Source: a virus
Reading direction: 5' to 3' (one strand)
Virus record (IMG/VR): IMGVR_UViG_3300048839_001590
Location: 1 to 38,209 of that record
Length of the DNA: 38,209 nucleotides
Positions within the stretch are counted from its first letter, which is position 1; every line of letters begins with the position of its first letter. The position numbers and the translations under genes were made by a program. Positions 1 through 38,209 of this stretch are shown piece after piece. A model generated the notes under the pieces. That model searched no databases. It had not been told where the DNA came from and saw only the letters and a program-made list of their open reading frames with translations.

Positions 1-8
1 AACAAAAA

Positions 9-13
9 CGATT
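9..13. repeat. Left copy of 5-bp target-site duplication CGATT
   Basis: CGATT here is repeated at 38122..38126. The bases before it (1..8) continue the host reading frame found after the right copy when read on the minus strand. A 4-bp CGAT duplication with the element starting at T13 is also possible; 5 bp matches Mu. Confidence 0.6.
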
Positions 14-43
14 GTCAGGATTCTGTGTAAATAAGGGGGTAAA

Positions 44-57
44 AATGAATTGTACAT
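44..57 (+). promoter_or_regulatory. Candidate left-end transposase binding site
   Basis: AATGAATTGTACAT lies about 30 bp inside the left end. The right end, read on the other strand, carries AACGAATTGTACAT and AACGAAATGTACAC. This inverted arrangement near both termini is what end-binding sites of a MuA-type transposase look like. Further TGTACA cores at 439..444 and 502..507 may be internal sites. Binding itself is inferred. Confidence 0.5.
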
Positions 58-187
58 AAACACACTTCTAATCAATACTACTGAACCTTGCAATGAATGA
101 GGCTTTGAGCGTGCTTTTTCCCGCGCGGCAAAAAAAACGTTTTGCGCAAATTGCTTTAAAATGATTCAATAAAGGTTTAATAAAGCA

Positions 188-201
188 CCCCTTAAAAGGG
201 G
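188..201. repeat. Palindrome CCCCTTAAAAGGGG (copy 1)
   Basis: Short near-perfect palindrome, first of three similar sites in the left end. Its form suits a dimeric DNA-binding protein better than a terminator, because no T-run follows. Confidence 0.5.
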
Positions 202-363
202 CTTAATACCTGCTTAGGTTTAATTCAAACCATAATAAGCGGGTATTTGCATTAATTGCGGTGTTTAAATGCACAGAAGGCCTTAAAATAGGTTACGGTA
301 CCAGCGCCCATCGGGCCGGGGATCTCCTGGCAAACAAATATCTCAAAAAAAGGTGATTTTTCT

Positions 364-399
364 AAATGGGGTGCCAAATGGGGTGCCAAATGGGGTGCC
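364..399 (+). repeat. Three tandem copies of a 12-bp repeat
   Basis: AAATGGGGTGCC occurs three times without interruption at 364..375, 376..387 and 388..399. An open frame across it reads NGVP three times but starts only at GTG and has no other protein character, so the repeat is taken as a DNA element. Confidence 0.8.
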
Positions 400-417
400 A
401 AAACCATGTTTTTTATA

Positions 418-434
418 CCCCTTAAGAGGGGGGG
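418..434. repeat. Near-palindrome CCCCTTAAGAGGGG (copy 2)
   Basis: CCCCTTAAGA followed by a run of G. It lies 5 bp before a TGTACA core (439..444). Related to the sites at 188..201 and 471..486. Confidence 0.5.
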
Positions 435-470
435 ATAGTGTACAAAAATGCCCTAAAAAACGACGTTTTA

Positions 471-486
471 CCCCCTTAAGGGGGGG
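471..486. repeat. Palindrome CCCCCTTAAGGGGG (copy 3)
   Basis: The most perfect of the three left-end palindromes, with a core of CCCCCTTAAGGGGG. Another TGTACA core follows at 502..507. The spacing between copies 2 and 3 is about 53 bp, near five helical turns. Confidence 0.5.
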
Positions 487-614
487 TGCTAATACACTTT
501 TTGTACAACTCAAATTGTGCCTATTTAGCTTATGTTCAACAAAATAGATTAAAAAAAGAGTCTAAAGTGCGCGCGTGTGATGCACAAATTGTTTAATATT
601 GTAAAAAACTAAGT

Positions 615-779
615 ATGAAAATTATTGAATGGATTCGAGAAAGAGCAGCAATCAGAATGAGAAAAAAGATCATACTGAAGCTTCTTGCCAATAGAAACTA
701 TATTCCAAGTGGAATCGACACAAGAAGAGAAGCCGATCGGATTATTTATTATATTAAAACCGGTTCCTTCTCTGGTTGA
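615..779 (+). CDS. Small basic protein, unknown function
   Basis: A 54-residue ORF starts at ATG 615 with MKIIEWIRERAAIRMRKK and ends at TGA 777..779. It is strongly basic in its N-terminal half and contains a RREADRIIYYIKTG segment that looks helical. I do not recognise the family. It is the first candidate gene inside the left end and precedes another small ORF. Codon use is ordinary for the element, but a short ORF like this could arise by chance. Confidence 0.4.
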   Translation: MKIIEWIRERAAIRMRKKIILKLLANRNYIPSGIDTRREADRIIYYIKTGSFSG

Positions 780-819
780 GGTGGCTAGGAGGGAATATTT
801 TCATTTTGATTATCAAAAG

Positions 820-1167
820 ATGGGAAAACTTGAATTAAGAGTTGCGTTTGATATTATTGATGAAACAGGATCTGTCGTTCAGGCTATAAAGAATTATCCG
901 AATGGGCTTATTATTCCTCTTACAGCTAATACCATAACTGATAAGGATTGTTTTATGTTAGAGAACGTAATTATTAACAGGGTATCAGGCTTCATGATGA
1001 ATGAACATCTTTCTCATCTATTTGGACACCAGGATAAGGATCTAAAGGCGCCCAGTAATACTCTGATTTATAAATCTGAAGAGCTCTGTTTTGAATACTC
1101 TCTTGCTCGCATAGAATTACAAGATCTTCACAATAGCGACGAACGAAAGGATCAAGACGAAGCTTAA
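820..1167 (+). CDS. Hypothetical protein at left end
   Basis: From ATG 820 the product is 115 residues beginning MGKLELRVAFDIIDETG. The frame is open back to a TTG at 685, but that part overlaps the 615..779 ORF and lacks ATG, so 820 is preferred; a GTG at 781 is another possibility. The sequence is soluble, mixed alpha/beta in character and unrecognised. Its 3' part overlaps the convergent minus-strand ORF at 992..1312 by 176 bp. Both frames have plausible codon use, and at least one of them should be real. Confidence 0.45.
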   Translation: MGKLELRVAFDIIDETGSVVQAIKNYPNGLIIPLTANTITDKDCFMLENVIINRVSGFMMNEHLSHLFGHQDKDLKAPSNTLIYKSEELCFEYSLARIELQDLHNSDERKDQDEA

Positions 1168-1312
1168 TATCTACATAAATCTGATGTTTTGGATTCTGTC
1201 GTTGCAAAGAATCCAGAGCCTGCCAGAAATTCATGTTTTTCAAGCCGCAATTATCCCTTGATCTTTCTGTAAAAAGTAGTGGATTGTACTTATAACTTAC
1301 TTTCACTCTCAT
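992..1312 (-). CDS. Hypothetical protein downstream of repressor
   Basis: A 106-residue ORF begins 10 bp after the repressor stop in the same direction, starting MRVKVSYKYNPLLF and containing MNFWQALDSLQRQNP. Codon use looks natural and the spacing suggests co-transcription with the repressor, as for lysogeny-associated cargo. No family is recognised. It overlaps the end of the plus-strand ORF 820..1167, so one of the pair may be a shadow. Confidence 0.4.
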   Translation of the reverse strand: MRVKVSYKYNPLLFTERSRDNCGLKNMNFWQALDSLQRQNPKHQIYVDIKLRLDPFVRRYCEDLVILCEQESIQNRALQIYKSEYYWAPLDPYPGVQIDEKDVHSS

Positions 1313-1322
1313 TTTGAAATTT

Positions 1323-2009
1323 TTATTCGAGTCTGATTACTCCTATTACCAGGGCTATACCGGTTACTTCATCTATTGGGATCTCGAATGGGTCGTATTC
1401 CTTATTATCTGAAATAGCCAGGATATTTTTTTCCAAGGATCCTTTCTTAAGACGCTTAACGAGTAGCCCCTGTTCGCGGGTGGCTATTACATGACACTTA
1501 TTCCACTGGATAAACTTACTGTCATTGAGCTTCCGGCAGGCTATAATATCTCCGCTGCTATACTTTGGATACATACTACTGCCTTTCACCCGAATCATAA
1601 AATCTATTCCATTAAAGTCAGGCACAACATAATTTGCCTCAATATCCTGATCGGTAATTGCAAAATCTCCGCTACCGAATCCGGCCGCCACCTCCATGCT
1701 TACCAGCGGAATGCCAATTCCTTGAACGCTGGATATCTGGGCAACCGGTTGCTCTTCCCTTTCTTTCTGTTTCAGCATTGGCTCTTTGCCCGTTAATAGC
1801 CAGTCAGGGTTAACTAGAGGATACTTTACAATAAATTTCGCCATTATGTCCTCTGTTATACCCGTAGTTGCCTCTAATGTGCCTCTTGAAACACCTATGA
1901 TTTCATAAAACTTGCGCTTGCTAATCCCCAGAGATTCAGCAAAAAACAAAATTCTTTGTTTTATTGGCGAATTATATTGTATTTTTTCTTGCATAATGGC
2001 GAAATCCAT
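1323..2009 (-). CDS. CI/LexA-like prophage repressor (S24 peptidase)
   Basis: The 228-residue protein has an N-terminal helix-turn-helix region (residues about 15-75, with SKRKFYEIIGVSRGTLE) and a C-terminal S24 self-cleavage domain. In the latter, KGSSMYPKYSSGDII contains the expected catalytic serine (S145) and GLLVKRLKKG the lysine (K185). The segment AAGFGSGD near residue 109 is a plausible cleavage site. Such repressors hold a prophage silent and cleave themselves when RecA is activated. The gene is divergent from a small Ner/Cro-like gene with only 44 bp between their starts, the classic lysogeny switch. Translation could also start at M6. Confidence 0.9.
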   Translation of the reverse strand: MDFAIMQEKIQYNSPIKQRILFFAESLGISKRKFYEIIGVSRGTLEATTGITEDIMAKFIVKYPLVNPDWLLTGKEPMLKQKEREEQPVAQISSVQGIGIPLVSMEVAAGFGSGDFAITDQDIEANYVVPDFNGIDFMIRVKGSSMYPKYSSGDIIACRKLNDSKFIQWNKCHVIATREQGLLVKRLKKGSLEKNILAISDNKEYDPFEIPIDEVTGIALVIGVIRLE

Positions 2010-2010
2010 T

Positions 2011-2031
2011 GTATCATTGCATTAGTATCAT
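2011..2031. promoter_or_regulatory. Candidate operator with two GTATCAT repeats
   Basis: GTATCAT occurs at 2011..2017 and 2025..2031, 14 bp apart, between the divergent repressor and Ner/Cro-like starts. Direct repeats in this position are likely binding sites for one or both regulators. No clear promoter box of the TAnnTTTG type is visible beside them. Confidence 0.45.
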
Positions 2032-2053
2032 AAACGAAAAACCGTATAAAAGT

Positions 2054-2245
2054 ATGGAAAAAAAATTGACAGGCAAATTACCACAGATTTTTGTTGACCA
2101 GGGCGCGAAAGTGAGGCTAATGAAAATCATGAGTGTGTCGCACGTCACTGTGAGAGAGGCTCTACGGGGAAATATATCTACTCCTCTGGCGCTAAGAATA
2201 AGGAAAGCTGCTATAGAAAACGGTGGGGTTAGTCAGACGAAATAA
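2054..2245 (+). CDS. Ner/Cro-like small DNA-binding protein
   Basis: From ATG 2054 the product is 63 residues beginning MEKKLTGKLPQIFVDQG. The segment VRLMKIMSVSHVTVREALRG reads as a helix-turn-helix, with SVSHVTVREAL the likely recognition helix. Upstream codons back to a TTG at 2009 would run through the operator, so the ATG is preferred. Divergence from the S24 repressor gives it the place of Mu Ner or lambda Cro, a brake on repressor and early transcription. The assignment rests on position and size as much as on sequence. Confidence 0.65.
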   Translation: MEKKLTGKLPQIFVDQGAKVRLMKIMSVSHVTVREALRGNISTPLALRIRKAAIENGGVSQTK

Positions 2246-2406
2246 CATGCCTGATTCAAGATACCAGGTGCAACACCTTTTGTTTTTCTACTACCGAAAA
2301 GGCTGTAACTACCCGATACAATAACAAATACCGAATAGAAAGGTTTAACTAAATCAATCGATTATGGCAAAATTAAAAGTTTATCCAACAGCAACCGGCT
2401 CAAAAG
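2246..2406. other. Gap after Ner/Cro-like gene
   Basis: About 160 bp without a gene I trust. It would contain the promoter or 3' end of neighbouring cargo; a TTTTG tract occurs near 2278 but no matching downstream box is clear. Confidence 0.3.
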
Positions 2407-2838
2407 CTAAACCCGTGGGCGGAATGGATTATCATAGCCCTCGAAAGGAAACTTATAAAGCCGGAAATTCAGCAGAAATGGCGCCAGAGCATTGGCCGTT
2501 TCCGAGTGAAACTCACGATACGAGCCCCTATCAAGAATCAAGGATAAGGGTCGAAGGCCGTCGAGCAGATCAACAGTTGCAGAGGCTACTTGAAGTGCTG
2601 CAAGGCGAATTAATAAATTACGAGGGTGATTTACCCACTTCTTCTGCTCGCGTTGAGAAGGAGATAGCGAGATGTATTTCAGAATGTCTGGCAGATGTTG
2701 ATCGACAAAGGAAAGATATTCCTTATGTCCAATCTCTTTTACGAGTGTACAAAGTTGTTCTACCTCATCGGGACGGAAAGCCCACAGTATCTCTTCATAA
2801 GGTCCACGTGATCTTGCAAGATAATTTTCCAGACTCAT
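2407..2838 (-). CDS. Hypothetical cargo protein
   Basis: The 143-residue product begins MSLENYLARSRGPYEE and reads as a helical soluble protein, with amphipathic stretches such as RNLLIRLAALQVASATVDLL. No family is recognised. A longer plus-strand ORF (2364..2912) covers the same DNA; I prefer the minus frame because its hydrophobic pattern is regular and protein-like. It lies between the Ner-like gene and the transposase, where Mu-like phages often carry optional genes. The plus-strand ORF has the advantage of ending 4 bp before the gene at 2917, so the choice is uncertain. Confidence 0.45.
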   Translation of the reverse strand: MSLENYLARSRGPYEEILWAFRPDEVEQLCTLVKEIGHKEYLSFVDQHLPDILKYISLSPSQREQKKWVNHPRNLLIRLAALQVASATVDLLDGLRPLSLILDRGSYREFHSETANALAPFLLNFRLYKFPFEGYDNPFRPRV

Positions 2839-2916
2839 GTCTATGTAAGTTAATGAATATTCTTCTGGCTGACTGGATGAATACCACCACTAAGGTAATC
2901 ACTTTTTCATAAGGCC

Positions 2917-3186
2917 ATGAAAAAGCTAAGAAGATTGCTTCCTGCCGGTTTGGCTGAAAAGCTTGCGCTAAGAAGTATACGCAATAGCCAGGGCAGGAAA
3001 ACAATAAAACAATGGGAGGAGTTTGTAAGGCGAGTAAATGCCTCTTCCCCGAATTCAGATCCTCTAATTTCCAAATGGGCATGGTTTAAATTAGGTAAAC
3101 AGGTAGGTTTCGCACTAGGAATGTTACTCTTTAGCCTGCTTGCACTCATTCTTTCATTAGTGTATTTTTTTAATCAAATCAGTTGA
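2917..3186 (+). CDS. Small protein with C-terminal membrane segment
   Basis: Eighty-nine residues. The first 60 are basic and polar (MKKLRRLLPAGLAEKLALRS...), then VGFALGMLLFSLLALILSLVYFF forms one clear transmembrane helix near the C-terminus. The topology suggests a tail-anchored inner-membrane protein with its basic domain in the cytoplasm. It converges with the multi-pass membrane protein gene at 3218..3655. Function unknown; superinfection exclusion or another host-interaction role is only a guess from position. Confidence 0.6.
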   Translation: MKKLRRLLPAGLAEKLALRSIRNSQGRKTIKQWEEFVRRVNASSPNSDPLISKWAWFKLGKQVGFALGMLLFSLLALILSLVYFFNQIS

Positions 3187-3217
3187 ATGAAGCGTCCCAA
3201 TATGTTTCGCAGATTAT

Positions 3218-3655
3218 TCAGGCAAAGGTCAGACAGGCCGCGTAGAGTGTTAATAGCACTACCGATAAACCCAGGAGTGCATAACTCGTCTTTTCGCAGA
3301 TTACCGTGCTCTTTTTCATGGGTACTGCCACCGACATCATTTTCCGATTCTCATCTAGCGCTTTTTGAGCTTCAGCCTGAAATGATTGACACAGAAGTTC
3401 ATAACCTTTTGTATGATTATATATTGCTATTAGAATTATTAGGATACCGAGTGCAAGAAGCGCCGTTGAGAGAACAAATAGAACCCGGATATATAGGTCG
3501 GTTGACGTGCTGGTGTGGAGAGAAACTAGAATTCCAAGAACTCCTGACGCTCCAAGAAAAACATTTTGTAGAAAAGACAATTGTTTCGAAGAGGCTAGAA
3601 GAGACAGCTCTGCAATCCGCTCCCTCTGTGCAAGGTAATAACTAGAATCAATCAT
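3218..3655 (-). CDS. Membrane protein with three TM segments, possible exclusion/defence cargo
   Basis: The 145-residue product has hydrophobic segments at about residues 31-47, 55-80 and 121-143, separated by a charged helical stretch around LCQSFQAEAQKALDENRK. The pattern is far more protein-like than the plus-strand ORF on the same DNA. The arrangement (soluble N-terminal helix, TM hairpin, long helix, third TM) recalls small effector membrane proteins such as SLATT-type proteins, but I see no diagnostic motif. Transcribed against the early operon, it is probably expressed in the lysogen. A 10-bp inverted repeat sits just upstream of its start. Confidence 0.7.
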   Translation of the reverse strand: MIDSSYYLAQRERIAELSLLASSKQLSFLQNVFLGASGVLGILVSLHTSTSTDLYIRVLFVLSTALLALGILIILIAIYNHTKGYELLCQSFQAEAQKALDENRKMMSVAVPMKKSTVICEKTSYALLGLSVVLLTLYAACLTFA

Positions 3656-3658
3656 AGC

Positions 3659-3691
3659 GCTTAGTTTTTGGTTGGCGCCTTAAAACTAAGC
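3659..3691. promoter_or_regulatory. Inverted repeat upstream of membrane protein gene
   Basis: GCTTAGTTTT at 3659..3668 pairs perfectly with AAAACTAAGC at 3682..3691 across a 13-nt loop. It lies 3 bp upstream of the minus-strand start at 3655 and before the structured leader of the transposase. It could be an operator or a terminator; a T-run is contained in the arm rather than after it. Confidence 0.5.
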
Positions 3692-3862
3692 AAAATCCCC
3701 GGATAACGATCGTAAGCGGCCACATCGGAACCCGCCGGGGAACAAACCTTCAGAAAGGAGTCCCATAGGGGACTGGCAGCCGGGAAAAAGCGGCCCTCAA
3801 AAGCAGGGGAAAATGCTTGACATCCTGGAGAGACAGGCGATTTTTAAAACCGAACCTAACAA
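3692..3862 (+). ncRNA. GC-rich structured leader of the transposase operon
   Basis: About 170 bp before the transposase start is richer in GC than its surroundings and contains several self-complementary segments: CCCCGG near 3697 with CCGGGG near 3735, and AGTCCC ATA GGGGACT around 3759..3775. A 31-codon ORF (3813..3908) begins MLDILERQAIFKTEP and overlaps the transposase start in another frame, so it could be a leader peptide. I infer a 5' untranslated regulatory RNA; there is no match to a named riboswitch that I can recall. Confidence 0.35.
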
Positions 3863-5890
3863 ATGGAATACTACAAGAATACTCTCTGCATCTCCGTGGG
3901 AGAGCTAACCCAGGGCGAGCCAACATCGCCGGACCCCCGGGAGCAACCAATAATGACCTATTACGCTTGCAAGCACTACATAAATCGAAATCAACACGTC
4001 CGTTTACGCCGGGCGTGTAAAAACTCACCTGCGCTGCTTGCCTACGACAAGCTTCGAAGTGACATCAAGGCCAGGATATATTTTAAGATTGGGGATCCCT
4101 ACAAAGCTACTCCCAAGCATGCGTTTGAAGAGAGTATAAAAGGAGATCCTATTGCGCTTGCATTCTTCCGCGATCACCGATATAATGGTGACCGGTCTCT
4201 TCCAGAAAAGGCTAAAGCGGAGTACTATGCCAACGCAATAATACTGAACGCTACACGGGAAACACTCAACAGCAACAAGGCTTTTTGCGCAGCCCACAAG
4301 GGATCACTTAAGAACAGGTGGAATAGGATTCTTGATCTTATTAACCAGGTTGACAGAAAAGCATACCCACACACCCTTCCCTCAGATCCTCGTCGGTTGT
4401 CAGATAAGTTTCACCTGTATCAAAAGCACGGATACATAAGCCTGGTACATGCAGCCTTTGGGAATAAACACACCGAAAAGATCAACGACATGGGCAAGAT
4501 GTGGTTGTTATCTCGGTGGGCCAACCAGGTTGATAGATGTACATGCGAAGAACAGCTGCTGCTTGAGTATAACGAAAAAGCCTCTCTGGAGGGATGGAAG
4601 CAGATAAAGAGTACAGGTCCTATTCATAAATACCTTTTCAGAGAAGACATTCAGCCATTATGGCACGGTTACCGGTTCGGGGAGCTCAAGAGTAAGGAGA
4701 AGTTCGCTATGCAAATCTCCACCGAGCTTCCCTCTATGCGCGATTCGCTCTGGTACTCTGATGGTACAAAGCTCAATTATTACTATTTGACATCAGAAGG
4801 TAAAGTTGCCACATGCCAGGTATATGAAGTCATGGACGCTTACAGCGAGGTGTTTCTTGGATATCACATTAGTGCAACGGAAGATTACCAGGCACAATAT
4901 TATGCATACAAGATGGCATTTAAGACCTCCGGACACAAGCCATACCAGGTTGAATTTGACAATCAGGGTGGACACAAGAAACTTGAAGCCGGGGAGTTCT
5001 TCTCAAAATTGGCACACCTCGCCATCCGCACCCAGCCCTATAACGGAAAATCAAAAACCATTGAAAATGCTTTTTCGAGGTTCCAGCAAAACCACCTTAA
5101 GAAGGACTGGTTCTTCACGGGCCAGAACATAACCGCCAAACGGAATGAGAGCAAGGCTAACCTTGAATTCATAATGGCAAACAAAGATAAGCTGCCTTCG
5201 CTCGAAGAGGTAAAAGCAAGGTATAAGCAGCGTCGTGATGAGTGGCATCAGGGCGCGCACCCATCAACGGGCAGGCCACGACTGGAAATGTATTTCTCAA
5301 GCCATAATGACAAGTCACCGGTAGTTGATGCATGGGATATGGTAGATATGTTTTGGATCCTCCGCAAGGATCCGGTTACCTGCCGGGCATACGGTATCAC
5401 ATTTAAGGAGAAAAAAGCGCAGTATGATTACCTGGTATATTCCGCACCAAGAGTGCCGGATCAGGCATGGCTGCGAAACAATATCGATAAAAAGTTCTGG
5501 ATCAAATTCGATCCAGACGATATGGGAATCATTTACCTGTACGAAAAAGATGCCTCAGGGCTCCGATTTGTTACTGCAGCTGAAACAAAGATCACTGTAC
5601 ACCGCGGAATTCAGGAGCAGGAAGAAGGCGAAGCTGCATTGATCAAACAAATTATCGATGAAAATAAGCGTCTGCGAGAAGAATCGAAGAAGACAATGGA
5701 TGCGATCCTGAGGGAGCATGGTCAGGATGCAGAAAGTTACGGACTTTCTACTCCTGGGCTTAAAGGGATATCAAAGCACAAGACCAGGAAAAAAGCCGCC
5801 GTCGCAATTGATCCAGATAAGGCCATTAGCAACATGGTTCTGGTTTCCGAGGACGGGGAAGAAGATGAAAACTATTACAAGCATTACTAA
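3863..5890 (+). CDS. MuA-like DDE transposase
   Basis: The 675-residue protein begins MEYYKNTLCISVGEL, a start typical of Bacteroidetes Mu-like transposases, which supports ATG 3863 over the later ATG 3953. The N-terminal 250 residues hold DNA-binding helices. The catalytic core shows WYSDGTKL (D300), VEFDNQGG (D366) and KTIENAFSRFQ (E401), giving the DD(34)E spacing of retroviral-integrase-fold enzymes. The C-terminal part is a beta-barrel-like region followed by a charged tail that in MuA contacts MuB and ClpX. The enzyme cuts and joins the phage ends during lysogenisation and replicative transposition. The MuB-like gene follows 16 bp downstream. Confidence 0.95.
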   Translation: MEYYKNTLCISVGELTQGEPTSPDPREQPIMTYYACKHYINRNQHVRLRRACKNSPALLAYDKLRSDIKARIYFKIGDPYKATPKHAFEESIKGDPIALAFFRDHRYNGDRSLPEKAKAEYYANAIILNATRETLNSNKAFCAAHKGSLKNRWNRILDLINQVDRKAYPHTLPSDPRRLSDKFHLYQKHGYISLVHAAFGNKHTEKINDMGKMWLLSRWANQVDRCTCEEQLLLEYNEKASLEGWKQIKSTGPIHKYLFREDIQPLWHGYRFGELKSKEKFAMQISTELPSMRDSLWYSDGTKLNYYYLTSEGKVATCQVYEVMDAYSEVFLGYHISATEDYQAQYYAYKMAFKTSGHKPYQVEFDNQGGHKKLEAGEFFSKLAHLAIRTQPYNGKSKTIENAFSRFQQNHLKKDWFFTGQNITAKRNESKANLEFIMANKDKLPSLEEVKARYKQRRDEWHQGAHPSTGRPRLEMYFSSHNDKSPVVDAWDMVDMFWILRKDPVTCRAYGITFKEKKAQYDYLVYSAPRVPDQAWLRNNIDKKFWIKFDPDDMGIIYLYEKDASGLRFVTAAETKITVHRGIQEQEEGEAALIKQIIDENKRLREESKKTMDAILREHGQDAESYGLSTPGLKGISKHKTRKKAAVAIDPDKAISNMVLVSEDGEEDENYYKHY

Positions 5891-5906
5891 CCAAATACTA
5901 TTTACC

Positions 5907-6755
5907 ATGAATAAGCTACAAAAACAGCAGATCGCTGACAGATTGCAGGAATACTGTGATCGCTTCGGAAGCCAGAACCAGGCCTCCAACACTTTAAAGA
6001 ATGTCTCCTCTGCCACGGTCAACCAGATCCTTAACCGGAAATGGGAACTTATCAGTGATGAGATGTTTCGCAGCGTGGGGGCCCAGATCGGATGGCTATC
6101 GGATACCTCGTGGAATACGGTAGATACACGGGACATGAAAATGATGCAGCATCTATTGAAAGATGCACAGGAGAATAGCTTAGTGTTTGCTATCACTGGT
6201 GATGCCGGTACCGGGAAAACGCATGCCCTCAGAACTTATGTAAATGAGCATAAAGGAGCTTATCTCCTTCAGTGCAACGAGTTCTGGAACAGGAAGTATT
6301 TTCTGCAGGAAATGCTAAATGCAATCGGTCGAGACTCATCGGGCTATACTACTGGAGAGATGATGCAGGAGATTGTAATGGCTCTCAAAAAGCGGGAACA
6401 CCCACTGATAATCCTCGATGAAGCCGACAAGCTGAGCGATCAGGTGCTTTATTTCTTTATAACGCTGTATAATAACCTAGAGGATCACTGCGGTATTATT
6501 ATGATCGCAACTGATCATCTGGCGAAGCGTATTAAGCGCGGGCGCAAGCTTAACAAGAAAGGCTATAATGAGATATATAGCCGCATAGGTCGGAAATTCA
6601 TTGAGCTTAACGGCCTATCAAGCTCTGATATTGCGGCTGTCTGTGTTGCAAACGGGATTGAGGATCCCCGAGTGGTTAAGGAGGTTATTGAGGATAGCGA
6701 AATGGACCTTCGGCGCATAAAAAGAAAAATACATGCTCTAAAAAATGCGGCTTAA
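5907..6755 (+). CDS. MuB-like AAA+ ATPase, target-DNA activator
   Basis: From ATG 5907 the product is 282 residues. An N-terminal helix-turn-helix (residues about 1-60, with SQNQASNTLKNVSSATVNQIL) is followed by an AAA+ core with Walker A GDAGTGKTH and Walker B LIILDEADK. This order is that of MuB, which binds target DNA as an ATP-dependent filament, delivers targets to the transposase and gives target immunity. The frame is open upstream into the transposase gene, but the ATG just after that gene gives the canonical protein start. Confidence 0.92.
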   Translation: MNKLQKQQIADRLQEYCDRFGSQNQASNTLKNVSSATVNQILNRKWELISDEMFRSVGAQIGWLSDTSWNTVDTRDMKMMQHLLKDAQENSLVFAITGDAGTGKTHALRTYVNEHKGAYLLQCNEFWNRKYFLQEMLNAIGRDSSGYTTGEMMQEIVMALKKREHPLIILDEADKLSDQVLYFFITLYNNLEDHCGIIMIATDHLAKRIKRGRKLNKKGYNEIYSRIGRKFIELNGLSSSDIAAVCVANGIEDPRVVKEVIEDSEMDLRRIKRKIHALKNAA

Positions 6756-6768
6756 CCTCTTATTAAAT

Positions 6769-7404
6769 ATGGCTAAGAGGGTACTTAAACGTGCTGTTTC
6801 CGTCACAGAGCTTCTCTCCATGAAATACCGAACCTTGGACTTTCATGGCCCCTGGTATGATGCTTTCGGCCGGCCGGAGTCTGCAGGCATTTGGTTCGTT
6901 TGGGGGCAATCAGGCAGTGGAAAGAGCCGGTTTGTCGCACAGCTCTGCAGAGAGCTCTCGCGCTTTGGAAGAGTAGTATATAACTCACTTGAAGAGGCAA
7001 CGAGCTACACCATTCAGAAAACATTCCATGAGGAGGGCCTTGCAGAGGTAAATAGAAGGGTGGTACTGGTTACTGAAAGTATGGATGACCTCTCCGAACG
7101 CCTAATGAAAAGCAGAGATCTCCGGTTTGCAATAGTAGACAGCTTTCAGTATACACGGATGAACTACTCGCAATACATTGTGTTCAAGGAGAAGCTGCAG
7201 GGTAAGCTGATAATATTTGTTTCACATGCCGACGGCAAACAACCCTCAGGAAGATCTGCACGAGGGGTGATGTTCGATGCTTCACAAAAGATTTGGGTCG
7301 AAGGATTCAAGGCAATCACAACAGGAAGGTATATCGGACCCAATGGTGGCGAGTATGTCATATGGGCCGATGGAGCTGCCAAGTACTGGATGAGAGACAA
7401 GTAA
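6769..7404 (+). CDS. RecA/DnaB-fold P-loop ATPase
   Basis: The preferred start, ATG 6769, gives 211 residues; an upstream ATG at 6745 would overlap the MuB-like gene. Walker A is GQSGSGKSR at about residue 50. A Walker B-like hydrophobic strand RFAIVDSFQYT follows, and then LIIFVSHADGKQPSGRSARG, which resembles the region of RadA and DnaB-type ATPases after the DNA-binding loop. Close genes of this type occur in Bacteroidetes Mu-like phages after the B gene. It may help recruit host replication proteins to transposed DNA; that role is inferred. Confidence 0.7.
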   Translation: MAKRVLKRAVSVTELLSMKYRTLDFHGPWYDAFGRPESAGIWFVWGQSGSGKSRFVAQLCRELSRFGRVVYNSLEEATSYTIQKTFHEEGLAEVNRRVVLVTESMDDLSERLMKSRDLRFAIVDSFQYTRMNYSQYIVFKEKLQGKLIIFVSHADGKQPSGRSARGVMFDASQKIWVEGFKAITTGRYIGPNGGEYVIWADGAAKYWMRDK

Positions 7405-7416
7405 AAACAAAAATCA

Positions 7417-7599
7417 ATGAATAAAAGGCGAATGTACAATCTCACCTACGAAGTTCGGAAACAGTATCCGGACCTGACCAAAAAACGCTCTGAACGAGTA
7501 TTTCAGGCAAATCGTGAGCTGGCAACCCAGATGATTGACAACCATCGTGTAAAAGCCTTGATTGACGAATTTGATTTTGCAATTCAAATTACCATCTGA
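7417..7599 (+). CDS. Small early protein, unknown function
   Basis: Sixty residues, beginning MNKRRMYNLTYEVRKQYPDLTKKRSERVFQ in sense but with no recognised domain. It is basic and mostly helical. It sits 12 bp after the ATPase gene in the same operon. No alternative reading of this DNA is better. Confidence 0.6.
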   Translation: MNKRRMYNLTYEVRKQYPDLTKKRSERVFQANRELATQMIDNHRVKALIDEFDFAIQITI

Positions 7600-7639
7600 A
7601 GCAATAAATTATCATTTAACGCAAATAAATTATAATCTG

Positions 7640-8092
7640 ATGCAAACAATTGTAGATAAGCAGAAGAACTTCCTGATCAAGAAGTTTCACATACTTCTTG
7701 GGCAGGCCGGGATCGATAATGAATCCAAGTTCGACATTCTTTCACAGTATGGTGTAACGACAAGCAAGGATCTATCGATACATGATCTTATTGACGTGTG
7801 TGATCACCTTGAAAAGATTGTCTATCCCGGAGCTGTGGATATGGACAAGTGGCGCAAGAGGCTGATAGCCGCCATTGATGCATGGTTGAAGGCCATGAAC
7901 AAGGAAAGCAACCTTAGCATTGTTAAAGCAATTGCTGTACGGGCCGGGGGTGATGAAAGCAAGCAGTTTAACAGGATCCCTCTTGAACGGCTCCGCTCCC
8001 TCTACTACGCTTTTGTCAAAAAGGCAAAAGATCTCAAGACGGTTGAGAAATTAACTGCCGAGGAAATTGATTATTCAACATATCAGAATTAA
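7640..8092 (+). CDS. Mu gp16/GemA-like early protein
   Basis: From ATG 7640 the product is 150 residues. The segment KNFLIKKFHILLGQAGIDNESKFDILSQYG followed by SIHDLIDVCDHLEKI resembles the N-terminal region of the Mu gp16 (GemA, DUF1018) family, in which a helical domain precedes a more variable tail. The tail here contains LERLRSLYYAFVKKAKDL. In Mu, GemA affects host gene expression and DNA supercoiling. The similarity is in pattern and position rather than strict motif, so the assignment is tentative. Confidence 0.5.
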   Translation: MQTIVDKQKNFLIKKFHILLGQAGIDNESKFDILSQYGVTTSKDLSIHDLIDVCDHLEKIVYPGAVDMDKWRKRLIAAIDAWLKAMNKESNLSIVKAIAVRAGGDESKQFNRIPLERLRSLYYAFVKKAKDLKTVEKLTAEEIDYSTYQN

Positions 8093-8098
8093 CAAGGG

Positions 8099-8314
8099 AT
8101 GCCTTATAACCATCTGAATTATTATAAGAGAGTTGCCGAGATGCAAGATGTGGTAAAAGCGATGCAGAATCAGCATCCTGGTCTACCACTGACCCGGATA
8201 TACAGGGATTACATCAAGTGCCGGTTTCACATATCTTATTCGACATTCACAAGGTGGTTAGGCATTCCAGCGAAAGCGATGATTGCTAAAATCGAAGTAA
8301 TAACCAACACCTAG
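8099..8314 (+). CDS. Small putative DNA-binding protein
   Basis: Seventy-one residues with a helical pattern DVVKAMQNQHPGLPLTRIYRDYI and then HISYSTFTRWLGIP, which reads like a helix-turn-helix recognition helix. It follows the gp16-like gene by 6 bp. In this place Mu carries Mor, the activator of middle genes, but the protein is smaller than Mor and I see no clear similarity. A transcriptional role is possible. Confidence 0.6.
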   Translation: MPYNHLNYYKRVAEMQDVVKAMQNQHPGLPLTRIYRDYIKCRFHISYSTFTRWLGIPAKAMIAKIEVITNT

Positions 8315-8319
8315 AAGCT

Positions 8320-8556
8320 ATGACAACTATAACTGAGAAATCAAAAGCTGAACAGAGCATTGCCGCCTCACAGGCGACGATGCGTGATGAAATTACGCAT
8401 CTTGAATACCTGGTCTCGCGCAGGCATGAATGGCTTGATGTACCATTAAACCAGAAGAGAACAACCTATCAGTCAGTGCTCCGTGATACACGTGAGATGG
8501 AGAAAGCACTTGACGGCCTTAAAAAAGAGCTCCAGGAACTTGAGGGTAATAATTAA
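8320..8556 (+). CDS. Small coiled-coil protein
   Basis: Seventy-eight residues, highly charged, predicted helical: DEITHLEYLVSRRHEWLDVP and REMEKALDGLKKELQELEGNN give heptad-like spacing. No catalytic motif. It lies 5 bp after its upstream neighbour and 13 bp before the DUF3164-like gene, so it is part of the early operon. Confidence 0.65.
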   Translation: MTTITEKSKAEQSIAASQATMRDEITHLEYLVSRRHEWLDVPLNQKRTTYQSVLRDTREMEKALDGLKKELQELEGNN

Positions 8557-8569
8557 CAATCTTAATAAA

Positions 8570-9211
8570 ATGAAGCAAAAAGGAACAATGTGGAAAGACC
8601 ACAAAGGAAACGAGGTACCTACGTATGCCATACGGAAGGTGCTGAAAACTGAAGAGCGCCACAGCCACAGAATAGCAGAGGCTGCCATGCTTGCTGAGAA
8701 ATACCTGCGGAAGGTAGTTGATCTGACCAGGGAAGCGTACCATGAGGTATATGAGGAGAAGGTGAGAGATGCCAAGATCATGAACCGCAAGGAGCCTACT
8801 GATGGGATGAGCATAAATGCATTTGACTCATCGGTTGAGATCAAAATTACAAAGCCGGATAATGTCTATTTCGATTCGACCTACGCATCGATGGTAAAGG
8901 AGAAGTTTGATGAGTATTTTGACTCTTTTGAGGATTCAGAGTCGGTTTCTCTTCTCAGGACCATGGTTAACGACCTGCTGTATTCGCCCAAGGGTAATAT
9001 TGATATGGGTAAAGTACTCAGGTTGCGCAAGCATCGTGAGCAGATACAGCAGAGTAAGAAGCTGAGCCACAATGCTTCTCTTTTCGTTGATGCAGTTGAC
9101 CTCTTTGACAAGGCAATTCGCACGAAGCCTGGCTCGATGGGTATTTACATCGACATCAGGGATGACAAGGGTATTTCCCGGCGGATCCCGCTCAAGTATA
9201 CTGATGTATAA
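8570..9211 (+). CDS. DUF3164-like Mu early protein
   Basis: The preferred ATG 8570 gives 213 residues starting MKQKGTMWKDHKGNEVPTYA. The opening W-D-x-x-G-N-x-V-P followed by a long charged helix (ERHSHRIAEAAMLAEKYLRK) is the usual shape of the DUF3164 family found in the early regions of Mu-like phages. The biochemical function of that family is not known to me. An upstream in-frame extension to 8483 overlaps the coiled-coil gene and lacks support. Confidence 0.7.
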   Translation: MKQKGTMWKDHKGNEVPTYAIRKVLKTEERHSHRIAEAAMLAEKYLRKVVDLTREAYHEVYEEKVRDAKIMNRKEPTDGMSINAFDSSVEIKITKPDNVYFDSTYASMVKEKFDEYFDSFEDSESVSLLRTMVNDLLYSPKGNIDMGKVLRLRKHREQIQQSKKLSHNASLFVDAVDLFDKAIRTKPGSMGIYIDIRDDKGISRRIPLKYTDV

Positions 9212-9227
9212 CCCTAAAACCTAACTC

Positions 9228-9932
9228 ATGGAATGTACAACTGATTATTCAATCTTCAAGCAGATCACAGCCAACCGCGAGATTGATCCGAAGCACGTAA
9301 AGCAGCTCGTTGCAGCCATTAGTAAGCGGAATCTGCTTCATGCGAACCCTATGAAGGTTAACTCAGACCTTGCCATTATTGATGGGCAGCACCGGCTGGC
9401 AGCTGCAGAAGAGCTTGGCTTACCCATTTATTATGAGATATCTGATCTTTCACGTGAGGACATCTCGATGCTAAATAGCAACCAGAAAAACTGGAACGCC
9501 ATGAATTATATCGATTTCTACACGATAGAAAAGAAAGAGGCATATGCAAAAATCAGCGGTCTTATTAGTTCTTACCCACATATGGCCATCAGCGCTCTGC
9601 TCTCCCTGAGTAATGGAGCGGGCAAGAGGAGCCTTCAGCAATTAAAAGAAGGGAATCTTGACGTTTCAAATATTGGTCACTGCAGGGCGGTATGTGACCT
9701 ATGTGTAGAGCTAAACAAGCGTTTTCAGAAGGACTTCGTCTTTGACAGTCGCTTTCCCACAGCATTAAGTGCCGCGCTGAATGCGGAGAATTTTAAATCA
9801 GAGACATTGATTGAAAAGATCGGAGCCAGTCCTCGAGAATGGGTGCCCTGCCATACTAAGGTTCAATACTTAGAAATGATCGAAGAGATCTACAACCGAA
9901 ACCTGAGCAAGAATAAGATCAGGCTCCGCTAA
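9228..9932 (+). CDS. ParB/sulfiredoxin-fold protein
   Basis: The 234-residue protein has a ParB-like N-terminal domain. Its signature is LAIIDGQHRLAAAEELGLPIYYEI (residues about 48-71), where DGQHR is the nucleotide-contacting motif of the ParB/Srx fold. Residues 80-115 (NSNQKNWNAMNYIDFY) resemble the DNA-binding helix region of phage ParB-like proteins. The rest is helical. Phages use such proteins as nucleases, DNA-binding factors or regulators; partitioning is unlikely for an integrated transposing phage. A weak hairpin follows the gene. Confidence 0.8.
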   Translation: MECTTDYSIFKQITANREIDPKHVKQLVAAISKRNLLHANPMKVNSDLAIIDGQHRLAAAEELGLPIYYEISDLSREDISMLNSNQKNWNAMNYIDFYTIEKKEAYAKISGLISSYPHMAISALLSLSNGAGKRSLQQLKEGNLDVSNIGHCRAVCDLCVELNKRFQKDFVFDSRFPTALSAALNAENFKSETLIEKIGASPREWVPCHTKVQYLEMIEEIYNRNLSKNKIRLR

Positions 9933-9939
9933 CCCCTGT

Positions 9940-9959
9940 AGGCAGGATCACACCTGTCT
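9940..9959 (+). terminator. Hairpin after ParB-like gene
   Basis: AGGCAGG at 9940..9946 pairs with CCTGTCT at 9953..9959 across a 6-nt loop, with one G-U pair, followed by GTTAAAATTT. It may be a weak intrinsic terminator or attenuator between early and middle genes; the poor T-run keeps confidence low. Confidence 0.35.
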
Positions 9960-9975
9960 GTTAAAATTTCTTCAC

Positions 9976-10521
9976 ATGAAAACAGTAGATAGATACATTA
10001 AGTTGGTATGTGACTACATTGTGGTCGATCAAACAGAAGTCCTGGGGAAGTCGCGTAAAGGCGACCTTCCACTGGCAAGACAATGGGTTTGTTATCTTCT
10101 CAAGAAGCATACAACCTTATCGCTCTCTACAATTGCGGAAGCAATAAATTCTCCAAGCCATTGCGCCACCATTCACGGCGATAAGATGGTGAAGAATTTT
10201 TTGGAAGTTGATAAAAAATTTCAAGTAAGATTTAAGGGGCTGATTGAAAAAGCTTCGATACTGGAGGCTGATATAGAAAAGGAGCAGAATGGTCCTAATA
10301 AAGGAGATATGTGTTGGTTCAGGGAAAACCCTGGATCCTTACCATATCTTGGCAGGTTCCAGGCAGTGGTAGTTGATGCTTCAGGACGCCTAAGATACCT
10401 GATAGAGGGAAGGAAAGAAACTTATGCCAATTGTGAGCCTATACATCACTCTATTCCTCCAGAGCGGTTCAAAAATCGTTATCAGTTACAATTTGTGTAT
10501 AACGAAATTCAAACGCTATGA
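9976..10521 (+). CDS. DnaA domain IV-like DNA-binding protein
   Basis: In the 181-residue protein, residues about 15-85 match the DNA-binding domain IV of DnaA: GKSRKGDLPLARQWVCYLL corresponds to the helix with the conserved R-x-x-x-x-x-A-R, and SLSTIAEAINSPSHCATIHG to the recognition helix, with SHCATI in place of the usual DHTTV. There is no AAA+ domain. The C-terminal half has a beta-rich segment (GDMCWFRENPG... YLGRFQAVVVDASGRLRYL). It may recruit replication or act as a transcription factor for later genes. The next gene overlaps its stop by 4 bp. Confidence 0.75.
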   Translation: MKTVDRYIKLVCDYIVVDQTEVLGKSRKGDLPLARQWVCYLLKKHTTLSLSTIAEAINSPSHCATIHGDKMVKNFLEVDKKFQVRFKGLIEKASILEADIEKEQNGPNKGDMCWFRENPGSLPYLGRFQAVVVDASGRLRYLIEGRKETYANCEPIHHSIPPERFKNRYQLQFVYNEIQTL

Positions 10522-10997
10522 AGAAAGCATCTCTCATCACCAGTTTGATAATTATGAGTTTGGTGGTTTATGCACCAAGCGGACCTGATCCGGATCCGGA
10601 GGCAGTACTTGAGAATTATTTCATGAGTTATGCTCAGCTGAATCAAATAAACCTTAAAAGCGCACTTATTCATGCTGGAGTAACCGCGCCTGAGGTTGTT
10701 CTATCTCAGGGCCGGTTGGAGACAGGCAATTTTACCAGTGACTTATGCCTGCAGTATAACAATCTGTTTGGCATGAAAATGCCCAGGGTTAGAAATACCA
10801 CTGCAATTGGGATGACCGAAAACGGCTTCGCCATTTATGAGTCCTGGTATCACTCGGTGCTCGATATGAAAGCCTTTCAGGAGTACTATCAGAATGCCGG
10901 TAGATGCATGGATGACTATTACTCCTTCCTGAAGGGCATAGGTTACGCAGAGGATCCATTGTATATTAATAAGCTTACTGAGTTATGTTCTATATAA
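10518..10997 (+). CDS. Secreted glucosaminidase-domain muramidase
   Basis: The 159-residue protein starts with a signal-peptide-like segment MKKASLITSLIIMSLVVYA. The body has VVLSQGRLETGNFTSDLCLQYNNLFGMK, the E-T-G-x-F...N-N-L-F-G-M pattern of the FlgJ/glucosaminidase (PF01832-type) lysozyme fold, with E in LETG the probable catalytic acid. ...SWYHSVLDMKAFQEYY and YAEDPLYINKL are also typical. It should hydrolyse peptidoglycan in the periplasm. A second murein enzyme is encoded in the late lysis cassette (25752..26273), so this one may serve early entry, local remodelling or lysis. Confidence 0.85.
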   Translation: MKKASLITSLIIMSLVVYAPSGPDPDPEAVLENYFMSYAQLNQINLKSALIHAGVTAPEVVLSQGRLETGNFTSDLCLQYNNLFGMKMPRVRNTTAIGMTENGFAIYESWYHSVLDMKAFQEYYQNAGRCMDDYYSFLKGIGYAEDPLYINKLTELCSI

Positions 10998-11008
10998 AGA
11001 TCGCTGTA

Positions 11009-11158
11009 ATGGCATTTAAATGCTATTTGTGTGGTACCCTAATCCGCAGGGGCGATGCATATATACAGAATGAAGCCGGTGATTGTACCTGTTTCTGCTC
11101 TTTGCCTATCCGCCGACTCAAACCGATTAATCGAACGGAACATGCAATTGAAGCTTAA
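11009..11158 (+). CDS. Small zinc-ribbon-like protein
   Basis: A 49-residue ORF from ATG 11009 to TAA 11156..11158 begins MAFKCYLCGTLIRRGDAY. It has C5-x2-C8 and later a CTCFC cluster (C27, C29, C31), which could complete a metal site. It fits between the glucosaminidase gene and the membrane protein gene, overlapping the latter by 17 bp. The overlap and cysteine pattern favour a true gene. Function unknown; small zinc proteins of this kind are common in phage accessory regions. Confidence 0.6.
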   Translation: MAFKCYLCGTLIRRGDAYIQNEAGDCTCFCSLPIRRLKPINRTEHAIEA

Positions 11159-11426
11159 GCAAAGGATTGGTATTGTCACAACCGGCTTTATCCAAGTCTA
11201 CTTTGTGAGTGTGAATATCTGCTTTCTAAGTATTGGATCCATGCCTGGAGTCTTGATCGCATCCTTCCTGGTATCATTTACCTGGACCATAAATGTGAAG
11301 AGGATAGCTTTCGGACGTACCTCAGACAGGATCCTCTATAGCCTCGCTGCGACTTGTGGTTCAATTGCCGGGTTGCTCTCGAGTGAACTAATTTCCAACT
11401 TCATTAAATCAATGTTACAACCATGA
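11142..11426 (+). CDS. Small multi-pass membrane protein, holin-like
   Basis: The preferred ATG 11142 gives 94 residues starting MQLKLKQRIGIVTTG. Three hydrophobic segments are visible, at about residues 9-27, 32-50 and 64-82, linked by short basic loops. Size and topology fit a class I holin, and the gene lies just downstream of a secreted muramidase gene. Another membrane component is in the late lysis cassette, so the holin assignment is inferred from topology only. It ends by overlapping the next gene by 4 bp. Confidence 0.6.
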   Translation: MQLKLKQRIGIVTTGFIQVYFVSVNICFLSIGSMPGVLIASFLVSFTWTINVKRIAFGRTSDRILYSLAATCGSIAGLLSSELISNFIKSMLQP

Positions 11427-11875
11427 ACGAAAAGATAATGGTATCCAGGTCGGCATTTGCCAAGGTGCAAAACGAAAACCACCGACTCAAGAGAATACTG
11501 AAGGTTTTATGCACCGGGGAGTCAGTGGCGGCGATTCAATTAAGGATTGAGTACCGTGAGATGCTTGCCAGGGAAGAGGAGATGTGGGACATTATTAAAG
11601 AGTTGTTCAGCCAGGCACGGACCATAAAGACCAGATCAGCAAGAGAACTGTTAGCTGTACCTGATTCAGATACTGACCCATCCACCCAGCGGACTCCTGA
11701 TTTGTGCTGTGGCATTTATCCTCTACCGGAGGTGAAGCCCGACGTAACGGAGTGCCCTCATGAGCATTGGGGCTGCCCCTATCATGCATGCCTTAGCGAT
11801 GACTGCCAGAGAGCTGTAGTTATGGGGCAGGGGCATGATCTTGGTTCGGCAATGTGTGATGAGTTGAGGAACTAA
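11423..11875 (+). CDS. Cysteine/histidine-rich hypothetical protein
   Basis: The 150-residue protein has an N-terminal charged helical half (MNEKIMVSRSAFAKVQNENHRL..., REMLAREEEMWDIIKELF) and a C-terminal half rich in Cys and His: DLCCGIYP, ECPHEHWGCPYHACLSDDC. These residues could bind zinc. The helix-plus-zinc-module layout suggests a nucleic-acid or protein-binding adaptor. I do not recognise a family. Start ATG overlaps the previous stop. Confidence 0.65.
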   Translation: MNEKIMVSRSAFAKVQNENHRLKRILKVLCTGESVAAIQLRIEYREMLAREEEMWDIIKELFSQARTIKTRSARELLAVPDSDTDPSTQRTPDLCCGIYPLPEVKPDVTECPHEHWGCPYHACLSDDCQRAVVMGQGHDLGSAMCDELRN

Positions 11876-11888
11876 TGAGAAAATAAAG

Positions 11889-12116
11889 ATGACAGAAAAA
11901 GACAAGAAAATTATCGAGGACTCAGAGAAGGCGGGGATTCCGATTTTCGTTTTTACAGCAAAGGATATATGCTTAATCCCCACACTTCGAGAGTATCAAA
12001 TGTTCTGCAGATTCGCGGGATGCGACAGAGATCACATAGATGGGGTCGAGCTCCGAATTCGTGAATTTAAAAAATGGCAGGCAGCCAACCCTCATCTGAC
12101 TAAAAAGCCAGACTAG
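11889..12116 (+). CDS. Small hypothetical protein
   Basis: Seventy-five residues, starting MTEKDKKIIEDSEKAGIPIFVF and continuing KDICLIPTLREYQMFCRFAGCD. It is soluble and mixed in structure with two cysteines. It is the last ordinary gene before the retroelement. No family recognised; spacing (13 bp from the previous gene) and codon use support translation. Confidence 0.6.
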   Translation: MTEKDKKIIEDSEKAGIPIFVFTAKDICLIPTLREYQMFCRFAGCDRDHIDGVELRIREFKKWQAANPHLTKKPD

Positions 12117-12167
12117 AAAAAGAAAGAAAACAGCCTTGGGCGGGCTTAGTAAAACCCTAGTCAATAT

Positions 12168-12647
12168 ATGGAAATAAGTACCGAAAAAGCAAGAAGGCTT
12201 CATGATGAAGCACCCGAATGGTTCAAGCAAGAACTCGAAGATGAGTTCGGGAAAGAGACTTTTGAAAAGAAGGAATATGAAAGATTGAATTCCTTTGACG
12301 ATTGCTGCAGAGCTTGCAGCACTACTGAGGAAGAGTTTAATAAGAAGTTCCTTCATCTTGGACTGAGTCCGGATACTTTAAATTTGGAAAGGCTCGGAAT
12401 TATCAACAAGGCTATTAATGACCCCAACTGGAAGCCAGACCATACAAATCATGATCAGAAAAAATGGTTTCCGATTTTTAAGGCGTCTTCGTCCGGGTTC
12501 GGTTTCTCGAATTCGTACTACCTCTACGAGTACTCGTGTGCGTATGTCGGTTCGCGCCTTTGCTCGGAAAACGAGGAAAGATCAACATTCTCTGGCACTC
12601 GATTTGCCAAGTACTGGGAAGCATTCATAACTAATAAAGAAGTATAA
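12168..12647 (+). CDS. DGR target protein 1a, small variable protein
   Basis: The 159-residue protein carries the variable region at residues about 106-132, read as SSSGFGFSNSYYLYEYSC and ending VGSRLC. Fixed residues (SSGFGFS, VGSRLC) frame a run rich in aromatic and other substituted residues, which correspond to AAY codons in template TR1. The N-terminal part has a charged helical segment and NDPNWKPDHTNHDQKKWFPIF, closely paralleled in the next gene (NDGWVPDYSD...RYFPWPF). Similar small SGFGFS proteins are common in Bacteroidetes phages. No signal peptide or tail motif is present, so it may act in the cytoplasm. The VR is internal, with about 27 residues after it. Confidence 0.85.
   Translation: MEISTEKARRLHDEAPEWFKQELEDEFGKETFEKKEYERLNSFDDCCRACSTTEEEFNKKFLHLGLSPDTLNLERLGIINKAINDPNWKPDHTNHDQKKWFPIFKASSSGFGFSNSYYLYEYSCAYVGSRLCSENEERSTFSGTRFAKYWEAFITNKEV
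12484..12563 (+). repeat. Variable region VR1a
   Basis: Aligned without gaps to TR1 (13088..13167), 80 positions. Twelve of the 20 template adenines are substituted and no other template base differs. Immediately after the conserved TGC, CTCG and CGAG form a short 4-bp stem (12563..12575). Confidence 0.93.
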
Positions 12648-12648
12648 A

Positions 12649-13053
12649 ATGGCCAAGGTTTCGACTAAAATCAAGAAAGCCGAGGGATTCGATTATAGAA
12701 CAATCACCTCGGTGGAGGAGGCTTGTAAGAAGCTCAATTTTGACATTACCACTATTCCCGACCTTTCGATGCTCCCTGCAGATCTAGGAGAGAAATTTAA
12801 GGCCGGGATCTTCTGCTCTATTTTTATCCTGGCAATAAACGATGGATGGGTACCTGATTACTCCGATCGTAGTCAGCCTAGATATTTTCCCTGGCCCTTT
12901 ACGTCTTCGTCCGGGTTCGGTTTCTCGTGTTCGGGCTACTACTACGAGTACTCGGGTGCGGATGTCGGTTCGCGCCTTTGCACTAATTCTTCTGAAAAAG
13001 CCCTATGGGCATTGGAGAAGTGTAAAGAGCATTATGAGAAGTGGTTGTTATAA
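12649..13053 (+). CDS. DGR target protein 1b, paralogue of 1a
   Basis: The 134-residue protein starts one base after the stop of the previous gene and shares its layout. The N-terminal helical segment (ITSVEEACKKLNFD, DLSMLPADLGEKFKAG) and NDGWVPDYSD precede the variable region SSSGFGFSCSGYYYEYSG...VGSRLC at residues about 85-111. A helical tail of 23 residues follows. The tandem arrangement points to duplication followed by divergence of the framework, while the VR is kept homologous through the common template. Ligand unknown; the CLec-like VR would expose the changed side chains on a binding surface. Confidence 0.87.
   Translation: MAKVSTKIKKAEGFDYRTITSVEEACKKLNFDITTIPDLSMLPADLGEKFKAGIFCSIFILAINDGWVPDYSDRSQPRYFPWPFTSSSGFGFSCSGYYYEYSGADVGSRLCTNSSEKALWALEKCKEHYEKWLL
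12901..12981 (+). repeat. Variable region VR1b
   Basis: Aligned without gaps to TR1 (13087..13167), 81 positions. Fourteen of 20 template adenines are substituted and no non-adenine base. It shares five changes with VR1a at the two ends (G, G near the start; G, G, T near the end). The last three probably mark the IMH versus IMH-star difference that directs homing. Confidence 0.93.
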
Positions 13054-13086
13054 TTAATAAAGGTTGTATGTCGGTAGCAGCTGTCA

Positions 13087-13167
13087 ACGTCTTCGTCCAG
13101 GTTCAGTTTCTCGAATTCGAACTACAACTACGAGAACTCGAATGCGAATGTCAGTTCGCACCTATGC
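13087..13167 (+). repeat. Template repeat TR1
   Basis: It differs from VR1a and VR1b only at adenines. Read in the VR frame it is rich in AAY codons (reading SNSNYNYENSNANV), the design that allows broad amino-acid change by mutation of the first two codon positions. It is upstream of the reverse transcriptase and 106 bp from VR1b. Confidence 0.95.
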
Positions 13168-13181
13168 ATCAATTACCGCAT

Positions 13182-13208
13182 AAACCCTGCCACTTGGCAA
13201 AAAATAAC
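13182..13208 (+). repeat. Shared post-TR block, copy 1
   Basis: This 27-nt block starts AAACCCTGCC and ends AAAAAATAAC. It matches 15767..15793 with one difference (A versus T at position 11). It starts 15 bp after the end of TR1. The other copy sits in the same place relative to TR2 although the two TRs are unrelated. Confidence 0.9.
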
Positions 13209-13270
13209 ATAACAAACAAAGAGCGCTGGTAGCGAAGTCGAAAGCGATCTTCTGAAAGCAAAGGACCACA

Positions 13271-14224
13271 ATGAAAAGACACGGGAATTTATATAACAAG
13301 ATCTGCAGTATTGAGAATCTTCGCATGGCGGATTCCATTGCCCGTAAAGGCAAACTTTCTCAGCCGGGCATCAAGGCTTTTGACAGGAACAAAGAGGAGA
13401 ACCTAAGGATCCTACGCGAGCAACTTCTGGGGAGAACATTCAGGACATCGGAGTATAAGACATTTCTCATTTATGAGCCCAAAGAAAGACTTATTTTCAG
13501 GCTTCCTTACTATCCTGACAGGATTGTTCACCACGCAGTGATGAATATTATGGAACCGATATTTGTTGCGACATTTACTGCAGATACCTACAGTTGTATT
13601 AAAAAGCGAGGCATTCATGCTGCAGCCAGGGCACTGAAGTCGGCATTAAAGGACAGTACCGGTACTAAATACTGCCTGAAGCTAGATATCAAAAAGTTTT
13701 ATCCAAATGTTGATCATGACATTCTTAAACAGCTTCTACGGAAGAAAATTAAGGATCAGGATATCCTATGGCTCCTTGATGAAGTGATTGACAGCGCCGA
13801 CGGACTACCTATTGGCAACTATTTGAGTCAGTACTTCGCTAATTTTTACCTGGCTTATTTCGACCACTGGATCAAGGAAGACCTTGGGGTTAAATACTAC
13901 TTCCGGTATGCGGATGATCTTGTCATACTATCAAAGGAAAAACCTTATTTGCACGATTTACTTGAAAGGATCCGGATCTATCTGGAGAAAAACCTTAAGC
14001 TCGAAATAAAACACACGTATCAGGTGTTCCCGGTTGATGATAGAGGAATAGATTTTGTCGGGTATGTCTTCAGGCACACCCATATCTTACTTCGAAAGAG
14101 TATTAAGAAAAGCCTTGCCCGTGCTGTAGCAAAGAAAAAGTCGCCCCAGACAATTGCGTCATATATTGGATGGGCCAAACACTGTAATAGCCGCAATCTA
14201 CTTAAAAAGGTGCTAGTGAAATAA
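13271..14224 (+). CDS. DGR reverse transcriptase
   Basis: The 317-residue enzyme shows KYCLKLDIKKFYPNVD (catalytic D139), GLPIGNYLSQYFANFYL with the SQ motif (S186-Q187) that distinguishes DGR and related group-II-like enzymes, and YYFRYADDLVILS (YADD, D215-D216). The length and compact thumb are normal for DGR enzymes. It copies TR RNA into cDNA with frequent misincorporation at adenines and, with accessory factors, transfers it to VR. It is the only reverse transcriptase in the window, flanked by TR1 upstream and target protein 2 downstream. No avd-like four-helix gene is adjacent. Confidence 0.97.
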   Translation: MKRHGNLYNKICSIENLRMADSIARKGKLSQPGIKAFDRNKEENLRILREQLLGRTFRTSEYKTFLIYEPKERLIFRLPYYPDRIVHHAVMNIMEPIFVATFTADTYSCIKKRGIHAAARALKSALKDSTGTKYCLKLDIKKFYPNVDHDILKQLLRKKIKDQDILWLLDEVIDSADGLPIGNYLSQYFANFYLAYFDHWIKEDLGVKYYFRYADDLVILSKEKPYLHDLLERIRIYLEKNLKLEIKHTYQVFPVDDRGIDFVGYVFRHTHILLRKSIKKSLARAVAKKKSPQTIASYIGWAKHCNSRNLLKKVLVK

Positions 14225-14252
14225 TGTAAATCATTTAACAAGTATTATATCT

Positions 14253-15548
14253 ATGAGAAAGAATGTGATGTTAGGTTTTTTTGGTACAGCTGCCGACTGG
14301 TATGGTGTTGAGATCAATGAGGCAAGCTCAAGCCCGAACCTTGTCAGAATAGCCTCTACTGGCTCTCTTGGACTTCATGCCACACTGCCGGTGCAATCGC
14401 TTATGAGAGGGTGTCTGCTTCTTGATAATGGAGCAGTAAATTACTACCTGAAATCAGATGACTGGTCAAAAAAGAGTGATGGCTCGGTGGCCGACCTTTC
14501 TGGAGCCGATGGACAGGTAATGATAGAAGTGCCACGGTATTTCCGCAAGGTAGAAAATCCATCTGCAGGGGTTTATCATCACAAGATTTCAGTTAGTGCT
14601 TTGCCTGGCTTTACAGAAGTGCCGAAATTCTACCTTGGGGCTTATAAAAGCTCTGTAAACAGGACAGCGCCAATCAAGCAATGGAGCATTGTGAATCCGG
14701 CTGTTGAATATCGAGGTGGAGGCAATCAGGTAGCGTGGGATGGAACTGATCGCACCTTGCTGGGTAAACCGGCAACTTCAATATCACTTGTTAACTTTCG
14801 AAATTACGCCAGAGCTCGAGCTGCAGGAGCAAAGTGGAATGTAATTACATGGAAGCATTCGATGCTACTGTATGAGTTATTTATTATTGAACATGCAACA
14901 CTAAACTCTCAGGCGGCAGTTAACGGAGCGCTTACGGGGGAGGGATTCAAGCAGGGAGGCTTGGGTGCTGGGGTTACAACCGTTCTTAGCACTGTATGGA
15001 ATACATTTAACTTATATAATCCGCTTATTCCTTGCGGCACCAGCAATCCTCTCGGCAACGGTACCGGAGAATTGACTTATACTGTCCCAAATTTTGGTCA
15101 TGCATCAGGTGTGGTCAAAGTAAATCGGTATAGGGGAATCGAAAATCCCTTCGGTGATATTTGGGAATGGTGTGACGGAGGTTCAGTTTTTCACGAAGCT
15201 GCGGGTGGAAATAGCAAGTTTTATTCCTGCGAAAATCCTGTCAACTTTGCTGATAATACTTCTAACAACTATGAGTATAGAGCTAACATACCATCGGCTT
15301 CAGGATATCCAAAGTTCATGCATCATGATGAAAAGGGAATATTTTTACCGAAAACAACAGGAGGAAATTCAGTAACATACTTCTGTGATTACTTCTATTC
15401 ACCTGGACTAGTCAATGCCTGGCGCGCCCTTTTGCGTGGTGGTAATGCGAACGCTGGCACGAGTGCCGGTTTCGTGTGCCTGCATACGACTCGCGCGGCG
15501 TCGCATACGACTGCGCACATCGGGGCTCGGCTCTGCTATCTTCCGTAA
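14253..15548 (+). CDS. DGR target protein 2, CLec-like adhesin
   Basis: The 431-residue protein ends in a variable region (residues about 391-428) reading WRALLRGGNANAGTSAGFV...HIGARLCYLP, the typical C-terminus of C-type-lectin/FGE-fold DGR proteins. Upstream, YRGIENPFGDIWEWCDGG is the conserved sulfatase-modifying-factor-like core motif. The N-terminal 150 residues (LGFFGTAADWYGVEI..., RYFRKVENPSAG) are a separate beta-rich domain, perhaps for attachment to the virion. No signal peptide. By analogy with Mtd of Bordetella phage it would be a receptor-binding protein, though it is encoded away from the tail genes. Its cognate template TR2 lies 83 bp after its stop. Confidence 0.92.
   Translation: MRKNVMLGFFGTAADWYGVEINEASSSPNLVRIASTGSLGLHATLPVQSLMRGCLLLDNGAVNYYLKSDDWSKKSDGSVADLSGADGQVMIEVPRYFRKVENPSAGVYHHKISVSALPGFTEVPKFYLGAYKSSVNRTAPIKQWSIVNPAVEYRGGGNQVAWDGTDRTLLGKPATSISLVNFRNYARARAAGAKWNVITWKHSMLLYELFIIEHATLNSQAAVNGALTGEGFKQGGLGAGVTTVLSTVWNTFNLYNPLIPCGTSNPLGNGTGELTYTVPNFGHASGVVKVNRYRGIENPFGDIWEWCDGGSVFHEAAGGNSKFYSCENPVNFADNTSNNYEYRANIPSASGYPKFMHHDEKGIFLPKTTGGNSVTYFCDYFYSPGLVNAWRALLRGGNANAGTSAGFVCLHTTRAASHTTAHIGARLCYLP
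15424..15536 (+). repeat. Variable region VR2
   Basis: Aligned without gaps to TR2 (15632..15744), 113 positions. Fourteen of 28 template adenines are changed and no other base. The first changes appear about 30 bp in; adenines in the first 30 bp are unchanged. It ends 12 bp before the end of the gene. Confidence 0.95.
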
Positions 15549-15557
15549 ATCGGAAGA
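15539..15557 (+). promoter_or_regulatory. Hairpin/cruciform just after VR2
   Basis: TCTTCCG (15539..15545) pairs perfectly with CGGAAGA (15551..15557) across TAAAT. It begins 3 bp after the end of VR2 and its loop contains the stop codon of the target gene. In Bordetella phage a hairpin of similar stem length and position is needed for efficient retrohoming. No equal structure follows VR1b. Confidence 0.75.
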
Positions 15558-15631
15558 CCGAAATCGAGCAAATCGACATTCGAGATCGTCGTTTGGTTCT
15601 TTGAAGAAATTAAAGGTTGTGCAGGTTGAAA

Positions 15632-15744
15632 GCGCCCTTTTGCGTGGTGGTAATGCGAACAATGGCACGAATGCCGGTTTCGTGTACCTGAATACGAATA
15701 ACGCGGCGTCGAATACGAATGCGAACATCGGGGCTCAGCTAAGC
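15632..15744 (+). repeat. Template repeat TR2
   Basis: It differs from VR2 only at adenines. In the VR frame it is rich in AAT/AAC codons (GGNANNGTNAG..., LNTNNAASNTNANIG). Its sequence is unrelated to TR1. It lies downstream of its target gene and 1.4 kb after the end of the reverse transcriptase gene, an unusual place for a template. Confidence 0.95.
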
Positions 15745-15766
15745 ATAATACTAAGATACCCCCTGC

Positions 15767-15793
15767 AAACCCTGCCTCTTGGCAAAAAATAAC
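15767..15793 (+). repeat. Shared post-TR block, copy 2
   Basis: Second copy of the 27-nt block, 23 bp after TR2, differing from 13182..13208 at one base. Confidence 0.9.
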
Positions 15794-15853
15794 TAATAAA
15801 AAAGCGATGTTAGTAGTAAAAAAAGCGATGGCTTTGCTTTTAAAAATGCAGAT

Positions 15854-16159
15854 ATGAAAAAGTTTTCAGAATTCAACATCAAGCCCTCAGTGGGTACATT
15901 TAACGGCAAGAAGATCAATTTTGACGAGATCTTTAACATCCCGATTGTTGTTAATGCTTACAAGATCGAGGAGAGCAAGTTCACCGGTAAGAACAGAAGT
16001 AATAACCGGCTGCAGCTTGCAATAGTGTTCAATGGCGAGGAGCGCATAACCTTTACTGGTTCTGAGGTACTAATGGAGATGATTCAAAAAGTCCCTCAAG
16101 ATAGCTTTCCCTTTGAAACAGTTATTCGAAAACGTGATAAGCGATTTGAGTTTACGTAA
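15854..16159 (+). CDS. Small DGR-linked protein, OB-fold/SSB-like pattern
   Basis: The 101-residue protein reads MKKFSEFNIKPSVGTFNGKK..., IVVNAYKIEESKFTGKNRSNN, RLQLAIVFNGEERITFTGSEVLMEMI, KRDKRFEFT. The alternation of short strands with a K-rich loop and a helix after FTGSEVL suggests a small beta-barrel such as an OB fold. Similar small proteins sit beside SGFGFS-type variable proteins in Bacteroidetes phages, as I recall. Placed directly after the TR2 cassette, it could bind single-stranded nucleic acid and serve as the accessory factor this DGR otherwise lacks. Both fold and role are inferred. Confidence 0.65.
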   Translation: MKKFSEFNIKPSVGTFNGKKINFDEIFNIPIVVNAYKIEESKFTGKNRSNNRLQLAIVFNGEERITFTGSEVLMEMIQKVPQDSFPFETVIRKRDKRFEFT

Positions 16160-16176
16160 TATGCTTAATCGGTGCT

Positions 16177-16806
16177 CTATAGCACTACAATTGAATAGTT
16201 GATGTTGGCGCCATCATTAAACCAGAAAAGAAAATTCTTCTTGTTCGCTTCTGTGTTAATAGCATTACCGGTCACGTTTACTGTGAACATCGCTCCCAGG
16301 TCGATCGCATAACCCCCTACACCATCTAAGAAGATCTCAATTACCCCGGAATCGCCATTACTACTGTTTTCAAGGTTAATCGTCGTCGCCCCGTTTATTA
16401 GTCCTGGCTTAAAATCTTTATGAATTGTAGCATCTAATATTAGCGGGTTTGCAAACACTGGTGTTTGAAATGGCTCTGCAGTAATGGTTGTTTGACTTTG
16501 GGTATGCTCTAACGGAGCTTTACCAGCCAATAGCGCAACTATTGAATTATAAAAGTCGGGATCATTATTTATCGCCCCGCTCAGTTCGGCAAGTGTGTTC
16601 AACCACTCAGGCGCAGCGTCTACAAGCCCGGCCAGACCGAGCGCAATATAATCAGTTGTTTCCTGCTTAGTAAAGTATGCCGCATCATGATTATGATCCG
16701 CAGGGGGAAAGGCTAAAGGCTTTCCAATGATGCCCAACCAGGTTACTCCTCCCCTTAGCTGCAGGAAGATTTTACGCTGTACAATATTAACAGATATCTG
16801 GCCCAT
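16177..16806 (-). CDS. Fibre-like structural protein
   Basis: The 209-residue protein has an N-terminal attachment-like segment (MGQISVNIVQRKIFLQLRGG), then FPPADHNHDAAYFTKQETTDYI, a repeat type of phage fibres (H-N-H-D-x-x-Y-x-K). WLNTLAELSGAINNDPDFYNSIVALLAGKAPL is a helical trimerising segment often seen in fibres, and the remainder is beta-rich. It is the last gene of the minus-strand head operon and converges with the DGR genes. It could be a head or side fibre. A weak GTGCT/AGCAC hairpin covers its stop codon. Confidence 0.65.
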   Translation of the reverse strand: MGQISVNIVQRKIFLQLRGGVTWLGIIGKPLAFPPADHNHDAAYFTKQETTDYIALGLAGLVDAAPEWLNTLAELSGAINNDPDFYNSIVALLAGKAPLEHTQSQTTITAEPFQTPVFANPLILDATIHKDFKPGLINGATTINLENSSNGDSGVIEIFLDGVGGYAIDLGAMFTVNVTGNAINTEANKKNFLFWFNDGANINYSIVVL

Positions 16807-16807
16807 G

Positions 16808-17161
16808 CTATTTCTCTTTTGAAGTTGGTTCTAAAACTCTGAAATTCATAGTATCGGTAATTAGATCCACGCCCTGAGCATTAAATACTCTGACATCTGC
16901 CTTATAAAGACCGGCAGGTATAGCTCTTTCGGACTCGGTAGGAATAAAACCAGTCTGGCCACTCTCTTCATTGGCATGCTCTGTAATGATATGAGCTATG
17001 AGCGCAGCGTCGTCATTGTCGGCCAGATCGCCTTTGCGTTTGACAGTTAACTTAACCGTTAATCCATTCAGATTAAGAGCAGCTGCCGGAGTCACACTTG
17101 TGTCAGTAATAGTAATGTCGATTGGCGCCTCGACCATGCGGATCATTTCAAATGTTTCCAT
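16808..17161 (-). CDS. Small beta-rich structural protein (BppU-N-like)
   Basis: The 117-residue protein METFEMIRMVEAPIDITITDTS... has the pattern of an Ig-like or baseplate-upper N-terminal domain: short strands LTVKLTVKRKGD, a loop DNDDAALIAHI, then GLYKADVRVFNAQGVDLITDTMNFRVLEP. In Gram-positive and Bacteroidetes phages such domains hold fibres on the virion. It lies one base upstream of the fibre-like gene in the same operon, which supports a pairing. Assignment is by pattern. Confidence 0.6.
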   Translation of the reverse strand: METFEMIRMVEAPIDITITDTSVTPAAALNLNGLTVKLTVKRKGDLADNDDAALIAHIITEHANEESGQTGFIPTESERAIPAGLYKADVRVFNAQGVDLITDTMNFRVLEPTSKEK

Positions 17162-17204
17162 GCTTAAGTTGTTATTTATTGTTACTTAATACCCTTTTAA
17201 TTAT

Positions 17205-17642
17205 TTATGCTTGTTCAGCAGTTCTGTCCTCAAATGCAGTGGAGAATTCTATTTTATAGACGAACAAACCATTCTTGGTCGGCTCATCACCTTGGGATAC
17301 CCGGTTAAGGTTGTCGAAGTTTTCTGTCCTGAAGCCCTGGAGGATTTTATACACATCTGCAATGATATCGTAAACTGCAAGCGAGGCAGTTCTCGCTACT
17401 TCCGGAGTCTTTGCCGCTGTGCGCACCTTGTTATCAAAGCCGAGCTTAACAGTAATTCTGGCATCACAATCCTGAATAGTATCTGTCAATGACTTACTCT
17501 TTGGTAGTTTAATGCCAACCAGGGCGCAGGGAAATGAAACCGATGGCTTTGGCGTTGCGAGTTGCCCGGTGTCCAGGTCAATCCATTTCAGAGCACTAAG
17601 ACTTTCGAGCTGCTCCATTATCGCGAGGTAAATTGTTTTCAT
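17205..17642 (-). CDS. Probable tail terminator/completion protein
   Basis: The 145-residue protein starts MKTIYLAIMEQLESLSALKWIDLD and includes FPCALVGIKLPKS, DARITVKLGFDN and LFVYKIEFSTAFED. Alternating strand-helix content, length and place right after a gpG-like gene match tail terminator or head-tail connector proteins (Mu gp37-like). No motif is decisive. It begins 3 bp after the previous gene ends. Confidence 0.55.
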   Translation of the reverse strand: MKTIYLAIMEQLESLSALKWIDLDTGQLATPKPSVSFPCALVGIKLPKSKSLTDTIQDCDARITVKLGFDNKVRTAAKTPEVARTASLAVYDIIADVYKILQGFRTENFDNLNRVSQGDEPTKNGLFVYKIEFSTAFEDRTAEQA

Positions 17643-17645
17643 ATC

Positions 17646-18152
17646 CTACCTTTTTAAAATGTCCATTATTTTGCCTTTAAGTTCTGCTTTAATCTTATCG
17701 ACCATTACTTTTGACTTGCCGATAAATGGTCGGGCCAGCATCTGTAATTCTTTCTTTCCATAAATCTTAGCCATCCCTCCGAAGTTATGAACCTTAGCAT
17801 ATGCTTTCTCGTTTTTAACCCTTACGCCGGTTTCTGTCTTCGTGTATGTAGTAGCCTCTTTAAGCTCACCGGTTTCTCCGGAGAGAATCAATGCAGTCTT
17901 CCGCGCTTCGCTGACCTTGCCGGTCTGACCTGAATGGCCATACCAAGCTGAGTCCGGCTTTCTTCTTTCCACCTCAGGCCACTTTTGCAAAGACTCGTCT
18001 GTGAATCCCTCGTTGGCAAACGACTCTTTATAGTGATTGACCGCTTCGGTTCCGACGATATCTTTGGCATCATCGCTTTTAATGAAGTCATTTATTTCCT
18101 TCATCTTTTCTCTTAGCTTCTCTGCAAAATCACTGATGTCCATATCGATCAA
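17646..18152 (-). CDS. Phage virion morphogenesis protein (Mu gpG-like)
   Basis: The 168-residue protein has an N-terminal helical part (ISDFAEKLREKMKEI) and the family pattern NHYKESFANEGFTDESLQKWPEVERR, LILSGETGELKEA, YAKVHNFGG and MLARPFIGKS. In Mu-like phages gpG takes part in head-tail joining. The R-P-F-x-G segment close to the C-terminus is the most typical. The intergenic stretch upstream contains a structured element on the opposite strand. Confidence 0.8.
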   Translation of the reverse strand: MIDMDISDFAEKLREKMKEINDFIKSDDAKDIVGTEAVNHYKESFANEGFTDESLQKWPEVERRKPDSAWYGHSGQTGKVSEARKTALILSGETGELKEATTYTKTETGVRVKNEKAYAKVHNFGGMAKIYGKKELQMLARPFIGKSKVMVDKIKAELKGKIMDILKR

Positions 18153-18164
18153 TTAAAATATTAC

Positions 18165-18260
18165 TATATTTGCATTACCGGGTAACCGGCCGGAGGGTCA
18201 TCCCGCAAGGGAGGCGCTCCCCCTTCAGGAGGAATGTCTTTACAGGCATTCCTCCTGTTC
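18165..18260 (+). ncRNA. Candidate structured small RNA antisense to head operon
   Basis: The plus strand has TATATTTG at 18165..18172, a match to the Bacteroidetes -7 box TAnnTTTG. It is followed by four consecutive hairpins: CCGG-GTAA-CCGG (18178..18189), GGG-TCAT-CCC (18195..18204), GGGAG-GCG-CTCCC (18209..18221) and an 11-bp perfect stem with arms 18226..18236 and 18247..18257. The last is followed by TTCATTT, a weak terminator tail. All lie in the 106-bp gap between two minus-strand genes. Read on the minus strand, the same hairpins would form a processing or attenuation site in the head mRNA. No -33 box is obvious. Confidence 0.5.
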
Positions 18261-20826
18261 ATTTAAAGAGCTCCCGCAGCTCGTCAGCATCGTAATGTCT
18301 AATCCCACTTTCATCAACTATGGTGATCTGCCTGATAGTTTTTGCACGACCTTCCTGCAGGGCAGCTTTAAGCCCTGCTTGCATTTCCCTGGAAGATATT
18401 AGCTTATCGAAGTAAATTACTACCTCAGTTACTTTCTGTGCTGAGGCAGATTTGATGCTATTTTGAATAGCATTCCTGATTGATGGACTTGTCGGGATTT
18501 TGGCATCAGAGAACTCATATGTCTTCAAGTTTATTGCATCCGGATTTTTTACACCTGGACTGTTTGATACAGGCAATAGAGCATACTTTCCCCCTTCTGT
18601 CATCGCCAGGTGTCCATAAACCTTGAGGTTCTTTTGCTCCTCTTTTTTGTTCTGACCACTTTTAGGAATATCAATATACCCTCCGCTTTTGAACGACTTC
18701 CTCTTAAACTTAAGCTCCTCCAAGCGCTGTCGGATCCGCTCAGCCCGGCGTCCAAATTCTGCAACCTGGTCCCGAACCTCCTTAGCCGTGTTCTTGAAAT
18801 AAGCCGTTTCCTCGGTATTGACCGGTTTTGCAGTCTCTCCGGGGTTGTTTTCAAAAACAGGGTTAATTGGTTCGCCTTCTTCAGGAACTCCTGTAGTCTC
18901 TTTATTTGTGGGTTTTACGCCACACTGACAATTCCACTCCGATGGAGGCAGGTGGATCTTCCACCACTCATGCCTGATAGGCAAAATGGTACCAACGTAA
19001 TCCAGGTGATCTCCTCTCTTGTCGCTTGCAGTACTCTCGAGATACTCCAGATTAGGATAGATTTTTTCATTTGCCAGGTATTTCCTGAAATTAATAGCTG
19101 CCCTGGCTGTTCGTACAGCAGTGTTATACTCGGTCTGCAGCCAGTTGATATTATATTTTTCAGATACCTGGAGTGCAAGTTTTTTAAATTGCGAAAATGA
19201 TCTGAGCTCCCCTTTCTCATCTATCAAGAAGCCGACAATCTCTGAAGTCTGTTGATGATTTTTAAAAGCATTAAAGACTGCAGTATTAATGCGAAACTCG
19301 TTAATGAAGTCCTTATTGGTCTGTCCCCAATCTGAACCCTCATTGTCGAACTCTACAGTTAATGCATGCTGAAGCACAGAGTTTGATATATCGAATAGCC
19401 TGGCATTGACAAGCTGTTGGTAATCGTTGCCATAGATTTCCCTCAGGGCCTCATCAACCAGTTTGGCAATGTTGATCGAGTACTTATCATCAAACTTAAC
19501 CCTTCCGGTAATACTGTCGACCAATCTCCCGGTGAAGCCTTGCCGCTTTGCCCCGGAGGTTGGCGCCGGGGCCTCTACGAAAAAACTTTTCAGCCCTTTC
19601 TTCTTTTGTGCAGGCGTCGGCTCGGTATCTTCTTTCGGATCATCCGGCTCAGGATCGGGATCTGGTTTAGTCTCTGGATCGTTGGATTCAGCCTTTGGAA
19701 TGCCTGAGATCTCATAGAAGTAATCATCATCAACGGCGACCTTAGCATCATTCTTCAGTTTTAGGGCGAGATCAAGTCGTTCATTCGTGGTTAGGCTCTC
19801 TCCCTGATCAGGGAATGCAAAGAATCCACCCTCGACAGGGTATCCACGCTTTAAAAGCAGTGGCTGGAGATACCGGTTAAGCGTTCTTTGAACATATCGA
19901 CGGTCTGCATTTGCAATATCCTTCTGTGTGCCTGCATGAACCTCTGCCTGACTCTTGGAGGATCCATTTATTGTTGTCATTGTATTACCCAGTACTGCGA
20001 TCAGGATCTCTTCGTTACACGCAGCACGCAGGTCCTTGAACAGGGTATTGCTGCCACTGGATTGTGATGCTTGAACTTCAAGTTCGGTCTCTTTTGGAAC
20101 AGCTACCGTAGATCGTGAACCCATTGTTGTGAGAGATTCAAACAGCTGATCCCTGGTCCTTGAATCATAACCAGGATATTTACCTACCAGGAAGGGCATA
20201 CCGAATACCTCTGCAAATTCAGCCCAATCTCCAAAGTCACCCCTTTTGTAGATTACAAAGGGAGCAGCTTTATAAAGGAAGCCAAGCTCATCATCTTTCC
20301 CGCATTCAATTATATACTCGTCGTCAGAATACTCATAACCAGTCAGGTCAGACTCCTTTGACACGATGTATTTTTTCCTCTCCTGTAGGGGCTTATCAAG
20401 CTTGGCTATTTTTATATGCTTCCGTGGGAATGAGAATACATCAAACTTGGGAGAAAATGAAACCTCGATAACAGATTTGCCCCAAGCTTTGTGAAGGATT
20501 ATTTCCTTTACCAGCTCTTCGAATTCCGGGGTATCAATCAGGTCGTCGATCTCTTCGACACTGTCACCATCCTTCTGAAAAGTTATTTCAGCATTGGCTA
20601 TAGCATTCACCCGGCGCTCTACTGCGTTACTGAGTATTGGGTCGCTAAGCAGGTTTTCATACAGATCATACAGTTTAGTCCGGAGACCTTTTTTTGCAGA
20701 GTTGACTGCTTCACGCCAGGTATTGATGTCTGCTGACTCAATCTTTGCTGGGCGCACAACGAGCGTTTGCATCACGACTTTTGCTTCGCTGCTCTGCATT
20801 ATACTTTCTTTTTTTGTCCTTGCCAT
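18259..20826 (-). CDS. Fused portal (DUF935/gp29) - MuF (gp30) - C-terminal effector-like protein
   Basis: The 855-residue protein combines genes that are separate in Mu. Residues about 1-380 resemble the Mu gp29 portal family (WREAVNSAKKGLRTKLYDLYENLLSDP in part, TTINGSSKSQAEVH). A Pro/Asp/Glu-rich linker covers 385-425. Residues about 430-640 are MuF-like, with TARAAINFRKYL and DKRGDHLDYVGTILP...LPPSEWNCQC. After a charged helix (680-715) comes an extra domain (720-855) with ARAKT-like RAKTIRQITIVDE and GIRHYDADEL. MuF proteins with polymorphic toxin C-termini are known in temperate phages, and this tail has the look of a PBECR/CdiA-type nuclease domain, though catalytic residues cannot be named with certainty. 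Confidence 0.85.
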   Translation of the reverse strand: MARTKKESIMQSSEAKVVMQTLVVRPAKIESADINTWREAVNSAKKGLRTKLYDLYENLLSDPILSNAVERRVNAIANAEITFQKDGDSVEEIDDLIDTPEFEELVKEIILHKAWGKSVIEVSFSPKFDVFSFPRKHIKIAKLDKPLQERKKYIVSKESDLTGYEYSDDEYIIECGKDDELGFLYKAAPFVIYKRGDFGDWAEFAEVFGMPFLVGKYPGYDSRTRDQLFESLTTMGSRSTVAVPKETELEVQASQSSGSNTLFKDLRAACNEEILIAVLGNTMTTINGSSKSQAEVHAGTQKDIANADRRYVQRTLNRYLQPLLLKRGYPVEGGFFAFPDQGESLTTNERLDLALKLKNDAKVAVDDDYFYEISGIPKAESNDPETKPDPDPEPDDPKEDTEPTPAQKKKGLKSFFVEAPAPTSGAKRQGFTGRLVDSITGRVKFDDKYSINIAKLVDEALREIYGNDYQQLVNARLFDISNSVLQHALTVEFDNEGSDWGQTNKDFINEFRINTAVFNAFKNHQQTSEIVGFLIDEKGELRSFSQFKKLALQVSEKYNINWLQTEYNTAVRTARAAINFRKYLANEKIYPNLEYLESTASDKRGDHLDYVGTILPIRHEWWKIHLPPSEWNCQCGVKPTNKETTGVPEEGEPINPVFENNPGETAKPVNTEETAYFKNTAKEVRDQVAEFGRRAERIRQRLEELKFKRKSFKSGGYIDIPKSGQNKKEEQKNLKVYGHLAMTEGGKYALLPVSNSPGVKNPDAINLKTYEFSDAKIPTSPSIRNAIQNSIKSASAQKVTEVVIYFDKLISSREMQAGLKAALQEGRAKTIRQITIVDESGIRHYDADELRELFK

Positions 20827-20831
20827 ATCTA

Positions 20832-21254
20832 TCAGATATAATTACCGCGTTTAGTGTTGCTTGAAAATTTAATTCCCGTAGTGTTCTCCGCCTCTCCGGT
20901 ATCCGGGCTTACAGGCCGTGGGAAGTCGGGGATGATATCGCCCTCTTGCACTCCTTTCAGCCATGCAATTGCAGCATTATACCTTCTCTCACGCACATCA
21001 TAATCTACGGCCGGTCGTGCAATATTTATAAAGTGCCAGACTGCAATATCCTTAAGCCAGATCAGTAGCAGTGGATCTCTTTCATCACCGGTTCTGCCAA
21101 AGATCTCCACCAGGTCAAAAGCGTGCAGGTATCCTTTTGATTCGCTTATTGCTCCGGATATTGCAGCAAGAAGCAACCTCTCGTCATTGCCGCCTATGGC
21201 ACCGACTGTTTCTTCGTAGAGGTGTGTATAAATTTCATCGATGTTTAAATACAT
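20832..21254 (-). CDS. DUF1320 (Mu gp36)-like head-tail protein
   Basis: The 140-residue protein begins MYLNIDEIYTHLYEE and has AAISGAISESKGYL, RDPLLLIWLKDIAVWHFINIARP and YNAAIAWLKGVQEGDIIPDFP, the family hallmarks. Proteins of this group act at the head-tail junction (adaptor). It is the gene just upstream of the portal fusion with 5 bp between them. Confidence 0.85.
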   Translation of the reverse strand: MYLNIDEIYTHLYEETVGAIGGNDERLLLAAISGAISESKGYLHAFDLVEIFGRTGDERDPLLLIWLKDIAVWHFINIARPAVDYDVRERRYNAAIAWLKGVQEGDIIPDFPRPVSPDTGEAENTTGIKFSSNTKRGNYI

Positions 21255-21266
21255 ATTTAAATGGGT

Positions 21267-22871
21267 TTAAATTCGTTTTGAATTGCGTGAGCGGGGAAAT
21301 GTTCTGATGGATCCCGGCTCCAGAGAGGTAAGTTTTGAATCGATAATCCATTTAGCTCCCTCGATGCAGTCTGGTCCGTCAGCCGGAGATGATAACTTTG
21401 CATTCACAGCTTTGAATTGCACCACAAGCTGCTTCATGTTCGGATTGTCCTTTTCTGCCTCGTTTAAGACTAATTTATTTAGCCTGTTAATAGGCTCAAG
21501 ATTGCCCTCGATGCGAGAAAATTTGTCAGGTTTTTTACGTGTATCCGGGGTGATGCCGACAATTACTCCTTTATGAGCCTTGGCAGCTTCGATAAACAGA
21601 GGGATAAACACCTGTTCATAGAAAGGATCCTGCAGGGTGTTATTCTCAACATAATTATAAAGCTGCGCCCGGTCCTTTACCTGTTCCCTGATTGCATAAT
21701 ACCACTCGACAAAATCCGCATTTACAACCCTCTGCAGAAAACCTGTTATAACATAATAGACACCGTCCTTCATTCCCACTAGCCATAGAGTCTTATAAGA
21801 TCCTTTCTGATTTGTTGAATTACTTGGGGCAGGGTCACCATATGCGACCAGAAATGGGAAAGACTGTAGCGGCGGCACCTTCCCGAATTTCATCTCAGGA
21901 AAAACCTTACCGGTGGAAACGGGGTTATTAAAGCACTCTTTTTGTGCGGCTGCTTCAGATACCTGGGCCAGTATTATGTCTATCTTCTCCTCGGTATTTT
22001 TCTCGGGCCAGACGGATTTCCCGTTTTTGAAGTCATTAACCGGATCCGGGTGACGAATATCGACCATGCGGATATTGACAATATCCCAGTTCCCGAGTTT
22101 GGTGGGTCTTTTCGATAAGTCCCTGGCCATATTCCCCGCGCGGGTAACGCAACAATCCTCGGCAATAATGTTCCCACACCAAATTGTGAGTAAAGGCTCT
22201 GAGGTATCGCGGGTAAAAAAGAGAGCTTGTTCAAACCAATTCCATTTTTTATCTATTATCTGGGGATTGAGGCACTCTTCGTCAGTATCAAAATCATCAA
22301 GGAGTATTGTATCGGGCCTGATTGCCTCGTTTTTGGATCCGCGTGGAGACATCCCAGCTCCCAACGCTCTGAATGCTGCACCTTTCTTTGTATAGAACTC
22401 CTCGTCTTTCCATTTGAAACCAACCTGGCTGCCATAAAAATATTTAATCCTCTGGTTGCCCTCGAGGTTTGCACGGTACGGATTCAAAAGTCGGATGGCG
22501 TTATCCTTACTGTCGGATACCAGCATGATATTTTTCTTCTTACCCGTCAGTACCAGGTACAAAATAACCATCATGACTATGGTTGATTTAGCCAGAGCTC
22601 TTGCCCAGCTAAGAACCTCATACCAGTCGGGATTATTGACAATACGCTTAATAAGCTTTTTCTGGAATTCTGAAAAGGGAGCCGAAGCATAGTTTGGAAA
22701 CATTTCTTTTATCCAAGTTTCCGGATCGGATTCCAGGCGGACCCTCTTCTTTTCCTTTTCAGCCTCGGAGAGGTTGTAATCAGCTGTCGTTTCCTGCTCG
22801 ATGCTCTTTACAAATCCTTCCCAGTCGATTAGAGCATGCTTATCTCCGGGCTTTAACCTTCTTGTGCTCAT
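21267..22871 (-). CDS. Large terminase subunit (Mu gp28-like)
   Basis: The 534-residue protein has an ATPase half with SWARALAKST as a Walker A-like motif and TILLDDFDTDEE as Walker B. A nuclease half follows, with VAYGDPAPS and DGPDCIEGAKW providing acidic residues of the RNase H-like fold. The conserved FSEFQKKLIKRI helix opens the ATPase domain. It pumps phage DNA into the prohead, in Mu-like phages by headful packaging of host-flanked copies. It overlaps the small subunit gene by 4 bp. Confidence 0.93.
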   Translation of the reverse strand: MSTRRLKPGDKHALIDWEGFVKSIEQETTADYNLSEAEKEKKRVRLESDPETWIKEMFPNYASAPFSEFQKKLIKRIVNNPDWYEVLSWARALAKSTIVMMVILYLVLTGKKKNIMLVSDSKDNAIRLLNPYRANLEGNQRIKYFYGSQVGFKWKDEEFYTKKGAAFRALGAGMSPRGSKNEAIRPDTILLDDFDTDEECLNPQIIDKKWNWFEQALFFTRDTSEPLLTIWCGNIIAEDCCVTRAGNMARDLSKRPTKLGNWDIVNIRMVDIRHPDPVNDFKNGKSVWPEKNTEEKIDIILAQVSEAAAQKECFNNPVSTGKVFPEMKFGKVPPLQSFPFLVAYGDPAPSNSTNQKGSYKTLWLVGMKDGVYYVITGFLQRVVNADFVEWYYAIREQVKDRAQLYNYVENNTLQDPFYEQVFIPLFIEAAKAHKGVIVGITPDTRKKPDKFSRIEGNLEPINRLNKLVLNEAEKDNPNMKQLVVQFKAVNAKLSSPADGPDCIEGAKWIIDSKLTSLEPGSIRTFPRSRNSKRI

Positions 22872-23317
22872 TTCAGACTATCTTTTAAGAACAAATCGAA
22901 TAAAGGAGTTATTTCCTGTGCCTTTTTCACATCATAAGAGCGAACCCATCCGATGAAGCTCTTTCCAACCGATACAATATCAGCAACACCGATATCGCTT
23001 TCCATTTTGTTTATCGCACTGGCTAGCTTACTGATTGTGTCAGCCTCTACTGCCGTTGCATATTTTACCTCCGGGCGCTCAGCAATTGCCTTGTTCAGTT
23101 CGGACAATTGGCGGTAAAGATTTTTTAGCTGCTCCTCACGGGTTATGGTAATTGAAACCTTCAGGCTCTCCCATCTCTCTTCGTTTATCCATCGACTAAG
23201 GGATACTTCTGATATATGGACGCGTCCGGCAATTTCTTTTTGCGTGAGGTTTTCATGCAGAAAAAGAATTTTAGCATGATCTTTTATCTGCTGGATCTCA
23301 TTTTTTTTCCTGCCCAT
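22868..23317 (-). CDS. Small terminase subunit (Mu gp27-like, HTH)
   Basis: From ATG 23317 the product is 149 residues: MGRKKNEIQQIKDHAKIL, then LTQKEIAGRVHISEVSLSRWINEERWESLK, a phage-terminase-small-type helix-turn-helix, then a helical oligomerisation region. An upstream extension to 23383 is hydrophobic and would cross the regulatory inverted repeats, so it is rejected. It recognises the packaging site and loads the large subunit. It is the first gene of the minus-strand late operon. Confidence 0.87.
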   Translation of the reverse strand: MGRKKNEIQQIKDHAKILFLHENLTQKEIAGRVHISEVSLSRWINEERWESLKVSITITREEQLKNLYRQLSELNKAIAERPEVKYATAVEADTISKLASAINKMESDIGVADIVSVGKSFIGWVRSYDVKKAQEITPLFDLFLKDSLK

Positions 23318-23487
23318 TTTTTCTTTTTCCGAAATGTACGATTTGAGGTACCAAAAGAGAAAAAGTATAGCAAGGTTGAGCATGAGTGTTGCTTAGTTGA
23401 CAACGAGTATGCTCAACTAAGCAACACTTTTTGGATTTCTCGCCCCGGGTAATTTTATTTGACTTTTCTAAAAACGAGTAATAAATA
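23318..23487. promoter_or_regulatory. Divergent late control region
   Basis: A 170-bp gap separates the first genes of the two late operons. It contains the overlapping inverted repeats described separately and an imperfect TTATTTG box near 23455 on the plus strand. Late promoters for both directions are expected here. Confidence 0.6.
23375..23428 (+). promoter_or_regulatory. Two overlapping, mutually exclusive inverted repeats
   Basis: Repeat A has 16-bp perfect arms, AGTGTTGCTTAGTTGA at 23385..23400 and its complement at 23413..23428, with a 12-nt loop, followed by TTTTT. Repeat B has 9-bp arms, GTTGAGCAT at 23375..23383 and ATGCTCAAC at 23409..23417. They share 23413..23417, so only one can form in RNA. 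Repeat A followed by T-run has terminator form in the plus direction; repeat B would act as its antiterminator. As DNA the same repeats could bind a dimeric late activator. Confidence 0.7.
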
Positions 23488-24555
23488 ATGGAGAAGATTC
23501 CTTTTCAGATATCAGCAGTTAAGAAAGGCAAGGTCGCCAATATCGATATAATAGGAGAAATCGGTTGGGATGTCAGCTCAAAACAATTTCGTGAGGATAT
23601 CAGGAAACTTGTTGAGGAAGGTTGCACTGAAGCTTTAGTGTATATAAACTCCCCTGGAGGCAGTTGTTTTGATGCCAACGAGATTGCCAATCTCCTTGTT
23701 GAGAATTTCAAGAAGATTACAGGCGATGGAGGAGCAATAGTAGCCAGCGCAGGCGGATACATTGCCGGGATCTGCGAAGAGTTTTCAATGCCTTCTAATG
23801 GTCAGTTTATGATTCATCCTCCTATGGGAGGTGCTTTTGGTAAAGCAGCAGATATCGAGGCATATCTTAAGATGCTAAAGGATATTGAAAAGGATTACTT
23901 CGTTGTGCTTGAAGGAAAAGCCATTGATAAGGAAGGATTCAAAAAGAAATGGGATTCCGGCGTTGACTACTGGATGACAGCCCAGGAGGCCAAGGATGCA
24001 GGATTCGTCTCTTCCGTCAGGGAGAAGATAAAAATTGACAAGAACACCAAAGATATGATCCGTGCCTGTGCCGGTATTAACGCGAAAGACCGCCTGTCGC
24101 AATATTTTTTAACCAATGATACAGAAATGAAAAAAGTAGCAGACCTTTTAAAATTATCACCTGAGGCAACAGAGGCTGATTATGTAAACGCCATCAGCCC
24201 TATTCTCTCTGAGAACACCACCCTTAAGTCCGACCTGCAAAAGGAAAAGGATGACAAGAACGCTCTCCAGGCTAAGCTTGATGCTATCGAGCTTGCCGAA
24301 AAGAATGCTCAGAAAATCAAGGCTGATGCTATGATTGCTGAGGCTATCAAAGATGGTCGTCTGGCCGATGACGAGAAACACACCTCAAAAGTATTCTGGG
24401 GTAAGAACTTTGAAAACGACTTTGAAGGAGCATCTGCAGAGCTCGGCAAGTTGCCTAAGCGCAAGGATGTGAAATCACAGCTTGGTGCAGACGGTACTGG
24501 AGAAAGTGCCTGGACAACAAGGCAGAAGGAAATCGAGGCGGCAAACAAGAAGTAG
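23488..24555 (+). CDS. ClpP-like head maturation protease with scaffold tail
   Basis: In the 355-residue protein, residues about 1-190 form a ClpP/crotonase-type serine protease: YINSPGGSCFDANEIANLL, ASAGGYIAGIC with the likely nucleophile S, and MIHPPMGGAFG with the likely catalytic H. The C-terminal half (residues about 230-355) is a charged coiled coil (LKSDLQKEKDDKNALQAKLDAIELAEKNAQ), typical of a fused scaffold. It shapes the prohead and is then removed by self-digestion. It is the first gene of the plus-strand late operon, just before the capsid gene. Confidence 0.92.
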   Translation: MEKIPFQISAVKKGKVANIDIIGEIGWDVSSKQFREDIRKLVEEGCTEALVYINSPGGSCFDANEIANLLVENFKKITGDGGAIVASAGGYIAGICEEFSMPSNGQFMIHPPMGGAFGKAADIEAYLKMLKDIEKDYFVVLEGKAIDKEGFKKKWDSGVDYWMTAQEAKDAGFVSSVREKIKIDKNTKDMIRACAGINAKDRLSQYFLTNDTEMKKVADLLKLSPEATEADYVNAISPILSENTTLKSDLQKEKDDKNALQAKLDAIELAEKNAQKIKADAMIAEAIKDGRLADDEKHTSKVFWGKNFENDFEGASAELGKLPKRKDVKSQLGADGTGESAWTTRQKEIEAANKK

Positions 24556-24619
24556 TCTCTCCCTGAATTCCAACTCCAACTGAAGTATAAACTAAATTTT
24601 TAATACTAATCTAATTACG

Positions 24620-25729
24620 ATGAAAGCAACAAAATCAATTCTGATGGTCATGACAGCCCTGCTGTTTAACGTCATTGCCGGTTCAATTTTAGCCGATGCC
24701 GCGGCTTTGGATCCGCTCCTGGTAATAGGGGCAGGTTCTGCCCTCAGTCTCCTTGTAAAGCCTCTGGCCGGAGTATTGCCAATGGCGATAAATATCTCAA
24801 CCGTTTATGCGGGCGAGGTGCTCGACCAGCTTCTTGTACGCGCAACCACAGGAAATGAAATAGTTTCAGGGGGACACTTGCATGTTCAACCCGGCGTCCA
24901 AAAACGATTTGTTATTCCGCGCTTGAGAGTAGGTAATATGCTACAAAAACGCAAAGAACAACCTACCGAAGAAGACTCAGCTGGCGATTTTACGATTGAC
25001 GAAAAGGTACTTGAACCGAAGGATTTCATGGCCTTTACGACCTTCAATCCAAGGGCCTTCGAACAGATCTGGCGCCCCTTCCAGCCAACTGGCAACCTGG
25101 TATTCCGGGAACTGCCGGCGGAAGTTCAAAACCAGTTACTTGGAGAACTTGCAAAGGTTGTTGATTTTCAGCTTGGCGGCGAGTTCATCAACGGTGAATA
25201 TTCCGAGGCAGAAGGAGACTTTTTTGCAGGGATTCTCTCGCGTATAACTGCAGACGTTGCTGTAATCTCCATCGCGGACGCAGCAGCAATAGTGGACGCT
25301 AATGTGCTGGCTGCACTTAAGAGCGTAGTGGCCAAGATTCCAAAGGCAATGAAGGCAGCAAACGTTAAGAAAAACGTGAAGCTGTTTATGAGTACTGAGG
25401 ACGCAGAGATATACGACTATGTACTCACCGAGAAGCCATACAAGGGAACTGATTATACTAACATGAATCCAGAGAGGTTCAAAGGGTTTCAGATAGTTCC
25501 CCTGGCTGATTGGCCCAAAGATGTCATCGTAGCAGCCTATGCAACCTCCGGTATCGACTCGAACTTCTGGGCAGGAGTTGATTTTGTCGACGATGCTGAC
25601 GTGGTTCAAATCGACAAGCTGACCAATGCTGGGGAAAAATACTTTTTCAAAATGCTGATGAAGGCCGACACTAATATCGTATTCGGCGAGGATATCGTGC
25701 TGTACGATGCACGCGTGGTCGTACCGTAG
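24620..25729 (+). CDS. Major capsid protein
   Basis: The 369-residue protein lies directly after the protease/scaffold gene. FQPTGNLVFRELPAEVQNQLLGELAKVVDFQLGG in the middle and KLTNAGEKYFFKMLMKADTNIVFGEDIVLY near the end are consistent with an HK97-type capsid fold. An odd feature is the N-terminus: residues 5-55 are strongly hydrophobic (ILMVMTALLFNVIAGSILA, then DPLLVIGAGSALSLLVKPLAG), resembling a signal peptide plus membrane segment. In HK97-like proheads the N-terminal delta domain is removed by the protease, but is usually a charged coiled coil. An inner ATG near residue 56 (MAINISTVYAG) is an alternative start. Confidence 0.85.
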   Translation: MKATKSILMVMTALLFNVIAGSILADAAALDPLLVIGAGSALSLLVKPLAGVLPMAINISTVYAGEVLDQLLVRATTGNEIVSGGHLHVQPGVQKRFVIPRLRVGNMLQKRKEQPTEEDSAGDFTIDEKVLEPKDFMAFTTFNPRAFEQIWRPFQPTGNLVFRELPAEVQNQLLGELAKVVDFQLGGEFINGEYSEAEGDFFAGILSRITADVAVISIADAAAIVDANVLAALKSVVAKIPKAMKAANVKKNVKLFMSTEDAEIYDYVLTEKPYKGTDYTNMNPERFKGFQIVPLADWPKDVIVAAYATSGIDSNFWAGVDFVDDADVVQIDKLTNAGEKYFFKMLMKADTNIVFGEDIVLYDARVVVP

Positions 25730-25751
25730 GTTAAGAAAATAGATAGATTCC

Positions 25752-26273
25752 ATGAGCCGATTGCCATATATTGACCTTGTTCCCGACAACCGTGAGGCTT
25801 TTGCCTCACGGCTCGAGGGGATAGCTTCAAGTTTGGGCATTAACCCGGCATGGCTCATGATCATATTCTACATAGAGACAGCTGCTTCGAAATTCCACGT
25901 GATTGATCATCGGATAACCAACTCAATTGGCGCCGTAGGACTGATACAATTTCTCTCTGCAACCGCCAGGGGTCTGGGCACTACTCCTGGCGCACTTAAA
26001 ACTATGAGTAACGTGCAGCAGCTTGAATACGTGTTTAAATACCTCTTGCCGTATAAGGGAAGGATGAAAAGCCTCACGGATACATACCTGGCAGTCCTCT
26101 TCCCTGTAGCGATTGGTAAACCAGACCAATGGGTCCTGCAGGCCAGGAATCTCTCTGCAAGAGAGGTAGCAAGATGGAACCCCCTGTATGATCTTAACAG
26201 GGATATGGAGATTACCGTTGGAGAGATCCGCGAGAAATTGAAAACCTTTATTCCCTCGGGCTATGTCTTATAG
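25752..26273 (+). CDS. Lysozyme-fold murein hydrolase, probable endolysin
   Basis: The 173-residue protein reads WLMIIFYIETAASKFHV...SIGAVGLIQFLSATARGLG, the lytic-transglycosylase-like fold in which E of IETA is the probable catalytic acid and GLIQF the conserved second motif. ...LEYVFKYLLPYKGRMKSLTDTYLAVLFP follows in the normal place for this group. There is no signal peptide, so release would need the neighbouring membrane proteins. It overlaps the following gene by 11 bp. Confidence 0.85.
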   Translation: MSRLPYIDLVPDNREAFASRLEGIASSLGINPAWLMIIFYIETAASKFHVIDHRITNSIGAVGLIQFLSATARGLGTTPGALKTMSNVQQLEYVFKYLLPYKGRMKSLTDTYLAVLFPVAIGKPDQWVLQARNLSAREVARWNPLYDLNRDMEITVGEIREKLKTFIPSGYVL

Positions 26274-26709
26274 CATATTTGAAGTACTCAGTATCATTCT
26301 TAACCTCCTTTTGGGCGGTGGGATCATAGCGCTTTTTACTATGCGGTCACAACGTAAAAAAGTAGCTGCAGAAGCCTCCAGGGAAGTGGCGTCAGCGGAT
26401 TCAGCTGAACTTGATAATGTCGAAAAGGCAATTAAGATTTGGCGTGAGATGGCAGAGAGTCTCAAAACTGAGCTACAGGAAAGCCGTGAGAAGCATAACG
26501 CTGCCCTGGCGGAGTGGCAAGTACAAGCCAAGGCCCTGAAAACGACAGTCGAAAAACTAAACACTACTAACGCGGCATTCTCCACGAAACTCCAGGACAT
26601 TACCCGTCGACTGGGTAAAATTCTGAAGTTATTGGAAAAGATTTCCCCGGACAATATTGAAGGACCTGTTGAGCAAATAAAAAACGAGATCCACAATGCG
26701 CACCCTTAG
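26263..26709 (+). CDS. Membrane-anchored coiled-coil lysis-cassette protein
   Basis: The 148-residue protein has one N-terminal transmembrane helix (FEVLSIILNLLLGGGIIALFTM), then a basic stop and a long coiled coil (AELDNVEKAIKIWREMAESLKTELQ..., STKLQDITRRLGKILKLLEKI). The topology suits a holin-associated or i-spanin-type protein anchored in the inner membrane. It sits between the endolysin and a lipoprotein with a C-terminal membrane helix, overlapping both genes. The precise role is inferred from order. Confidence 0.7.
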   Translation: MSYSIFEVLSIILNLLLGGGIIALFTMRSQRKKVAAEASREVASADSAELDNVEKAIKIWREMAESLKTELQESREKHNAALAEWQVQAKALKTTVEKLNTTNAAFSTKLQDITRRLGKILKLLEKISPDNIEGPVEQIKNEIHNAHP

Positions 26710-27220
26710 TTACATACTCCTGATTGGGTTTTTCTTGCTTACGTCTTGCCGGGCGAAGCAGGTTCTAATTCACAGCACATCAACTGACTCCACGGTCGTG
26801 GTGGAAGAGTACGTCGAGCGGGAGGTCGTAGTTCCGGGTGATTCCATCAAGGTCTCGTTGCCGATTTTGATTCAGGACAATAAGCCGGTACCACAGAAAG
26901 TAACAGCTCGAAGTTCCCGTGCCAGCGTTCAGCTTGAGATTACTCCCCTGGGCACTGCTACCGCACAGGCCAACTGTGATGAATACCTGGCAAAGATAAA
27001 TGTCCTGGAACGAAGCGTAAATACATACCGGCACGATATAGAGGTGTATAAGGAGAAGGAATCAAGGCTTCAAAAAACGATAAACGACATTTACCGGTGG
27101 ATCAAGCGCGGAGTAATCGCAGTCGCGATTCTTATAGCTCTGATCGCCACACTCAAATATCTAAAACCAATTTTATTAATAATTAAAAACTTAGTTAAAT
27201 GGCAGAAAAACTCTATTTAA
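26696..27220 (+). CDS. Putative unimolecular spanin (lipobox plus C-terminal TM)
   Basis: The 174-residue protein starts with a lipoprotein signal (YILLIGFFLLTSC, lipobox LTSC with C18), which would anchor the mature N-terminus in the outer membrane. A periplasmic region with a helical part (CDEYLAKINVLERSVNTYRHDIEVYKEKESRLQKTI in pieces) leads to a C-terminal transmembrane helix (about residues 139-165). One protein spanning both membranes is the design of u-spanins such as T1 gp11, which fuse the membranes at the end of lysis. Its place after endolysin and coiled-coil protein agrees. Confidence 0.7.
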   Translation: MRTLSYILLIGFFLLTSCRAKQVLIHSTSTDSTVVVEEYVEREVVVPGDSIKVSLPILIQDNKPVPQKVTARSSRASVQLEITPLGTATAQANCDEYLAKINVLERSVNTYRHDIEVYKEKESRLQKTINDIYRWIKRGVIAVAILIALIATLKYLKPILLIIKNLVKWQKNSI

Positions 27221-27708
27221 AGGTAAGGGTAAGCAAGATTGAATTTGCAGATCCTATTGCCGCAGCCGCCGATCTTGCAACCGCGGTATGGGAAGAGCAG
27301 CCTCTTACTCTTCGTGATGACGAGGTTGTCATTTCGGATGATGATCCTGAGGAAAGTGAAGTGTTCTCTCACGAGAACGATGCAGCTGAAGACTATGACA
27401 TTATGGGCAAGGGGACTAACCTTACCGGGTCATTCATTAATGCTACCAGGGCACAGCTACTTGACCTTCTCGGAGGTGCAATAGTTGGCGTTGATGCAGC
27501 CATGCGGTTACATCGCTCGGCTAAGAAGATCCTTCTTAACAAGGCGATCAAATTCACCCTCACAAATGGTGGTGATATCATCGTTCCCAATGCAAAGGGA
27601 TATGTTATGGTGAATGCCTCCGTGGGTGTTGGTGGCGTTATAAAATACCCCTTCAAGTTCAGGGCACTTGTTGCTGCAGCTGACTGGGATGTTGATATCA
27701 TTCTTTAG
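27199..27708 (+). CDS. Major tail tube protein
   Basis: The 169-residue protein contains KGTNLTGSFINATRAQLLDLLGGAI, VGVDAAMRL, FTLTNGGDIIVPNAKGYVMVNASVG and VIKYPFKFRALVAAADWD, a beta-rich pattern with the final strand-rich segment usual in siphovirus tube proteins. It precedes the frameshifted chaperone gene, the standard order for a flexible non-contractile tail. No sheath protein follows, unlike in Mu, so the virion should be a siphovirus. It overlaps the lysis gene by 22 bp. Confidence 0.82.
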   Translation: MAEKLYLKVRVSKIEFADPIAAAADLATAVWEEQPLTLRDDEVVISDDDPEESEVFSHENDAAEDYDIMGKGTNLTGSFINATRAQLLDLLGGAIVGVDAAMRLHRSAKKILLNKAIKFTLTNGGDIIVPNAKGYVMVNASVGVGGVIKYPFKFRALVAAADWDVDIIL

Positions 27709-27714
27709 CCGGAC

Positions 27715-28382
27715 ATGAGCATCAGGGTACAGGCTGCTGAGCGGATACTAGACAGAGGCGTGCGGTTCAGACTTCCCGCCTCTTTTCTTTCCCGTCTGTT
27801 GAGAAGGGATCGAATCGATATCCGTCCTTTAAGAGCAGGAACCATACTGGAGATATCCAGGGTGGTTGTGGGTGAAGGAATCAGTGAGGCTATTGCCATG
27901 GAGAACTGGTCCTTCCTTGAGAAATCTATAAGGCCGGTGGCAAAATGTATCGCAATAGCAATCCTAAATGATGAGATCCTGATTAACAAGAAGCTGGAGG
28001 CTCTCACAAGGAAGCTCATCTGGAGAGTACCTGCCGGGACACTGGTAGAAATGTTCCAGGTGGTGGAAGCTCAGAACCGACTATCGGATTTTATGAATAC
28101 TACCAAATTTCTCTTGACGGAGGCGATGATGATGATGAATCCGAAGAATTTGGGTCAGGAAAAAAACGGGAGGTAAAAGGCCGAATGGAAGGCCTCCATA
28201 GCCCGTGGGGATTGCTAGGTAAGATAATGGATGCACGAGGATATACTCTTAAGCAGGTTCTTTGGGGCGAAAGCTGGATAAACCTCATGATGGAATATTC
28301 CGATTCACCCCGTTATGTAAAGGGTACCCGGGCAGCAACATTCGACAATGTCGATGATTTAAAAAAAGCACTTGGAAGATGA
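27715..28382 (+). CDS. Tail assembly chaperone, short form and -1 frameshifted long form
   Basis: The short form (27715..28176) is 153 residues and helical. At 28161..28167 the frame contains A AAA AAC, read as GAA AAA AAC. Slipping by -1 after this codon avoids the TAA at 28174 and continues through CGG GAG GTA AAA GGC CGA into the frame of 28185..28382, for a fused product of 222 residues. The extension (MEGLHSPWGLLGKIMDARGYTLKQVL...) has no separate gene character. This copies the gpG/gpGT system of lambda, in which both forms in a set ratio load the tape measure. The tape measure gene starts by overlapping the end. Confidence 0.9.
28161..28167 (+). promoter_or_regulatory. Programmed -1 frameshift site A AAA AAC
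   Basis: Perfect X XXY YYZ heptamer in the zero frame of the chaperone gene, 6 bases before the zero-frame stop. Downstream, AGGCC and GGCCT (about 28178..28195) can form a small stem with an 8-nt loop, a possible stimulator. Confidence 0.9.
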
Positions 28383-31300
28383 GCGATTTTGATCCCGTTG
28401 AAATAGAAATTAACCTCAAGCAGAATGTAGAGGTTGAAGGTGAAAAAGCTGCGAAGAGTATTGATGACATTTCTGGTGCATCCAAGCAGATGCAGGAGAA
28501 TGTAAAGGAGAATATTGCCATCCAGAAAAAAGTGATATCAGAACTTAAAGCTTCTCTTGCTGAAGTAACCAAGGAGTTTAATAAGTTTAATATTGCAACT
28601 CATGACGAGGATCAGCTTGCTCAACGCCAAAAGCTCTCTAAGGCAGTAAGAGAGCTAAAGATTGAGCTCAAGGGCGAAGAAGCCGCCCTGGTGGAATTAG
28701 GGAAGAAGTCAGAAACATCCGCCGTTAAAATGAAAACTCTCGAGACCAGGATTCGGGAAACCCGAGAGGCAATGGCCGCCCTAAAGCTCGAGGGAAAAGA
28801 AAATACCAAGGAATACTCTGAGCTTGAGAAACGACTTGGACTGCTTGGCACGGCTTACAGGGAAGTATTCAACACCCAAAAAGCCTTGTCTACCGGGGGA
28901 TCTCAGATGGAAGGGGTACTTTCAGGGATTAGCGCCCTCTCCGGATTGCTTTCAGCCGGTGCAGGTGCATTTGGCCTGGTGAATGCCGAGAGTGAGAATT
29001 TCGCCAAGATCCAGACGAAGGTTCAATCACTGATGGCCATCACCATCGGGCTGCAGCAGATCAGCAACACCCTCCATGCTACAAGCGCCTTCAGGATCAC
29101 CACCGTGACCAAGGCAAAGCAGTTATGGGCCGTGTCCTCTACAAGGCTGGCCGTGGCGCTTGGTATCAGCAATGTGGCCGCTAAGGCCCTGATGGCAACT
29201 CTTACCCTTGGGCTTTCTGTGGCCATAACTGCTATTGTTGCTATCATTGGCAAATTCATAAGCAAGCAAAAGGAAGCCGCTAAGGAGCAGAAAAAGATTA
29301 CCGAAGCAGTTGCCGAGGCCTCAGGGGAGCAGGTAACGGCTTTTGAGAAGCTTAAAAAGGGATATGAATCCCTCGAGGGAGACATCAAGGCACAGACTAA
29401 GTTCATCGAGGACAATAAGAGTGAGTTTGAGAAGCTTGGCGTTGCCATTACCGGTGTTAATGATGCGGAACTTCTATTCAGCAATGAAGGGACAGATGCT
29501 TTTCGCACAGCAGTAATGGAACGGGCCAAAAGTCTTGCTCTAATGGAGATGGCTGCCGAAAGGTATAAAGAGATTGTTTCCAAACAGATGCGCCTGAAAA
29601 CCATGAGTGATACCAAGACCAGATATACTACGTCTGGTCCGATGGGTAGCGGGGGGACCGGTTATGAGGTTGAAAATAAGTCCAAAACCAAGCTTAAAGA
29701 AGATATAGATAGGGATATTAAGGCGTGGCAGAGAATGATAGACGAGGCTCTCGGCCATGATAAGAATGCTGCAAATGCATTATCTGGTGGTGGTTTAAGC
29801 GCGTTTAACAAAAACAAAGACGACGAAGACAAAAAAAGAGAGAAAGAGAAAGAGAAGGCAAGGGAGGCTGCAGAGAAGCTTGCTAAAATGAGTGTTGATT
29901 TCCAGGGGGAAATTGATGCGGCAGTTGTGGCAGCTATGCAGGAAGGTGCCGCTAAGAAAGAAGCAGAATTGAAAGCGCAATATGATCGGCAAATTGCTAT
30001 CATAGATCAAAAACTTAAGGAGGTTGCCGATCTCGAAAAGATAACAGGCAAGCCCGCCACCGAGCAGCGCTCGCTTCTAAAAAATTGGGCAGATTCCGTA
30101 AAGACAAAATATGAGGCCGAGCTGCAGCAGCTAAGAAGTGTTGCCTCCTCTGAGGTCAGCGAAATGTGGAACGATATCGACCAGCGGTTCCGCAGCCGCC
30201 TCGAAAAGCAGCTTGCCGATGTTAATGCTTTTTATGATCAGCGTAAAGCTGATCTTAGAGATCATTATACTGATCAGGATATGATCGCTGAGACATCTGC
30301 AGAATTGGAGAAGAAAAGACAGAAAGAGCTTTCACTTGTGTTGATAAGTTATGAACTTGAGAGGATTGATTTTACAACACAGATAGATCTTCGTAGGCAG
30401 CAACTTAAAAACAGAGGTGTTCTGCTTGAGACTCAAAAGCAGGAGAATCTACTGAAGATTGAAAAGCGAGGGGCTGAAGAGAGGCTACTCAAGCTACGTG
30501 AGCTGGAACTGGCAGGAGAAGACGTGTCAGATGAGATCACTCAGGTAACTCTCGACATTCAGGAGATGAACGCCGAACTCGATGATATCCCTCTACGAAA
30601 ACTCCAGGAGGCCCTTTCCTCGTTACAAAAGATTGCAGGTACGCTCTCTGGCCTCGGAGGCGATGTTGGTGAAGTTTTTGGAGCGGTTGGCAAGGCTGTC
30701 AATACTATATCGGTATCGCTTGATGAGAGCTCCACTAAGATGGATAAAGTCGAGGCCGGAATATCGTCAGTAGTTGATATAATAAATATGCTTTCTCAGG
30801 CTGCGAAACAAAGGAGGCAGGTAGAAAAAGAGTATTATGAGAACCAGATAGCTCTTGCTCATGAATATGCCCTGGCACTTAATGATCAGCTTCGCCTTCA
30901 GAGTGAGCTCTCCGGATCTGGCTTTGTCAATGATTATGCCGGGAGGTTAAACGATGGTTTTGGTGCGCTCACAGATGCAACCCGAGGCTATCAGGATGCT
31001 CTGGATAAGCTCTCCGGAGCAAGGGCTAAAACGGACCTGAAAAACGCAATAGACTGGGGGAATGTTGGAAAAGGAGCGGCCTCAGGAGCCGGAATAGGGG
31101 CTGCTGTGGGCTCTTTTATCCCTGTTATAGGCCCAGCAGTCGGAGCCATTGTCGGAGGGCTTATCGGCGGCATAGCAGGGCTCTTTGGTGGTAAGAAGAA
31201 AAAGGAGATGTTTGGGGGCCTGCTTGATGTCTTCCCTGAGCTCGTGGATGCAACCGGCAACATTAATAAAGAGCTGGCTCAAACTCTTATCTCTACCAAC

Positions 31301-32020
31301 CAGGTCGATGACAAAACTAAACAGCTTTTACAGAATGCTCTTGACTGGGCCGGGGCAATAGAGGAGGCAAGAGCGCAGATCAAAGAAGTAGTAACCTCTC
31401 TGGCCGGAGACATAGGAAACTCTCTGCAGAGTGCTATCGTCGATGCCTGGAAGGCCGGAGAAGACGCAAGTGCAAGGATGTTTGATGCAGCATCTGCCAG
31501 TATGGAGAAATTCATTGAGGATCTTCTGTATTCAACAATCTTCGCTGACGTGTTTGATGAATTTGCCGATCGCCTGGCCGCCTCACTGGATCCTCTCTCC
31601 GGAGATCAGGATATTCTGGATGATTATGACTGGCTCATGGACGAGGTTGGTAAGCGTGATGATGCATATATCGCCTTGATGGATTCAATTAAGAAAAGAG
31701 CGGGCGAGGCAGGATACGACATGTGGGGATCCGATGAAGGTCCGGGGCGCCAGGCAACAGCCAAAGGTATCGCCGCTGCGAGCCAGGATAGTATTGATGA
31801 CCTTTCAGGGCGCGTTACATCAATTCAGGGAATTGTCGCTGATATCCGCGCTCTTGGCCGCCAGAGCTATGAGATCGAGCGCGAAAGGGCAGTGTTCTCG
31901 GCAATGATGCACAGCCAGCTTGAAGCGATAGCTGACAATACCTCTTACTGTCGGTACCTGGAAGATGTCAGCAAGAACCTCGATGATATAAACACTAAAG
32001 GAGTAAAAGTCAGATCATGA
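28379..32020 (+). CDS. Tape measure protein
   Basis: The 1213-residue protein has the usual composition: long charged coiled coils at both ends (KQMQENVKENIAIQKKVISEL, KREKEKEKAREAAEKLAKM) and two hydrophobic segments, one near residue 280 (ALMATLTLGLSVAITAIVAII) and one glycine-rich near residue 910 (GAGIGAAVGSFIPVIGPAVG, VGGLIGGIAGLFGG). It sets tail length and probably takes part in DNA passage. With about 0.15 nm per residue a tail near 180 nm is expected. Its start ATGA overlaps the chaperone stop. Confidence 0.93.
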   Translation: MSDFDPVEIEINLKQNVEVEGEKAAKSIDDISGASKQMQENVKENIAIQKKVISELKASLAEVTKEFNKFNIATHDEDQLAQRQKLSKAVRELKIELKGEEAALVELGKKSETSAVKMKTLETRIRETREAMAALKLEGKENTKEYSELEKRLGLLGTAYREVFNTQKALSTGGSQMEGVLSGISALSGLLSAGAGAFGLVNAESENFAKIQTKVQSLMAITIGLQQISNTLHATSAFRITTVTKAKQLWAVSSTRLAVALGISNVAAKALMATLTLGLSVAITAIVAIIGKFISKQKEAAKEQKKITEAVAEASGEQVTAFEKLKKGYESLEGDIKAQTKFIEDNKSEFEKLGVAITGVNDAELLFSNEGTDAFRTAVMERAKSLALMEMAAERYKEIVSKQMRLKTMSDTKTRYTTSGPMGSGGTGYEVENKSKTKLKEDIDRDIKAWQRMIDEALGHDKNAANALSGGGLSAFNKNKDDEDKKREKEKEKAREAAEKLAKMSVDFQGEIDAAVVAAMQEGAAKKEAELKAQYDRQIAIIDQKLKEVADLEKITGKPATEQRSLLKNWADSVKTKYEAELQQLRSVASSEVSEMWNDIDQRFRSRLEKQLADVNAFYDQRKADLRDHYTDQDMIAETSAELEKKRQKELSLVLISYELERIDFTTQIDLRRQQLKNRGVLLETQKQENLLKIEKRGAEERLLKLRELELAGEDVSDEITQVTLDIQEMNAELDDIPLRKLQEALSSLQKIAGTLSGLGGDVGEVFGAVGKAVNTISVSLDESSTKMDKVEAGISSVVDIINMLSQAAKQRRQVEKEYYENQIALAHEYALALNDQLRLQSELSGSGFVNDYAGRLNDGFGALTDATRGYQDALDKLSGARAKTDLKNAIDWGNVGKGAASGAGIGAAVGSFIPVIGPAVGAIVGGLIGGIAGLFGGKKKKEMFGGLLDVFPELVDATGNINKELAQTLISTNQVDDKTKQLLQNALDWAGAIEEARAQIKEVVTSLAGDIGNSLQSAIVDAWKAGEDASARMFDAASASMEKFIEDLLYSTIFADVFDEFADRLAASLDPLSGDQDILDDYDWLMDEVGKRDDAYIALMDSIKKRAGEAGYDMWGSDEGPGRQATAKGIAAASQDSIDDLSGRVTSIQGIVADIRALGRQSYEIERERAVFSAMMHSQLEAIADNTSYCRYLEDVSKNLDDINTKGVKVRS

Positions 32021-32883
32021 CAGGAGCCTGCATAATTGACGGAGTTGACATCTACACCCTAGGCGCTTTTATCTGCAGGGGAGGCGATAATGATTTTATT
32101 TCACTTCCTGCGCGCAAGGATCCTGCAGAAAACGATTGGCCAGAGCTGGATGGAGCAGAGGTTGACAATAACGACCCGGTGTTTGCCGCAAAAAAAGTAA
32201 CGGTTAAATACTATCTAAAGGGCGATCAACTGACGTTTGTTAGCCGACTGAGTGATTTTATGGCCCTCCATAACCAATCCGGGAACCGGTCTGTATATAT
32301 CCGGGAGTTTGATAAGACTTTTCTGATGCGCTTTATTGAGGTCTCTGGCTACAGTCAAAAACATGGGTTTTCGTCTTCCGGAGATAAAAGCACTTACATT
32401 GATGTGGTTTACTCCATGGACGACCCACTACAGTTCCTGTCCCCCCTGATCATTCTCCCAGAAGGTTGGCGGCCCTCTGACACACTTGTCACAGTGAACG
32501 GGGTAGACCTGGCTGAGTTCGGGATAATTGTAAATGATATCTATTCCTCTGCCCTGAAGTTTGGTACACGGGAAGGAATAATAACAGAGAGCCAGTACCG
32601 GAGCGGACTCACGGCGGATGTTGGATTAACCCCCAAAAGAAAAAAGCAACCGATTAAGATAGTCTGTACGATGATCTGCTCTGACCGTGATGAATTCCTG
32701 CACAACTATTCTGCCCTATGGAACCTGATTTCATCAGGTGTTATCTCTGTTCATCTCCCTGCAATTGATCTGCAGTGTTACTACTCCACTATGAGCAGCT
32801 TTGAAAAACGTCCCTGGTCAACCGGCCGGGCGCAGGCCAAGTTCACACTCGATCTGTATGCTAATGTTTACGAACCAATTTAA
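32017..32883 (+). CDS. Distal tail protein (Dit-like)
   Basis: The 288-residue protein follows the tape measure with an ATGA overlap. It starts MTGACIIDGVDIYTLGAFICRGG, and a second half starts TLVTVNGVDLAEFGIIVND, so the same type of motif (DGVDIYTLGAF / NGVDLAEFGII) opens both halves, suggesting an internal duplication. Strand-rich segments (VTVKYYLKGDQLTFVSRL) agree with a Dit ring protein that joins the tube to the tail tip. Family assignment comes from position and pattern. Confidence 0.75.
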   Translation: MTGACIIDGVDIYTLGAFICRGGDNDFISLPARKDPAENDWPELDGAEVDNNDPVFAAKKVTVKYYLKGDQLTFVSRLSDFMALHNQSGNRSVYIREFDKTFLMRFIEVSGYSQKHGFSSSGDKSTYIDVVYSMDDPLQFLSPLIILPEGWRPSDTLVTVNGVDLAEFGIIVNDIYSSALKFGTREGIITESQYRSGLTADVGLTPKRKKQPIKIVCTMICSDRDEFLHNYSALWNLISSGVISVHLPAIDLQCYYSTMSSFEKRPWSTGRAQAKFTLDLYANVYEPI

Positions 32884-32892
32884 TTGAACCTT

Positions 32893-35800
32893 ATGAAGAT
32901 CTATAATAGCCTTGATGTCGAGATCCTTGATGTGCCTGTTACCGATAGCAGCTACAGGTATCGAAGCCTGCAGGAAATAAGTACACTTACATTGTATTTC
33001 CGGCACACTGAGTTTGTAGACATTCCTGTGGGGTCCTATTGCTCCTTCCAGGGAGAGACGTTCACCCTGGAAGATCCTGTAAATTTCAAAAAGCATGGAG
33101 AGAGAAACTTTGAATACACACTCTCTCTCGAGAGCGCCTGGGCAAGATCCCGGCGGTATAAGATCAGGAACATTGTGGACGGAAGGCTAAAGTTTAATCT
33201 CACAGCAACTCCTGCCGATCATCTTCAGCTCGTAGTGGATAACATGAACCTTCGGGATAGCGGGTGGAGCGTTGGAATGTGCATCACAGGGGTAGAGAAA
33301 TTTATTTCCTACAGCCACGTTTACTGCCAGGCAGCACTGTCGATGATAGCCGATGAGTTTGACTCGGAGTGGGAAGTAAATGGCAAGGAGATAAGCCTTC
33401 GCCGGGTTGAATATAATAAAGAAGCCCCGCTGGAACTCTCATATGGCCGCGGTAACGGGTTTAAACCCGGAGTGGGTAGAATGAATTATAATGGCTCTAA
33501 GCCGGTGGAGGTTCTCTATGTTCAGGGAGGTACCAGGAATATCGATTTTAGTAAGTATGGATCTCATGAGCTATTACTACCCAAAAGTCAGCAACTGGTC
33601 TATGAAGGTAGGACCTACGAAACCGACGCAGACGGACTCTCGGTTACCAGGGCAGATAAGCCCGTGGTGTTAAACAGCGAAGACAGTCTGGATCTATCGC
33701 ATATTTATCCCTCCAGAGTGGGGACCATCAGCTCGGTTGAGATAATTAATGCCGAGGACCACTTTTATGATATTCTGGACAGTTCAATACCGGTGGATCT
33801 GGATTACTCCCAGTACAGGACCGCAGGTGAAAAGGCTACCATTATATTCCAGTCAGGGATCCTCTCCGGAAGAGAATTCGACATTGAGCAGACTGATGCT
33901 GCCCTTACAGGCTATGTACACGCACAGCGGCGCTTTAAGATCGTTCCTCAGGAGATCGACGGGCAGACAATGCCAAATGAAACCTTCTCCCCTGTAGTGG
34001 GCGATAAATACGCTGTATTTGGAATACAGCTTCCTGATGCTTATATATCTGATGACGCTACCGAGTCAGGTGCCAGCTGGGATATGTTTCGTGAGGCGGT
34101 TAAGTACCTTTATGAAAATGAGGATCCCAAGTTCAGTTTCACCGGTGAGCTGGACGGAATCTGGGCAAAGCAGAACTGGCTCACGGTAGGTGGAAAGATC
34201 AAGGTCGGGGGTTATGTCAGCTTCAGCGACACCCAGTTTGAGCCCGCAGGGGTTCTTGTCAGGATCATCGGTGTAAAGGACCTTGTAAACAATCCCTATT
34301 TTCCTGTTCTGGAGCTTTCAAATTCCGTAACGGGAAGAAGCATTGTTAATGATCTGAGAAAGATAAAGGCAAATGAAGTCGTAACAGAAGGGCTCCACAA
34401 GGAGGCGATCAGTTTTACTAAACGCCGCTTTCGCGATGCACAGGAAACTATCCGGATGATCGAAGCTGCATTCTCGAATTTCTCCGGTTCTATCAATCCT
34501 GTAACAGTCCAGACAATGGCTCTTCTTGTAGGAGATGAAAGCCTGCAGTTGCGCTTTGTCGATGATATGGCAACCCCTATTCAAGTAGCCCATAATATTT
34601 CGTTTGATCCCGGCACCAAGGTACTGACCAGCCCTGCAGGTATTATCCAGCATATGACCCTCGGAATTTCTACTATATCTTCCTCTCATGCTGCAGGAGA
34701 ATATAAGTTCTGGTCGGTGGCCCTATATGAGAGTCCCGCACTCGCGGAAGGCGATAAGAGCTATTACCTTTATGCCAAGGTCAGCAAGTCAGATCAGACA
34801 GGAATCTTTCTTTTGAGCGAAGCAGCTATCGCTATCGAGTCGGTAGCGGGCTATTATCATCTGCTTATTGGGATCCTTAATATGGAAAACGATGAAGGTG
34901 ATCGTAGCTATGTCGATTTGTATGGGTATTCCGAGATATTGCCCGGAAGGATAACAACTGACAAAATTACCTCTGCGGATGGGACTACTTTTATTGATCT
35001 TATCAATAAGGTTATCCAGGGCAAGTTTTCATTTCAGGCTGGCACGTCCGGGTATGAGAATCTCACCGACAAGCCCGATCTTAGTCCATTTGCTCTGGAA
35101 GCCGAGGTTGATACAATAGTGGCGAACCTTCAGGAACAGATAGATGGACAGATTACAACTTACTTTGACACTTACGTGCCATCTCTTGCCAACGCACCTG
35201 CTTCAGGATGGGCTACGGATCTGATAAAGGATACCCATCTGGGCGATCTCTTCTATAATAAAGATACAGGACTTGGCTACCGGTTTTCTAAGACCGGAGC
35301 AGTTTACTCCTGGGAGCTTCTTAAAGATACAGATGTAGCACTTGCACTTGCTAATGCTGCAACCGCCCAGGACACAGCAGATGGCAAGCGAAGAGTTTTT
35401 ACAGCCCAACCAACCACTCCTTACGATCTGGGTGACCTATGGAGCCAGGGAGCCGCAGGCGATCTTATGAAGTGTATCACAGCTCGAGCATCGGGCGGTT
35501 ATGTAGCAGGAGATTGGGACAAGGCTTCGAAATATACCGATGATACTGCCGCCAATATTGCGATGTCATCTGCAGATAACGCTAATTTACTCGCGAAAGC
35601 TACTGGCTATGGTAAAATGTTGTATAGAGATCCCTCTTTCATTGCCGGTTATAACTCAACCGTACCATATAATAATGAGGGTAATGGAACGGTCACTCAT
35701 GCTTTAACAAATCAAATCGATTCCCCGAATTTCGGAACAACAGGGCATGATCTTTCAATAACATATACTGCAGGCGCAGGTGGGGCGAGTCCTGGCTACG

Positions 35801-37419
35801 GAGGATTCTATTTTAGTACTCCAGCACGACCTAATGCTATTCTGGTTTGTCGTTTTTATGCAAACATTCCAATTGGGAGAAGTGTGTTTTTTGCCTCAAA
35901 CGCGACAGGAACCGGGTCATCTCAGCATTGGTTAACGCCAACACTTGGAACGGGACGATTCGAGGAATATATTTCCCTGGTCAAATGTGGTTACGACGGC
36001 GTCTTCAGCACCACTCATTTTTATTATATTAACGGGGGTGGTGATTCAACGTTTACCTGGTATGTGTCATTTGCCACGGTTTATGACCTTACAAATTCCG
36101 ATGTACCCTCGCTTGATGCCGCTATTGCCGCTGCTCTGGCGAAAGCCACGGAGGCTGATTATCTAAAGGAGGCATTTGCGAATAACACAACTATCCAGGG
36201 AGGGCTGCTATCGTCAACAATTATTCGTCTTGGCGCCGTTAACCAGGCAGGCACATGGGTTGAGAAGGCGGGCATTAACGGAGCTGCAGGCACAGCGAAT
36301 ACTCCACGACATTATGCAGGAGGATCCCTGGCCGCCGCAGTTGCCCGCGTAGCTGGTGATGTCAACGGTGCAAAGTATGTCGTTACCGACGGCGGGAAAG
36401 TATTCGCCATCGATGTTCAGCTCGCCGGAAGCTTTAAGACCGCCGCAAGTGGCGAAAGGATTGAGCTGGATCAGACAAGCAAGTCGGTAATCATTTACGA
36501 TGCAGCTAATGTGCCAAAAACGATCATCACCTCCTCAGTTATTCCCTCGCTTGCATCCCTGCTTGAGAACTCCTCAAGTAGCGTTAATGCGGCAGTCCAG
36601 GCATCTGCAGGGGTATACTCTGAAGGCAGCGATTATGACACTCAGTATTCTGCAATTCTCACTCTGCCCTCATCGGGGAGTAACTACACTATTTTGATTC
36701 CTCAAATAGCCTGCACCTGTACAGCCACTGACTGGGGAGAAGGAGGAGAAGAGCTTGATCGCGGGGCGTCCAGTTATGTAAGTGCCTTTCTTGTTAAACC
36801 AGATAGTAGCGAAGTCTTTCTTGGCGGCCTATCGGCTGGAGCAACAGGCGCCCCAGGCAACGAATATGATTATCAGAACGCAACAATACCCGCTCAACAA
36901 TTTTCCGGCATGACCGCGGGAGACTATAAAATCAAATTGACCGCCCAGGCTTATTCCGCCAATGTATTTGCGAGTGCAGAATGTGACATCGCAATAGTAG
37001 TGCCTAATAACACCCTCTCCGGAGAGAGCGTGGTTTCAGTCAGCAGGATCTTCCGTGACGGTATGTTCCTGATCACCGATGCATCACATTATCACTATAT
37101 CAGTCCAACAGCTAATATCGTGAAGAATGATCTGATCAAAGGGTTCGGGGCCCTTGCAGCAGCATCCGTCCAATCAAATGGGAATTTATCTAACTGTTTT
37201 AATAGCATAATAAGCAACGTAACCGCGCATGGTGGAGGGCTTTATACAATTACCCACAACCTTGGGCACATAAACTACTGCCCGCTTGTAACAGTGTCGG
37301 GTGATGGTAACTACACGGCAATGGTATTAAATGTAGGGATAAATAGCTTCCAGGTGAGAACAAGAAGCGCAGGTACGGGCACTAATCTTAATTTTTATGT
37401 ACAAATAGCGGGGAGCTGA
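32893..37419 (+). CDS. Tail tip / tail-associated receptor-binding protein
   Basis: ATG 32893 gives 1508 residues starting MKIYNSLDVEILDVPV; a TTG at 32884 is only an upstream extension. Residues about 1-480 resemble the baseplate-hub/Tal part (LSLESAWARSRRYKIRN, GNGFKPGVGRMNYNG). A middle part with KITSADGTTFIDLINKVIQGKF is typical for the transition to fibre modules, with collagen-free helical repeats (AANIAMSSADNANLL). The C-terminal 500 residues are beta-rich, ending THNLGHINYCPLVTVSGDGN. It probably forms the tip and contacts the host surface. No DGR variable region is present. No peptidase motif was identified. Confidence 0.82.
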   Translation: MKIYNSLDVEILDVPVTDSSYRYRSLQEISTLTLYFRHTEFVDIPVGSYCSFQGETFTLEDPVNFKKHGERNFEYTLSLESAWARSRRYKIRNIVDGRLKFNLTATPADHLQLVVDNMNLRDSGWSVGMCITGVEKFISYSHVYCQAALSMIADEFDSEWEVNGKEISLRRVEYNKEAPLELSYGRGNGFKPGVGRMNYNGSKPVEVLYVQGGTRNIDFSKYGSHELLLPKSQQLVYEGRTYETDADGLSVTRADKPVVLNSEDSLDLSHIYPSRVGTISSVEIINAEDHFYDILDSSIPVDLDYSQYRTAGEKATIIFQSGILSGREFDIEQTDAALTGYVHAQRRFKIVPQEIDGQTMPNETFSPVVGDKYAVFGIQLPDAYISDDATESGASWDMFREAVKYLYENEDPKFSFTGELDGIWAKQNWLTVGGKIKVGGYVSFSDTQFEPAGVLVRIIGVKDLVNNPYFPVLELSNSVTGRSIVNDLRKIKANEVVTEGLHKEAISFTKRRFRDAQETIRMIEAAFSNFSGSINPVTVQTMALLVGDESLQLRFVDDMATPIQVAHNISFDPGTKVLTSPAGIIQHMTLGISTISSSHAAGEYKFWSVALYESPALAEGDKSYYLYAKVSKSDQTGIFLLSEAAIAIESVAGYYHLLIGILNMENDEGDRSYVDLYGYSEILPGRITTDKITSADGTTFIDLINKVIQGKFSFQAGTSGYENLTDKPDLSPFALEAEVDTIVANLQEQIDGQITTYFDTYVPSLANAPASGWATDLIKDTHLGDLFYNKDTGLGYRFSKTGAVYSWELLKDTDVALALANAATAQDTADGKRRVFTAQPTTPYDLGDLWSQGAAGDLMKCITARASGGYVAGDWDKASKYTDDTAANIAMSSADNANLLAKATGYGKMLYRDPSFIAGYNSTVPYNNEGNGTVTHALTNQIDSPNFGTTGHDLSITYTAGAGGASPGYGGFYFSTPARPNAILVCRFYANIPIGRSVFFASNATGTGSSQHWLTPTLGTGRFEEYISLVKCGYDGVFSTTHFYYINGGGDSTFTWYVSFATVYDLTNSDVPSLDAAIAAALAKATEADYLKEAFANNTTIQGGLLSSTIIRLGAVNQAGTWVEKAGINGAAGTANTPRHYAGGSLAAAVARVAGDVNGAKYVVTDGGKVFAIDVQLAGSFKTAASGERIELDQTSKSVIIYDAANVPKTIITSSVIPSLASLLENSSSSVNAAVQASAGVYSEGSDYDTQYSAILTLPSSGSNYTILIPQIACTCTATDWGEGGEELDRGASSYVSAFLVKPDSSEVFLGGLSAGATGAPGNEYDYQNATIPAQQFSGMTAGDYKIKLTAQAYSANVFASAECDIAIVVPNNTLSGESVVSVSRIFRDGMFLITDASHYHYISPTANIVKNDLIKGFGALAAASVQSNGNLSNCFNSIISNVTAHGGGLYTITHNLGHINYCPLVTVSGDGNYTAMVLNVGINSFQVRTRSAGTGTNLNFYVQIAGS

Positions 37420-37421
37420 GC

Positions 37422-37988
37422 TTAATTTAATCCGGTTCTCACAAGCTCTCGGTACTCAGCTCCGGTTATGGGAAGGAAAACAAACTTCTCGTTGAAGATG
37501 TCATAAATCTCCTGCCATTGCTTGTTCTTAAACGCGGGTATGATAAGATCATAGGCATTCTTTAAAACAGAGTTGGGAATATATCCAATGGTATCGATGT
37601 GTGGCCAGTTGATTCCATCCTGAAGGGTCCATCCATTTAAATACCTTTCAAGAACCATATCTTTACCGGTAATAAAGGCGCTATCGAGCGCATAGTTCGA
37701 CGGGTCGAGGATGTCCCATGAATTACGCATCAGAATGCCATTAACCGTATCGCGAAGGCCATCGATTATGTATAGCTTGCCTGGATTCCATCCCCATTCT
37801 TTTACCCTATAGACGATATATGTAGCCTCCTTGGCAACTTCAACCGGGGTAAGATGGGTTTCGCTTTTGCTGGTGGTCAGTGACTGCTTGCCACGAATCA
37901 TAACGTCATGCCGTATGATGGTTTCTTCTTTCTTGCAGCCTGCAGCTGCGATCAGGATAGCTGTGATCAGGATAGCGACTTTTTTCAT
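37422..37988 (-). CDS. Lipoprotein, probable lysogenic-conversion cargo
   Basis: ATG 37988 gives 188 residues with lipoprotein signal MKKVAILITAILIAAAGC followed by KKEE. A frame extension to 38033 would cross a promoter-like box and is rejected. The mature part (VAKEATYIVYRVKEWGWNP, DTVNGILMRNSWDILDPS, WQEIYDIFNEKFVFLPI) is soluble and not recognised. The gene lies alone at the right end against the tail operon with its own promoter, as expected of a moron expressed in the lysogen. A role at the cell surface, such as blocking other phages, is plausible but not shown. Confidence 0.8.
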   Translation of the reverse strand: MKKVAILITAILIAAAGCKKEETIIRHDVMIRGKQSLTTSKSETHLTPVEVAKEATYIVYRVKEWGWNPGKLYIIDGLRDTVNGILMRNSWDILDPSNYALDSAFITGKDMVLERYLNGWTLQDGINWPHIDTIGYIPNSVLKNAYDLIIPAFKNKQWQEIYDIFNEKFVFLPITGAEYRELVRTGLN

Positions 37989-38006
37989 TTGGCGTATATT
38001 TATACC

Positions 38007-38014
38007 CAAAGATA
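38007..38014 (-). promoter_or_regulatory. Bacteroidetes-type promoter box TATCTTTG
   Basis: On the minus strand TATCTTTG matches TAnnTTTG and lies about 19 bp before the lipoprotein start codon; a TTG element is present roughly 17 bp further upstream. Transcription would begin around 38000, leaving a very short leader. Confidence 0.65.
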
Positions 38015-38081
38015 AGAATCTTTTAATAATCAACTCAATGGAGAATAAATAGAATTTTAATGCCCCGGATGCGTGGAATTA

Positions 38082-38117
38082 ATGTACAATTCGTTTTAAA
38101 TTTGTGTACATTTCGTT
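38082..38117 (-). promoter_or_regulatory. Candidate right-end transposase binding sites (two copies)
   Basis: On the minus strand AACGAATTGTACAT (38082..38095) and AACGAAATGTACAC (38104..38117) are direct repeats 22 bp apart, about two helical turns. The left end has AATGAATTGTACAT in the opposite orientation (44..57). Two sites at the right and one strong at the left would be an asymmetrical end organisation as in Mu. Confidence 0.6.
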
Positions 38118-38121
38118 TTTG

Positions 38122-38209
38122 CGATTATAAGTACCGACGACAGGATGCCGGTCACTATTGACCATGCGATTCCTTTGGCAGTGGTCTTCTCCCAGAAGAG
38201 TAAAAACAT
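38122..38209 (-). pseudogene. Host sodium:solute symporter gene, interrupted by the prophage
   Basis: Read on the minus strand from the window edge the frame gives FLLFWEKTTAKGIAWSIVTG and then ILSSVLII up to the prophage end. TTAKG...W...G...SS is the pattern near the C-terminus of SSS-family symporters. After removal of the prophage and one CGATT, the frame continues into bases 13..1 as VFV. The gene runs off the window, so its length is unknown. Insertion near the C-terminus may still abolish transport. Confidence 0.6.

Follow-up and report, generated by a model that had tools for sequence, protein, structure and literature searches.

How can a phage with a single reverse transcriptase (RT) have three variable regions (VRs) rewritten from two template repeats (TRs) whose mutable cores barely align with each other? 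The window that raises this question is the whole 38,209-base virus contig IMGVR_UViG_3300048839_001590, a metagenomic fragment that encodes Mu-type transposition proteins as well as a packaging and tail module. The record looks near complete, as it spans transposition, packaging and tail genes; a DNA search for a near relative of the phage found none. An earlier note, made from the sequence, had claimed only one RT, and a single RVT_1 domain indeed occurs in the whole record. The source is a Bacteroidota phage with the remains of two DGR systems that now appear to share the one surviving RT, laid out as follows.

12168..12647, + strand: target gene 1a, 159 aa, small VR1-type protein (phrog_11581, E 1.7e-17)
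12482..12564, + strand: variable region VR1a (15/23 template A changed, 0 other)
12649..13053, + strand: target gene 1b, 134 aa, paralogue (phrog_11581, E 6.5e-12)
12900..12982, + strand: variable region VR1b (15/23 template A changed, 0 other)
13062..13080, + strand: TR1 leader (GGTTGTATGTCGGTA...), predicted 5' arm of a long-range stem, pairing with TACCGCATAAACC ahead of the trailer (stem covaries in relatives)
13086..13168, + strand: template repeat TR1, mutable core (TR/VR scan)
13183..13282, + strand: TR1 trailer, RT-17 RNA (RF03020; 42.8 bits, cut-off 40.4, E 4.4e-6)
13189-13198, + strand: TR1 trailer hairpin GCCACTTGGC
13271..14224, + strand: reverse transcriptase, 317 aa, VR1-type clade by tree (PF00078, E 4e-20; phrog_1423, E 1.3e-123)
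14253..15548, + strand: target gene 2, 431 aa (tail protein by phrog_5302, E 1.1e-102; 61% to L082)
15421..15537, + strand: variable region VR2 (18/32 template A changed, 0 other)
15539..15557, + strand: hairpin TCTTCCG-TAAAT-CGGAAGA directly 3' of VR2 (sequence and fold)
15614..15630, + strand: TR2 leader (GGTTGTGCAGG...), predicted to pair with CCTGCAAACC at 15762-15771
15629..15745, + strand: template repeat TR2, mutable core (TR/VR scan)
15768..15855, + strand: TR2 trailer, RT-17 RNA (RF03020; 51.6 bits, cut-off 40.4, E 2.7e-8)
15774-15783, + strand: TR2 trailer hairpin GCCTCTTGGC
15854..16159, + strand: accessory gene, 101 aa, predicted OB-like barrel (family normally directly 3' of RT; closest to L082, 66%)

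Adenine-restricted rewriting at three sites

Scanned by script over both strands, the whole window gave exactly three TR/VR pairs, TR1-VR1a, TR1-VR1b and TR2-VR2, the same matches that the earlier note had proposed. Mismatches fall at 15/23 template adenines in VR1a, 15/23 in VR1b and 18/32 in VR2, with no substitution at the 60, 60 and 85 sites of other bases, respectively (hypergeometric P for all mismatches on A: 4e-11, 4e-11 and 7e-13). The adenine-only pattern described in the note therefore holds at all three sites; its hand counts (12/20, 14/20, 14/28) were slightly low because the boundaries taken were shorter. A direct comparison of VR1a with VR1b gives 11 differing sites, every one at a template adenine, so the two VRs were rewritten separately. 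VR2 ends 11 nt short of the end of target gene 2, and VR1a and VR1b lie within the last third of their own genes; adenine-only TR/VR differences and a VR near the 3' end of the target gene are thus both present, as in DGRs. The RT itself is DGR-type (PF00078, phrog_1423, 36.8% to BPP-1 brt), with YADD and GLPIGNYLSQ motifs visible. The hairpin at 15539..15557 is a candidate target-recognition stem-loop, by analogy with BPP-1 (PMC12875486).

The note had also singled out the placement of one template downstream of its target and far from the enzyme. The former is ordinary, a TR downstream of its target being normal for DGRs; the unusual feature is that TR2 lies 1.4 kb beyond the RT, with no RT behind it.

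RNA handle, accessory and target proteins and probable hybrid origin

The statement that TR1 and TR2 share no sequence applies to their mutable cores and fails for the flanks, which do align and carry a common RT-17 trailer. Both upstream flanks open with GGTTGT, and AAACCCTGCC[A/T]CTTGGCAAAAAATAAC follows both cores, with 0/1000 shuffles aligning equally well over the hairpin. Under the RF03020 covariance model both trailers score above the gathering cut-off of 40.4, TR2 outscoring TR1. Rfam's RT-17 RNA covers the 3' trailer only, and the leader-trailer stem round the core is an addition from the present analysis. In a set of 127 distinct relatives, GGTT is matched by a complementary AACC, and the eight positions after GGTT form pairs with the bases preceding AACC; over seven scored positions 91% of cells are paired, against a shuffle mean of 69% and maximum of 72%, and stem positions show several different pair types each. 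Such covarying pairing points to a stem that encloses the mutable core, formed in the window by TATG-CGGTA/TACCG-CATA for TR1 and TGCAGG/CCTGCA for TR2. The case for this predicted stem rests on covariation; when the templates are folded singly, their minimum-energy structures lack the long-range pairing. A literature search, with the Weinberg 2017 source paper outside its coverage, found no paper tying RT-17 RNA to DGR templates.

Relatives of the RT were gathered from viral contigs and genomes, giving 244 loci, 209 of them with detectable TR-VR pairs. These 209 are of two kinds, one with small tandem VR1 targets and a 70-90-nt TR and the other with a single P0004-like tail target and a 110-118-nt TR, and the RT tree separates them (split support 96). 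The window RT falls in the VR1-type clade (151 rows), and L082, L086, L222 and L234 in the other (38 rows). The right half of the window is closest to L082, whose layout is target2-TR2-RT2-accessory: the distal trailer of TR2 scores 65 with L082 (next 43) and ranks TR1 only 32nd, and the accessory tree unites the window with L082 (support 100/100). In L082 the RT is flanked by TR2 and the accessory gene; the window lacks RT2 precisely at the junction of 'GCAGAT' with the accessory ATG, which occupies the expected RT2 start position. VR1-clade loci in turn have the accessory gene directly 3' of the RT, where the window has target gene 2 instead. The two halves have thus lost complementary parts, and, as judged from sequence and trees, the locus is a hybrid of VR1a-VR1b-TR1-RT from one lineage and Target2-VR2-TR2-accessory from another, without its RT. 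The common handle, the fusion of two DGR lineages with RT loss and the identity of the accessory gene had all been missed by the note. In L082 itself, positions 4440-4520 hold a template core without its middle, between AATGCGAA repeats and beside an intact VR, reflecting either a real deletion or an assembly collapse.

The accessory family was present in 149 related loci of the set as then collected, and across this DGR clade most loci have a conserved OB-like protein directly 3' of the RT. The AlphaFold2 model of the window protein (pLDDT 89.8) has as neighbors the OB-fold nucleic-acid binders PriB, SSB and RPA, at modest values (best Z 6.4), and no Pfam match to Avd was found among the neighboring proteins tested; the protein is a candidate accessory factor distinct from Avd. 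Profiles of target2 and the accessory protein had no sequence match in the PDB. The VR1-type small target family has 335 members in related loci, and the window's two (12168-13053) are predicted to form helices round a beta hairpin bearing the VR. The VR1b model does not clearly resemble any solved fold: Foldseek found no match with E below 3, and Z in VIA-align peaked at 3.4. On this modeling, VR1-type targets are possibly a non-lectin DGR target. They may also not be tail proteins, since the termite-gut phage L255 (G102 contig C374) has its VR1 cassette surrounded by RecT, helicase and methyltransferase genes and its VR2 surrounded by tail genes.

Hairpin length offers a further lead. The trailer hairpin measures 11 nt in 106/131 VR1-clade elements and 10 nt in 22/26 TR2-clade elements; the 10-nt form is seen in the window's TR1 and in all RT-less TR1 copies identified, whereas the nearest relatives of the window RT have 11 nt. 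TR1 in the window therefore agrees with the lineage of the accessory gene, not with that of the RT, which suggests, as a lead only from about three independent cases, adaptation to or conversion by a TR2-lineage partner. Overall, hairpin-length changes number 12 on the RT tree and 14 on the accessory tree, too close to decide.

Mirror-image loci and competing readings

The window's layout is repeated in 0/209 related loci with detectable TR-VR pairs, so the search for the same two-template layout that the note had proposed gave no second case; it did give the mirror image. Phages L222 and L234, about 10% diverged, carry a VR1-type target and a TR1 with RT-17 and no RT behind, followed by target2, VR2, TR2, RT and accessory gene, with one RVT_1 per whole record. 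Between them, VR1 differs at 10 sites, 9/10 at template A (P 6e-6), and VR2 at 9 sites, 9/9 at template A (P 1e-6), against 1/99 differences in TR1 and 0/109 in TR2. A similar arrangement occurs in three termite-gut Bacteroidales MAGs: alongside a TR2-type DGR, each has a TR1 cassette that lacks an RT and contains two VRs. Between L255 and L259 TR1 is identical, and the differences in the VRs fall at template A in 14/14 and 10/10 cases; the termite bins also hold other, more distant RVT_1 proteins. With no RT at TR1 in either member of each pair, the simplest account is that homing went on after RT loss, and RT-less templates are live in these relatives. Diversification between relatives is seen for both template classes (L222/L234; L255/L259); a single RT accompanied by variation in the two target classes, which the note had set against variation at one class only, is thus found. 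In the L142 genome the RT-less TR1 cassette lies about 35 kb from the DGR on the same phage-like contig.

These arrangements are rare. Among 99 whole virus records, two true RT-17 copies occur only in L222 and L234; RT-17 was found in 4/395 sampled Bacteroidota genomes, and RT-less copies in 3/40 genomes preselected for such an RT. A megablast search for L222 relatives among named phages gave no match. Several candidates were set aside: the second RT-17 match in G044 (L068) is spurious because it lies within an ORF with no template there, the extra copies in G502 and G506 belong to complete additional DGRs with their own RT, and the apparent second templates in L009, L106, L117, L126, L172 and L210 look like weak or VR-VR artefacts, judging by the scan output. 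G517 has a weak partial second RT-17 match. At L136, a Dyadobacter locus, one TR serves four VRs over 12 kb. The VR2-type targets of L083 (6001-7242) and L084 (1040-2281) show 17 differences over their final 130 nt, and neither RT nor RT-17 RNA was found in their 39-kb and 62-kb records.

Most probably, the window holds a composite DGR in which one RT serves both RT-17-handled templates, after a fusion of two lineages with loss of RT2. Two DGR lineages would have met in one phage, the first contributing small VR1 targets, TR1 and RT1 and the second the tail target, TR2, RT2 and accessory gene, and RT2 and the accessory gene of lineage 1 would subsequently have been lost. The one RT left, probably together with the remaining accessory protein, would recognize a common RNA handle, made up of the RT-17 hairpin and trailer and the stem by which leader and trailer close off the template, and copy whichever core the handle encloses, misreading adenines; the mutated cDNA would then home through sequence identity, TR1 copies going to VR1a and VR1b and TR2 copies to VR2. 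We infer that the DGR is active in the window phage itself, that its RT copies both templates there and that the accessory protein takes part.

Other histories would also leave one RT beside two templates. TR2 and VR2 could be a relic in which RT2 was lost recently, the adenine-only pattern of VR2 is older and the surviving RT serves TR1 only. RT2 is indeed absent from the record, and adenine-only differences give no date for the last homing event; we nevertheless consider a relic unlikely, as TR2, its leader and its trailer are intact with an RT-17 score above that of TR1, the 0 non-A substitutions at 85 VR2 sites set a 95% upper bound of 3.5%, and RT-less templates in relatives most simply went on homing after RT loss. 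Alternatively, a different RT from the TR2 clade may act on TR2 in trans, encoded by the host, by a co-resident prophage or by phage sequence beyond the record. The window being a metagenomic fragment, RT2 could lie in the host or in missing sequence; trans action is documented for Thiohalocapsa DGRs (PMC10907252), and L083 and L084 have VR2-type targets without an RT or RT-17 RNA in their records. That a helper acts here is nonetheless quite improbable, given a record that looks near complete and RT-17 RNAs in so few sampled Bacteroidota genomes, a rarity that makes the chance presence of a second helper unlikely. A single-lineage origin, with TR1 duplicated and the copy taking on a new core, would account for two trailers that are nearly identical at the hairpin, but is very hard to credit when the distal trailer of TR2 sides with L082 far ahead of TR1 and target2 and the accessory gene likewise come from an L082-like lineage.

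Known systems and wider meaning

The note's view of one RT with two template and two target classes is supported, but the layout is rare rather than unique, multi-template DGRs having already been published (PMC6642488). According to the part of Yan et al. 2019 covered here, more than one TR occurs in about 20% of 271 multi-VR DGRs, with two TRs and six VRs in Stenotrophomonas SKA14 (PMC6642488); within that part no common RNA handle, lineage origin or RT loss is reported for such DGRs, and some cases are atypical. Treponema metagenomes likewise include individuals with multiple TRs (PMC4891356). The DGR of Bordetella phage BPP-1 resembles the window in its RT, adenine-specific rewriting from TR to VR, structured RNA downstream of TR and stem-loop after VR, and differs in having one template, one target and the accessory Avd instead of an OB-like protein (PMC12875486). 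The tentaclin phages nd4/nd12 use one template for two target genes (PMC10743442); Bacuni phages also have two target genes (PMC8143477), and no report of a second template was found for them. At Thiohalocapsa PB-PSB1 incomplete DGR loci are served in trans from elsewhere, but the remote targets match the helper's own TR, with no second unrelated template (PMC10907252). Roux et al. state that their own DGR survey would not detect remote targets (PMC8144416). Closer at hand are the DGRs of crAss-like and other Bacteroidota phages (cr50, cr53, cr55, crAssphage LMMB), with RTs 49-61% identical to that of the window; cr50, cr53 and cr55 share a target2-like tail protein and, unlike the window, have a single template beside their own RT. 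No VR1-type cassette was found among those compared. Multi-template DGRs and trans action are thus already known; the common handle, the reciprocal RT loss and the evidence that RT-less templates still work are new.

Template choice by a DGR RT has, to our knowledge, been dissected mainly in a single phage. In the present loci templates have been swapped naturally between enzymes in both directions, the window having kept RT1 and L222/L234 and the termite-gut set RT2, and the RNA element common to all composites points to the recognition signal. Templates with the RT-17 handle are best explained as interchangeable parts for one RT. More tentatively, and short of an even chance in our estimation, templates may be plug-in units throughout this RT clade: any core between leader and RT-17 trailer would be mutagenized, and the trailer hairpin would be read by the OB-like accessory protein and RT, so that DGR halves could reassort freely between phages and either RT could be dropped. 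The natural swaps and their common RNA element lead to two predictions, that a short transplantable tag would recruit a hypermutating RT to a chosen template, and that surveys pairing each RT with its adjoining template would miss templates that have no neighboring RT.
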